Shown here one piece after another: positions 1-64,000 of a DNA stretch of 64,000 bases; positions within the stretch are counted from its first letter, which is position 1, and every line of letters starts with the position of its first letter. Where the stretch lies: NCBI GenBank assembly GCA_029204225.1, contig CM055106.1, positions 45,019,313-45,083,312 on the forward strand. Reading direction: 5' to 3'. The DNA is from Diphasiastrum complanatum (taxonomy: Eukaryota; Streptophyta; Lycopodiopsida; Lycopodiales; Lycopodiaceae). The position numbers and the translations under genes were made by a program. Under the pieces are notes generated by a model that saw nothing but the letters and a program-made list of their open reading frames with translations, did no database searches and had not been told where the DNA came from.

Positions 1-1482
1 AATCGTCGAGCAACCAGGCAAAAACATCTTGATACTCCTTCAATAGTTCAATGAATTCCGCTAACTCCGATTCTCCAAGTGACTTTGAAACATGCACAAA
101 TCTGTCAGGTGCAAGTTCAATTAGTTTAGTAGAATCTAGTGATATGATACCTTCTGTCATACTGGCCTTGGTATGGCCATGAATTTCGCACATGGTTGAC
201 TCCATAGATGTTTTCTTGTCATCAACCTGGCTCTTGTTACCAAATTCGTGTTCAGATTCGTCACTCGAATCATCAGACTCTTTCAAATTCATGTCTGCAA
301 CATTAATTTCTTCATACGAAACATCCGCTTTAGTGTTGCAGGCATCGAAGAATTCTTCTTCGACATTCTCATAACATTCGAAATATTAGACTTCAATGTC
401 AAATGCATTAGAAAAAACATTTAAGGCATAAGAAGATTCCTCTGATGTAAACTGGTGTTAGACAAAGACGTTTCACCTTCATATTTGTCCCGACTCCAGG
501 TGATTATTTGTTCTGCTGGCTTACCACGATTATTGTTATTGGTCTCACCAGTCTGAAATCTTAGCTCTCTGGATTTCCAATAAACACTTGTGTTTGATTG
601 ATAAAGTCAGGGTCGTCCAATCAGCACAGAATAGGATGACAAACCGAGTGGTTTGATAACTATGAAATTCATTGTGAATGGCTTGGCTTGAATGTAAATA
701 GTGACATCCTTCAGTTCTCCAACAGGTTTTTGTCATGTCGAATCAGCTAACTTAATATTTCGTTGTGTTGGTTGAATGTCAGTCGGCCTTAAAGCATAAG
801 CTGTGTCTTCTATTATTATGTTCATGCTGGAACCAGAGCCAATTGGCACTTTTTCAATCAGGTATCCCGCAATGGTAATATCAATTTCAGGTGCACCGAG
901 GTCACCTAAATCAATAGACAGAACACCAACATCTGGCAAAGAGATTTTTTTTTTCTTTTTCAGTGCAGAAAGACCTTTTAGTCGCTTTCTGTAATAAGTG
1001 TTATCTGCCAGCATCTGCTCAAAAGTAACATTCGGACGAAGTGATCCAATATCAGTCACGATGTCATAGTCTTTTGTCTTCGATGGCTTATCAATAACAG
1101 CAATACACAATTTCATCTTCGTGATTTCATCGCCCCCTTCCTCGAAAGTGACCATCTTCTCTGCAGCAGCTGACTGAAGTTCAACGTTGATAATTTCTTT
1201 TGCCTCTACTGAGATATCTTTTGCAAATAACTTCGCAGCATCGAGGTCATAGTTGGGGTCATCTTTGAGATCTTCTTTAGTCACAGATTTATTCGTCGTC
1301 TTGCTAAAAGATTTCTTCTTCGAGGATTTTTTGCGCTTTGTTGAAGATTTTTGGTCAGGTTTCGAGGAGCTTTTGCTTCTCGTTGTGACTTTGAATATCT
1401 TCTCCACGTCACTTGGCCCAGTACTGATCTTCTGTCTTCGCCAATTTTTCTTCAATAACGTCAATTCTCTGCACAACGGCAT
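1..1482 (-). pseudogene. Element A pol 5' part: retropepsin and pre-RT linker
   Basis: The retropepsin would cleave the element's polyprotein in the cytoplasmic particle. Reading leftward: a lysine/serine-rich stretch, a protease core around 820-910, a second conserved block with GRPWLY near 570-580, then an acidic linker to EYQDVFAWLL at about 10-40, the usual lead-in to gypsy RT. The active site reads IGSGSSMNI where the family has DSG, so the catalytic aspartate is glycine (GGC at about 838-845). Frame changes occur near 735 and again near 460. Neighbouring gag lies in another frame upstream. Clearly a decayed gene; the window edge removes RT. Confidence 0.85.
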
Positions 1483-1504
1483 CAGTCGAAGCTTTCGCTT
1501 TTGG

Positions 1505-2907
1505 TGTTGCTACATACTAATATTTGGGTCATGGCTTCTGCGGCTGAGGGCAGTCAGGATACTTGTGGCCATGCTCTCTACAGTTCGAGCATAACGGTAC
1601 ATAACCAATCGGCCTTTGCGGCTGAGGACAGTCAAGTGAAAAATGTCCCGGCTCTCCACAGTTATAACAATTGCCCGACACTGGTTTAGTCGCGGTTTGA
1701 GACTTCGTTGGTCCAACAAATTCAGGAGCATTATGTCTTCTTGGTGCGAACTTGGGTCTGTCCTGTTGGGCTGATGCTGCAGTACCCCGAACATAGTTAG
1801 TACTTGCATCATTTTGAAAAATAAAAAGTACCTCTTGGGCAAGATCTTCAATGTATTTGACATTCGCAGTGGTGCAGTCTTCCTTAGTGTGTCCTGAAAT
1901 TCCACATTTCGTACACCACATTCCTGAGTTGAAAGAAGACGCTTTCGGTCTTTTATCTGCAACTTCAGAGATTTGCACTTTCAAGTCATTAAATTTTTTA
2001 TTAAGGTCAGCCATATTACTCTAGCAAAGCTTTTCAACTTTAGAAGTTGACGACTTATCCTCAACAACTTTCGTGTCGTCCTTTCGTTTGGATCGTCGTC
2101 TCTCTCCTTTGTCAGCTTCTGATTCTGATAAATCGCTGCTTTCAGATTCCGAACTTGAAGAACTGGTACTTGAATCAGAATCTGAATCATCCTCATTGTC
2201 ACTAGAATCAGTCTTCGACTTTCGAGATTTCTTAGTTGATCGTCGCTTTCGTGCTAGTTTCGAGGTCTCAAAATTTTCGACACTAGCTATTATTGTTGCC
2301 AAGGAGGTCATGTCCCCTTGTCTGCAATACCGATCAATCTTTGGTAGTAAACCAGCCAAAAACCATTCGATCTGCATACCAACGGGGTATACACCGGTTA
2401 GTTTTCCTATGAGATTTTTAACCTTTCGTGTATATTTGTAAAGGGATTCTTTACTCTTCTTCTGAACATTGTTCAGACGTCCGAGAATTCTCGATTTGTA
2501 ACTGATTTCTCTGAACTGGTTCAAAAACGCATCTTTCAGTAGGTACCAGATACACGGCCTGGTTCAACTTGACTGTACCAGATGCGCGCCTGCTTTCTTA
2601 GCAGACCAGGGAAGATTCGTAGTTTGTCAATGTCAGTACCTTCGTTATTCGCATTAGCGATTGACTCGAATTGTGAGACATAGCTATCTGCATCGTCAGA
2701 AGAAGTCCCTTTAAAATAATGGTATTTAATTTTTGATATAGGAGTGAAACGTGCAACATGACCCTCCATACCGAAGCTAATTAGGAGTTCAAGTAACTAG
2801 GCAGTGATTTTGTCTAGATTTCTTCGACTAGTACTCTCACTTTGTCTTCGTAAAAATTCTTCTATAAGCTTATGATATCATTCTAATCTGGATTCTCTAT
2901 TTGACAT
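1505..2907 (-). pseudogene. Element A gag with three zinc knuckles
   Basis: Gag packages element RNA. The likely start is the ATG at 2907, because the reading continues through two stops into the conserved capsid block near 2580-2770 (YFKG...DADSYVSQFESIA). A frameshift lies near 2530, then the capsid C-terminal half to about 2200. A strongly acidic Ser/Asp/Glu run (about 2100-2220) precedes a basic patch. After another frame change near 2020 come three CCHC knuckles: CTKCGISGHTKEDC (about 1895-1935), CYNCGEPGHFSLDC (about 1630-1670) and CSNCREHGHKYPDC (about 1555-1600). The same acidic-run plus knuckle layout is seen in family B. Confidence 0.85.
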
Positions 2908-2958
2908 ACACTAGAGATGGAGATGGATTTGTCAGATTTCTTATAACTTTCCTAACTA

Positions 2959-2976
2959 TCCCCGACAACGGCGCCA
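2959..2976 (-). promoter_or_regulatory. Element A primer-binding site (tRNA-Asp type)
   Basis: Read on the minus strand this is TGGCGCCGTTGTCGGGGA, matching the PBS common to plant gypsy elements and complementary to the tRNA-Asp 3' end. It lies 12 bases inside the LTR boundary and upstream of gag, which fixes the orientation. Confidence 0.85.
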
Positions 2977-2988
2977 AAAATTGGTATA

Positions 2989-4252
2989 TGTCGTACTATA
3001 CCAACAAGGTTAATATAGATTTTCTAGAAAATAGTGTCGTTCCCACAGGTTACAATGTTAGAAAGTTATGTTTTTGGTACAATTTATACAAGTGGTGTCG
3101 AGTGTTATTTTGGTTGTCGACAGACATTAAAAAGTAACCAATATTACTTATATTTGGGTGTGTGGTGTTGATAATTTTCAGAACAACAATCTGGCCTCTA
3201 TCAAATCGAATGAAAAGCGTTCTACAGATGAGATGTTATCATAGTAGTACAACAAGACTACACTCTGGTTGATTAAGGTGTCAACAGAGAGTCGAGAAAT
3301 GTTCGATGTATTTGCATCTGGGCAAACAATTAATTAATCGTGTTCGCAAACTATTCGTTTCTAGACAGAAGTCCTCAACAACTAAAGTCCAAATTAATGG
3401 TTAAAAAACACAAGTGGTTTTAGAGCACGTTATAAACTTATGTCAATGCCAATCAGGAAAACAGATCAAAGACTCAATTCTTCAGACAGGGACTGTCATC
3501 TCATATGTATACATACAGCTTTATTCAATGATCATGCTAGATTGTACCAAAGATAGTTGTTATTCGAGTGCCAAAAAGAAAGTATTCGCGACAGACGAAT
3601 AAGATGGTTTTAAGACAGTTCTTTAGAGCATGCTTTACGGATACACAACAAACGACTGTAATGCACTAGAGCATATGTCTGATCAGAGAGTAATTCATGT
3701 AATGCATTAGAGATTGTTAGCAGACTCAAGATCACTCACACTCAGTAGTGCGGAGAACAGAGATAAGAGAGAATAACTCACAGAACTCTATTCACTTCTT
3801 CAATCTCTTACATATGTATAAACTCTTCTCTCTCGATGATCGAGATTGAAGTGTGAGATCAATGTATGTTCTATGGGACGAACAAACACACCTCTAAAAC
3901 AACAGGTGCGTCGCTTTCGCGAAAGGGTCTAGTTAACAATTAGACAAAAAATACGTTCAATTATACCATGAAAGGTATATTTAACTAAGAGTTAAAGTTA
4001 CTCTAGTTTAACATGTCTTTTCGTATCTAGTCGTTTCGGGTGGACGACCTAGTAAAGGTTATCCAAGGCAATGTCTTTCCTATTAAAGGTCTTGCCCTTA
4101 ATTACAAGGCAAGTACTTAGGAGATATATTCCCAAAAAATGACTTTAGGCCTCTTTGTGATTTATAGTTAACCAGCTCATATCTTCATTTTCGAGTATAT
4201 CATGCCATATTTATGTTGATATTCAATTTTTTAATAATAAGGTGGCATCACA
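2989..4252 (-). repeat. Element A 5' LTR, 1264 bp
   Basis: On the minus strand it starts TGTGATGCCACC and ends GGTATAGTACGACA, the TG...CA termini of an LTR, directly before the PBS. The same LTR recurs on the plus strand at 31231-31766 (3' part) and 48753-49866 (lacking the 3' part), which confirms both ends. The right flank is GATTT, expected to be half of the target duplication. Confidence 0.88.
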
Positions 4253-4783
4253 GATTTACAGGCAACATCTCTGAAGAGATGATTCTAACTGTTTGTTTGC
4301 AAGGAATTAATTGAAGCTGACAACATTCGCATAACCAGAACTTCTCTTATTTTTGAATGAGTTTATGTGCTCTGATAAAGAACATAATTGTCGTTATGCT
4401 TTGATTGCTTCTCAGTGATGATAACTAGTATCCTTGCGCTCATCAAGAGGAATCAATGCCTATCAGATTCTATTTTGCAGAATCTATTTGCTAACCTCTA
4501 TCAGGTAAGTTGCTTTCTATTTATTATGTTGCTTGGAAGATAAAGTATCCCTTACATTCTCAGACTTTGACCAAATCGTTTCATAATTGGTGTTACTAGA
4601 CACCAATCCAATTCAATATCTTTGGATAACCAGCTATGTCATTGTAGTATTCGCTTCTAAATATTACATACATCCTTTGTACACTTATCATCCATAAGAG
4701 GAGATTTCTCTCTCTCTTGGGAAATGATAAAACCTTTTATACTACAGATTTTGTGGAAATTTTATAACGACTAGACTACTAGA
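4253..4783 (+). repeat. Gypsy B1 5' LTR, 3' portion
   Basis: Homologous over its whole length to the LTR of B2 (about 32285-32845), starting at the shared GATTTACAGG and ending just before the PBS. Its first roughly 50 bases are absent because element A inserted here. The expected terminal CA reads GA in this copy. Confidence 0.8.
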
Positions 4784-4788
4784 TAACT

Positions 4789-4806
4789 TGGCGCCATTGT
4801 TGGGGA
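4789..4806 (+). promoter_or_regulatory. B1 primer-binding site
   Basis: TGGCGCCATTGTTGGGGA, the tRNA-Asp-type gypsy PBS, six bases past the LTR end and about 60 bases before the gag ATG. Confidence 0.85.
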
Positions 4807-4867
4807 GACGAATTTTCATCTTTTATGATTTTTAATTGTACTAAGTCCGCTGAATCTTATTCAATGT

Positions 4868-6060
4868 ATGCCACGAGATCATCCACACGCAACTACTGAG
4901 TAGAAACGCTTAGAGCGAGCACATCGATTAGAAGCATATGGGAAAGCACGTGATTTGTACTTTCAGAATTTGTTAAATTCACCTATAAGAGCTGGACTAA
5001 GCACTAAAGCATTTGATAATCTTTATAACACTTCCGTATTACTTGTTAATTCATTTGAGGAGGAGTTTATTAATCCGTCGGATCATTCAGATTTACCATT
5101 GAAGAAAGTTTTGATTTTGGTTCTGAACCAGAGTATGAGTCATAACATGCGCCATCATCTGACTCAGAATATAGTTCCGGGTCCTGATCCTGATCCACCC
5201 GATCCTAATCCACCGCCTAACCCACCACCTGATAATATGGCGAACCTAGCACCAACCACATCTACCAAAATCAAATATGACTAATGAGGATACAGTTAGA
5301 ATATTGCCAGGTGTTCTGTGTAAGCAGGCGAGAATCTGGTATAGCCAGTTGGTTCCGAAAATGGTTAATACATGGCAAGCCTTGAAGGCTGTATTTCAAA
5401 AATAGTTTAGGGAGATAAGGTATTCTACTAAACTGCTAGCTCAGCTTCATTCTGTGGAGAAAGAGCCGAAGGAGTCGCTCATGAAATATACTTGTAGAAA
5501 TAAGAACTTGATAGATAAGCTAGGGGCACAGTATCCTGTCCCCATGCAAAGTAAATGGTTCTTGGATGGATTACCCAAGAAGATGGATAGGTACTGTTGT
5601 CATGGATTGATGAATTCGTTAGAGGATGTCATAGCATCCGAAGAGAATTATGAAACTTCTAAAATTTCTAGAGGAAGAATAAATGATAAAAAGAGTAATA
5701 AAAAATATAAACAGAGAAGAATAGAAGAATCTGACTCGTCTACTGAGTCTGAATCATAATCTGATTCATCGGATGATGAAGAGTCTTCTGATTCTTCATC
5801 CTATTCTTTTTCGTCTGAAGAAGAAACTACTTATAGGAAATCAAAGAGTAAGAACTTAGATAGGAAAAGAAGGATGGAAAAGTCTGAAAAGACGGATCCA
5901 TTAAGAAAGAGTAGAGCTTTTAGCGAAAGAGATGGGGGACTTGAAAGTCCAGATGTCTGATGTTAAAGCTAAGAGAAAGAAAACTAAATCAAACGCTAAT
6001 GTTTGGTGCACGACTTGCGGTAAAGAGAGACACTCTAAAACAAACTATCCTAATTTACAA
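4868..6060 (+). pseudogene. Element B1 gag
   Basis: The ATG at 4868 begins a frame that aligns with B2 gag (ATG at 32911). After an N-terminal alpha-rich part there is a proline-rich tract (about 5190-5240), then the capsid block around 5270-5640 containing KQARIWYSQ and MQSKWFLDGLPKKMDRY. A Ser/Glu/Asp-rich tail follows (about 5720-5830). The single knuckle near 6005-6045 reads CTTCGKERHSKTNY, with the last cysteine changed to tyrosine. Several stops and frame changes (for example at 5282, 5402 and 5757) make it non-functional. Part of the capsid start seen in A is missing near 5275. Confidence 0.82.
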
Positions 6061-6061
6061 A

Positions 6062-7095
6062 TACGATATAGTAGAAGATTTCGCAACTAGAATGCCAAAT
6101 ATAACATTTAAACAATTATTAGACGATAATCAGTATTACAACAAAGAGATCAAACAATTTAAAAAAAATAAAAAAAAAATGAAAGCTAAATTGCCACCAG
6201 TCGATGTAGGATTGGTAAACTATGGCAATGAAGGCCAACCTGAAATTTAAATTTCAATCAATGGTTGTATTTTAGACAACGTACCCATATATTTTGGATC
6301 TAGTGTAAATATTATGACTGAAGAAACAACATTTGAGTTAGGAATTCACCACCAAATAGCACCTACACTTAAACATCTTAGATTAGTTGATGCAACCAGA
6401 AGAGTTGTCTCAAGTTACTGTGTATATCGGTGACCATAAGTTTTTAATGGACTTCATCATATTGAAGACCACTAGAGAGTCATCTTATAAAGTGTTATTG
6501 GGAAGACCTTGGCTATACATAACCCATTGGAGGAGGAAGGAAATAACCTTCATAGACCAAATGGCTACAACAGTAGGGAAGAGTCATAAAAGGATCACTA
6601 TATCCTGGGAAAAGGATAAATATGGAGGTGAAACACCTACATCATCCTCAAGTTACACTTCGAAGATTGAAGAAGTCCATTCCGCAAGGACTGAGGAAGG
6701 GGAGAAGTTTGTAAAATTATCCATACCCGCATATAGTAATAGAGTAGAATATATAGACAGGGGAGACTGTGGAGTCCCCGAGATTAGTGCCATTATAGGT
6801 GGCCAAACTATTAATAGAATACTAGTTGATTTAGAATCAAGTATAAACTTGATGACTAAAAAAAGGCTAAAGAATTAGGATTAGAAGAACAAATTCAGCC
6901 CACTGTTCATCATGAAATACATCAAGCTGACGCATCTCGCTGCATACATACGGCTAGTCCAGTTGGAAGACATCTTATAAGATGGGGTGAGGAAGTAGGG
7001 GAACCTACAGATCCTCAGGTTAATTTCATTGAGTGTTATGAGATAGATGAGGAGGATGGAAGAGAATTAACATCCTCCACTAGAGCTCGAAGAGG
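6062..7095 (+). pseudogene. Element B1 pol start with two retropepsin-like domains
   Basis: Starts in a block (YDIVEDFATRMPNITF) homologous to the region before the protease of A. Protease 1 (about 6235-6330) ends in PIYFGSSVNIMTEE, with the catalytic Asp replaced by Tyr. A conserved LLGRPWLY block follows (about 6490-6520). A second protease module lies at about 6770-6865: GVPEISAIIGGQTINRILVD then LESSINLMTK, where the Ser-Gly after the Asp are Leu-Glu. Past 6878 a further stretch (about 6890-7090) matches B2 with an internal deletion of roughly 170 bp. RT is absent; homology ends near 7095. Two modules in series are unusual for a gypsy pol. Confidence 0.8.
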
Positions 7096-9096
7096 CCTAT
7101 TGTGATTTGACATACCCAAGATACTACTTGCTAGAGCTCCTTAGACCTGACTCTCGCCATAATAGACCATTGTTGGCCACTCCCTGCCGACAGCCACTCG
7201 GTCCATAGTTGCTGGCTGATTTACAGTTATCCAGCATTCCTAGTTTGTTGTCATCGTTGGTTTTTTGCACTGTGTAGCAAATGACGAGACATCACATGAG
7301 AAGATGGCATCCATGACTAGGCTTCCACTGATTTTCAACTACCTAGTATACTTCTTCTCTTTTGTTTTGTGTAATCGTCATTTCCAAATTTATTTCCTTT
7401 CAATTGGAGTGTATTTGTTCCCAATCCACACTAGTTTCCATGACAATTAACAAGTGAGTTTTGTAGTATATTAGTTGTAGTATATTAGTGAATGGTTTGT
7501 GAATCATGGTAGATCAAAAAATTCATTTGAAGTACTTGGAATAATTCTAAAAGTTCAGTTGATATGTAGTATCATATTCCATACATAACATATTTCTAGT
7601 TCATATCATAATCATCATGTCTATATCGAAATAAGGTTTTGTATTATGGAATAAATTGTTGAGTTTTCCCAGTAAGGATACAAGATGCTTGTGTAAGAAC
7701 CTTGCTAGAGAATTTGATTATTCTTTCTCCACCTAAAAGTAGTATACAATTCTACTCACTTCATGTTTTCAAGAATTGTAATTATAGGGTGCTAGGTGTT
7801 AGGAAGTACTATGCATCTGGTCTTGTAAGTTAGTGGTTCACTTCAGACTTGTACTTTTTGACATCACAAAATTGTCTTTTTGCATTATGGGATAGTGTGC
7901 AGTTGTCTAGTTAACTATTACTGAATCTTCAAGACGAAAGCGTAATTCAGTTTACTATTGGTGGATTGTTGTGGAGAATGCATTAATTAGGCCCGAACCT
8001 CTATGAAACATCAGACCGGAATGTCCACTAAGTACAACTGAAATACACTACCCTTGTTAAGTCACAAAGTAGACACACCCATTTCAGTACTGTCTATTGA
8101 AATACCTAGACCCAGAAGATGGGAAACGCTATCACTCAACCAATAGAACGGTATGTGTAATTTAGCCACCATTGTCACTCAACTTTCTGTTTGGCCACCT
8201 AGTTCAGAAACCGAAATTACGCAGCCTGAGTAAGTTAGGGACAGTTTGGTTCAAGAAACCACGAGTCATCACTCTACCTACTAAAAAACTACATCCAGTG
8301 TATCTGTTTATGAGTCATTAGGGTGACAGCCCATGAAACCCAACAAATGTTCTCATACAATAATATGCTACAAACAATGTATTGTATGTCCAGCATCGTG
8401 GACTACATTTAGAGGCAATTTCATCTTGCATAGTAGGAAACAAGGCTACTAGGCTAGTACAATGTTGTAACCAGCTAGTCTAGTACTAGTTAGGTTACTC
8501 TAAACTATGCGTAAATTAATCACTACTTAGACAAAGTTTTGCCTTACCAATTAAATCGATGTCTCGCCAGTCTAGGATTTTAGGACATCCATTGCCAGTG
8601 ACTCCAAAGAGTTAGGTCTTGGGGTTTTGTCATGCACAACAACATACCTAACCTGGCCACATGCACATCATGATTAGTTGAACAACATGTTTAGTGATGA
8701 AACGCATCCGAATACATGTAACCTAGGGTTAGTGTGACCATGCCACTAGACTTGATGATATCAGTTTAACAATGATACTAGAGTATTGACGATGGCCTAT
8801 TTAGCAGCATTAGTCTCATTATGGAGAATACCTATAAATGATCCATTTTCACATACTTTAGGATACCATATCATTTTGGGATGACAAGAACTGTACTTGG
8901 TGCTTGAACAACATTTAAAGCTACAGACCTCACTCTCCTTTGATATGTCAGAGAATACAACATTATGTAGGATGACCTTAGTGGTGAAGAATTTGATAGT
9001 TGGAATTTTTCTGAGAAAAGCACAAGAGAATATTTGATAGTTGGAATTTACAATACAAAAATTAGTGATTTCTCTCTATACAAATGACATTATAAC
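7096..9096. other. Unassigned interval between B1 and D
   Basis: No ORF with recognisable domains, no RNA gene and no clear repeat seen here. Short open stretches such as 7265-7450 show no family resemblance. AT-rich; probably decayed repeat or spacer DNA. Confidence 0.5.
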
Positions 9097-10560
9097 ATGC
9101 TATGTTATGTCAATATAACTCTTAATGATAGGACCAAAGGAGGATCCATCTTCAAGGAAAGGTATATTTGTTGGATATAGTGAGGTGAGTGCCTACAAGA
9201 TTTACATTCATACTACTAACAAAATGATTGTTGGGAGAGATGTCATTTTTTATGAGGGGAACATTCCAAAAGTATCTTCAAGTATTATTGATGATGATGT
9301 AGATGGATCTAACATTCTTAATGATGATGATATGAATTCTACTTTGGATGGTGATGATGAAGGACCTTCATCAAGTTAAAAGCCAAGGAGGACATCAAGG
9401 CAAAGGCAAACATCTTCAAGTATCACTTATGATGAAAAGGGTAAGCAAGTAGTTGCTAGAACTAATTATGCTTTCCTAACCTCTTTTGATGAACCTACAT
9501 GTCTAGATGAAGGAAGGAACAAAGAGGAGTGGATCCAAGCAATGGATCTTGAGTATCCAGCTCTCATGAAGAATGGAACATGGAGATTGGTGGAGTTACC
9601 TAAGGACAAGAAAGCCATTGGATGAAAATGGATCTTCAAGGTGACGACAAACCAAGATGGATCTATCGACAAGTACAAGGCAAGGTTGGTGGCAAAAGGA
9701 TATGCTCAAGAACATGGTATTGACTATGATGAAACCTTTGCACCCGTGACAAAAATGGTGAGTATTCGGATCATCATTTCTATTGCTACTCTTTATGGAT
9801 GGGATCTATGGCAATTGGACATTAGATATGCATTTTTGAATGGTGATCTTGAGGAGAAAGTGTACATGGAGCAACCCGAGAGCTACATTTCACCTACAAA
9901 GCCAAATCATGTGTGTCTTCTACAAAAGAGTTTGTATGGCCTTAAGCAAGCACGAAGGAGTTGGTATGCTAAGCTTAACACTTTTCTACTCTCTCAAGGC
10001 TTTGTTATGAGTGAGTATGATCATTCACTTTATTATAGGTTTTCTAGAAAATGATGTTACCATTCTGCTAATCTATGTGGATGATATTATCTGGAGTGGT
10101 GGAGACAATTAAGATGTGGAGGATATCAAGAGTGCTCTCAAGAAGGAGTTTGAGGTGCATGATCTTGGTCACTTGCATTACATTTTAGGAATAGAAGTGA
10201 TTAGATCTTCTCAATCTACTTTCATTTGTCAAGAGAAGTATGCTAATTCTATTCTAGAAAGATTTCATATGGTAGATGCAAAGTCTTGTGATACACCAAT
10301 GGAGTCTCATGTAAAGCTAACTATAAGAGGTAATGAAAGATCTTTCAAGAAACTTACTCTCTATAGAAAGCTAGTTGGTTCACTCATCTATTTATCTATT
10401 ACAAGACCAAATCTAAGCTATTGTGTTGATAGATTGAGTCAATTCTTTCAAGATCCTAGTGAGGAGCATTGGAAGCTAGGAAAATGAGTTTTGAGGTATA
10501 TCACGAGAACTCGAGATTTTGGCATACTATATGAGGGACCATCATCTAACTTATTTGGAT
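9097..10560 (+). pseudogene. Copia D: integrase tail and reverse transcriptase fragment
   Basis: The first part (about 9097-9380) is the C-terminal end of a copia integrase (GIFVGYSE, VIFYEGNIP) with an acidic DDD-rich hinge and is close to the same segment of elements C and M. RT follows: KYKARLVAKGYAQEHGIDYD at about 9670-9730, the first catalytic region QLDIRYAFLNGD (about 9813-9850), SLYGLKQA, and YVDDI in a shifted frame at about 10073-10090. The thumb and start of RNase H continue to LRYITRTRDFGILY near 10495-10530, then the match stops. At least three frame breaks and stops (for example TGA at 9623) are present. No LTR or PBS adjoins it. It shows that the C/M family originally carried RT. 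Confidence 0.88.
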
Positions 10561-11967
10561 TCAATCATCAAGTATGGATTAAGTTTTGAAAATTTATTTT
10601 TTCTTGTCTTTCAGATCTACCTACGGCATTTTTTACTCATACATTTCAAAAAATATATTAGTTGTATTTAGCTTTTTTGGCTAGTTGTTGTTTTTAATGA
10701 CTCCAAAAAGAAAAATTGTAACGTAATTGTTGAAATTAATGAAACAAACTATAATTGGTGTTTATCATTTTTTTGTAACGTTTAAAAATTGATTTTTACG
10801 AGCTCTGAAATGCATGCTTGCTGCTCATCCCTGCAAAGTGAGACATTATTCTCATAATCGCTGGAGCAACATTTTTGGGCAGGGTGATTACAAATTGATT
10901 TACTCCATTTGGCCATGTCCTCCACATCAGGCCTTTACGTGTACGCAGAGTGAAAACTATAGCTTATTTTTGTAGTGATGCGTGGCGTAGCAAAAAAAAT
11001 TGAACTATTCATTGCTATTCTCAGCATAACAAAAAACTTTCAAAAGTTTTATTTGCTATGCTAGAGACCCTACCCTTCAAGGTGATATTCACCAGTCGGA
11101 CACAAGTTCTTTAGCTGCGCAATGCCCCTGCCTCGGGCCTCTACATGTACGCTTAGTGATAATCAATCTTCTTTTTGCTATGTTGAGGATAGCGAAAAAA
11201 AATTGAACTGCTATGCTCAGCATAGCAAAAAAGTTTTAAAGGTTATTTTACTATGCTCAGCATAGCAAACTAGTCTTTTAATCATTTTTTTCTTTTGAAA
11301 AAACTATTTCCATCAATGTGATATTCATTAGTCAGGCACTTCAAATTTAAAAAGTCATGAATGGTAAAAATCACGTTGAAGGGCAGGGTTTCTTCAAACG
11401 GAAAAGCCAGTTCAAAAGTTTGGAGTCGTATGCTCAGCATAAGAAGCTAGGGTTTGCTAAGGAGCTGCCTGTGCACGCGTATCTGGCCTAGAACAAGCAG
11501 GATCACCACCTTCTGCAACGATATTTATTGCTGAAGCTTTTGACAGTGAAAAGTTTTTTCTTATCAGAAACAAATCGCCTTGGTAGTAAAATGGAGGCCA
11601 ACTTGCTCCTCTTTCTGCACGCCAGTTTTTCCTTCGAACTGCTCCCGTCTACTTTTGCACCCGGCCTTCTACCGATCTGGTTGCTATTGTTTCTTCTTGA
11701 TAGACTAATTGGATATGCAGAATCCTAAATTCGGACAATATAGAACGGGTGGATGAACAGCTAGACAGTGTGTATGGCTAATCGGCACTCGTATAAGACA
11801 ATTATAGACATCAACCAGCCTTGTGATGCCTTAAAAGACGTGAGTAATTATGAGGCAAAGTTACTTGCTTGTGGGTATGGACATAGTAACATATGCAAAC
11901 GTGTAAACTAAAAAACTGATTAAATTCGATTTTGTATTAAAAAATCTCAATCATACAAACTTCGATA
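10561..11967. repeat. Non-coding interval with CAGCATAGCA palindromes
   Basis: No coding sequence recognised. It contains repeated odd palindromes built on TGCTATGCTCAGCATAGCA (perfect at 11209-11227; close copies near 11005-11025, 11251-11267 and 11430-11445) and an approximate duplication of about 235 bp (compare 11068-11110 with 11300-11345). Its position just beyond ORF3 of element E makes it a candidate for E's 3' LTR, but I could not find a matching LTR at E's other end. Confidence 0.45.
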
Positions 11968-13908
11968 TTATGAAATTGATCCTTCTGTTGTTAGGGCATT
12001 CTGCAGTGAGCTAACATATTCTTCCAGGTGATCGACCAGTTGTTGTGCCATCTTCTTCTCAGCTTCGGATTTGGCGTCATGCTGCTTGGCGATCTTTAAC
12101 TCTTTGTCCAGTTGAATAACTTTCTAGCTGATGAGAGTATTCTCCGATCCCATATCTGAGATTCGCTACTCCATTTCTTTTTTCTTCTCCAGCATAGACT
12201 GGATCACTTGTGTAAGGCTCCGGACCAAACCGAGAGCATCACCATAATCTACTATTGTGGAAGTGGTAGCAGCAGAAGGACCTGGTGGTACTATCCTTGG
12301 TTGGCGTAGAACAGATGCTTGTAATTCTTCTTCTTCAAAGAGGTCTTCCTCTTCATAACCCTCAGGCACTGTGGCATCGAACTGCTTTGGTGATTTGACA
12401 ACTTGCTCGACTCGAAGTGTGGCTGGTGCGGCTTCAGCTTGAGGTTGCTGGGGTAGCTGGAATGAATATTCAACATCAGTAGTAGTATCATGGAATTGTT
12501 CGAATCCTCTTCCAGGGAATTGGAGTTCAAAGGACACAAGGCTCTGGGACATTTCAAAAACTTCTGAGGTCCCAAGGGGGTCAGAATCATCGAACATATC
12601 CATAAAATACTGCGTGTTTGGGGAAACAGCTTTTGTGTGTAGGGATGAGGCAGCCTGGGCAACTATGATGGGAATGGTAGTCCCAATGGTCACAGGCTGT
12701 CCGTGAGAGGCAGAGGCGAGAAAAGCATCAGAGGTGAGAGAAATAGGGAGTTTAGTGCGAATAGCAGCAGGGGGTGGAAGCGCAACTGATGATGTCTGCC
12801 CAGTACGACGTCGTGACGTGGAAGGCGAGTCAAGAATGACGATCTCGCTGCGTGGACGACGTCGACTATGTGAATTGAAGGCCTAGTGAGATGACTCGGC
12901 CGGTGCTTCTTCATAAATAGAAAGCACAAAATCCAAGCAAAACCCATGAATTTTATTTTCAAGGTGGGAGGCTGCTATGAGAGATAACAAGAGACTAGCA
13001 ACAAACTACTGCTTGGTATTGCTCTTAATGGCTCTTTTGAGCTCTCCAAAAACAGTCTTGAACCAATTGTATGGTTCCAGAGGGGCCTTGGCTATCTTGA
13101 CATATGACTCAACTATCCTATGCAAGATCTGAGAAGTAATGCGGTCTTTTCTAAGGTTACCAACCATCAGGAAATTGTTAAGAAGTTGAGCAGCGACGTG
13201 TATGGCAGGCTCAGTAATAGCTTCTAGGAGGTAGCCGTCATTGGTTCAATGCAAATCATTTGTAAGGTCAATATAAGGCTTAATAGCCTATTTGGCTTGC
13301 TTATGGTTTGGTGAGGCTTGGGTACCAGATGTTATCCCCTATGGCAGCAAGGGAAGCCTCAGTTACGCGCACCTTGTGTGTGGCTCTCTGGAAAGTAATA
13401 TAAAACTTGGATTTCTCCTCCTTCCAAGTACTGAAGGCAAGAGTGATAAATCCATGTTGATTTTTCCGGAAAAGGCTCTCTCATGAATATCCATTGTAGT
13501 AAGCAGATGCTCCACAAGGGTCATCCACTGAATGACCATGCTTGTGCTAGGAAGGATCATAATATCTGTTGCAGATGGGACATCACGATGGATAGTATAA
13601 CGGGACGACTGAGATGTATCTGTGGAAGACATGATGAACAGAAATGGAAAGTAATACACGCGAGTGTATATCAGAAAACAGTTCTGAAAGTTCTGAAGGC
13701 TTTGGTCGTTGGAAATATTGGCAAGAGCTTTGCTAGCACAAGTGAGGAATGAATCGAATTCAGCCAACTTATAGGTGAATTTGGAGGGTCCATTACACTG
13801 AATACTAGTTTGGCTGATCAGTTCTGAATAGAAATTTGCAGGCTTGTATAGTACTGTAAAAGTAGGCTAAAAAAATGTCTGCGAAGATTTCTGAGATGTT
13901 GAAGCCAT
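11968..13908 (-). pseudogene. Element E third ORF, coiled-coil C-terminus
   Basis: Read from ATG at 13908 to TAA at 11968, about 647 codons with several interruptions. The N-terminal part contains AEFDSFLTCASKALANIS and MSSTDTSQSS. A helical region near 13030-13200 (ILHRIVESYVKIAKAPLEPYNWFKTV) is well preserved across stops. Then come a Ser/Pro-rich basic stretch, an acidic Gln/Glu-rich region (12170-12690), and a C-terminal coiled coil (about 11980-12180). Stops at 12166 and 12125, and at 13874 near the N-terminus, plus a frame change near 13365, break it. Context and shape resemble the 'putative plant transposon protein' ORF of Tat/Athila elements; that family assignment is inference. Function unknown. 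Confidence 0.65.
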
Positions 13909-14417
13909 CCGACGAATGTTTTCCAGGGTTGGCAAAAGATGAACCTTCACCCACGAGGGTCCTTTACCCAAGTATTGTCATAAATGCAAATTTTCAAGAA
14001 CCTATGGCCAACTCAATTTTGACATTTTAAGACCATCTAGCATGTTACCAAAGGTTTCTAAGGAAAGTAAGGTGCTCGACGAAGGTTTCAAAAATGGCAT
14101 ATCATTCGCCTAACTCAAAAAAGAAACTTCTTCGCCCAACTCAATATAGATATATCTGAAGTGGATGTTCAATCTGAAAGCTCAACGCAGGTTTCCAAAA
14201 CTGTATAGGAAACTTATGACCGAAACAATAATTGTATAAGTCATTTTCTTTCTCTTTTTCCATGCTGATGACTTTTCTGACTTTTGCTCATCAGTCTTTT
14301 CTCATTTTTTCTTTTCTCATTTTTTTTCTTTTTTACTATCTTTTCCAAACAAAACTTAACAAAAAATATTGAAAACAAAAAATTTGAAAAACAAATAAAA
14401 TTAAAAAATCATTTAGA
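13909..14417 (-). other. Element E integrase-ORF3 spacer
   Basis: AT-rich, with poly-T/CTTTT tracts at 14240-14400. Its sequence at about 14060-14260 matches, in reverse, the region after integrase in element G (54800-54879 joined to 59453-59588). It therefore preserves the uninterrupted version of J's insertion site, at 14174-14178. Confidence 0.75.
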
Positions 14418-15121
14418 TCATGCTTGCTGAACTGGCGAAGCAGGCTGCCAAAACTTGCGTAATCGGCTACCATTCACAGGAGTATCAAATTGTTTTTCAT
14501 CCGAGTGCTCAAGAATTACTGCACCATAGTTCAGGATTTCCTTCACTTTATACAGGCCTTCACTGGTAAACTTCAATTTTTCCTTGATCAGCTTGGTTTT
14601 GTACATCAGTGCAAGATCTCCGATTTTTAGATCCTTTTTGTGCAATCGACGATCGTGCCATGCCTTGCAGCGGCCTTTCTCTGCTGCTAACGCAACTGCC
14701 ATTAATTGTGTTTCACATAATTTGTGCAATGCTTCATGACGTAGTTGTAAAGACTTATCATCATTTAATCGCTCTGTTGCTGTTATGGGTAAAGATGGGA
14801 TTAAAAATTCAATCGACATGACAACATCTTGACCATAAACCAATTGAAAGGGTGTTTGATTTGTACTATTTTTTTGTAAGCAGTTCTGAATGCCCATAAT
14901 GTTGCATACAATTTATGTTCCCAATCAGATCGACTTGCTTCAACTGTTTTCGTCATAATAGTGCAGAGAATCTTATTGGAAGATTCAGCTTGGCCATTCC
15001 CTCTAGGATAGTAAGGAGTAAACATGCTGCAACTGGAAAGTAGTTCGGGCAAATGCGTAAAGAAGTTAGAAAATAATATTATAATTACTTTATAGTTATT
15101 TTTCTCTCTCCTACATGGCAT
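14418..15121 (-). pseudogene. Element E integrase, C-terminal half
   Basis: Begins inside the catalytic core at about 15050 with FTPYYPRGNGQAESSNKI, which carries the final Glu of the D,D,E triad. It continues through SDWEHKLYATLWAFRTAY, a frame change near 14870, then NQTPFQLVYGQDVVMSIEFL and the C-terminal DNA-binding part with WHDRRLHKKDL. The two Asp residues and the HHCC zinc domain are deleted. It closely resembles G at 53815-54594, differing mainly in stops and frameshifts. The end matches G's QPA..QQA tail. Confidence 0.85.
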
Positions 15122-15124
15122 TTC

Positions 15125-15812
15125 TTATAGGGCCCTCTTTGGGACCATATTTTCTCTAATGGTCCAGTTTATTACATCAGTTTGCGAATCATCATGTATG
15201 ACAATCCTCCTCCATTGACGTCCTTCATCTGATTCTTCATCAGAGTGAACTATAGTAGCAGAGCTTGAAACCATGGTTCGTTGGTCTGTTGGCTTCGTAA
15301 TCCAAGTATCAGGATTGATCTTCACTACAAAATCGTGATTCGACAGCATGATACGGTTCTATCCCTAGTCCTGAAGAGCTTGTGACATTCGGAGTCAGGG
15401 TCTACCTAGCAGAACACTCTAGGATTGGGAAGAATCAGATAAGTCCAAGCAAATCTAGCACAAAATGAACTCCGACTACTTTAGTATGCACATCATTGGC
15501 TATGCCTAAGGGTTTCACACTAGACTGGTCAGCTAGTCGAATCATAAAATGAGTGCTTACTATATGAGTAAGTCTCCATTTGTGGTAAAGTTTGGAGGAT
15601 ATGATGTTCACTCCTGATCCTCTGTCGACTATGGTTGATTCTTTTGGAAATCCACGATGTGTGATCGAGATTGTCACATGTTTGGTATCCTTCTCCCAAC
15701 CCACACCTACTTGGTGGATTGGTTGTGATTTCTCTACTTCTTCATTTGACACCAAATTTGTAGGGTGCACTTCTAGTTTTTCACTGCCTAGTCCATCTAT
15801 ATAAGTCTTCAA
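15125..15812 (-). pseudogene. Element E retropepsin and post-protease linker
   Basis: The protease core at about 15590-15690 reads GFPKESTIVDRGSGVNIIS: the catalytic Asp is kept but the following Ser is Arg. A GRPWL-like block follows near 15395-15415 in a different frame, then a linker (15125-15349) with NHDFVVKINPDTWITK. Frames break near 15430 and 15350. Directly downstream the sequence jumps to the integrase core, so RT and RNase H are lost. Confidence 0.75.
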
Positions 15813-17799
15813 TCCTCTTCAAAGGATCAGATGTGTCTTGAGTAAGGTGCCTAAGGGCATTCTAACATCACTTCTCAGTAGATCGACTAGGATAGTGGTG
15901 TGGTCTTTTTTCTCTTCCTTGCTATGGAAAGGGACTTCAAAACTAGAATGCTCATTTGCATTTTGTCCCGTCTCATGGATGAACTGTAGTAACCTAGGAT
16001 TTACTAGGGAGCGAGGAGAAGCGGTGGGCCATTGGTCATTAGCGCCGTCAGGTTGATGTTGATCTTGCTCTCAGGCTATCTCTCTAGCTTGATCTAGGGC
16101 TTGGGCTTCTTTCACCCACTCCTTCATTCTCCTAAAGTTACCTTGCTCGACTGTGGAGTTGGGGTATTCACCTATGTATAGGAATTTGAAGTTCCACTAG
16201 CAGGACCAGTGGTAGTAGTTTTGGATGGCTCATTTTCTTTTCTCTTTTGGGCTCTTGTTTGAATGAATACTGGCATCGTAGATGCCTTGGGCTCTCCTAC
16301 CACACTCACCAAATGTAGAGGGGTAGAGGATTCTCCTTTTTTCTCCTGTCTAATTGGGCATGTGAGATATGGGTGTCCGTACCCGCAATCTCGGCATAGA
16401 GACACAAAGTTACCTTGTGGCTTGTTGGGGCACTCGACAATTCTATGGTTCTCTCCACATCCGTAACATTTGATGGGAGCTCTAAATCCAGTACCTCTAA
16501 GCTGATTGGCATAAATAGGCACTAAGTCTCCGTTCTCCGAGTCTATCTATGAAATGCACTAGAATGGATTCTTGTGCTTCCTCTCCAGGGTAGTAGGGTT
16601 CTTCAGTCACCTTGACTATGTTCAACTGTTGAGTAGCTGGTTGCAGGTTTTGTACTACTAAACCTTGGGTTCTGGAGAGAATGTGAGGTAATGCCAGTCT
16701 AGGTGGTGGTTGGGGTAGAGCACTTGGCGTTGCACCAACGGAGCAAGATTGGGTGCAGGTTGGGTTGCTTGGTTCCTAAGATTATAGCAACATTCATTCG
16801 TATCATTACAAATATGGCAATATCGGGCAGGTCGCTCTAACCTCTGTCTTAACTATGGGAATTCATTTCTGGTATGGTTGCCTTGACAGTGTGGACACCA
16901 AGTGGCTTCTCTCCTCGGATAGGCGTGGGTATGGCCTGGTTGCATGCCCTTCAGCTTTTGGTCTACAGGTGCAGTAAGGTTGATTGTGAGCTTTTTGATC
17001 TGCTCATTGCTTTGGGTGTGCAACCTCTCCATGGCAGATATGATGGTGTCGACACTATCGGTAGTAGAGGCAAAGGCGTCATCGTGCAATTTGTCCTTAC
17101 GTTTGTCTCTTCATTCCGGGCCCTTCTGTGCTTTCATTTCTAGTCGGAGTTATCGGAGTCTGAACTAGTGCTCTCACTATCAGCGTAGGCTGCTTGAAAA
17201 GACGCGTATTTGTCCCTTCGTTTCATTCGATTTCTGGTCCCCTTAGGTAATCCTGCCATGAACCAGGTTAGGACACTATGGTCTGGGACGCTATCAGGAT
17301 CGCATCCACCACGCAGTCTTTTGATCCGCTCAATGTAATCTCATAGGGACTCGTTCTTCTTATCCATACGTATTCGGCCCAATTGCAAGAATGGATCAGC
17401 AATAAAGCAGGTGGTTTTGAATCTTGTGATAAATTCAGCCTGTAAAATATTCCAATCATCACGTTCGTTCTGCTCAAGATTGAAATACCAACCTTTAGCG
17501 GTATCGGTTAAGCACAGATTGAAGTATCTTAACAGCTCTTGCAGTCTGTCATCTCCATAGGCTCTACACTCTTGGGTGTAGATCTGTAGAAATCTTCGTG
17601 GATCTCCCTTGCCATCAATCCTTTGAAGGTCCATTGTGGGAAAATTTCGGACTGCATGGGGCACAAACGGCCTAGGATTGTCCATTGGCGGTGGATCTAT
17701 GTCAACTGGTTTGAGTAATATCTCAATTGGTAGGTTGACAAACTCTTCTGGTTCAGGGAGATCCAGGGTGAATAATCTCCTTCCGGATCTCATATGCAT
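15813..17799 (-). pseudogene. Element E gag
   Basis: ATG at 17799 opens 152 codons with the gag capsid block: NFPTMDLQRIDGKGDPRRFL, a tryptophan-containing segment TAKGWYFNLEQNERDDW and EFITRFKTTCF. A stop at 17341 is followed in other frames by the remainder (HSVLTWFMAGLPKGTRNRM near 17240-17280). Three cysteine knuckles follow in the order seen in G: CPHCQGNHTRNEF with a lost last Cys (about 16855-16895), CYGCGENHRIVEC (about 16425-16470) and CRDCGYGHPYLTC (about 16360-16410). A Ser/Thr-rich tail leads towards the protease. Multiple stops make it inactive. Confidence 0.8.
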
Positions 17800-18934
17800 A
17801 TAACGGAATGAAAATTAAGACTATTTTTAATATTTTCGTCTTTCTGATATTTTTTTATCTTTCGGTGTATAGGTGATCAGATGCTGGATCTGATAAGGGA
17901 TCTAACCGATGTGATGATGAATCTCAGATCGGGATCAAAACAAAGTCGGACAAGATGGATGAGAAGCAGAGTAATTGCGAATCCAAAAGGCAATCGGAGA
18001 AAATTAAAATACAGAAAAATACAGATGGGTTCCGATTGTGAAAAGATCAAGAAAAATTCTAGAATCTCTCTGATGGCGAGTTATACAGGACGAGTAATAG
18101 CAGGCGCGAGTAATAGGATTATAACTCGCCGAGCTGTCCACTTGCTAAAAACGATGATCAAAACAATTTGTGAAGATGGCGAGTAATGGGCAATAAAATT
18201 ATAACTCGCCAGTCTCTCAGATGATAGATCTTTGTGTTTTCAGGCCACTGTTCTGATGGCGAATAAAGATAATGAATAAAAATTCAAAAAACTCTGATGG
18301 CGAGTAATAGCCTAATAACTCGTCGATTACCAAATTGATAGCTCTGAGGCTACTATTCACCCTGCTCTGATGACGAGTAATTTTGGCTCGAAAAAAGTGT
18401 CAACAAGCTCTCTGGCGAGTAATAGGTGACAAGGGGAGTAATGTCTCTGATGGCGAGTTATAATTTATAACTCGCCAGGCTCACAGAACAATGTGTTTGG
18501 AGCCTGCCTAACTCTCTGGAGAAGTGGTGAGTAGGTTGCCGCTGACAGGTTAGAATCCACACTGCCCCTGCCTCTGCCCTAACATAAATGTATCATCAAT
18601 TATCATTTTGTTTTTGGAAGACGAAGGCGATTGAAATCTAAAAGGGTTTCAAATCCGTCTCTAAAAATCGTGATAAAATCCTTTTATGATAATGGGCTCA
18701 GAAATGTGATGGTGCCTTCCACAATTGCCATAGCAGCCTTCAAAAATTAGGGCCAAGTTGTAAAAAGTGCAACGCTGCCCTTGAAACTAGCGTGCCTATA
18801 CTGCTTGCCTTTGCCTTGCGGTAAAAAGGAGATGCCATCAATTTTCAAATGTAGCAATGAGCACTAATTACACACAAATATCCACTAGGGACTTCACAGA
18901 GTATTAGGACTTATAATATATCATGAAGTTCTAC
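17800..18934. repeat. Cluster of GGCGAGTWATA hairpins
   Basis: No coding region is convincing here. From 18070 to 18490 the phrase TCTGATGGCGAGT recurs about six times, often paired with a downstream TATAACTCGCC that would fold into a stem-loop, for example about 18105-18132, 18178-18210, 18299-18325 and 18459-18483. It lies upstream of E gag, so it may be E's leader or 5' LTR; no PBS was found to prove this. From 18490 to 18934 I see nothing further. Confidence 0.55.
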
Positions 18935-19085
18935 TTCCGTAGCTCTGAGTTTTTGTAGAGCAGCTCTGAATTCTAGCGGCAACAGCTCAAAAATTCTGTG
19001 GTCAGCTCTGAGTTTTACGGAGGAGCTCTGAATTTCAGCAGTCAACTCTGAATTTTGCGGAGCACCTCTGAATTTCAGACTTCAA
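18935..19085. repeat. Minisatellite with AGCTCTGAATTT core
   Basis: About five degenerate copies of a roughly 30-base unit built on AGCTCTGAATTT followed by a GCGG-rich spacer. Units differ by several substitutions each. Confidence 0.7.
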
Positions 19086-20584
19086 TGAAAGTGTTGATCA
19101 CGAAGCTCATTTTTTCCTACCTACACTAACACAACATTATTCAATAAACAAAGGAGCCCACCAACCGCAGCTCCAAGAGGCTTATGACTCAGTCAATACA
19201 AACTCCGAAAATATTGCTTTCAGTCATATAGTTGCAGATTCAGGCACTTTATCAACGCTCTAAATGGTGATTATATGTAGAATAGACTAGATGTCCTCCT
19301 GACTTCAGAGATCCTTCTGTGACACAGAATGGTATACAAAGTCATTTTTTGCCACATTAATTGGGGCAAGTCAGTCGTTCGAGCTTCGAGCTTAGAGCTT
19401 TCGAGCTTCCAACATCAGGCCCATGGGATTTTCGCCATAAGGCGCTATAAACGAAGCTCGAATATATCACCCTATTAAGGCATTGTCTACGGAATTGTCC
19501 ACGGTAGTGTCTCAGTCGGTATGTATTGCAATACATAAGAAGGTATAAATATAGGCCTTTGTCTAATAATTGCACACCTTTTCCCAATACATTGCATGTT
19601 CCTTGTTTGATTGTAAAGGTCATAAATTGTTGCCATAATTCATTTGCAGGCCATGGAGCTCCACATTTGTCCGGCCTTGTAGAAACTCCTCTTGATAATT
19701 TTTTATCTTTTTGATAGACAATTTTTGTAAAAATGATTTATGTGCTGATGAGAAATATGGTTGAAAACATTAGTAGGCATTTTAATCAGTGGATCAAAGC
19801 GCATGAGTTCGTTGGCCATTTTCTTCCAGCTGTCTTGCTTGGTTTCGGTATTACAATTTGTATTGCATCTTCCCCTACAGATATTGTGCGACGTCGAATG
19901 ATGACATTCAAGGAACCTGTCAATCATGTATAAAAACTCTTTAGAAGCATTCCAGACAATCTTAGCTAAAAACATTCTATCACATAAAATCAAGTACTAT
20001 TCTAATAACTTTGTTTCTCTTTCAAACTCATCGATATCTCTCCATATTGGATCCCAAGAAGATTTTACCGCCTCCGTAATGCCTTGTGCTCAGGTGTCCT
20101 TTGTATTTTGGGACCACCTCCAAGAGCATAATGTCCATCCAATTTACTCTCTCCAAGGAATCTGTCGTTCAAATAAAAAACCCAAGAACTCGTCAAATTG
20201 GTCGAATCATAGATCTCATTGTAATAAATGAAAAAGAAAAGCATTGTATTTTGGGACCACCTCCAAGAGCATAATGTCCATCCAATTTTCTCTCTCCTAG
20301 GAATCTGTCGTTCTCTCTCCTCAATCTTTTATCCGATTCATTTATGCTTTAGCAAACTCATCTGCAGCTTTGCATGATTCAAATTTTGTGTTACCATTTT
20401 TTTTTTTCAGAATCTCCTAGCCAGTACAAGTTATGTTTGGAGCTCCCACGGTCAGGACAACCTTGCTTCCAGCTTCGCACATAACGGTTTTAAAAAAATA
20501 ATTTCAAATATGCACAAAAATTAATTCTAGTGCATAAGTATCAAAACGTTGATCCACAAATGGATAGAACTAAAATATCATTAA
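19086..20584. other. Unassigned interval with a duplicated 70-mer
   Basis: A 70-base phrase starting TGTATTTTGGGACCACCTCC occurs twice, at about 20100-20168 and 20245-20314, nearly identical, 145 bases apart. A minus-strand open frame at 19703-19993 (96 codons, with MILCDRMFLAKIVWN near its start) may be coding remnant but matches no family I recognise. Otherwise nothing is supported. Confidence 0.45.
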
Positions 20585-21564
20585 CACTAGAGTTGTTTTA
20601 TGCGCATTTTCGTGTGCATGCGCACAAAAGTGCGCATAAAATCCTTGGTCACTTGACAAGACATAACTTGTCATCAAATGATTGAAATTTCAATCTTTCA
20701 ATTGTACGTGGAACTAGACTTGACTCTTCATTGTATTATTGGAAGACTTAAATTTTTTCTCTTTCAATTGATGGCAATCTGCCCCCAAAAAACTTCAATT
20801 TTCAACACTTTTCAGCACTTCACATGGGTAACTTTAGGTGCACATATATATCTCTATAGGACTCCAAAATTGATTTTTTTTATAGACATGTTTCTATGGT
20901 CATAAAGGATTTTTGAAAGTAGACAACCAAACAAAGGGTTGTAAAAAGCACCTCCAAAAGAGCTAAAACTTTCTAGCACCCTTCAATACTTTTTAGCACT
21001 TGACACAGATAGCTTTAGATGCACATATCTATCTCTACATAACTCCAAATTGAAAAAATTTTGAGAGACACGCTTCTATGGTCATATAATACTTTTTAAA
21101 GAGATAAATCAAAAAAATATTGTCAAATTCATGGTATTACACACTCATAGATGATATTTCCAGTTTTGGTGATTTTTATCAACACTTAAAAGGGTAACTT
21201 TGAATGCACGTATCTATCTCTATAGATCTCCAAATTCAATTTTTTTTTAATAGGCATGTTTCTATAATCATATAGGATTTTTAAGAGTAGACAGGCTAAA
21301 AATTGAATGCAAAATTCACAACAATGTAGTCCCATATACGAAAATATTGAAGTTTCATCAGTACCTCCACGTGTTGGACACATCATATCTTACATATAAG
21401 TTACTCAAAATGAAGGTCTCAAATTTTCTAATCAGTAAATGTATATATGAAGAACACACATGTGAAAGGATTTGATGTGATTCATCATAGTTTATGAGAT
21501 ATGATTTTTTGAATAATTGCTTGAAAATGCACACTTTTGTGTGCATTTTGAAACGACTCTAGTG
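20585..21564. mobile_element. Non-autonomous TIR DNA transposon, 980 bp
   Basis: Both ends carry inverted CACTAGAGT(T/C)GTTT, followed by a subterminal self-complementary block (TGCGCACAAAAGTGCGCA near 20616-20637; TGCACACAAAAGTGTGCA near 21527-21546). Each end is flanked by TTAA (20581-20584 and 21565-21568), consistent with a TTAA target duplication. No transposase is encoded. Inside are three direct copies of a unit of about 180 bases (20815-20930, 20995-21115, 21180-21300) with the shared phrase GCACATATCTATCTCTA. TTAA duplication suggests piggyBac-like mobilisation. The CACTA start recalls CACTA elements, but those make 3-bp duplications. Superfamily is therefore open. Confidence 0.75.
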
Positions 21565-21833
21565 TTAAGAAGGTCATGCAATCCAATAGCTCTACAAGAA
21601 ACTCATCTATGTTTCCTATAATCACTTTGAAATAAGAAGACTGGATGGAGATTCACTTGTGAAGACCATATGATCTGCACTGTGCACTATGCATCATGAT
21701 ATAAAGACGGGCCTTCCATGACAATGAAACACACTTTTAAACATCACTAATAGATTGCAAGCAAGAACATTGTGACTGTCACATCTACACATTAATAAAA
21801 TGATTGCACTTTTCAAACACATGAATTCCTTGT
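21565..21833. other. Short unassigned spacer
   Basis: No coding or repeat structure recognised between the TIR element and the copia LTR. Confidence 0.4.
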
Positions 21834-22590
21834 GTCGGAAATTAATGGGAATGAGTGGAAGCTGATGAGTGAGCTTGGTGTAGGATCGGAAGTGCCACAA
21901 AAAACAACAGAATATTCAAATGGAATGATTCAAACAAATGCGCAAATGAACGATACAGTAGTGAGATTGAGAATTTGCACTCTGATTAATATCAAACAGT
22001 GAGTACAATACTTGAAGTGATAAAACTTTAGCTTACGGTCGTTGAGCGTGATAACGCTGGCTACAAAAGGATTGATCAGATTAGAAAATTAGTAGAAAAA
22101 ATTTTCTGATGAAGATTAAGTCTATTACAAAATATCTTTTACTTGCTAAATAACTAATTAGCATTAAATGCTATCTGTCTCATTTATTACAACCATCCTT
22201 GAATGTACAAAGAAGGTGGACTATTAACGCGGATCGGATTTCTAATCGATAGTATCGGAATTTACAAGTATCGGAATTTACAAAGACTCAAAAATTATAA
22301 TAATTCAAAAAATATAGGATTTTTTGAGTCGATACGGTATCAAAAAATTCTAAAAAGTTCAATCCTGGTTTTTTGATCTTATGCTCAAAAATTTGAGCCT
22401 TCTATTTTTGGTTTTTCAGGATGCTCATTAATGAATGGATTTGAGGCTAAGCATAGAATTCCAACAATCTGCCTTAATGTGGATCCTAAAAACTTTTGAT
22501 TTTCAGATTCAACATGTCGTTGAATCTGAGATGGTGCTCCTTTGACAGAGCCTTTGTGAAGTAATCTACTATAGTAGCCTTGGTTCACCT
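21834..22590 (-). mobile_element. Copia 3' end: RNase H tail and 3' LTR
   Basis: On the minus strand, 22590-22475 encodes the last residues of a copia RNase H (FTKALSKE..LRFNDMLNLKIK), nearly the same as the end of element N at 35461. It is followed by TGTTGGAATTC, a typical LTR start. The LTR (about 22466 to 21834) is homologous in its 3' half to the plus-strand LTR before the PBS at 37821. The left boundary at TGTCGG (21834) is approximate. The rest of the element is absent. Confidence 0.75.
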
Positions 22591-22838
22591 ATCACACATA
22601 GATTCGTTTCCAAGGGAATAGTGCTTCCCTTGCGAAGTTAGCTTGCAAATCCTACTCTAACCACACCTAGATTAACCACATCTAACTATCCACCCTACTT
22701 TGACCACAAGCATGAGAAGGAAGAATATATTACAATATGGGAGGTGCTTACATCATATCCTCTCTACTCTCTTAGAAATCATTAACAACATGCAAGTAGA
22801 GAGAAGAAGCAAATGGAAAGCAAATACAAAATGCAAAA

Positions 22839-23640
<802 letters not shown>

Positions 23641-24925
23641 AAGTGTTTGGAAAGGCTGGTGGTGACTAGTACTTGCGTAACTGGCTACCGTTGATGGGCG
23701 TAGCAAACAGTGTCCCATCTATTGTTTCTAAAGTCACTGTCCCTTGTGATAGGATGTCGGTGATGCAATAAGGGCCTTCACCAGTGAACTTCAGCTTTCC
23801 TTTGATCACCTTTGTCTTGTACATGAGGACCAAATCTCCTTTTTGAAGATCTTTCTTGTGAAGACGACGATCATGCCAGGCCTTGTGACATGCTTTCTCT
23901 GCAGCAAGAGCATGGACTGCTAATAAGCATGTTTCACACAACTTGTGTAGTGCTTCATGACAAAGGTGGAGCGATCTTGTATCATCAAATCGTTGCACTG
24001 TGGCAAGGTGAAGAGATGGAACGAGAAATTCCACCGGCATGACTACATCTTGGCCATACACCAATTGGAATGGCGTTTGTTCGGTACTGCCTTTGTATGC
24101 AGTTCTAAAAGCTCACAGAGCAGCGTGTAGCTTGTGCTCCCAATCTGATCTGCTTGCTTGTACTGTCTTTGTCAAAATGCCGCACAAAATATTTTTAGAA
24201 GATTCAGCTTGGCCGTTGCCTCTTGGGCCATAACGCGTGCTGAAACGATGGATCACAAAGAACTCTTCTAATTAGACATTGATGGTCTCGTTGACAAAGT
24301 GAGTTTCCCAAACGCTGACTATCTCCACTGGGCATCCGAAGCGTACAATGATATTTTCATAAAGGAACTTCACGGTGGACCTAGCATCTGCTATGCGCAC
24401 TACTTTGGCTTCAACCCACTTTGTGAGATAATCTATAGCCACGATAATATATCGGGCTTGGGTACTGCGAGCGGCTGGTTGAATAGGGCTAATGTAATCA
24501 AGTCCCCGTTTCTCAAATGGAGCTTGAGCCAATACAAGATGTAACGGCTCATAATTTGTCTTGGTTGGTCTGCGTGCCCTCTGACATACATCACATTGCT
24601 TGATATATGCCTCAGTATCCTTGTGCATTGTTGGCCACCAACAGTCAGATTGTAGGATCTTGTGTACTATTACATCTGTTGCAAAGTGTCCACGTCCCAT
24701 TGCTTCATGCGAGAGGGACATGATCTGACTTGTCTCATGGGGCAGGATACAACGACAAATGATATTGTCCGTCCCTCTTTGATACAGTTGGCTAGCAATC
24801 ACTAATATGGACGAGCTTTAAGTACAAGTTTTCACTGTTGCACCTTGGATAGTGACCGATTAGGTTGGCCGTTCATCAAATACTCAACTATGTCTGCGGC
24901 CCAATCCGGTACAACATCCACGTAA
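23641..24925 (-). pseudogene. Gypsy H: RNase H tail and integrase
   Basis: Integrase inserts element DNA into chromosomes. Reading leftward from 24925: the RNase H/integrase linker (VPDWAADIVEYL), a frame with two stops, then the HHCC zinc domain (SHEAMGRGHF...CDVCQR, about 24580-24730). The core follows, with the first catalytic Asp in RGLDYISPI (about 24470-24500). The second Asp is Val: IVSVWETHFVN at about 24290-24320. A break near 24270 precedes the last third (VYGQDVVMPVEFL, WHDRRLHKKDLQ) ending at 23666. The segment around the catalytic Glu is present near 24190-24250 but out of frame. Related to but distinct from family E/G. Confidence 0.85.
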
Positions 24926-26100
24926 AAATCGAAAACCAAAAAGTTTAAAAATGCAAAAAATCAATGCTTTAATGACAAGTGACACGCGACACAAAATCTA
25001 TATTTTTTTTTACCTAAATCTATATATCACAGTACAATTTTGGTCTTCTTTATCGAGATTTAGACTAAGACAACAACCAATAGTACCAATCTTGGTACTT
25101 CGGTAGAACAAATAAGTACCTCGAACACAAAAAATCTAGATCTGTTTGTGACTCTTTGTTTCATCACCTCCGCTTCAGGCATATATTCTGGAGTGGACAA
25201 AGTAGAGTGGGACACACTCGCCTCACCTCCAAACTTGTTGCAGAACTCCCTCTTGACTCTGTAAAACAAATGATCAAACAGATCTTGATTCTACTAACAA
25301 AATGCGTAGTTTACTTAACAAAGGATGAGAAAGAAACAAACACGAACTCGAAACATTTCTATTCGTGACCAACTCAAAAGATTCACGTCGGTTTCTTATT
25401 GAAGCTCAAAAGATTCTCAAAAAGATTTTCAAAAGATTCTAGAAACAAAAAATCTTGGTTCATGTTCAAACCTCAGATGTCGCGAAAATTGTCACGAACA
25501 ATTCGCGAAATGTTCTGGATTCTACTTCAAGCTCAGAGACAATTGTCGCGAATAATTCGCGAAACATAAAGCTGAGTAGAAGAGGTAGACTGTCGCAAAA
25601 TATTCACGAACAAAAATTATTTGTCCTTGGAAACAAAGCGTCTATTTGAATATCAATCGTCGTAAATGGTTAGATTCTACTATTACAAAATTGAAAGGCC
25701 AAAAGACCTGTCTTGTAGCAATATAAAGACATGTGCACTACTCGTTGTAACCAACTCATTCACTCAGAGACACAACAACGAGATAAGACAACAAGAAATA
25801 TATACTGAGTCAGATTCAAAATTATAAATTTGTTTTTGATCAATAGTTTCTAATTGTCTAAAATTGTCTTAAGTTGTCTCTTACTTCCGCACATAATTTT
25901 CGGACGCATATTCAATCAAAACTAATACTGTTCTATTAGTACATAGATCTAATACAATCCCGATTGAAGACACTGATATTAGTTTGATTTATTTGAATTT
26001 AATCGTGTTCTCTGTGGAAGAATAATTACTATTTTTCCTACAGACTCCAACTCCTGGCTGCCCATTAGCCCTCCTCCAATTTTAGTGGTCCCACGACACC
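24926..26100. other. Non-coding interval with TCGCGAA motifs
   Basis: No protein recognised. Between 25470 and 25610 the palindromic TCGCGA appears repeatedly within AATTCGCGAA/TCGCGAAAATT phrases. Homology of H ends at the A-rich tract near 24925. The remainder may be an old LTR, but no matching partner was found. Confidence 0.4.
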
Positions 26101-26832
26101 TGCGAGATGTAGTTACTGTGGGCTTTTATTTGCTCACATTGAATCTTTATTAAATGATATTGTACCTTCTCCATAAAATCGAGTCGGACAATGTTGAAAT
26201 CTAAATTGTGCAACAAAAAACAACGGTGGGCTCCGACGATCCACTTTGAGGTCGTCCAGGCTGTAAACCGAGATTCTCAGGAGCCTCCCATCATTGCGGG
26301 AAATACAGTGTAGCCACCAACAATTGATCCTTAATGCTCTCTGACGCCATTGGCTTATTCGGATTGAATGCCAAAGGAGGAAGGCAATCATGCCATCGCA
26401 TTGCCACAGATGCCAATAGAGTCAAATCTTTTGCAAAGAGCGCCGATTGCCTCACTATGGGATCAGGAGAGTGTATATACTCTCGTTGGTATGCTTGTAG
26501 TGCCCGGTGGAAATCCACTAAAATTTCCCAACTTTAAGATTGGTGGATGATTGGCCAGTTCGGCGTATAGATAGCAATTTTGTCCATGGCCAATCCCAAA
26601 TCCTTCCACTTATTCCTGCACGGCATTGGGACCTAATATGGATCTACACGCCATTGGCGAGGGCTGGCCACGTAACTCCTGATGAACTCTGGAGTTTTCT
26701 CAAAAATTGTAACTCTCCAAGTTGGCTGCTCTCCCAATGCAAGTATTTTATCCAATTCTTTGTCGGCCTCTATTTTAGAGGTCTTAAACTTGAGGACCCA
26801 ACCACCACGCAAGGACTCATGAGGATGTTGTG
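26101..26832 (-). pseudogene. Unidentified coding-like sequence, about 180 codons
   Basis: One minus-strand frame stays protein-like from about 26830 to 26291 through two stops. It includes WRVTIFEKTPEFIRSYVA, NKWKDLGLAMDKIAIYTPN and, in an open stretch of 75 codons (26291-26518), AYQREYIHSPDPIVRQSALF. Composition is that of a real globular protein, but I do not recognise a family. It directly follows the 3' end of the truncated copia C and may be part of a captured host gene, or an accessory ORF of another element. Function unknown. Confidence 0.45.
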
Positions 26833-27530
26833 CTAAAAAGCTCTAGATCTGGTCCTTGACGCTGATTGGTCTTCTGAACAATGGTGTGGTCCTTCAGCAC
26901 CACGTGACTCCATAAACCAAGTAGTTTGCACTAGTCCATCTTCAAGATCTACTTGACACAAGAAAATGACCATGAATTCACCAAAAATTGACAATCTCCA
27001 AGTATTGGCACCAAGTAGCTGAACACTTGAGAACTTAGCCATGGATGAGTGACATAATGAACCTCCAATAGCTTCATTTCCATCAGCAAAATCAGCCAAG
27101 AATGCTAGTACAAATCCAACATCAAAACAATGCTCACCAATGTAGCTAGTTTTACCATATCTTGACAATTTGCACACATCCACATGAAATTGCTCAAACA
27201 TGAGATAGAAAAAGTAAAGTAAACTTGAACAACACTTCCTTGCTGCTCCTTTGATCTTACTTGAGTCTTCAATATGCTGCAAAAACAGATCCATAACACC
27301 TTTGCCAATTACCTCTCCTTTGATGCTCTTGACTAGCTCCAGATTGCCAACTTCCCTTTTGACTAGTTGAAGCGCTTTGAGATCAACCTCTTGATCTTCA
27401 ACTTGACCATCGAAGTCATTGAACAAACTTTGTTTTCCAGATCCATTACTTGATTTTATAGCAAGATAACATCCATCCACTTGCATAGCTCCATGTACAC
27501 AAGAAGATCTTCCAAAAGATGTTCCACTCT
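26833..27530 (-). other. Foreign segment replacing RT in copia C
   Basis: Begins where RT should start (after MKSGT). It contains DGQVEDQEVDLKAL, LYFFYLMFEQFHVDVCKLSR and DVGFVLAFLADFADGNEAIG. The stretch 27025-27465 is homologous to 61086-61510 in element M, including an equivalent position after the integrase hinge. No RT, RNase H or known domain is recognisable. Downstream of about 27025, C and M differ. It may be a captured host gene fragment. Frame is open in C and broken in M. Confidence 0.75.
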
Positions 27531-29325
27531 TCATAAGAGATTGATACTCAAGATCCATTGCTTGGATCCACTCCTCTTCTTTCCTTGCCTGATCTACACT
27601 TGTAGGCTCATCCAAAGAGGTTAGGAAAGTAACATAATTTCTAGAAACTACTTGCTTACCCTTTTGATCATATGTGAGCCTTGAAGGTACTTGTCTTTCT
27701 CTTGATGTTCTCCTTGGCTTTTGACTTGATGAAGGTCCATCATCACCACCATCCAAAGTAGGATCCTTCTCATCAACATCAAGAATGTTAGATCCATCTA
27801 CTTTACCATAAATCATGCTTGAAGACACCCTTGGAATGTTTCCCTCATAAAAAATGACATCTCTACCAACAATCACTTTGTTAGTAGAAGGAATGTAAAC
27901 CTTGTAGGCTTTACTCACTTCACTATATCCAACAAAAATACCTCTTCTTGAAGATGGATCCTCCTTGGTTCTATCATCAAGAGTAATGTTGACATAGCAT
28001 GAGCATCCAAAGGTTCTTAGAAAGTTGACACTCGGCCTCCTCTTGAATAGCATCTCAAAAGGTGTCCTTCCATCCAAAATAGCACTCGGCCACCTATTGC
28101 ACAAGAAATTGGCACACAACAAAGCTTGATCCCAAAATGGTTTGTCAAGATTAGCACTTAACCTCATAGCTTTAGCACTTTCACATAAAGTCCTATTTTT
28201 CCTTTCAGCCACTCCATTTTGTTGTGGGGTCCTTGATGTTGTATACTCCCTCTTGATCCCATGCTCATCACAAAAGGCCTTGAACTTGTTAGATATGTAC
28301 TCACCACCATTGTCACCTCTCAAGCACTTGATCTTTGTGGAGAATTGGTTCTCCCTTGCATTCTTGAACTTGACAAAGACAACATACACTTTATCCTTGC
28401 TCTTTAGTAGATAGATCCAACAAAATCTACTAAAATCATCAATGAATGTTACATACATCTTAGCTCCACTATTGCTAATTGTAGTAAATCCATAAATATC
28501 TGAATGTACAAGTTGAAAAGGCTTTGTACATCTAGAAATAGATCTAGTATAAGGTAGTCTATGTGACTTAGACAAAGCACAAGACTCACAAATATGCTTG
28601 TCATTACTTAAGGAACTTGGAAGACCAATCACAACCTTCTTCCTTGCCAGTACCTCCAATGACTTGAAGTTGAGGTGTCCCATCCTTTTGTGCCAAACCT
28701 CTTGAATAGAAATTTGCTCCCTTGCAACACATCCAACTTGGTTAGCAATAACACAAGCATCAAGTTTGAACAACTTCCCTTGCCTTTTACCTTTTCCAAT
28801 CAAGACATCCTTCCTTTTGATCAAACAAGCATCTCCATCAAACTCCACCTTGAGGCCCTTACTTAGCATTTGACTCACACTAAGCAAATTCTTGGTAATA
28901 GATGGAATAAACAAGACATCCTCCAAATGAACATTCCTATTTGTAGAGAGAGAAATAGGAATTGTGCCAATCCCTTTGATTGCACACTCACCATCATTGG
29001 TCGTGTAGATCCTCTTGTCATCTCCATATGCCAACAAAGAAGTGAAGTACTCTTTGTGAAAGGTCATGTGTGAACTTGCTCCACTATCAATCCACCAAGG
29101 ATCTAGATCTCCATCATTATCAAGCATACATGAAGACATCACAAAAGCATAATCATTTGCATCTTGCACATCCAAACCATCCTCATCAAGAGTAAGATTA
29201 CCTTGCTTGTCTCCTTGATCTCTCTTCTTCTTGTAGCACTCACTTGCAAAGTGTCCTTTGATGCCACAATAAAAGCACTTGAGCTTTGATCTATCCTTAT
29301 TTTTTCCACTTGAAGAAGCATCCAC
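26833..29325 (-). CDS. Copia C pol: protease-integrase fused to foreign sequence
   Basis: An 830-codon open frame. Zinc knuckle CFYCGIKGHFASEC at residues 17-30. Retropepsin DSGASSH with catalytic Asp at residue 80. The integrase zinc domain starts HKRMGHLNF and includes CESCALSKS. The core triad is VHSDIYG, RGDNGGEYIS and QQNGVAERKNRT. The integrase tail GIFVGYSEVSKAYKVY is followed by an acidic hinge and EEEWIQAMDLEYQSLMKSGT, the usual entry to RT. There the frame passes without a break into about 230 residues that are not RT. The frame begins at a GTG directly after an in-frame TAA (29326-29328); upstream gag is in the same frame, so the original product was probably a gag-pol fusion. Confidence 0.85.
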   Translation of the reverse strand: MDASSSGKNKDRSKLKCFYCGIKGHFASECYKKKRDQGDKQGNLTLDEDGLDVQDANDYAFVMSSCMLDNDGDLDPWWIDSGASSHMTFHKEYFTSLLAYGDDKRIYTTNDGECAIKGIGTIPISLSTNRNVHLEDVLFIPSITKNLLSVSQMLSKGLKVEFDGDACLIKRKDVLIGKGKRQGKLFKLDACVIANQVGCVAREQISIQEVWHKRMGHLNFKSLEVLARKKVVIGLPSSLSNDKHICESCALSKSHRLPYTRSISRCTKPFQLVHSDIYGFTTISNSGAKMYVTFIDDFSRFCWIYLLKSKDKVYVVFVKFKNARENQFSTKIKCLRGDNGGEYISNKFKAFCDEHGIKREYTTSRTPQQNGVAERKNRTLCESAKAMRLSANLDKPFWDQALLCANFLCNRWPSAILDGRTPFEMLFKRRPSVNFLRTFGCSCYVNITLDDRTKEDPSSRRGIFVGYSEVSKAYKVYIPSTNKVIVGRDVIFYEGNIPRVSSSMIYGKVDGSNILDVDEKDPTLDGGDDGPSSSQKPRRTSRERQVPSRLTYDQKGKQVVSRNYVTFLTSLDEPTSVDQARKEEEWIQAMDLEYQSLMKSGTSFGRSSCVHGAMQVDGCYLAIKSSNGSGKQSLFNDFDGQVEDQEVDLKALQLVKREVGNLELVKSIKGEVIGKGVMDLFLQHIEDSSKIKGAARKCCSSLLYFFYLMFEQFHVDVCKLSRYGKTSYIGEHCFDVGFVLAFLADFADGNEAIGGSLCHSSMAKFSSVQLLGANTWRLSIFGEFMVIFLCQVDLEDGLVQTTWFMESRGAEGPHHCSEDQSASRTRSRAF

Positions 29326-30000
29326 TTAATCTTGCCCTTTAGACCACTTGCTTTTGGTTTTTCCCTTGAATTTGCCCTTTGTGAACATAGCATCCTCTTG
29401 AAGTGTTGATGTAGATCCACCTCTTGCTTGAAGTCTATATTCCTCATTGATCAAGATCTCTTGAAGATCCATCAAACTTGGCAAAGTCTTTTGAATAGCA
29501 ATACTTTGAACAATTTTAGCATGAGCATCCAACAAGCCATTAAGAATCACTTGAATAAGCTCTCCTTCCTAAATGCTTTCATCTATGCAAGCTAACTCAT
29601 CATTCGATGCTTTCATTCTCAAAACAAAAGTACTTGGACTTTATTCATTCTTTTGCAAACCAGAAAAGATTTGCCTTCTTAGAGTCAACACTCTAGAAGT
29701 AGACTTGGATTCATAAAGCTTCTTCAATGAATTCCAAGCTTCCAAAGATGATGTGCACTTACCAACTTCCTTGAGAAGTTCATTGGTAACATTCATCTTT
29801 ATCATGTGTAGAGCCTTCTTGGCCCTCTTGTCATACCTCAATTGATCTTGTTGTGCTGCTGGTCTCTCTTCCAAACCTACAACAATATCCAAAACATCAT
29901 TCATCTCAAGAAGTGACTCCATCCTCACTTTCCATAATGAATAGTTACTTGAGGTAAGCCTATCATTGGCTTCCAACATGACTCCAATTGAGGTTGCCAT
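29326..30000 (-). pseudogene. Copia C gag
   Basis: ATG at 30000 opens 119 codons matching copia gag: MLEANDRLTSSNYSLWKVRM, then KMNVTNELLKEV and SKSTSRVLTLRRQIF. A stop at 29641 and frame disturbance (29551-29640) interrupt it. The frame recovers at 29550 with LMDLQEILINEEYRLQAR and runs to a TAA at 29326, in frame with pol. It resembles gag of J and of fragment I. Confidence 0.85.
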
Positions 30001-30583
30001 GTAGCAATGACCTGATCTTCTCTTTCAACCTGTTTCACAAAGCACTCCTTTGAACAACAACAAATGCTTTCAAAAAAAATCACCAAGATTTGAAACTATC
30101 TCACAAATTCTCTTCTAGCACTTATCCAAGAAAATCAACACATAGAATCATAGAATCTTGATCAACCTATGATCTATCCTCAATCTAATGACTTTTGCCA
30201 CTTCCTAAGATTGAAACACACTCAAATGAAGTCCAGCAACCTCACTATCTAGAGATCCGATCAAAATTAAAGTTTTGACAAAATCACAAAAAATTGACTA
30301 TTCCAAATCTACATGCAAATGCTGAAAATTTGATATGCAATCTATAAGCCACCACTTAGGCTGAACCAATGATCCAAAAATCGGCCAAATCCAGCATGTG
30401 AATTCAAAAAACAGAATTGAACAAGTATACTGACCTATTTAGTGTTTTGATCTACAAAAGATCCAATCTACAAAAGCAAAAAATCCGATTTTGGTGTAGA
30501 ATCCTCTCTAGCATGCTCTAGACTTGATATCTTCACCAAATCATTGATAGATATGATTTCCTCCTTCATAACCTAAAACACAA
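30001..30583 (-). other. Copia C leader
   Basis: Untranslated region between PBS and gag ATG. A-rich with no ORF of note. It probably holds packaging signals by position only. Confidence 0.6.
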
Positions 30584-30595
30584 GCTCTGATACCA
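30584..30595 (-). promoter_or_regulatory. Copia C primer-binding site (tRNA-iMet type)
   Basis: Minus strand TGGTATCAGAGC immediately after the LTR end, the standard plant copia PBS. Confidence 0.93.
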
Positions 30596-31230
30596 TGTGA
30601 AAGATTTCAGATCCTTAAGATCCAATCTACTTGAATGATCTTTGGTTAGAAAGAGAAATACACTATCAATTTCACCAATGTAGAAAAATCAGCATCGAGA
30701 TACAAACACTAATAGAACTTGATCAAACTTGAATGAAATGATTATGTACTATTGCTGTCCGTACAAAACCATCAAGCTACTATATTTCACACGTGTGGAT
30801 CCAAAAATAGCAAATATAGATCATTCTACACATAGAATTGCAAGCAATCACCAAGATAGTGCACCAATGGATAGTAGAACCCAAGAGAACCATGTATAAG
30901 CATGAAATGAGATAGAGAAGAGAGAAGATGACTCTCTCCACGAGTTACATCATTTTATAGCAGGTCCAAACCCTATTTGGCCACTTGGCTTTCCCACCAA
31001 AATGCTAACCCTACCAATTTTGGGTCTAGATTCAATGTACCCAACTTATTCAAATTGAATCTACTCAAACTCGCATTCTATCTTTCCCACACTTTCAAAA
31101 AGTGTTTATTCAAATGAAATTTAGACTAATGAACTTTGAAAAGTCAACCTCTAAGTCTAAAACAAGTTTTGGCCTCATGCCAAATATGGAAATATTGCAA
31201 AATGTGATGAAACTAGTTGAATCTTTCACA
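30596..31230 (-). repeat. Copia C 5' LTR, 635 bp
   Basis: Ends TGTGAAAGATT...AATCTTTCACA form a perfect short inverted repeat. A homologous LTR lies at 62089-62570 on the plus strand. In element orientation the central part contains a TATA-like TATAAAA near 30955 followed by the shared block ATCTCATTTCATGCTTATAC, a likely promoter and transcript start region. Confidence 0.9.
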
Positions 31231-31766
31231 TAAAGCTGTATGTATACATATGAGATGACAGTCCTTGTCTGAGGAATTGAGTCTTTGATCTGTTTTCCTG
31301 ATTGGCATTGACATAAGTTTATAACGTGCTCTAAAATCATTCGTGTTCTTTAACCATTAATTTGGACTTTAGTTGTTGAAGACTTCTGTCTAGAAATGAA
31401 TAGTTTGCGAACACGATTAATTAATTGTTTGCCCAGATGCGAATACATCGAACATTTCTCGACTCTCTGTTGACACCTTAATCAGCCAGAGTGTAGTATT
31501 GTTGTACTGCTATGATAACATCTCATCTGTAGAACGCTTTTCATTCGATTTGATAGAGGCCATATTGTTGTTCTAGAAATTATCAACACCACACACCCAA
31601 ATATAAGTAATATTGGTTACTTTTTAATGTCTGTCGACAACCAGAATAACACTCGACACCACTTGTCATAAATTGTACCAAAAACATAACTTTCTAACAT
31701 TGTTCTATGTGGAAACGACACTATTTGCTACAAAATCTATATTAACCTTGTTGGTATAGTACGACA
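31231..31766 (+). repeat. A-family LTR, 3' part, plus strand
   Basis: Reverse-complement homologue of 2989-3524 at roughly 95% by eye, ending in the same GGTATAGTACGACA. Its upstream part was separated by insertion of copia C. It is followed by AAATCC, the reverse complement of the GATTT flank seen at 4253. Confidence 0.88.
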
Positions 31767-31816
31767 AAATCCATGTTAGAAAACTGAAATTTAGTACAAG
31801 ATGAAAAGAGTGCCAC
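31767..31816 (-). repeat. First 50 bases of a B-family LTR, inverted
   Basis: Reverse complement of the start of the B2 LTR at about 32237-32290, up to the exact point where an A element interrupts B1's LTR. It forms an inverted pair with B2's LTR around a 420-base spacer. Confidence 0.75.
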
Positions 31817-32236
31817 AGACAGACATGTATCAAAACAATTACAGAAAATCTTAGAGTGTGTTCCTCAATTGATAAGAAGTGTAGTTGTAATAGTAAGAGA
31901 AAAGAAATGCACAACTTTAGGGAATGACTTGGCTCTCTTTCCTCTATTGATAACGAAAATCTGTGTGGTTACAACTGAGCTGGTGTCACTCTCTTATAGA
32001 GACGCACACAAGGATTAGGTGTCGCTTAGGCTATCGGTGGGAAACATTCATACATCAGTCCAAAACATTGTGATTCACTTAATGCTCTAAATTCCTAAGA
32101 TGCAAATAGGCCTTTACATAGATTTAGGCACTATTGCATATATACATGTGCTAAAATTCAAAAATTTTACCATTATATTACAAATAATAGGATCATGTGG
32201 ACTTATAGGCCTCCACACGGTAACCATTCTAATATG
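31817..32236. other. Spacer between inverted B LTR starts
   Basis: AT-rich, no ORF or known repeat recognised. It separates the inverted B LTR fragment from the B2 LTR. Confidence 0.5.
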
Positions 32237-32845
32237 TGTATATCTGAGCACTCTTTCCATCTTGTACTAAATTTTAGTTCTCTAACGTGGATTTACAGGC
32301 GACATCTGCAAAGAGACAATTCTAACTGATTGTGTGTAGGGAACCGGCCGAAGCTGATAATAAGCATTTGCATAGCCAGACCTTCTTTCAATTATGAATG
32401 AGTTTATGTGCTAGGATAAAGAACTTGATTGTCATTCTGCTTTGTTTGCTTTCCAGTGATAAGAACTAATTATTTGTGATCAATGAGAGGAATCAATTGC
32501 CTATCAGATTTTGTTTTGTGGGATCTATTTGCTTATCTCTAACAGACTGATTGCTTATTGTTCATCCTGAGAGCCTCAAAGATAAAGTGCCTTCTACATT
32601 TTAGACCTTGACCAAATCGTTTCATATTGGTGTTACTGGACGCCAATCCAGTCAATATCAATGGATAACTAGCCTTCCTCTGTGATATTCAATTCTGAAT
32701 ATTACACTCTACATCTCTTCCACTACTCTTTGTACACTTATCATCCAAAAGAGGATATTTCTCTCTCTCTCTCGGGGAACGATAAACCTTTTATATTATA
32801 TATTTTATAGATTTTGTGGAGATCTTTAATGACTAGGCTATCACA
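32237..32845 (+). repeat. Gypsy B2 5' LTR
   Basis: Runs from about TGTGTATATC to ATCACA just before the PBS, about 609 bp. The 3' 560 bases match B1's LTR. The left edge is inferred from where homology with the inverted copy stops. Confidence 0.75.
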
Positions 32846-32850
32846 TAACT

Positions 32851-32868
32851 TGGCGTCGCTGCCAGGGA
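32851..32868 (+). promoter_or_regulatory. B2 primer-binding site
   Basis: TGGCGTCGCTGCCAGGGA, same place as in B1 with substitutions; tRNA-Asp-type gypsy PBS. Confidence 0.8.
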
Positions 32869-32910
32869 TTTTTAAGTGTATCAAGTCTACGAATCTTGTT
32901 TATGTAATGC

Positions 32911-33967
32911 ATGCCAAAAGATCAACCGCACGTAACTATCGAACAAAAACACCTAGAGTGAGAACATCGATTGGAAACGTATAGGAAGGCACATGATCTG
33001 TATTTTTAAAATGTGCGAAATTCACCAATAAGAACCAGAATAAGTCCTCAAGCGTTCGATAATCTTTACAAAGCCTTTGTATCTCTTGTAAATTCGCTTG
33101 AAGAAAATCTTGCTAGTTCGCCAAATCCCTCTGACTCGTCAGAATTTTCATCTTCAAAATGTAGTTTTGAATCAGAGTCTGAACACGATCGTGATCCACC
33201 ATTTGAGTCTAGTTCTGAACCAGATCTTGAGCCATCATCTGAATCTACATCTACACGAGTTAAAAACCTCATAGGAAAGCTACGGGTACAATATCATGTG
33301 CCCATGCAGAATGAATGGTTCCCGGGCAGATTGCCCAAAAAAATGGATAGATATTATCATCAAGGATTGATGACTTCATTAGAAGACGTCATAGTGTCCG
33401 CGAAAACATTATGAAACCTCTCAAATTTCTAGGAGGAGGAGGAAGGATAGAAAGAGTAGTAAGAAACATAAACATAAATGAACAGAAGAATCATAATTGT
33501 CTATTGAGTCAGAATCAAAGTCTGATTCAGCAGATGAAGAAGAGTCTTCTGATTATTCATCATATTCTTCTTCATCAGAAGAAGAATCCACCTTTCAAAG
33601 AGTAAAATATTCAGACAAGAAAAATAGGATGGAGAAGTCTGAAAAGATGGACCCATTGAGAAACAGTGTAGAACTTTTAGCAAAAGAGATGAGGGACTTA
33701 AAAGTCCAGATGTTTGACGTTAAAACTAAGCGTAAGAAAGCTAAACCTAACACTAATGTTTGGTGTACTGCTTGCGAAAAAGAGGGACACTCTAAAACTA
33801 ACTGTCCAAATCTACAAACTAACTATATAGAGAAAGAACTATTCCTCTACCCAGTTAATAGTCACGAGGAGGTAGCATATGCTATTGTTCCTCCTAACCA
33901 AAAGGATTCTACACCTAAACCACGATCTAGTCAGCTATATATTATTCTTCGTAGAGGAGGGGCGTGA
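32911..33967 (+). pseudogene. Element B2 gag
   Basis: ATG at 32911 corresponds to B1's 4868. The N-terminal part carries two stops before 33013, then 133 open codons with a Ser/Glu/Asp-rich stretch. Most of the capsid core present in B1 and A is deleted near 33260, where the frame jumps to KNLIGKLRVQYHVPMQNEWF. After a frame change near 33410 there is another acidic run (about 33500-33600). An intact single knuckle CTACEKEGHSKTNC lies at about 33767-33808. It ends at a stop at 33965. B1 has lost the last Cys of this knuckle; B2 keeps it. Confidence 0.82.
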
Positions 33968-34978
33968 GACTCCACTCCACCACCCAGAATAGCTAAGAAA
34001 ATTTTGGTTGAAGAGACTAAACTAAGAAAGTGACGTCTGTAGATCCGATCATAAGTTGCGATTCGCCTAGAGATCCATCGCCACGTAAACATCGTTCTTA
34101 TGATATAGTAGAAGATTTCGATTCTAGAATGCCAAATATAGCGGTGACCATAAATTTTTAATGGATTTTATTATATTAAAAACAACTAGAGAATCATCCT
34201 ATAAAGTGTTATTAGGAAGACCTTGGCTATACCAAGCTAATGTAGTAACCCATTGGAGGAGGACGGAAATCACCTTCCAAGACCAAGTGGCTACATCAGA
34301 AGAGAAGAGTCATAAAAGGATCATTGTATTCTGGGAAAAAAATAAATATGAAGGCAAAATGCCGACATCATCCTCAAGTTACACTTTGGAGAACAAAGAA
34401 GTCCACTCTGCAAGGACTGAGGAGGGAGAGGAGTCTATTAAACTGCCAATATCTGCATATAGCAATAAAGTAGAGTACATAGATAGAGGGGACTGTGGAA
34501 TTCCCAAAATTATCGCAACCATAGGCAGTTTTGTTATACAAAAGATATTAGCATATTCGGGATTAAGTATAAACTTGATGACCAAAAATATGGCTAAAGA
34601 ATTAGGACTAGGAGATCAAATCCAGTCCACTGTCCATTATGAAATACATCTAGTTGATGCATCCCATTGTACACAGGTAGGAGAGTTAAGGAACGTTAGT
34701 ATAAACATAGAAACCAAAATCTTTATTATGAATTTCTTTGTCATAAACCTAGCGGATATGCTACCATATTCAATATTGTTTGGTAGGCCGTAGTTATACT
34801 AGGCTGACGCCATTATAAATTGGTCTACAAAGCAAATATTCTTTCCAGGTATACTAACGGCCAGCCCATTAGGAGATCATCTTATAAGATGGGGTGAGAA
34901 AGTAGGAGAACCTATAGACTCCCAAGTAAATTTCATAGTGTTATGAGATAGATGAGGAGGATGGAAGAGAATCTCTAA
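33968..34978 (+). pseudogene. Element B2 protease region (module 1 deleted, module 2 kept)
   Basis: After a short linker (SYDIVEDFDSRMPNI, about 34098-34140) the sequence jumps to GDHKFLMDFIILKTT. The first retropepsin present in B1 is missing, apparently by a deletion across a short ATAT match. The conserved LLGRPWLY block is at about 34207-34230. The second retropepsin follows at about 34495-34590 with KILAYSGLSINLMTK (Asp lost, Ser and Gly kept) and its own FGRP block at about 34780-34790. B1 and B2 have damaged module 2 differently, so an intact version existed in their ancestor. Confidence 0.8.
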
Positions 34979-35460
34979 CATCTGAATCAAGGGAAGTTAT
35001 GGGTGGAACCAGAGCAAGTTTGAATAAGGGTATGATAGACAAAGATGATTATGAAGAAATAGAAATTAGCAAAGATAGAACTTTGAACCTGTATAAACAC
35101 TAATCTGACCAAGAATGGGAGTACATATTAATTCTCTAGAAATTTCTAAATGTGTTTGCTTGGTTGATAAATGATTTAACTAGTATACCAGTTAAATGGG
35201 GCGAGCATGGGATAGATTTAATCCAGGATGCTATACCAGTTAGACAAAGACAGTATAGATTAAACCCGAAGTATTCATTTTTAGTAAAGGATGAATTACA
35301 TAGATGCCTTAGAGCAAGAATATACCTTGTTCTGAGTAGTGTATCAACCATAGTAATAGTACCAAAGAAAAAGACATGAAATATTGGAGTATATCAGGAC
35401 TTTAGGAAGTTGAATGCAACTACCGCAAAAGACTATCATCCACTACCATACACAGACCCC
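34979..35460 (+). pseudogene. Element B2 reverse transcriptase, N-terminal end
   Basis: A linker leads to LNVFAWLINDLTSIP (about 35145-35190), then PVRQRQYRLNPKYSFLVKDE and TIVIVPKKK. After a stop at 35377 comes VYQDFRKLNATTAKDYHPLP, the fingers region of gypsy RT. The match ends at about 35457, where the minus-strand copia N begins with its last internal base. Palm catalytic residues are absent. Confidence 0.85.
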
Positions 35461-36862
35461 CTTAATGTGGATCCTGAAAAACTTTGATCTTCAGATTTAA
35501 CATATCATTAAATCTGAGATGTTGCTCCTTTGATAGAGCCTTTGTGAAGTAATCTGCTGTCATGTAGTTTGTTCTGCAGAAAACCAATGCTACTTCTTTG
35601 CTATGCACTTTCTCTCTAAGGTAATGATACCTTATTTCAATATGTTTGCTTCGAGAGTGAAATCTCGGATTGAGAGATAGCGCTATTGTGCTTTGATTGT
35701 CACAATAGATTGTTGTAGGAAGTGGTTGTGCAAGGTTGATGTCTGCAAGCAGTTGCCTTAGCCAGATCATCTCTGTTGCATTTGTGACAACTATGTATTT
35801 GGATTTTGTTGATGATAATGCAACTGAGGTCTGCTTCCGGCTGTTCCATGAGATTGGGCCTTGGTTGTATAAAAATAAAAATCCAGAAGTTGATTTTTGG
35901 TGTCGACATCTCCTACCCAATCTGCATCTATGTAGGGATGTTGGCAGTGTGGCTGCCTCCGTAATAGATGCCGAGAGCTTTTGTTGCTTGGATGTACTTC
36001 ATGACCTTTGTTAGTGCCTTCCAATGAGTTAAGCCTAGATTTGACAGGAATTGGCTGAGTGCACTGATTAAATATGCAAGGTCTGGTCACATGCAGATCA
36101 TTGCGTACATTAGTGAGCCGATGATGGATTGAAACGGGTAGCGCTTGATCTCCTCCTTTTCTGCCTTAGTTTGAGGAGATTGTTTGATAACTTTAGTCCA
36201 AGGTCGAGTGAAAAGTGACTTGGTTTGCAGTTGGCCATTCCATACTTTTCCAGCACATTGTTGAGATATCATTGATGAGTGTGTAGGTCGATCTCGTTGG
36301 ATTTGGATTCCGAGACAATAGTGGGCTGGACCTATGTTAGTCATCTTGTATTCCTAGGCCAACATACTTTTTGTGTCCTTTATCAGATTTAGATTGTTAC
36401 TAAATAAGAGTGTATCATCTACATAGAGAGTGATGATGATGAAGTAGTCTGATATAGACTTGAAATAGACATTCTAGTCTGCTGAGTTTGAAATAAAACC
36501 ATTCTCTATTAGAAATGCATTGATCTTCTGAAACCAGGCTCTTGGTGACTGTTTCAGCCCATAGAGCACCTTGTGGATTTTGCATACAAGGTGATGTTGC
36601 TTGCCGTTGAGTTCGTATCCCTCTGGCTGCGTCATATAGATTTTCTCTTCGATGGTTCCATTGAGGAATGTAGTTTGACATCCATCTGGTGAACTTCAAG
36701 ATCTGTTGCGACTGCAAAGGAGAGGAGTAGGCGGATCGAAACATGTTTGACAACTAGATGGAAGGTTTCTAAATAATCCAGATTTGGAATATGGGAAAAG
36801 CCTTTGGCGACTAGCCTGGCCTTGTAATGATTTAGCCTTCCTTCAATGTCGTACAAGCAATA
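35461..36862 (-). pseudogene. Copia N: reverse transcriptase and RNase H
   Basis: Reading leftward from 36862: YDIEGRLNHYKARLVAKGFS, the RT palm start with HQMDVKLH, broken frames with the HYCLGIQIQRD block near 36300, then RNase H at 35920-35470: STSGFLFLYNQGPISWNSRK, SVALSSTKSKYIVV, IYCDNQSTIALS and SKHIEIRYHYLREKV. Several frameshifts interrupt RT. It ends at the last internal base before where the 3' LTR would start (compare 22467), but no LTR is present. Family-mates are the 3' fragment at 22 kb and probably element O. Confidence 0.85.
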
Positions 36863-37259
36863 TTATTGTGTTACAAGCAAGATCTGTCAACAAAACATAA
36901 GACTAAGCATCATAAGTGCCTCTACTCGACTAGAGACAGAAAATAAGAAGTACAAAACTCGTGGAGAGAGAGAGGGCACAAAGAGCTTGTCTCCAAATTT
37001 GCATTACACACAAATTTCATCATATTCTCAATGAGAGTACATCACATATATATAGATCCATGGACTCTCCTCCTACTTTGAGTTGAATTGGAGTTGTGGA
37101 TCCACCTCTCAAGCTATCTAGACTTATCCAAGCCACCTCACTATGTCTAATTGTGCCACCTAGTCTTTTCATGCATTAAATGTGGCATGTAAAGTACAAA
37201 TGGCAATTCTTATGGTAGCTCGAGTTTCTACTTCTACCTACCTTGAATATTTTATTCTA
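36863..37259. repeat. LTR-like promoter region, probably minus strand
   Basis: On the minus strand it has a TATATATA box near 37046-37056 followed by a pyrimidine-rich leader, the look of a plant LTR promoter. No partner LTR was found in the window. No coding sequence. Confidence 0.4.
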
Positions 37260-37820
37260 AGATGGGTCTTTACTAAGCCAAAAGAGGTCAGTCTAAAGGC
37301 ACCTTAGGGATCTACATACCTTTAGTCTAAGCGCACCATCGGGTTTTTTGAGATTTTGCTACATTGGCAGACCAACGTCGCCAACTTATCATCAACCCTA
37401 AAATAGCTGGACAACCAAATATCCCAAGGGCGGTTAGCGGTTACCAATTTTGTACATATACAAAGACTGGCATAAATAACATTCAAGGCTTGTAAGATGT
37501 TTGTCTCTCGACACTTGTAAATATATATACTAGTTGAATCAAGCTATGTAAGTGTTAATTAAAATTCTCTTTCAATCAGAGTTATCTGTAGCTAGCATTA
37601 TCACGCTCAGCAAGTTGAAGTTATTACTTCAAGCCATTATACTCATTGTTGAAATTAATCAGAGTGCAATTTTTGTCTCACTACTGCATTGTTCATTTGC
37701 GCAATTTATATGAATCACTTGTCTTAAATATTTTTGCTGCTAATTGTTGTGTTTCCGTTCATACACGCCTATGCTCAAAGCCTCAAGCTTCCACTGTCGG
37801 TCATCCCACGTTTTATGACA
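37260..37820 (+). repeat. Copia O 5' LTR (start approximate)
   Basis: Ends TTTTATGACA directly before the PBS. The 5' part (about 37277-37475) is homologous to 63085-63280; the 3' part is homologous, in reverse, to 21890-22110. The exact start was not determined. Confidence 0.75.
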
Positions 37821-37831
37821 TGGTATCAGAG
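37821..37831 (+). promoter_or_regulatory. Copia O primer-binding site
   Basis: TGGTATCAGAG immediately after the LTR end, the initiator-Met tRNA type. Confidence 0.92.
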
Positions 37832-37949
37832 TAGGCATTTTAGTAATCTGCATTTCTACTACGGATTATCAGTCTTGTTTCTATCAAGACGTCTTTCTAG
37901 CAAACATGCAGCCAACAGTATTCCAAAAATTGTTGTTTCTACCAACGAT

Positions 37950-40144
37950 CTCGTTCAACAAGAATCGATACATCATCTAGTTCATCTCTCATTGACAAAC
38001 TCAATGGAGATAACTACCATATCTGGAAATTCAAGATGAAGGTTATACTTCTAGCCAAAGAATTGTGGGACATTGTTGATGGCACAAAGCTCAAACCAAA
38101 AGGTGATGCAGCCAGCATCACCAAGTGGAGACTGAGAGATGGCAAAGTATTTTCCATGATCACCCTCAATATGAAGGATACTCAGATTAGCCACATACGT
38201 GCTAATCAGACTGCTAAGAATGCATGGGACATCTTAGCAACTCTCTATGACATCAAAGACGTTACTTCCAAGTTCATCTGCGGAAGAAATTCTTCACCCT
38301 CAGAATGTCTGATGCAGATAGTGTTTCGAGTCATCTCAACACATTCAAAAATCTTATGGAGCAGATGACTACAACTGGTTTAATCATAGAAGATTCGGAT
38401 GCACTCATGACTCTATTATCGAGTCTACCTGAAGCCTACAAAAATTGGATAATGGCAATTTCTACCCAGGAGCACCTCACTCTATCAAGAGTAATTTCGC
38501 TGCTCCTACAAGAGGAGATCAGAAGATTAGCACCCTCCTCAAGCTCATGATCAGATCCTCAAACCCTATATTCAAAAAATTAGAAGTTTAGATCCAAGAA
38601 ATCTACAAAGTCAGGCTATACTGACAAGAAAAGCAACATGCAATCTAGACCAAATTCCAGTCTAGGATCGAATTCAAGCTCATTCATCATTCCAACTTGT
38701 GCAAAAACTTTTTTGTAGATGTTGTAAGAGGATTGGCCACGAAATCAAGGACTGCCGAACTTTGAAATACAACAACAAAAAGAAGAAGCAGTTCCAACAA
38801 CAAGCACATAGTGCTACAACCAGTCACTCAAATTAGCAACAAGAAGAAGAAGATGAAGCAGCTTTTATGACCAAAGTCGAAGAACAACAAGATATCGATT
38901 CCTGGTATCTAGATTTTGGAGCAACTCAACACATGACTCACCATCGCGACTGGTTCAAAGACTATACTTCTCCATGCAAAAGCTGTATTATTAGCAAACA
39001 TTCTAGGAGTCCCTTCATTTCAGACTCAGTTCATACATCCAAGGGGTTGCTTGACCTTGTACATAGCGACATTTGTGGCTCGATGCAGACTGCTTCCACA
39101 GAAGGAGCTCTCTATTTCCTAACCTTCATCAATGACTTCTCTTGAAGAACTGCAACCTACTATATGAAGAACAAATCCAAAGCATTCAAGTTCTTCAAGC
39201 AGTTCAAGGCGTCTACAGAAAACCAAACCCACAGGAAGATCAAGGCTCTATGCACAGATGGAGGGGGAGAGTACATCTCCACAGAATTCAAGGAGTTCTA
39301 CAAGGCCAACAAGGTACATCAACAATATACAACTAGCTACTCACCTCAGTCCAATGGTGTAGCTGAACGAAAGAATCGAACACTCATCGAAAGTGCCAAG
39401 AGCATGATGGCCCGTGCCTCTCTTCCAAAGAAATTTTGGGCAAAAGCTGTTACTACAACTACCTATTTGTAGAATTGATCCATCGCCAAAGCACTGAATG
39501 GCAAGACACCTTATGAGGTGTGGACAGGATCAAAACCATCACTCAAACATATTCGAATGTTTGGTTGCATCGCTTTCACTCAGATCCTTGAAGATCTAAG
39601 GAGAAAGCTGGATGATAAGAGTAGAAAAACAATTTTCATCGGCTATTCTCCAGACCACAAGGCATACAAGCTCTACAATTTGGATACCGAGAAGGCATTC
39701 ACCAGTAGAGACATCATTTTTGTGGAAGACCAGTTTATCGACCACAAAAGAAAAATTGCTGATAAATTCGACTCTAGGATTGAGCAACCAGACAACTCTG
39801 ATCCAGAGATTCAACTACAGAATCTCGACGCTAACTCAAACAATGAGTTAGAACCTTAATGAGTCAACCCACATCAGAGGATCGAAGTTCAATCCAGAAG
39901 GTCGAACAGGTCCAAACAGCCTCCATCCAGATTTATGAATGATCCAGTCTGCTACTTTGTGCAAAAACCGACCACCATTTTTGAAGCAATGTCTACTCTT
40001 GACGCTAACCAGTGGAAAGCAGTGATGGACATCGAATTCGATTCTCTTATGGAGAATCAAACATGGACACTCATAGAGATGCCAAAGGACCGAAACCCAA
40101 TTCCATGCAAATGGATCTTCAAGGCGAATCAGTTTTCCTATTGA
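37950..40144 (+). pseudogene. Copia O: gag, protease, integrase, start of RT
   Basis: Gag begins around 37975 with LIDKLNGDNYHIWKFKMKV. A frameshift near 38290 leads to SDADSVSSHLNTFKNLMEQM. A CCHC knuckle, CRCCKRIGHEIKDC, lies at about 38713-38757. The protease reads WYLDFGATQHM (about 38900), Ser of DSG changed to Phe. The integrase zinc domain is largely deleted. The core has VHSDICG (about 39060), CTDGGGEYIS (about 39252) and NGVAERKNRT (about 39353), with stops at 39143 and 39470. After the integrase hinge, RT opens with WKAVMDIEFDSLMENQTWTL and stops at CKWIFKANQ (about 40110-40135). The next codons expected are those with which N begins, on the other strand. Confidence 0.88.
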
Positions 40145-41235
40145 CAACCAATGCTAGTCTGATCTTTATGGTATTATTGGGCTTAGGAGATCAAAAATAC
40201 GTGTGTAGGGCATCCCACACGTGTGAATTCAGCATGGTATCAAAGCCTACCTAAGTTTTACAAGCAAATCTAATAAAAAAGTTTGCAGATCTGATCAGAT
40301 TTCAAGCTAGGAATTGTCTAGATTCTACTTTCTAGCTAGTTTGCAGTTTTCTGGTGATTTAGAGCTTCAAACCACATTGAATGGTCTAGATCAGGTACTG
40401 TACATCAGGTGCTGGCACGTGTGAAATCTGCCCATTTTCAGTTTGGTGGTTCTCTCTCACCTTAGATCCAAATTTCATGCAAATCAGCCCACTAGAAAGC
40501 TAGAAATGTGTAAAATCTGATGCAATTTAAATTATGACAGTTGGATAAGCCAATCAGAAGTTATAAGCTTTTGAAGAGTCGTAGGTAGGGCACCTAGACT
40601 TGTGGCAAATCGTGTATACATATCATTTATTGCTTGAATGATCACAAAAATCATCCAGAAGCTGCACAATCTCATCTATATGTGATTCAGACAAAATTTA
40701 TAGGTTCTAGGCAAACTGTTTCATACAAATAGATTGTATTTGAGTCAATTTGACATTTTTGGAGTATTTCACATGTGTGAAATTCAGAGAACCATAACTT
40801 TTGCCATACTTCATCTTTTTTGATGATTCAAATTTTGTTTTAGAGAGATTGTCAAGCTAGTGAGATCTATCTCATAGTTTTTTGCTTGGTCTTACATAGG
40901 ATTTGGTTTTGTACCCTTGATTGGTTCTTATAGTGAGAAGATAAGCAATTCTTTCATCCATCTTTTTTGATTTCCATCATTCTTTATGACTTCAATGGGT
41001 GTCTTTCTATTAGAAGCAAGTGAAAGATTGTCAACCTCCAATTACTCAATTTGGAAGGTTAGAATGGAATCTATCTTAATACTACAAGATGTGATGGATA
41101 TTGTACTTGGCATTGAAGAACCACAAATTCTTTAAGAAATTCCAAAGTACAAAAAGAGAGCTAGGATGGCTTAGCATTATATTAAGATGAATGTCTCAAA
41201 TGACATCTTAAGAGAAACTGGTGCTTGTACTAACC
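40145..41235 (+). mobile_element. Copia I: LTR end, PBS, leader, gag start
   Basis: Begins with about 90 bases of LTR tail ending in CAGCA, then PBS TGGTATCAAAGCC at 40235-40247 (one change from consensus), a 750-base leader, and a gag fragment from ATG 40995: GVFLLEASERLSTSNYSIWK. Stops at 41131 and 41172 break it, and homology to J gag stops at 41235. Leader and gag resemble element J. Confidence 0.8.
40995..41235 (+). pseudogene. Copia I gag fragment
   Basis: About 80 codons closely matching the start of J gag (56386) and more distantly C gag, with KMNVSNDILRET near the end. Truncated where the flanking sequence begins. Confidence 0.82.
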
Positions 41236-41810
41236 GTTAATATGGAGAGAACTAACTAAGTTCAATTTCCACGACTTAAAAAATAAGAGGAAACATGTCT
41301 CATTGACGGAGTGGTTCCTTTTTAACATTAACTCCCCAAAAAGTTTGTGTTAATAATATAAGTACAATGGTAGTTAATGAAGTGACATGACGTGTTTTTG
41401 AAAGTTGGACCCTATGAAATTAGAATTTTTTGATATCGGATCGACTCGTATTGAATCTATATTGGATCAAAATGTATTTATAATTTTTTAATACATTGAG
41501 ACATAGAAATTATTCGATACATAGTGTTCAGAATTTGGGACACTTAAAAAGCTTCAATAGATCGAAAAAATCAAAATATAGTATAACTCTCCTCCCCTCA
41601 AATTGTGAAATGACCTCGTTGAAGAAAAATAAGAAATAAAACTGAATCTCTCTTGGAAAAGCATAGAACAAAATTTGCTTACATAAAACCAATAGGTTTA
41701 TTTTTTATTTTTTTCTAAAAACTAGAACGACACAATTGAAACACAAAACAAAAAAAATAAAAAACCAAAAATTTAAATATCTGAAGTATTATTATATTTT
41801 TTTACTCGAG
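41236..41810. other. Unassigned AT-rich interval
   Basis: No ORF or repeat recognised. It lies where element K's 3' LTR might be expected, but no match to K's 5' LTR was seen. Confidence 0.4.
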
Positions 41811-43270
41811 ATCCATTGACTCGAGTATCCATTAATCCATCTTGTAGGTCTGCCAGTTGAATAGAGCCATTTTCAAATATTTCCATCACTTTATATGGTC
41901 CCATCCACCTTGTGTGTAGCTTCCTAAAAACTTCATATGTCGACTATCTTAAAGTAAAGCAAGATCTCCTTCTTTCAAAGAGATTTTCTTCAAATTATTA
42001 TTATACCTTGCTTTTCTTTTTGCTTGAACCTAAGAGGTTTCCTGCAGGGCACAATATCGGTCATCCTCTAATCGAGATATATTATGCAACATGTCATTAA
42101 TCATATGATTGGATTCATCTCTCTTGGATTCGATAAGTAGGGACATCGAATGAAATTGGTAGAGTTGGATACATTTCATAAACCAAATAGAATGGGATTT
42201 TCTTTGTTGTTATTTTTTCAGTATTTCTGTAGCCCAAAGTACAGATGACAACTTAGTATCCTAATCTATGAAATGCTGGCCTGTTATTTTATTTAGAATT
42301 TTACAGAGTATATCATTAACTCTTTCTGTTAACCCATTAGCTTTTGGATTCTAAGGTGTAGTCCTTCGATGTATAATCATAAAATATTTTAACAATTCAG
42401 CAATGGTTTGGTTGATGAAATGAGTTTCCCTATCACTTACCAATTCTAGTGGGCATCCATACTTGGTAATTATATTCATAAACAGAAAATTAGCAACTGT
42501 CTTTTGCATCGTTTCTTTTTGTTGCCTCAGCCTCAACTATTTTAGTACAATAGTCTGTGGCTACCAATATGTATCGATTTTTCTTATGCCTTGTGGCTGG
42601 TTTGATAGGACCCACAAAATCGGTCCCCCATTTTTCAAAGGGCACTAATGGCAAAATTGGTATTAAAGGCCAATTGCTGGAAGCTGTCAGTTTGCCAACT
42701 CATTGACATGATGGATCACAGTTTATAATAAACTGATGAACATCTCGATATATTGTTGGCCACTTGTATTTTTCATTCATTATTTTTTTTACGGTATTTT
42801 TCATTGCAAAATGGCCCCCTGCATCTTTCATTTGGAAAGATCTGATCACTAGTTGAATCTAATCTTTTTCCAAACATCTTCTAACCTCATCATTTTCCAT
42901 TTTGTACAAAATGACTAAAATTATGGTATAGGGAGCGACTCGATTTTGAAAAATATTTTTCTCTTCTCTGGTCATATTGTAAAGTTTGCATTCAATAATA
43001 TCTGCATACCATGAATCATGAGTTGTTAACAACATTACTTTCTCATCTGAAAGCGTATCAGAAACTAGATTCTTTTGTTCTGTAGTCTCGAGTCTTGATA
43101 AATAATCTACATTCGAATGGTATTTGCCAAGTTGAACCTCGACTGTATAATCAAATTCAGATAATAGGAGAATCTATCGAACTATTCTTCTTGACAAATT
43201 AGGCTTATTTACCAAGTACTTGATAGCATTATGATCGACATAAAAAATGAATGCATAACTAATCAAATAA
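41811..43270 (-). pseudogene. Gypsy K: RNase H tail and integrase
   Basis: From 43270 leftward: the RNase H segment FYVDHNAIKYLVNKPN and VEVQLGKYHSNVDYLSRL, the linker DIIECKLYN, and the zinc domain around 42700-42900 (GGHFAMKN...CDPSCQ). The catalytic core starts with [12 protein letters not shown] (about 42600-42640), and the second Asp is kept in LVSDRETHFINQ (about 42410-42450). The Glu region near 42330 is out of frame. The C-terminal part ends with LKEGDLALL near 41960. Many stops. Gag lies immediately upstream, so protease and RT are deleted. Confidence 0.83.
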
Positions 43271-43780
43271 TGTCAAAAGAATGTGAGTGGAATAAACAAT
43301 TTCTCGAAATTGCTTCTAGAATTGGTTTTTTAAGTCGGTCCAAGTGGAAACCAACCTTAGTTCTATTTGACTGAACCAGATTCTTGCCTCCTTTCTTAAT
43401 AAACCAGGAAAAATCCTCAACTTATCCGCATTCTTTATTGATGACTGCTATGGACTCAAATTGAGACACATAACTATCAGCATCCTCCATGGCTCTTCCT
43501 TTAAAATAATCATATCAAATCTTAGAGAAAGTTGATGTTGGAGCTGCCATCTCATCATGATCATTGGCTCCTTTGTCTAAATGGGATGGACTAGATGATT
43601 TTTCCTTTTCCGATTCGAGATCTAGTTATGGAGGTTCCTTAGTATAGGATTTTCTTCTTCGATCAGTCCAAGCATCTCTATCCCACTCTAATTCTCTTTT
43701 CCGTTCTCTATGCCTCCATCTTTCTTCTCGCTCTTTCCTTTGTCTTTATTGTCTATCTTTCCATTCTTGACCTTCGGACA
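43271..43780 (-). pseudogene. Gypsy K gag, N-terminal part
   Basis: ATG at 43780 begins an Arg/Glu-rich segment (ERWRHRERKRELEWDRDAW). An acidic/Ser linker follows, then the capsid block YDYFKGRAMEDADSYVSQFE, close to element A's gag. A few stops are present. At about 43320 it joins RNase H sequence directly. About 2.5 kb of gag-pol expected between them is missing. Confidence 0.8.
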
Positions 43781-44791
43781 TATAAAGACAAAAAGATCAA
43801 TTTCATAATATTGAAGTTTGTAGGATTGAGATTTTTCGATATAGAATCAAATTTAATCAGATATTTAGTTTACACATTTGCATATGTCACTATGTCCATA
43901 CCCACAATTAGCAGTAAATTTGCCTCATAATTACTCACCTCTTTTAAGGCATCACAAGGTCTTATAAAAAAGACCAATCACATGAATTTAAATCTTCAAA
44001 GATTTATCTAGACCAATCATTCTTCCATTATCAATTTTGTGATCCATCCATAAGGTATTATAATGCGACCTTGCGATCACAGTGATCTCCGTGCTCTCTC
44101 CTCTATTTCTGTCAAAATGGCTGATCAAGTTCTTGCCAGAGGTGGGCGATTTATACGAAGGTGATGATTGATTATGATGTTGGATGTTGACAAAGATTCC
44201 AGTATTACATTTGAAAGTTCTCCTCCGATCAATCACTTTGAAAAATGCTAAAGAGATTTCCTCCAGAGAACCCGCGTTAGTTGCTGTTATGACAAAGACT
44301 ATGAATCCATCACTTCAAGAGCTACCAACATATAAAATTTCGAAGATTGCGTTGATAATCTGTGCGAGTCTTTAAGTATACAGTTTATTAATGACGTTGC
44401 ACCATGGAATTTCATTGATGTAATACTGCTGAATACACATATATACATACAAGACTCTTTGTTATCATTGCATCTTTGATTGAATTATGTTTATAATGCC
44501 ACATTCACCCTTCATGGCCATGCATAATACACAATCACTGTTACAATATCATGACCACAAGTCTCATGTCGCCTGGTCCAATGAAATTCTCCTTCTAGTT
44601 TTAGAAGACTCCCTAAAATCACAATTTCTTCTTCAAACAAGGGAATAAATTTCTAAAATAACCAACTTGTCTAAGGAATAGTCTAAGTGAATCTTGATTT
44701 TTGATACTTCTAACAAAATTCCTTCTGGACATCTTTAATCAGGTTCCTTGAACCACTGCGTAAAATCCTTTTCATTAATAAAACCAGTCGA
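43781..44791 (-). other. Gypsy K leader with an E-family insert
   Basis: Non-coding stretch between PBS and gag. Positions 43795-43967 match the end and 3' flank of element E's third ORF (11815-11988), in the orientation opposite to K. Confidence 0.65.
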
Positions 44792-44809
44792 TCCCCGACA
44801 ATGGTGCCA
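44792..44809 (-). promoter_or_regulatory. Gypsy K primer-binding site
   Basis: Minus strand TGGCACCATTGTCGGGGA, one base from the TGGCGCC form; fixes K's orientation and LTR edge. Confidence 0.85.
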
Positions 44810-44821
44810 AAATTTAGCTTA

Positions 44822-45744
44822 TGTTGTAACTTACTGAACTCAATTTTGTATGATTTATGTAGTATAAGAGGTACTGTTCCCTATAGATATCAAAATTATA
44901 GTTATTACTTAATGAAAAACCTTTATGTAGTGAAATAAATGATAAACTGGTCATCAACAGATGCTCTTGTCCAACGGCCAGTTCTTTTTGTTGTTCAAAG
45001 TTTAATTGTTTATTTATGTTACACATAATTCCAATGTATCTAATTATCTCGTGCCAATAGCTTTACACAATCAATGATGTATCGAATTAGAGACCTCTCT
45101 AAGTACACAAGCCATAGTAGTGAATCTGTATAGTTTTGATGCTATATGAGAACAGATTTGAATAAGCAAGTTAAGCCATCATGCAAATAGCAGAGGATCT
45201 ACACTACCAAGTATTCTACTTATCAAATTAGCTAAGTAACATACAATTGTATTGAATAGGAGACATTGATATGCTTGTTTCACCCTGATTAGATCATCAG
45301 ATATATGTACTACAATGTGCATTCACCATGTTGTATTTCATAACACTTAATAGAACAATAGAGTATGCACTTAATACTCAAATAGCATAAGCACATTCCC
45401 GGAAATAATAATCAAAGAGCAAGAGCGACTCACAATCATAGACAATATAAGGTACTTAATACTTCTATCTTCAATATATTTCATTAAAACAACTGAGTAC
45501 AATGACTCTTTATAGCTCATGACTGTCCATAATTGTCTAATTGCTATAACTGAATCAGGTATCGAATTTCATATTTCGAGTCAATATCGATTTCTAGAAT
45601 ATCGATACGTATCAATTTTGCCTTAAGAATTCTAATTCAATCTAAAACAAATTCTATTTTGCATAATAAAAATGGCCTTTCTGCCATAATAAATAGGAAC
45701 TCTAACTACAAACAAATGTAAAAAGGATCATGTGAACCCTCACA
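44822..45744 (-). repeat. Gypsy K 5' LTR, about 923 bp
   Basis: On the minus strand it starts TGTGAGGG and ends GTTACAACA just before the PBS. The right boundary is set by where integrase coding sequence of K2 resumes at 45745. No second copy is visible, so the limits rest on TG/CA ends and context. Confidence 0.65.
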
Positions 45745-46560
45745 TTTCCTATCCTCCTTCAAACCTAGATCCAAGCACATTCAAGCATCAAAGGAACAAG
45801 AGGATTAACATTACTACAACAATGATCTTATTCAGGACCTTGCATAGTGTTCCATTTGCTCTTTTAGTTAATACGTTGGCTTTAAGATTATATGGGATTG
45901 TCTTTCTATGTTTGATCAGGAAATAAGTAGTCAATAATCAGATTGTATCATTAAGAAAATGGGTACCACGATCATTGACTAACTCAAGAGGACAACCATA
46001 ACGTGTAATAATAGATTTGAATAGAAAAGCGACAGTTTTCGCATCGTTTCATTTCGTTGCTTCTGCTTCAACCTTCTTCGTTGCATAATCCGTCACAACC
46101 AAAATATATCGACACTTTGTGTGTTGAGTCACTGGCTTTATTGGACCCACAAAATCAATCCCCCACTTTTCAAATGGTGCAAGTGGAATGATTGGCGTCA
46201 ACGGCCAATTCATGGATTTGGTTGGTTTACCAAGTCTGTGGCATGGATCACAAGATCGAATATAAATGGAGACATCCTTAAACATGGTAGGCCACCAATA
46301 CTTGGCGGTCATAATCTTATTAATAATGTTCTTCAAAGCAAAATGTTCATCGACATCTTTGGAATGCAAAGCTTGAATTACTTCTGGAATATCTTCCACT
46401 TCAAGACATCTTCTTAGTTGATGATCTGGACCAAGCTTATACAGAATGTTGTTTATAATGGTATAAGGTGCAACTTTGTACTGAAATATTGTTTTCTTCT
46501 CCAAGTCATATCCTTCAGGATATATATGATCTTTGAGATAAATAATTATATCAGAATATA
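45745..46560 (-). pseudogene. Gypsy K2 integrase fragment
   Basis: An open stretch at 46504-46049 includes KVAPYTIINNILYKLG, the zinc domain with HFALKN and CDPCHRLGK, and the core start [12 protein letters not shown] (first Asp). After a stop near 46049 it continues with GCPLELVNDRGTHF (second Asp kept) and, with frame errors, to 45745 where K's LTR cuts in. Upstream of 46560 homology ends. Closely related to K's integrase. Confidence 0.85.
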
Positions 46561-48299
46561 AAAAATTTGTAGAATATGAATTTTGAACTGATGGGTTATG
46601 ACATCTGACCGATGCTACATCTACTAGATATGTTGAAGTAACACAACCTTTCCATAGGATCCCAATTTTTTATCTGTCAGAGCAATCACCTAGAATAGCC
46701 AACAGTGCCAATAGAGACATGGACACCGAATCTAGGAGAAGAACCAGGAGGACCTTATTTTAGTATCCTGAGTTGGTCTCTAAGATTTCAAGTTGGGGGA
46801 CATCCCTTATTGAGGACTGTGCCAATAGTCCTAGTATAGAAGTAAAAACCATTTAGACATCCAGGCTAGATCTAATCTAGACCTACCAAGAACCTCAGTC
46901 AAAAATGCTTTTTAGTCTTGTTAGAATCCCTCCATAGCCCTTATAGCTAAACGATTGGCAGCTATCCTGCACCGGTAGCTAACTACCCGTGCTTTACACC
47001 CGAAATTAAGCAGCATCTCTGTATCAATGGTTAACCCGTACAGATCGAATATGTCGCCCCGCAACCCACAAGGCACAGACTGTGCTTTTACCTACCTAGG
47101 CAGCACTTTGCCTCATCTGTCCTACATGTAGACAGCGCTAGGCCCGAACCACAGAAACTGACCGTGCTTACACCTCAAGGGTAGCACTTTGACTCATCAA
47201 GTCCCCCGTTCTGTCGACCACCCCGACCGTGGATGCACCCATGCTTACACTGTGGGCAGCACCTTGCACAACAGTTGTCCTGATGAACCCCAAACAATGG
47301 CCATTTTTGTGAGATCCACATAGTTGACTGGCCAGTCGGCTCTAATACCACATGTTACACAAGCATCCCAAAGGGAGCAGGGAACCACAACTTAGCTTCC
47401 CAGCCTTCAACTCTTGCCATCCAGACCCACTTGACATACAAGCAGCCAACTCGCCAACAATGATCAAACCCAACCAACTTGAGATTCAGAAACCAACATT
47501 GAGATCCAACCTGGCGCCATGCCAGATCGGGGGTCCCGACGTGGGTGACTTCTCTCTAAGCAAGCCGCCTTACATACATCAAACTTAACTAGCTTGAAGC
47601 TTCGTTACAAATGAGTAACATCCATTCCAAGCAAGTTGTTTGACTCACATCAGACTTAACCAACCCAAAGCTTCGTCATGAGCGCTGGAATCCAACCTGG
47701 CGCCAGGCCAAACTGGACAACCATAAAAAAGTTACTTCCACCCGAGCAAGCCATTCAACTCAGCCGATAGGTTAGAGCCCATTCCCCAAGAGCTTAACAC
47801 ATTCACGTTCATGAAAGGAGCACTTAGAACCAGAAGCTGCAATAGATATGAAGACAACTAGTTCCTGGACGGAATGGTCCCAACAACATACCGCTGGCGC
47901 CTTGGACCGAATGGTCTTGACGACATACCGCTGGCATCCCGGGATATGACCCTCAGCTATGTGCTAGATCAAAAAGTTTAAAGTGGCCTTACAATTGGCG
48001 CTTTTACTGAACACTGAAACCCAGAAGGTAATCAGAGTCAGTTTGAGAAAAATCTCACTTTATTAATAAATTTTGAGAAGGCTACATTTCAAGTGTGTGA
48101 CCGACCCTAGTCTATGGTGCGCTGGCATGCCAAGGTGGGCGCCAGGACAACATTCCAGCGAGGGAGGCTGAGACTTGGTTGGAGCTTGCCCTGAGTCGCA
48201 ACCCGCACTCCCCTATAGTATTGGTGAGATTCGCCACCTCCCCTCATACCAAGTGCTCTGCCCAGGCTGGTAAAGCACATTTTTTCTCTCTAGAAAGTC
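46561..48299. repeat. GC-richer region of degenerate tandem repeats
   Basis: No coding sequence recognised. At 46970-47270 about four copies of a roughly 80-100-base unit share GTGCTTACACC...GCAGCACTTTG. At 47490-47760 a roughly 180-base unit occurs twice (AATCCAACCTGGCGCCA / GATCCAACCTGGCGCCA). At 47875-47950 a 40-base unit with ACATACCGCTGGC is duplicated. Composition is richer in GC than the flanks. Confidence 0.6.
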
Positions 48300-48694
48300 A
48301 TTTTCTCTCTCTATAATTTAGTGATCCCCATGCTTCCTTTAATTATGCCTAGATCGTGTGAGGTGATTGCACATCGATCTGAGCTCTCTGGACTTCGCTA
48401 GAACCGATCAAAGATTTTCAGCCATAAGAACTTGGCGCGGGCTGGATTCTGGTCACAGTGGCGCCGGGAGCAATGCTGGTGCCGGGAGCAATGTTACCGC
48501 CAGTGGCGCCGGAAGTAAAGCTTGTAAAAGTAGCTTTACAACATCAAGATCTAGCTGAGTTTGCATCTCTATCATTGAGTAGATGTTGGTTTTCTACGTT
48601 GGCATTGATGAATTTTGTGTTGTCTTTCCAACCAAAGATCAAGAGATGTTAATGGATCTTAAATGGTTTATTTTTCTTCACATGGTATCAGAGC
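48300..48694 (+). repeat. Copia LTR end plus PBS
   Basis: Sequence ending TTCTTCACA at 48682 is followed by TGGTATCAGAGC (48683-48694), the initiator-Met PBS, so an LTR ends here. A GGCGCCGG-rich stretch at 48460-48520 repeats GCCGGGAGCAATG twice. The rest of this element is cut off by the A-family LTR at 48753. The LTR start is unknown. Confidence 0.65.
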
Positions 48695-48752
48695 TTGTGT
48701 TGTAGGTTATGAAAGGATCAGCCACATTTATCAAGGATTTGGAGGAGTTTCT

Positions 48753-49866
<1,114 letters not shown>

Positions 49867-50399
49867 CTTCGACTTTAGGCTCAATTACTTAGGTACAATC
49901 TCTTTCTTATGGTCATTGTGATGTCATTTGATTGATGGTTCCCCTCCTAGGATGACCTTGGCTGTCATTGGACATTTCTCTACCTATGTTTTGTTGTTGG
50001 TAGATTCTCTACCAATATTAGGGTTAACCGATTGCTAGTTGATCTAAGTCTTTTATTGTTATTAAAAGTAACTAGACTTGTGACTTAATGACCCATCCAT
50101 GGCATCTTGTTGTGTAAGTCCATGAGTTGAGGACAAATTAGTTAGTTACTTGGGAGATAGTTGAATGTGACATGTTAGTGAAAAGTTGAGAAAACCACAT
50201 TCAGTTATGCTCGGTTGTAGAAAGTGACATCCGAGAAACTGAATGGCAGGCAAAAAAGCCAGGAAGAGAGAAGATAGAAAAGAGAAACCGAGAAGAGAAG
50301 AGAACCTCTGTTGTTGATAGTTGAAGATGGGAGAGAGGTCACGAAGGATTGAGTAGTGTGGAGAGCGCATAGAGCTAGAGATTTGTCAAGATCCATATC
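49867..50399. other. Unassigned interval before element G
   Basis: No family match seen. Minus-strand open stretches at 50146-50639 overlap G gag and look like antisense shadows. It may hold G's missing gag N-terminus or unrelated spacer. Confidence 0.4.
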
Positions 50400-51060
50400 G
50401 GACGAGTAGATTGGTTGTATTGAAAGAACCAGCAGAAACAGATGGAAAAGTTGTAGTCGCAATTTGATGAGAAGATCAAAGCATTGGAAGATTTTCATAG
50501 ACAAGCGAACAAGGAACCTGAGAAGTTTGCAAAGACTTTTCCTACTAGGGAAAATGTCTGGTGTTCTATTTGTACAAGAAATCACACAGTGAATGAGTGT
50601 CCTCAATTGAAAAAATGAATGGAAATCAGTATATGCCATTTGTGTAATTCACCTGTAACTTCAATCCTTGGATAATTCAGCAACGGTATGCCCAAATGGG
50701 ATATCGAGAACCACATTATGGAGCAAATCTGACAACTAGACCTCGTCAATCTGCCCTTGGATACTCGGAATGGTTAGCCTTACCTGCCCCACCAAAGCAC
50801 CCCGCTCATCCTGCCAATTTGATGGAACCAGAACCTTACAGAAGTGCCGAGCAATGGAACTATGATAATGATCAAGAAGGTGGATCTTCAGAACAATATG
50901 CTATTTATGTTGTCGCGCAACAACAAGCATCTAAGAACTGGACCAGAGCACCACTTGGATGATTTGCATGTGGAGAAAATCACAGAGCTGCAAAATGTCC
51001 AAATAAAAAAAAATCTGTACCATTAGGAGCTCATTACGACTCTTAAACCAATACTGTAAA
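50400..51060 (+). pseudogene. Element G gag, C-terminal part
   Basis: Contains a helical segment (IKALEDFHRQANKEPEKFAK) and knuckle 1 CSICTRNHTVNEC (about 50558-50600). A second Cys pair CHLCN follows near 50635, then a Tyr/Pro-rich open stretch (50696-50960) and the last knuckle ACGENHRAAKC (about 50968-51000), whose first Cys reads Phe-Ala. The order matches element E. Frame changes and stops disrupt it. Confidence 0.75.
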
Positions 51061-51105
51061 CTGGAATGAAGCTCTTGCAACGATTGACTGTACAACAGGA
51101 TATAT

Positions 51106-51890
51106 GTGTCAACAAGACAATCAGTCAGATTTGAGCGAGATTTCATTATTGGATCGAACCTTGGATACACCGATCACTTTTCTATTGAATGTGCTGAATG
51201 TACTTCGATATCAACGGAGTCTATACCAGATCCGATTGAAAATGAACTCATTCTTGTGAGTCATGCCTTGACTTATGATGACAATGCAAAACTTACTGAT
51301 GAGCAGATTCTAAATCATATGGATCCGACCAGATTTGGAGTGCGTAATATTCTTGATGAACCAACAATAAAACCGCCAAAAGCAGTTATATTGAAGGAAG
51401 ACATGATCACAGGGTCAATGACGAAGAAACAAGCCAAACAACATTATAATACGGTCCTGAAATGGGAAAATTCTCCTCAAAAGATTGATTCAAAGAATGT
51501 GCCACCCTTACTAAATAAAGACAAAGGAAAAGTCAAGGATGATTCTACAAGTCAGAGTTCTAGCAAGACATCATCGTCTAGGAAGTCTTCACCTTTGAAG
51601 AAGAGTTTATCTTCTCAAAATTCATCACCTCCATGATCAATTCCTGCTAAGAAGGCTAAGCGAAGATCCAAGACAAGTCCTTTTGATAAAGAGCAAATAG
51701 ATGTAGTCCAGCATGATATGCCCGAATATTTAAAATATTATTCACTGGATGATGTGGTTATCATGTTACCCAAAGCACATCATGAACCCGAAGAATAGGT
51801 GCCAGAATCGAAAGATGTTTATGATGGCCCAGCTAGGACACAGCCTATGAATCTTGCTAAACCAAGAGAACCAGAAAAAATTGTATAAGT
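51106..51890 (+). pseudogene. Element G gag-pol linker
   Basis: An open stretch of 176 codons, then in-frame stops at 51634 and 51797. It contains LTYDDNAKLTDEQILNHMDP and a Ser/Lys-rich tail (SSKTSSSRKSSPLKKSL). The downstream part EYLKYYSLDDVVIMLPK leads into RT. No protease active-site motif is visible, so the protease is either lost or unrecognisable. Confidence 0.65.
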
Positions 51891-54594
51891 TGGATCACAA
51901 CTTAATCCTGAATAGCTTCAAGCGCTACGAACGTTACTTATTAAGTATCAAGATTGCTTTGCCTGGACTTATCAAGATCTCTAGAGTATTTTGACATCAG
52001 TTATTGAACACACCATACCTTTAATACCTACTGCAGTTCCAAAGGTTACAAAGTTCTATCACTATAATCCTAATGTTGCGGATCTGATAAGAAAAGAGCT
52101 TCAGAGACTGCTTGATGTCGATTTCATTTATGAAATCGAGCATACAAAATGAGTTTCACCGATTGTCATTGTTCCTAAGAAGAATGGGAAATTGAAAATT
52201 TGTGTGAATCTCAAGGCCTTGAACTGATGCGGAAGGATCACTTTCCATTATCATTTACTGAAAGCATTTTGGACCACCTTGTTGGAGCGGAAGCTTATAG
52301 TTTTCTGGATGGATTTACTAGTTACAACCAAGTCAAGATTGCACCTGCAGATCGTCACAAAACAACTTTTGCAACAGAATGGGACACCTATGCTTACAAA
52401 GTAATGCTGTTTGGACTCTGTAATGCACCAAGTTTGTTCCAAAGAGTTGCTTTTAAAGATTATCTACAAAAATTCCTTGAAACTCACTTGGATGACCTTG
52501 GAGCCCATAACACAGATACAGACCACCTGGATCGATTGGAGAAAGTATTTGAACGATGTCGCAAGTATCAAATTTCTCTAAATTCAAAAAAGTGTCAGAT
52601 CTAAGTTTCCCACGGAGTTGTGTTTGGACATGTGATATCGAGACATGGCATTGCTACAAATTATTCTGAAATCAAGGTTATTGTGAAATTTCCACCGCCA
52701 ACAACAATTCGTGGAGTTTATGTGTTTATGGGTCATGCAAACTACTATTTTATTATCTTCTTTGCGGATTTATCACGACCTTTATACAAACTGACTATTG
52801 TTCCTATTTGGACAGTAGAGGCGTTAGAAGCCTTTGAAAAATTAAAAAAAACATTAACTTCAACACCAATACTGCGTTCTCCAGATTGGACGATTGAGTT
52901 TCATGTTCACACTGATGCCTCGAAATATGCAATTGAATTAGTTTTGATGCAGCCAGGTGACTATAAGAAGGACTATCAAATACGATTTGCAAGCAGACAT
53001 CTTATAGATCTGGAGAAGAACTATTCAACAATAGAATGTGAAGTATTAGCCATGATTTTTTCTGTATGAAAATTTTGTCATTACCTCATGGAAACGCACT
53101 TTGCATTTTATACGGATCACCAGTCGTTACTTTACTTAGTAAACAAGACGTGCAATACTGGGCATATTGTAAGATGGTTACTGTTATTGACTGAATTTGA
53201 CTTTGGTATTGTGGTTCGTAAGAGAAAGCAACATTATCTAGCCAACCACGTTTCGCGAATTGAATCCGCAACAGTTAATACTGAAGTAGATGATGAATTA
53301 CCAGATGCTGCATTATTCTATGTAGAGGCAATGCCTGAGTGGGCAGCGAATATTGTTGAGTACTTGATGCTAGGACAACTGAATGACTCTTTGAAAAAAG
53401 TATAGAAGAGGCAATTGATTCATAAGGCTCAACCTTATCAATTGATTGTAGGACAATTGTATCGCTGTGGATCAGACAATATTCTACGTAGATGTGTTTT
53501 ACCACATGAAATACCAGATTTAGTCATGTTTTCACATGATGGCATGGGTGGAGGACACTTCTCTATAGATATTACTATTCGCAAACTTTGCAATCAGGTT
53601 GTTGGTGGCCTACGCTTCATAAGGACACCGAAAAGTATATCAGACATGTGATGTTTGCCAGCAAACACGACAACCTACTAGACAGAACTATGAACCCTTA
53701 CATCCGGTTTTATCGCAAGCACCAATTGAAAAATGGGGAATGGATTATGTTGGTCCTATTCATCCTACCGCGCGAGGATCTTAGGCCCGATACATTATCG
53801 TAGCAACTGATTATATGACCAGGTGGGTTGAAGCCAAAGTTGTCAAAGTTGCTAATGCAAAATCTACGGCCAAGTTTCTCTATAAAAATATTATTATCAG
53901 ATTTGGATGTCTGATCAAAATTGTCAGTGACTGGGATACACACTTTGTTAATCAAACGATAAAGTGTTTACTGGAAGATTTTTTTGTTATACACAGATTT
54001 AGTACTCCTTATAATCTCAGAGGGAATGGCCAAGCTGAATCTACCAATAAGATTCTCTTCACTATTATGACGAAAACAGTTGAAGCGAGTCGATCTGATT
54101 GGGAACATATATTGCATGTAGCATTATTGGCATTCAGAACCACTTACAAGAGTAGTACAAATCAAACACCCTTTCAACTAGTTTATGGGCAAGATGTTGT
54201 CATGCCGATTGAATCTTTAATACCATCTTTACGCATAGCAGTAACAGAGTGGTTAAGTGATGATAAGTCTTTACAACTATGTCATGAAGCGTTGCACAAA
54301 TTGCGTGAAACAAGATTGATGGCAGTTCATGTGTTAGCAACAGAGAAAGCCCACCATAAGACATGGCACGATCGTCGATTACACAAAAAAGATCTAAAAG
54401 CAGGAGATCTCACATTGATGTACAAAACCAAGGTGATCAAGGGGAAATTGAAGTTTGTCGGTGAAGGCCCATATAGAGTGAAGAAAATCCTGAACTATGG
54501 AACAATGATTCTTGAGCACTTGGATGGAAAATGATTTGATACTCCTGTGAACGGCAGTCGATAATGCAAGTTTTGACAGCCTGCTTTGCCAATT
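51890..54594 (+). pseudogene. Element G RT, RNase H and integrase
   Basis: The pol core copies and inserts the element. RT: LIKYQDCFAWTYQDL (about 51940), SPIVIVPKKNGKLKICVN, first catalytic Asp in SFLDGFTSYNQV (about 52300), FGLCNAPSLFQRV, and THLDDLG at about 52480-52500, where the usual Tyr before the Asp pair is His. RNase H: FHVHTDASKYAIELV (about 52905), then FYTDHQSLLYLV. Integrase: zinc domain with HDGMGGGHFS, a frameshift near 53600, MDYVGPI (first Asp), IVSDWDTHFVN (second Asp, about 53925), NLRGNGQAESTNK (Glu, about 54040), and a long C-terminal domain to 54594. Triad residues are intact, but stops at 52141, 52603, 53067, 53403 and 54532 and frame changes disable it. Confidence 0.9.
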
Positions 54595-54879
54595 CAGCAA
54601 GCATGATCCAAATGATTTTTATTTTTATTTGTTTTTCAATTTTTTTGTTTTCACTACTTAATTGTTAATTTCGTTTGGAAAAGACAATTAAAATAAAAAA
54701 GAAAAAAGAAGAAAAAATGAGAAAAGACTGATAAACAAAAGTTAGAAAAGTCATCAGAGTGGAAAAAGAGAAAGAAAAGTATTTTCAGAAGATAATTTTT
54801 GATGGAAAATGACTTATAAAATCACTATTTCGGTCATATGTTGTCCATACAGTATTGGAAACCTTCATTGAGCTTTTAG
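54595..54879 (+). other. Element G post-integrase spacer
   Basis: AT-rich, matches the reverse of 14170-14415 in element E. It ends at TTTAG, the left copy of J's target duplication. Confidence 0.8.
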
Positions 54880-55580
54880 TGTGAAGAATTGCCGAAAATT
54901 GGCAAATCTAGCTTGATCAAAAACCATGTAGAATAGTGTAAATTGTGTACACAAGTGGGTCCCACACATGTGAGGCCATGATGCCACATGGGAAACCCAT
55001 CCTAATGTAGGTTAGGTCAAGTCAAGAGAGTTGGTCATGTCTATTTGGTGGTCATCCCTACTTTATAGGACCTACACCTAAGTTTAAGGTGAAAATTTGA
55101 CCAACTAGCTACCTACCAAGCATAACTCTAGGAAATAGACTAGGGTTTCATTTTAGGTCAAGGAGAGTGAGTTCACTTCCTTATTACATGCTGGAAATCC
55201 ACCTAACTTCAAGAAGGAAGTCGAATTTGCTATGTATTCCCTCTCTCCATAGTGAGAAGATAGAAAATTTTTGGAGCTCATTGGCAATCTCAAGCTAGTT
55301 CACTATGTACATTGAGTTTTTGTGATCCAAATGAGACCAGATCAATTTCTACTTGTTTCTCAGGTTGAAGGCCGTACTACAGCCTGTATTACACACGTGT
55401 GGGCTCGGATTTCAATGTTTATCAATGCTTTTGATTGTTAATGCCTATTGTTTGTCAAATTGCCAATCTAGATCAACTTTTTTGTGTCTAGTTTTTTGAT
55501 AGATTGTTAAGCAAGCATCCAATCACTCTTGTGGATCTTTTGTAGATCCATTTATGGTCCTAAAGTACAGTACTTTCACA
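54880..55580 (+). repeat. Element J 5' LTR
   Basis: TGTGAAGAATT...CTTTCACA, 701 bp, near-identical to 58751-59452. Contains the shared phrase CACACGTGTGGGCTCGG near 55392. Confidence 0.96.
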
Positions 55581-55593
55581 TGGTATCAGAGCC
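55581..55593 (+). promoter_or_regulatory. Element J primer-binding site
   Basis: TGGTATCAGAGCC directly after the LTR; initiator-Met tRNA type, perfect. Confidence 0.95.
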
Positions 55594-56385
55594 AAGTACA
55601 AGAGCATAAGCCATTGATCTAATGCAAATCCATTTTTAGCAAGTTTTGGTGCTAAAAACTAGTATTGAGAGGGCAAGCTAGAATCTTGATTTTGGTGAGG
55701 AGATTTGATCCCAAACTTGGTAGGGGTCCAAATCCATACTGTCCACATGTGTGGGCACCTCTGAACCTGAATTTAATGCATGGTATTCATTTGATCCAAA
55801 AAAATTCAATTTGTGAGCTGTTGGTGTAATTTTTGGTGGAGATCCTAGGATAATCTACCAAGATCATTTGCCATTGATTAGATTTGAATTTGTTTCATGG
55901 AATCTAATTAATCTAGGCTGAGTTCAAGTCCTATTAAGGTTAAAAACAGGTCTTGAAAGTACACCAAGAAGGAAGAAAGAGATTAAGCCATTTTTTTGTC
56001 CAAAAATAGCCAAAATTGGCAAGATTTGATTGTAAGTAGATTTCACATCATCTTATCTTCATTCCAACTTTGTGAGGGAGTGCTAGAACTGAGATTATAA
56101 GTCCATTTGTTGGATTAGAAATCTAATTTGAGTGAAAAACTACAAGAGAGAGACCTTAGTGAGTTTCTAGAGACAATCAAATCCATTTCTTGGCAAGATT
56201 TGTTTGAAAGTAGTTTTCACTTCATCTTATCTTCATTCCAGCTTTGTGAGGGAGTGATACAACTGTGATTATAAGTCCATTTGTTGGATTAGAAATCAAA
56301 TTTGAGTGAAACACTACAAGTGTGAGACCTTTGTGAATTTCAAGTCAATCAAATCTATTTCTTGTTTGTAGAAGTCACTAGTAAG
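55594..56385 (+). repeat. Element J leader with 174-base tandem duplication
   Basis: Untranslated leader. Units 56018-56191 and 56192-56364 are direct repeats, about 90% alike by eye, each starting GGCAAGATTTG and ending ATTTCTTG, directly upstream of the gag ATG. Confidence 0.88.
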
Positions 56386-57984
56386 ATGGGATCTGCTGGA
56401 GCATACCTTCTAGAAGCTAGTGAGAGGTTGAATTCTACAAATTATGCTATTTGGAAGGTTAGAATGGAGTCACTCTTGGTTCTCCAAGACCTTTATGAGT
56501 TCTTGATTGAAGATGAAGATGAACCTCTAGGTGCACAGGAGTTAGCTAGATACAAGAAGAGATCTAGGCTTGCACTTCATTGTGTGAAGATGAATGTGAG
56601 CAATGATTTGTTGAGAGAAGTATTAGCTTGTACTAATGCTAAAGAGGCTTGGGAGTCTTTAAAATCAATCTATGAGTCTAGCAACACTTCTAGAGTTCTT
56701 ATGCTTAGAAATCAAATTTTGCAAAGCATGAGGAGAAGTGAGGAGAGTGCACATGATTATGTACTCAGAATCAAGTCTCTAAATAGGGAGTTGGCTTCCA
56801 TTGGAGAGAAGATTCATGATGAAGAGCTTGTACAAATTGTCCTTAATGGTCTAGGAGATGACTTTGCAAATTTGGTCCAAAGTTTTGCCATCCAAGACGC
56901 TTTGCCAACTATAGAAAAACTTCACAGTGTATTAGTGGCTGAAGAGTGTAGGATGCTCCATGCAAAATCTAGGATGAGTTCCTTGTCTTTGAAGGATGGT
57001 GATGAGAAAGCCAATTTCTCATTCAAGGGCAAAAAGAAGAACAATGGAAAGAAGAAGCATCCAAAGGAGGCCAAAGAAGAGGATGATGCATCAAGCTCAA
57101 AGGACAAGTCAAAGCAAAAATGCTTCTTTTGTGGAAAGAAGGGGCATTATGCATCTGAATGCTACAAGAGGCTAAGAGCACAAGTGGAGGAGGACAAACA
57201 AGGAAACCTTGCAAAGGAGGAGGAGGAGGATGAAGTAGATGTATTCTTGATGGCATCTACATCCTCACCAACAAGCAATAGCAATTCAAGAGACAATTGG
57301 TGGATCGACAGTGGGGCTAGCTCCCACATGTCTTGTGAAAAGGACTTTTTCTCAACCTTACACTCTTTCAATGATGCTAAAAAGTTTGTCTTTACTGCAA
57401 ATGATGAAGAGTGTAGGATAGATGGTGTTGGCACCATCTCTTTGTGTCTAGAATCCTCAAAATGCATGGATCTAGAAAACGTCCTTTATGTACCATCAAT
57501 CACCAAGAATATGCTTAGTGTTGGTCTACTCTTAGAGAGTGGTTTGGATGTCCACTTTAAGCATGGTGTTTGCTTCATCTTGAAGAATGATGTTTGCATT
57601 GCAAAGGGATTTAAACATGGAAGATTGTTTAAGTTGGAAGCTAGTGTTGCTTTTGAAAGAATGAGCTTGGCGAAGGAGGAGATTACTCAAGAGGAGATCT
57701 TGGCAAAGTGTGATCTTGCTTGCATTGAGGAGGAGCATCAAAAGGAGGAAGATCTTGAGGATCAGTCTCAAAGCATGAGAGTTCCAAGGGAGTCCTCAAT
57801 GACAATGGCCAAGTCATCAAATTGCATGCAAATTGTCCATTCAAGTGTGCATCTTGCAAGGGTGGTGAGCATTGGAGAGTCTACTATCTTTGAATACTTT
57901 TTGGAAAGTATTAGTAGACATGAGGTGACTTGTTTCTTACCTTTAAGATCCATGGTGTTTATTCCTTTGTATGACAAGCAATGA
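56386..57984 (+). CDS. Element J gag-protease
   Basis: Start chosen at ATG 56386 because it aligns with gag of I (MG..LLEASERL); the frame is open further upstream but without ATG. About 532 codons. Copia gag domain: YAIWKVRMESLLVLQDL, KMNVSNDLLREV, SNTSRVLMLRNQIL. A Lys-rich linker precedes the knuckle CFFCGKKGHYASEC (about 57121-57165). The retropepsin is intact: WWIDSGASSHM (about 57300-57330), followed by LENVLYVPSITKNMLSV. After FKLEAS the integrase zinc domain expected in copia is replaced by an acidic, Glu-rich stretch and unrelated residues. No interruption is present, in contrast to most genes here. Confidence 0.9.
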   Translation: MGSAGAYLLEASERLNSTNYAIWKVRMESLLVLQDLYEFLIEDEDEPLGAQELARYKKRSRLALHCVKMNVSNDLLREVLACTNAKEAWESLKSIYESSNTSRVLMLRNQILQSMRRSEESAHDYVLRIKSLNRELASIGEKIHDEELVQIVLNGLGDDFANLVQSFAIQDALPTIEKLHSVLVAEECRMLHAKSRMSSLSLKDGDEKANFSFKGKKKNNGKKKHPKEAKEEDDASSSKDKSKQKCFFCGKKGHYASECYKRLRAQVEEDKQGNLAKEEEEDEVDVFLMASTSSPTSNSNSRDNWWIDSGASSHMSCEKDFFSTLHSFNDAKKFVFTANDEECRIDGVGTISLCLESSKCMDLENVLYVPSITKNMLSVGLLLESGLDVHFKHGVCFILKNDVCIAKGFKHGRLFKLEASVAFERMSLAKEEITQEEILAKCDLACIEEEHQKEEDLEDQSQSMRVPRESSMTMAKSSNCMQIVHSSVHLARVVSIGESTIFEYFLESISRHEVTCFLPLRSMVFIPLYDKQ

Positions 57985-58541
57985 AATGGGATGCTTTGAA
58001 ATCTACATTTGTTGTTGATAAAGCAATTTCATTGGATAACTATTTTTGTAATAGTTTGAATAGAGTCATAAAAGATGAAACATCATTTGCTTTGGAAATC
58101 TTTGTGTCCACATGCTTTGTGCATGATCATTCCAATGTAAGGACCAAAGATTATCCTATTTCAATGATAGGAATAATGGTAGTGTTTTGCTCTTCAAGTA
58201 GAGATTGTAGAATCTACTTGTTTTCAACCAAAGAATTTGTCAATGGTGGAAATGTGATCTTTCAAGAGTGGAAGATTTGTAAACTTGAAGAAGCACCTTT
58301 GGATCAACACATTATTCAATTCATTGATGTTTTGGAGTCAAGTCAAGTGGAGGATCAAGCTCAAGACCCGAGGACTCCAAGAAGAATTTTGAGTATCAAG
58401 ATAGAGCCATCAAGGCTCAATCATATGGATCAAGCAAGGCAAGTTGTCTTTGGCAACATTATTTATGCACTTAATATTTTAATTGATGTATCTTCAAGTG
58501 CACAAAATGCCTTGGAATCCATGGCTTGGCATGATGTTTAG
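57981..58541 (+). CDS. Element J second ORF (integrase-RT hinge remnant)
   Basis: 186 codons whose ATG overlaps the stop of the gag-protease ORF as ATGA. The middle resembles a decayed copia integrase tail (YLFSTKEFVNGGNVIFQEW) and hinge (PRTPRRILS), and the end (FGNIIYALNILIDVSSSAQNA) resembles the segment just before copia RT. No catalytic motif. It may be a deletion scar rather than a functional protein; the overlap would allow termination-reinitiation. Confidence 0.6.
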   Translation: MKWDALKSTFVVDKAISLDNYFCNSLNRVIKDETSFALEIFVSTCFVHDHSNVRTKDYPISMIGIMVVFCSSSRDCRIYLFSTKEFVNGGNVIFQEWKICKLEEAPLDQHIIQFIDVLESSQVEDQAQDPRTPRRILSIKIEPSRLNHMDQARQVVFGNIIYALNILIDVSSSAQNALESMAWHDV

Positions 58542-58750
58542 TTTTGAAGTGTGCTACATGTATATAGACACATTTATGGAACATCTTGTAAGGGATCCTC
58601 TAAGAGGTGGTGAAAGATCCTTCATGGACATCATTCTCTATTGGAGTCTCAAAAGTTCCTTCTTTGTAGCTGGATTTTTTAGACACTTCTAAAAGCTTTC
58701 ATCATCTATCAAGAGAGTTGTAAATAGATCAAGCTAAATTTGAGGAGGAG

Positions 58751-59452
58751 TGTGAAGAATTGCCAAAAATTGGCAAATCTAGCTTGATAAAAAACCATGT
58801 AGAATAGTGTAAATTGTGTACACAAGTGGGTCCCACACATGTGAGGCCATGATGCCACATGGGAAACCCATCCTAATGTAGGTTAGGTCAAGTCAAGAGA
58901 GTTGGTCATGTCTATTTGGTGGTCATCCCTACTTTATAGGACCTACACCTAAGTTTAAGGTGAAAATTTGACCAACTAGCTACCTACCAAGCATAACTCT
59001 AGGAAATAGACTAGGGTTTCATTTTAGGTCAAGGAGAGTGAGTTCACTTCCTTATTACATGCTGGAAATCCACCTAACTTCAAGAAGGAAGTCGAATTTG
59101 CTATGTATTCCCTCTCTCCATAGTGAGAAGATAGAAAATTTTTGGAGCTCATTGGCAATCTCAAGCTAGTTCACTATGTACATTGAGTTTTTGTGATCCA
59201 AATGAGACCAGATCAATTTCTACTTGTTTCTCAGGTTAAAGGCCGTACTACAGTCTGTAGTACACACGTGTGGGCTCGGATTTCAATGTTTATCAGTGCT
59301 TTTGATTGTTAATGCTTGTTGTTTGTCAAATTGCCAATCTAGATCAACTTTTTTTGTGTCTAGTTTTTTGATAGATTGTTAAGCAAGCATCCAATCACTC
59401 TTGTGGATCTTTTGTAGATCCATTTATGGTCCTAAAGTACAGTACTTTCACA
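58751..59452 (+). repeat. Element J 3' LTR
   Basis: Partner of 54880-55580; preceded by the polypurine tract and followed by TTTAG. Confidence 0.96.
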
Positions 59453-59588
59453 TTTAGATTATACATCTACTTCAGATATATCTATACTAAGTTGGGCAAA
59501 GGTTCTTTTCTAGAAAAAGTACCTGTTTTTGAGTTAGGTGAATGATCAGCAATATGCCATTTTGAGAACCTTTGCTGAGTACCTTACT

Positions 59589-60507
59589 CTATAGTCATCA
59601 AATTGATGTTGATCAGCATAATTTCTCACTTGTCCTTTGTCTTTTCTTTGTTGCATCTCCTTCTGTTTCTTGAAGCATTCACGCTTCCAGTGGTCAGGTT
59701 TGTTGCAATACCTACAATTTCCAGGTTTATTTTGTCTAGAATAGCCGTGTGCTTGACCTCGGCCTTGATTCCAATTGCCTCGATTTGGCCCATCATTTGA
59801 TTGTTCTTGAAATTGTTAGAATGATCCACGATTTGAGTTTCCACCTCTTGATTGGTGTCTTCCATGACCAAATCTACCACCACGTCCCCTGACTGCAAGA
59901 GCTTGATCAAATCCCCTGTTGTGATGACTCAAGTTCTCTTGATGTTGTTCTTCCTACAAAAGCAATCCACCTAACTCTTCATAGGTTGAAAGATTCTCCC
60001 ATGTGGCTATACTTGTCACAAACATCTGATGTGACTCACTCAAACTATTCAATGTCAACTGCACGATCTCACAATCCTGTACTCGCTCTCCAACTGCTGC
60101 TAATTGGTCATGAGTCTCTTTGATCTTCAGTAGGTGATCAACAACAGTTGCATCATCATCCATCCGTAATGTGTGCAGCTTCGTCTTCAGGAATAGCACT
60201 CAAGATGTGTTTGTGGTCTCAAACAATGCCTTCAATGTATCCCATGTTTCTTTTGGTCTATCTAAATCCGAAATGTAGGGACTAATTGCATCTCTAGCTG
60301 ATAAGTTGATGACATTCTGTGCTTTCCGTTTTCTCCTGTCAAATGCCCGTTGATCTTCTTCAATCAATGGCCTTGTCTCTTCACCTGTCACAATCTCCCA
60401 TAGCTCCTTTTCCATCAAAATGTTCTTCAGTTTGATTTCCAAACTGCATAGTTGCCTCCTTCCAATTTGCTTGACTCATTGAAGACACTCTCACTTAGAG
60501 TTGCCAT
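59589..60507 (-). pseudogene. Copia L gag
   Basis: ATG at 60507 begins MATLSESVFNESSKLEGGNY. A frameshift occurs near 60442, then EIKLKNILMEKELWEIVTG, a stop near 60200, and the UBN2-type gag block with RMDDDATVVDHLLKIKETHD. A Gly/Arg-rich stretch (about 59830-59910) precedes the zinc knuckle CRYCNKPDHWKREC (about 59675-59715). It ends abruptly at 59589 against G sequence. A different copia family from C and J. Confidence 0.85.
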
Positions 60508-60626
60508 TACTGGGTAGACAAGTCCGGATCACAAAAATGGCTCAGTCTGAAAACACAACTTAGTCTCCAAATTTTATCACGCCACAGAACTGTATAATAA
60601 TTTATTTATTTTTAGTTATACACCTG
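60508..60626. other. Copia L leader remnant
   Basis: Short non-coding stretch upstream of L gag; no PBS recognised. Confidence 0.4.
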
Positions 60627-60844
60627 ATATCGGAGTGGAGAGCAGAAGTACGACTGCTCAGGATCCTCTTTAACTTGTGCGCATGGATTTGATATTGGAG
60701 CATGCGATATCGGACTGGAGCGCGGATGTACAACTGCTAAGAATTCTCTTTAGCTCATGCGCTTGGATCCGATATCGATATGGACATGCGATATCGGACT
60801 GGAGCGTAGATGTATGACTGCTCAAGTTTCTCTTCAGCTAGCAT
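60627..60844. repeat. Minisatellite, about three 75-base units
   Basis: Three units sharing GATATCGGACTGGAGCG, ACTGCT(A/C)A and TCTCTTTAGCT phrases, at about 60627-60705, 60706-60790 and 60791-60844. The middle junction carries an extra GATATCGATAT. Confidence 0.75.
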
Positions 60845-60850
60845 AGTAAG

Positions 60851-61108
60851 ATGAGTAAAGCCTACAAGGTTTACAATCCTACTACTAATAAGGTGATTAT
60901 TGGTAATATTCCAAAGGTGTCTTCAAGTAATGATGGTGTGGATGGATCTAACAATCTTGATGTTGATGTGATGGATCCTACTTCAGATGGTGATGATGAA
61001 GGACCTTCATCAAGTCAAAAGCCAAGGAGAACATCACGGAAAAGAAAAACACCTCAAGGCGCACATATAATGAGAAGGAAACTAATGGATTTGGAAAAGA
61101 GGTCTTAG
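60851..61108 (+). pseudogene. Copia M integrase tail and hinge
   Basis: 85 codons with VSSSNDGVDGSNNLDVDVMD and SSSQKPRRTSRKRK, matching C and D. The frame leaves the match at about 61080. Confidence 0.8.
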
Positions 61109-61740
61109 TCAATTACTTTGATAGTCAAGTTGAAGATCAAGAGGTTGATCTTAAAGGGCTCAACAAGACAAAAGGGAAGTTGGCAATTTGGAGCTAGTCA
61201 AGAGCATCAAAGGAGATGTAATTGGCAAAGATATTATGGATCTATTTTTGTAGGTTACTGCAGACTCAAATAAGGTCAAAGGAGTATCAAGGAAGTTTTT
61301 TTCAAAATTTACTTTACTTGTTCTATCTCATGTTTGAGCAATTTCATGTGGATGTGTGCAAATTGTCAAGATATGATAAAACTAGCTACATTGGTTTGCA
61401 TCATTTTGATGTTGGAGTTGTACTAGCATTCTTGGCTGGTTTTTTTGATGAAAATGAAGCTATTGGAGGCTCATTATATCACTCAATTATGAGCAAGTCA
61501 TCAAGTGATGATGGCATCTTGTGGAAAGATGGAGATGGAGGCCCATTCATGGACTTTTATGGTGGACACATGGCAAGAAAGTACAAAGATGGAGGAGACA
61601 TGCAAGCAAATGGTGATCACTCACATTTATTGTTTGGTTGCTATAATTTTCCAGAGAGTTCAACATTTGAAACATAGAGGAATCATTTCATTTACATTCT
61701 TTTTTATTCTTCATGTTCTAGTTACATCTTGACATGTAAA
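61086..61740 (+). pseudogene. Foreign segment in copia M
   Basis: Homologous to C's RT-replacing segment up to about 61510: FDSQVEDQEVDLKG, and the open stretch 61222-61677 with LYLFYLMFEQFHVDVCKLSR and ENEAIGGSLYHS. Frame is lost near 61180. After 61510 it continues with SSDDGILWKDGDGGPFMDFYG, which C lacks. No family recognised. Confidence 0.7.
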
Positions 61741-61879
61741 ATTGATGTAAGAAATAGTGAAGCATCCAATATGGACACTATTCTCTATATGAATTATGGA
61801 AGCTACTTAAAAACCTTGGAAAGGAGGTCTATACTTAGGATGGAGATCACTCTAAAGTTGGATCAAAGTTCTATGGTCA

Positions 61880-62096
61880 AAACTATGCTAGGAGCAAGCA
61901 TATTGAAGTGGCATATCACTTTGTGAGGGAGCAAGTCATGGCAAAGGAGGTGGAGCTTCAACAATTTTCTTCAGATGAGTGTGTAGCTGACATCTTCACC
62001 AAATCATTTGGAAAATACATGTTTATGAAGCATAGGACCTCACTTGGAGTGTTATCAAAGTCTATACTAAAACTATTTGAAGAGGGAGTGTGAGAG
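61880..62096 (+). pseudogene. Copia M RNase H C-terminus
   Basis: SKHIEVAYHFVREQV and CVADIFTKSFGKYMF are the last conserved blocks of copia RNase H. It ends at a stop overlapping the LTR start. Catalytic residues lie in the missing part. Confidence 0.85.
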
Positions 62097-62570
62097 ATTT
62101 CAAGTAGTTTGATCAATTTGGTCATATTTGTTTATTTGGCAATTGAGGCCAATTTTCATATTAGACTAGATTTTGACTTTTCAAAATTATATTAGTCTAA
62201 AATAATCTGAATTATCACTTTTGGAAAGTGAGGTAAATGTAGGAGGTTGAGTTTAGTAGATTCAAATTTGAATGTTGAATTTACTCCACATTATTGATAG
62301 GGTTTTTGTTATGGAGGGAAACCAAGATCATTAATGAGTCATGGATCTATTATATATAGATATACACACTTGGGAAGAGAGGCATTTTCTCTCTCTCATC
62401 TCATTTCATGCTTATACATGAGTTCTCTTGGGTTCATTTATCCATTGGTGCACTATCTTGGTGATATCTTGCAATGTTGTGTGTAGAATGCTCATTTTAT
62501 GCTATATTTGGATCCACACGAGTGGAATACAATAGCTTACTATTTTGGATAGGAAGTCCAATAGTTGATT
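62089..62570 (+). repeat. Copia M 3' LTR, 3' end missing
   Basis: Starts TGTGAGAGATT after polypurine GAAGAGGGAG. Homologous to the C LTR through the block ending near 62555. Confidence 0.85.
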
Positions 62571-63280
62571 TGCAACATCTTATGCTTAGCCTTAAACAAA
62601 TCGTTCAAGTAATGAGCATCCTGAAAAAACGAAGGCCGATGACATGTTTTCGGACCTTCATATTTTTCTCTTTTTGAGATTTTTTTGCCTTAACCATCTT
62701 TTAGGCTTCTTCGCCTTTTTCACACCTTCACAAAAAATGCGACATAGTGGCCAAGTGGTTAGAATGCCTTGGAAACCATTTTAAGGGACCTTCGTCTTTT
62801 TCGCACCTTCGCAAAAAATGCGACACTATGGCTTAGAAACTATTTTAAGGCACCTTCACCTTTTTCACTTTTTCGTACCTTCTCGAAAAATGTGACACTA
62901 TGCCTTAGAAATCATTTTTAAGGCACCTTCAATATTTTCATCTTTTTAGTTGGCTTCAGTTAAAGGCACCTTCGGCTTTTTCACCTTTTTTCGTTGCCTT
63001 CAGTTTAAAGGCACCTTCAGCTTTTTCGTCTTTTTCGCTGCCTTCAGTTTAAAGGCACCTTCGGCTTTTGCGCCTTTTTCGATGACTTCAGTCTAAGGTC
63101 ACCTTAGTCACTTACATACCTTCAGTCTAAGGGCATTGTCGGGTTTTTTGAGATTTTGCTACATTGGCAGACCGACATCGCCAACTTATCATCAGTCCTA
63201 AATCAGCTGGACAACCAAATATCCCAAGGGTGACTAGCGGTTACCAACTTTGTACATATACGAAGACTGGCGTAAATAGA
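62571..63280 (+). repeat. O-family LTR with two expanded minisatellites
   Basis: 63085-63280 matches 37277-37475 of copia O's LTR. Upstream, 62720-62925 holds about three 75-80-base units (ACCTTCGCAAAAAATGCGACACTATG type), and 62930-63110 about four 45-base units (AAAGGCACCTTCGGCTTTTTC type). Copia O's LTR has just one AAAGGCACCTTAG phrase, so the array expanded here. Confidence 0.75.
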
Positions 63281-63349
63281 TGGTGAACCATCACCATGTT
63301 GAGCAATTAGAGGAATGGTTCCTCGATTCTGGAGCGACACAGCACATCC
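63281..63349 (+). pseudogene. Copia protease fragment
   Basis: WFLDSGATQHI, an intact copia retropepsin motif of the O type, directly after an LTR piece. Everything else of that element is missing. Confidence 0.75.
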
Positions 63350-64000
63350 AAAAACAAGCAATTAGAGTGATGACAAGAGCCCAATTGCAACAAAAGAACA
63401 TGAACGACACTATATCTAAGAGTAAGAACATTGAAGAAGACGAGTCTTATGCCACTTCAATGTCACCCAGATCTTATCCCAATCCTATGGTCGAGCAGAA
63501 AAGGTATAAACAAGTTCAAGATGAGCTACTTCGAGAATATGAAAAAGAACCTATTCCATTACCCGACGAAACTAAACAAAAACATGTTCCGCAACCCTTA
63601 GGAATAGAGATCATATTTGACCTTTTGTAATCTCAGATTACATTACCTTTCCATACCATTCTGAAATTATCTGGACCTTTACGCAAGACTATCACCCGAG
63701 AGCTGCAACAGCCTGATGAGGACATTGAAATACCTCATCGACTGGAGACTCCAAGGCTGACCCAACGAGTTGATGCTATCCTATTTCAAACAAGAAAGGC
63801 AAGAGGCTGCATTACCTTACCAAAAAGTCATAAAGATCATGCTACTGTACCAGCTATCATCGATAGCAGGTCATGAGTAAATATCATTTTGTTGTCACTT
63901 GATAATCAATGGGGCATCAGACTATTCTACGTAATCACTGTAGTACTGATGATTTTAAAGTTAGTTACTATAAGATCGAACATGATTTCTATCATTATTA
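63350..64000 (+). pseudogene. Gypsy gag-pol junction fragment
   Basis: Starts VMTRAQLQQKN, typical of the stretch before a gypsy protease. An open frame to 63628 is followed by further coding-like sequence and a protease core near 63850-63885: VPAIIDSRS, stop, VNIIL, with the Gly of DSG changed to Arg. It runs off the window edge. The frame is continuous with the copia protease upstream, forming a chimera of two superfamilies. Confidence 0.65.

Follow-up and report, generated by a model that had tools for sequence, protein, structure and literature searches.

The window analysed here, a stretch of 64,000 nucleotides from Diphasiastrum complanatum, contains on its minus strand the LTR retrotransposon element C (31230-26895), which comprises an LTR, a PBS, gag-PR-INT and a segment standing in place of RT, and which is truncated at 26895. 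The 5' LTR (30596..31230, minus strand) matches both LTRs of a full genomic copy, L019, in alignment, and is immediately adjoined by the PBS TGGTATCAGAGCTTGTG (30579..30595, minus strand), as read in the sequence. The LTR termini of the family are TGTGAAAG...CTTTCACA. The PBS presumably fits initiator tRNA-Met, and its first 13 nt are common to the displayed copies of C, of its autonomous relatives and of a further retroelement group, X. Gag, protease region, integrase and hinge extend over 27521..30000 (minus strand) until the RT start, as delimited by Pfam and by aligning C with L019, with X and with autonomous copies; gag of this copy is interrupted by in-frame stops. The RT-replacing segment (26895..27520, minus strand, by alignment) corresponds to the initial 626 bp of a unit that measures 1,064 bp in full copies.

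According to the translation of the window, a minus-strand ORF of 830 codons is open from 29325 to 26833. A Pfam scan of this ORF, covering element C from 29325 downstream, found zinc knuckle, Pol_BBD, GAG-pre-integrase, integrase core and SH3-like domains in this order, and no RVT_2. The first-pass annotation had described an open frame that runs from integrase through the hinge into non-RT sequence exactly where RT should begin, and the domain content bears this out. Its approximately 230 non-RT residues hold for the segment from about 27520 to 26895, but the final ~20 residues (26894-26836) are flank, because element C is truncated at 26895. There the ORF reads through sequence outside the element (26833..26894, minus strand): the L019 alignment ends at 26895, and, except for the window itself, the scored genome matches (best 40 of 3,350 candidates) start at query base 61-64.

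Full copies of element C and their junctions

The 1.74-Gb assembly was searched with a query across the 5' junction of the segment, and all of the best 40 of 3,350 candidates, which were scored, are 98-100% identical to it. Twenty copies fetched from these 40 form a non-random sample that favours the 5'-junction structure because the query spanned this junction. An LTR pair, whole or partial and 94.9-98.5% alike in self-comparison, is present in 11 of them. L019 (6,036 bp) consists of LTR, gag-PR-INT, RT start, the 1,064-bp segment (element 3738-4801), RNase H region, PPT and LTR. The RNase H region of the C family, which we take to be such from its position and motifs, lies in a different frame from the segment in all three copies translated (L019, L024 and L014).

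The 5' junction is common to 21/21 C copies (the 20 fetched and the window), and the 3' junction, from the segment to the RNase H start, occurs in 19 of the 20 fetched; L025 differs, its segment being joined directly to the RNase H end. As the two junctions are 1,062-1,065 bp apart, there is no space for RT in these 19 copies. Patterns across the joints were likewise counted genome-wide with up to 3 mismatches, so that the numbers refer to joints and not to whole elements: 2,033 matches for the C 5' junction (32-nt pattern), 2,187 for the autonomous site, 2,104 for the X 3' junction and 681, partly overlapping the 2,033, for the 3' junction without RNase H core, with 0 in the control of each. 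In 378 places genome-wide the segment start adjoins a different or mutated flank; the 100 of these places that were listed include many C point variants, plus hinge-flanked ones such as in the relative Y (copy L036). Fourteen segment starts with the flank GTGAAAGATC and three near-variants lie within 0.9 Mb (G000 C1:24.38-25.26 Mb), which suggests local amplification of one variant.

LTRs of the form TG...CA, PBS, PPT and 5-bp TSDs are present in the C family. TSDs were sought in nine C copies, in seven of which the ends were located (three perfect, two with one mismatch, two without a TSD); they are perfect in 4/4 X copies, judged by eye on the printed flanks, and in two of three autonomous copies, the ends of the third not being located. 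The PBS start and the PPT are common to C, X and autonomous copies. Given its LTRs, PBS, PPT, TSDs and ~2,000 junction copies, the RT-less chimera C has transposed, as had been supposed.

RT-bearing siblings and other carriers of the segment

A relative in which RT is kept, element D, lies on the plus strand of the window as a fragment delimited by alignments (9102..10561), with integrase end and hinge (9102-9581), RT (9582-10461) and RNase H start (10462-10561). In agreement with the first-pass annotation, D still has RT; it matches both sides of the swap at 86-87%, with RT in between. A diverged Copia RT-RNase H stretch elsewhere in the window (35513-36799, minus strand) is 36-40% identical to the autonomous family.

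With D as query, the best 40 of 10,000 candidates were scored, and three autonomous copies were fetched (L033-L035). Outside the swap they are 96.9-98.2% identical to the C copy L019; L033 and L035 align to it over 1-3737 and 4802-6036, and L034 lacks element 2443-3067. They hold 879 bp where C has its 1,064-bp segment. In L035 the RVT_2 match extends over residues 834-1077 and takes up model positions 1-243 of 244; as the swap starts at about residue 836, nearly the whole RT domain has been removed in C. In L033 and L035 the Pfam order is Copia-type gag, Pol_BBD, integrase, SH3 and then RVT_2, and C in the window is alike through SH3; no Pfam match to RNase H was found in the autonomous siblings scanned. 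L033 has an in-frame stop within RT, and L035 a frame change within the RNase H region.

C is the domain-swapped form of this RT-bearing family, and the gag-PR-INT-RT order of the siblings together with the Copia-type domains places it in the Ty1/Copia LTR retrotransposons. It is a non-autonomous partner, in which RT is absent, LTR, PBS and PPT are shared with the RT-bearing family, and copies have transposed. The non-autonomous Copia subfamily without RT that was proposed from the window alone is hence real, in view of the 19 copies without RT space and of their near-identity to RT-bearing ones. For its movement, C probably depends on intact siblings.

The segment is not confined to C. Element M (plus strand) comprises a remnant of integrase end and hinge (60843..61079, 76% to L019 element 3330-3596), a homologous RT-replacing segment with frameshifts and without a C-type stretch of 174 bp (61080..61896, 83-88% to the C and X segments), and a C-terminal RNase H remnant with part of the 3' LTR (61897..62546, 79% to L019 element 5183-5854). 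This agrees with the earlier description of M as carrying a homologous segment in the same place, followed by RNase H, of which only the C-terminal end is present, and LTR. X is a retroelement group with gag-protease and a tail of ~700 codons that includes the segment; in the copy L032 (1898-5332, G000 C4), whose LTRs are identical across 656 bp, both form a single frame of 1,145 codons. Pol was undetectable in X. Four X 3'-junction matches at an exact spacing of 3,089 bp (G000 C1:25526015, 25529104, 25532193 and 25535282) probably represent a tandem array of retroelement-derived units. The window also holds a second Copia gag-PR ORF (56326-57984, 552 codons), ~46% identical to gag-PR of X.

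Y is a more diverged segment-bearing relative. Its copy L036 is 91-94% like the family, with a segment 92% like that of C, and has the order integrase-hinge-segment without the duplicated RT-start motif found in C; the Y segment, as that of M, carries frameshifts. The stretch of ~174 bp (L019 element 4237-4407, window 26895-27020) is C-type only, being absent from X, M and Y, and no full-length match to it was found elsewhere in the fetched DNA. At 5043-5450 of L036 the segment continues in frame into RNase H-like residues, presumably resembling RNase H of a different Copia, and then into a long (GA)n tract; (AG)n stretches matching this tract are located at 22895-22975 and 49151-49250 of the window.

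Divergence and identity of the segment

Between C and X, gag-PR has a dS of 0.66 and a dN/dS of 0.28, against 0.08 and 1.63 in the first block of the segment and 0.14-0.15 and 1.03-1.11 in the whole segment. C and X came to share the segment after their families diverged, and since its divergence is far below that of gag, we interpret the immediate event as recombination between retroelements. Within X (six pairs, four copies), dN/dS is 0.28-0.42 in gag-PR, 0.37-0.89 in the middle of the tail and 0.77-1.65 in the segment, so that gag of X looks constrained and the segment does not. Among young C copies the values are 0.69 in gag-PR, 0.90 in integrase, 1.34 in the segment and 0.92 in RNase H, and among the three autonomous copies 0.94 in gag-PR and 1.08 in integrase. 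As the young family shows no constraint, its autonomous members included, the contrast derives from X and from the comparison of C with X. Variable sites among C, Y, X and M number 49, 65 and 55 at the three codon positions, of 251 each. The segment drifts as neutral sequence with a dN/dS of ~1, and protein constraint is absent.

No Pfam, PDB-sequence or Rfam match to the segment was found. Over its first ~60 nt it is similar to the Copia hinge and RT start. When it was compared with RT, the C segment outscored 100/100 dinucleotide shuffles in roughly colinear alignments, but in the controls gag or integrase scores exceed those of RT for C and M, the lead of X is lost once the RT start is removed, and hhalign gives 0.2%, exceeded by 5/30 shuffles. 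The evidence for an RT origin of the segment body thus points both ways and, taken together, does not convince.

Origin of the swap and related systems

We are confident that C is a recombination product of retrotransposons, most likely of template switching, which was then amplified. One parent would have been an autonomous gag-PR-INT-RT-RNase H element, and the other an older non-autonomous element resembling Y, M or X, with the segment already in its RT region. During reverse transcription of co-packaged RNAs the template may have been switched at short shared words, ACAT at the RT start and, in the main form, AGGAGCA at the RNase H start. A foreign segment would then sit among parts that all stem from the autonomous family (LTRs, PBS, gag, PR, INT, RNase H and PPT). 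This chimera would then have been amplified to ~2,000 junction copies, with RT presumably supplied in trans by autonomous siblings.

At the 5' joint of C, the autonomous sequence ...GGAACAT meets the segment start, the hinge before the segment of X and Y reads ...ACAT, and the RT-start motif is present twice in C. The segment end CTATGCTAGGAGCA leads to the RNase H start in the main form, to the RNase H end in M and L025, and, followed by CTATGC, to the end of pol in X. These short homologies suggest template switching, although words of such shortness could also stem from DNA end-joining. We read the M/L025 joint as the older one, from which the main form would have regained RNase H at AGGAGCA; alternatively, the L025 joint may be a deletion between 12-nt repeats. 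The actual donor of the segment to C was not found among X, M and Y, all of which lack its 174 bp.

That C and M merely adjoin a shared unrelated repeat, or that the ORF is a chance reading, has next to no probability: the ORF does end in ~20 residues from outside element C, but the identical junction in 21/21 copies, the 2,033 genome matches and the LTR-bounded copies with TSDs contradict such an adjacency. The segment could be a fragment of a host or other foreign gene, captured once by the ancestor of Y, M and X and later passed to C. The segment body is convincingly like no retroelement domain, and frame 0 retains a coding-like composition and codon-position pattern with the best codon score. 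The segment nevertheless has no Pfam or PDB sequence match and its first ~60 nt are Copia-like, and neither a gene locus nor an intron was found among the best 40 scored per DNA search, in which a low-copy source would rank behind thousands, so that we regard this source as possible but rather unlikely. Direct capture of a host gene by C itself, as the first-pass annotation suggested, is not demonstrated by these data, since the nearest sources found are the other retrotransposon lineages X, M and Y, and the segment has a dS of 0.08-0.15 against 0.66 in gag. It is likewise unlikely that the segment is the long-decayed RT-RNase H of an old non-autonomous lineage, in which case RT would have been swapped for its own ruined counterpart.

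The openness of the segment raises a further reading. In-frame stops are absent from its aligned codons in 15/21 C and 3/4 X copies. L024 (C) and L032 (X), chosen because they are open, are stop-free across 286 shared codons despite 118 differences at a dN/dS of 1.03; internal indels of 9, 174 and 12 bp keep the frame, while one of 1 bp at the very 3' end does not. Neutral simulation of this pair predicts ~6.4 stops, with 0 and 2 stop-free runs per 1,000 from either end, or 38 and 19 per 1,000 with half the changes. The segment might accordingly be a sequence-free spacer ORF, selected for openness and not for its protein, but we consider this improbable. If true, openness might help ribosomes to continue beyond gag or protect the genomic RNA against nonsense-mediated decay. 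Elements that lack RT and meet a stop shortly after gag would be at a disadvantage, and for this reason the spacer would be handed from one Copia family to another through template switching.

The abundant RT-swapped Copia subfamily is real, and best explained by recombination between retroelements. C and the RT-bearing copies form a before-and-after pair with 97-98% identity to either side of a single domain, and the chimera junction is about as frequent as the parent site (2,033 vs 2,187). How a non-autonomous retrotransposon arises, and how retroelement families exchange modules, can here be read from sequence. A largely stop-free yet unconstrained segment also raises the question of why defective elements retain long open frames.

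New structures by recombination are known from other retroelements. In soybean, LTR swapping was reportedly described by Du et al. 2010. As far as the available parts of the sources extend, the complex elements and template-switch chimeras of Triticeae (PMC1950507) and the Onsen recombinants (PMC5668417) parallel C in this respect. The Triticeae, Onsen and soybean cases, however, concern fused elements, LTR exchange or within-family recombination, whereas in C a non-homologous segment replaces RT.

Partner systems provide a second parallel. In RLG_Quinta/RLG_Cereba of Einkorn wheat the non-autonomous partner keeps GAG together with an unknown domain, DUF1, has its PBS and LTR ends in common with the autonomous partner, and closely resembles the X type; the pair is centromeric and RLG (Gypsy by name code), whereas C is Copia, and the accessible text describes no exchange of RT within a sibling of otherwise 97% identity (PMC11302176). 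The wheat elements RLG_Sabrina/RLG_WHAM and non-autonomous RLC_Angela are, in the portion available, abundant and co-evolve with autonomous families; Sabrina variants have unique CDS segments, and Angela is Copia as is C, but the CDS of non-autonomous Angela is highly degenerate with frameshifts and stops, whereas the segment of C is largely open and the remainder near-identical to its partner (PMC9744471). BARE2 of barley, from the same excerpt, is like C a member of a partner pair that is short of one protein function, but with GAG disrupted and the other genes kept, whereas C misses RT (PMC9744471). TARE1, as far as its accessible description goes, is a different case from C (PMC3701649). 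An RT-for-segment swap was not found in the accessible literature on non-autonomous and recombinant LTR retrotransposons, mostly outside subscription papers. Within this part of the literature, semi-autonomous GAG+DUF elements and BARE2-like partners are already known, while the clean swap of RT and the drift of an open frame appear to be new.
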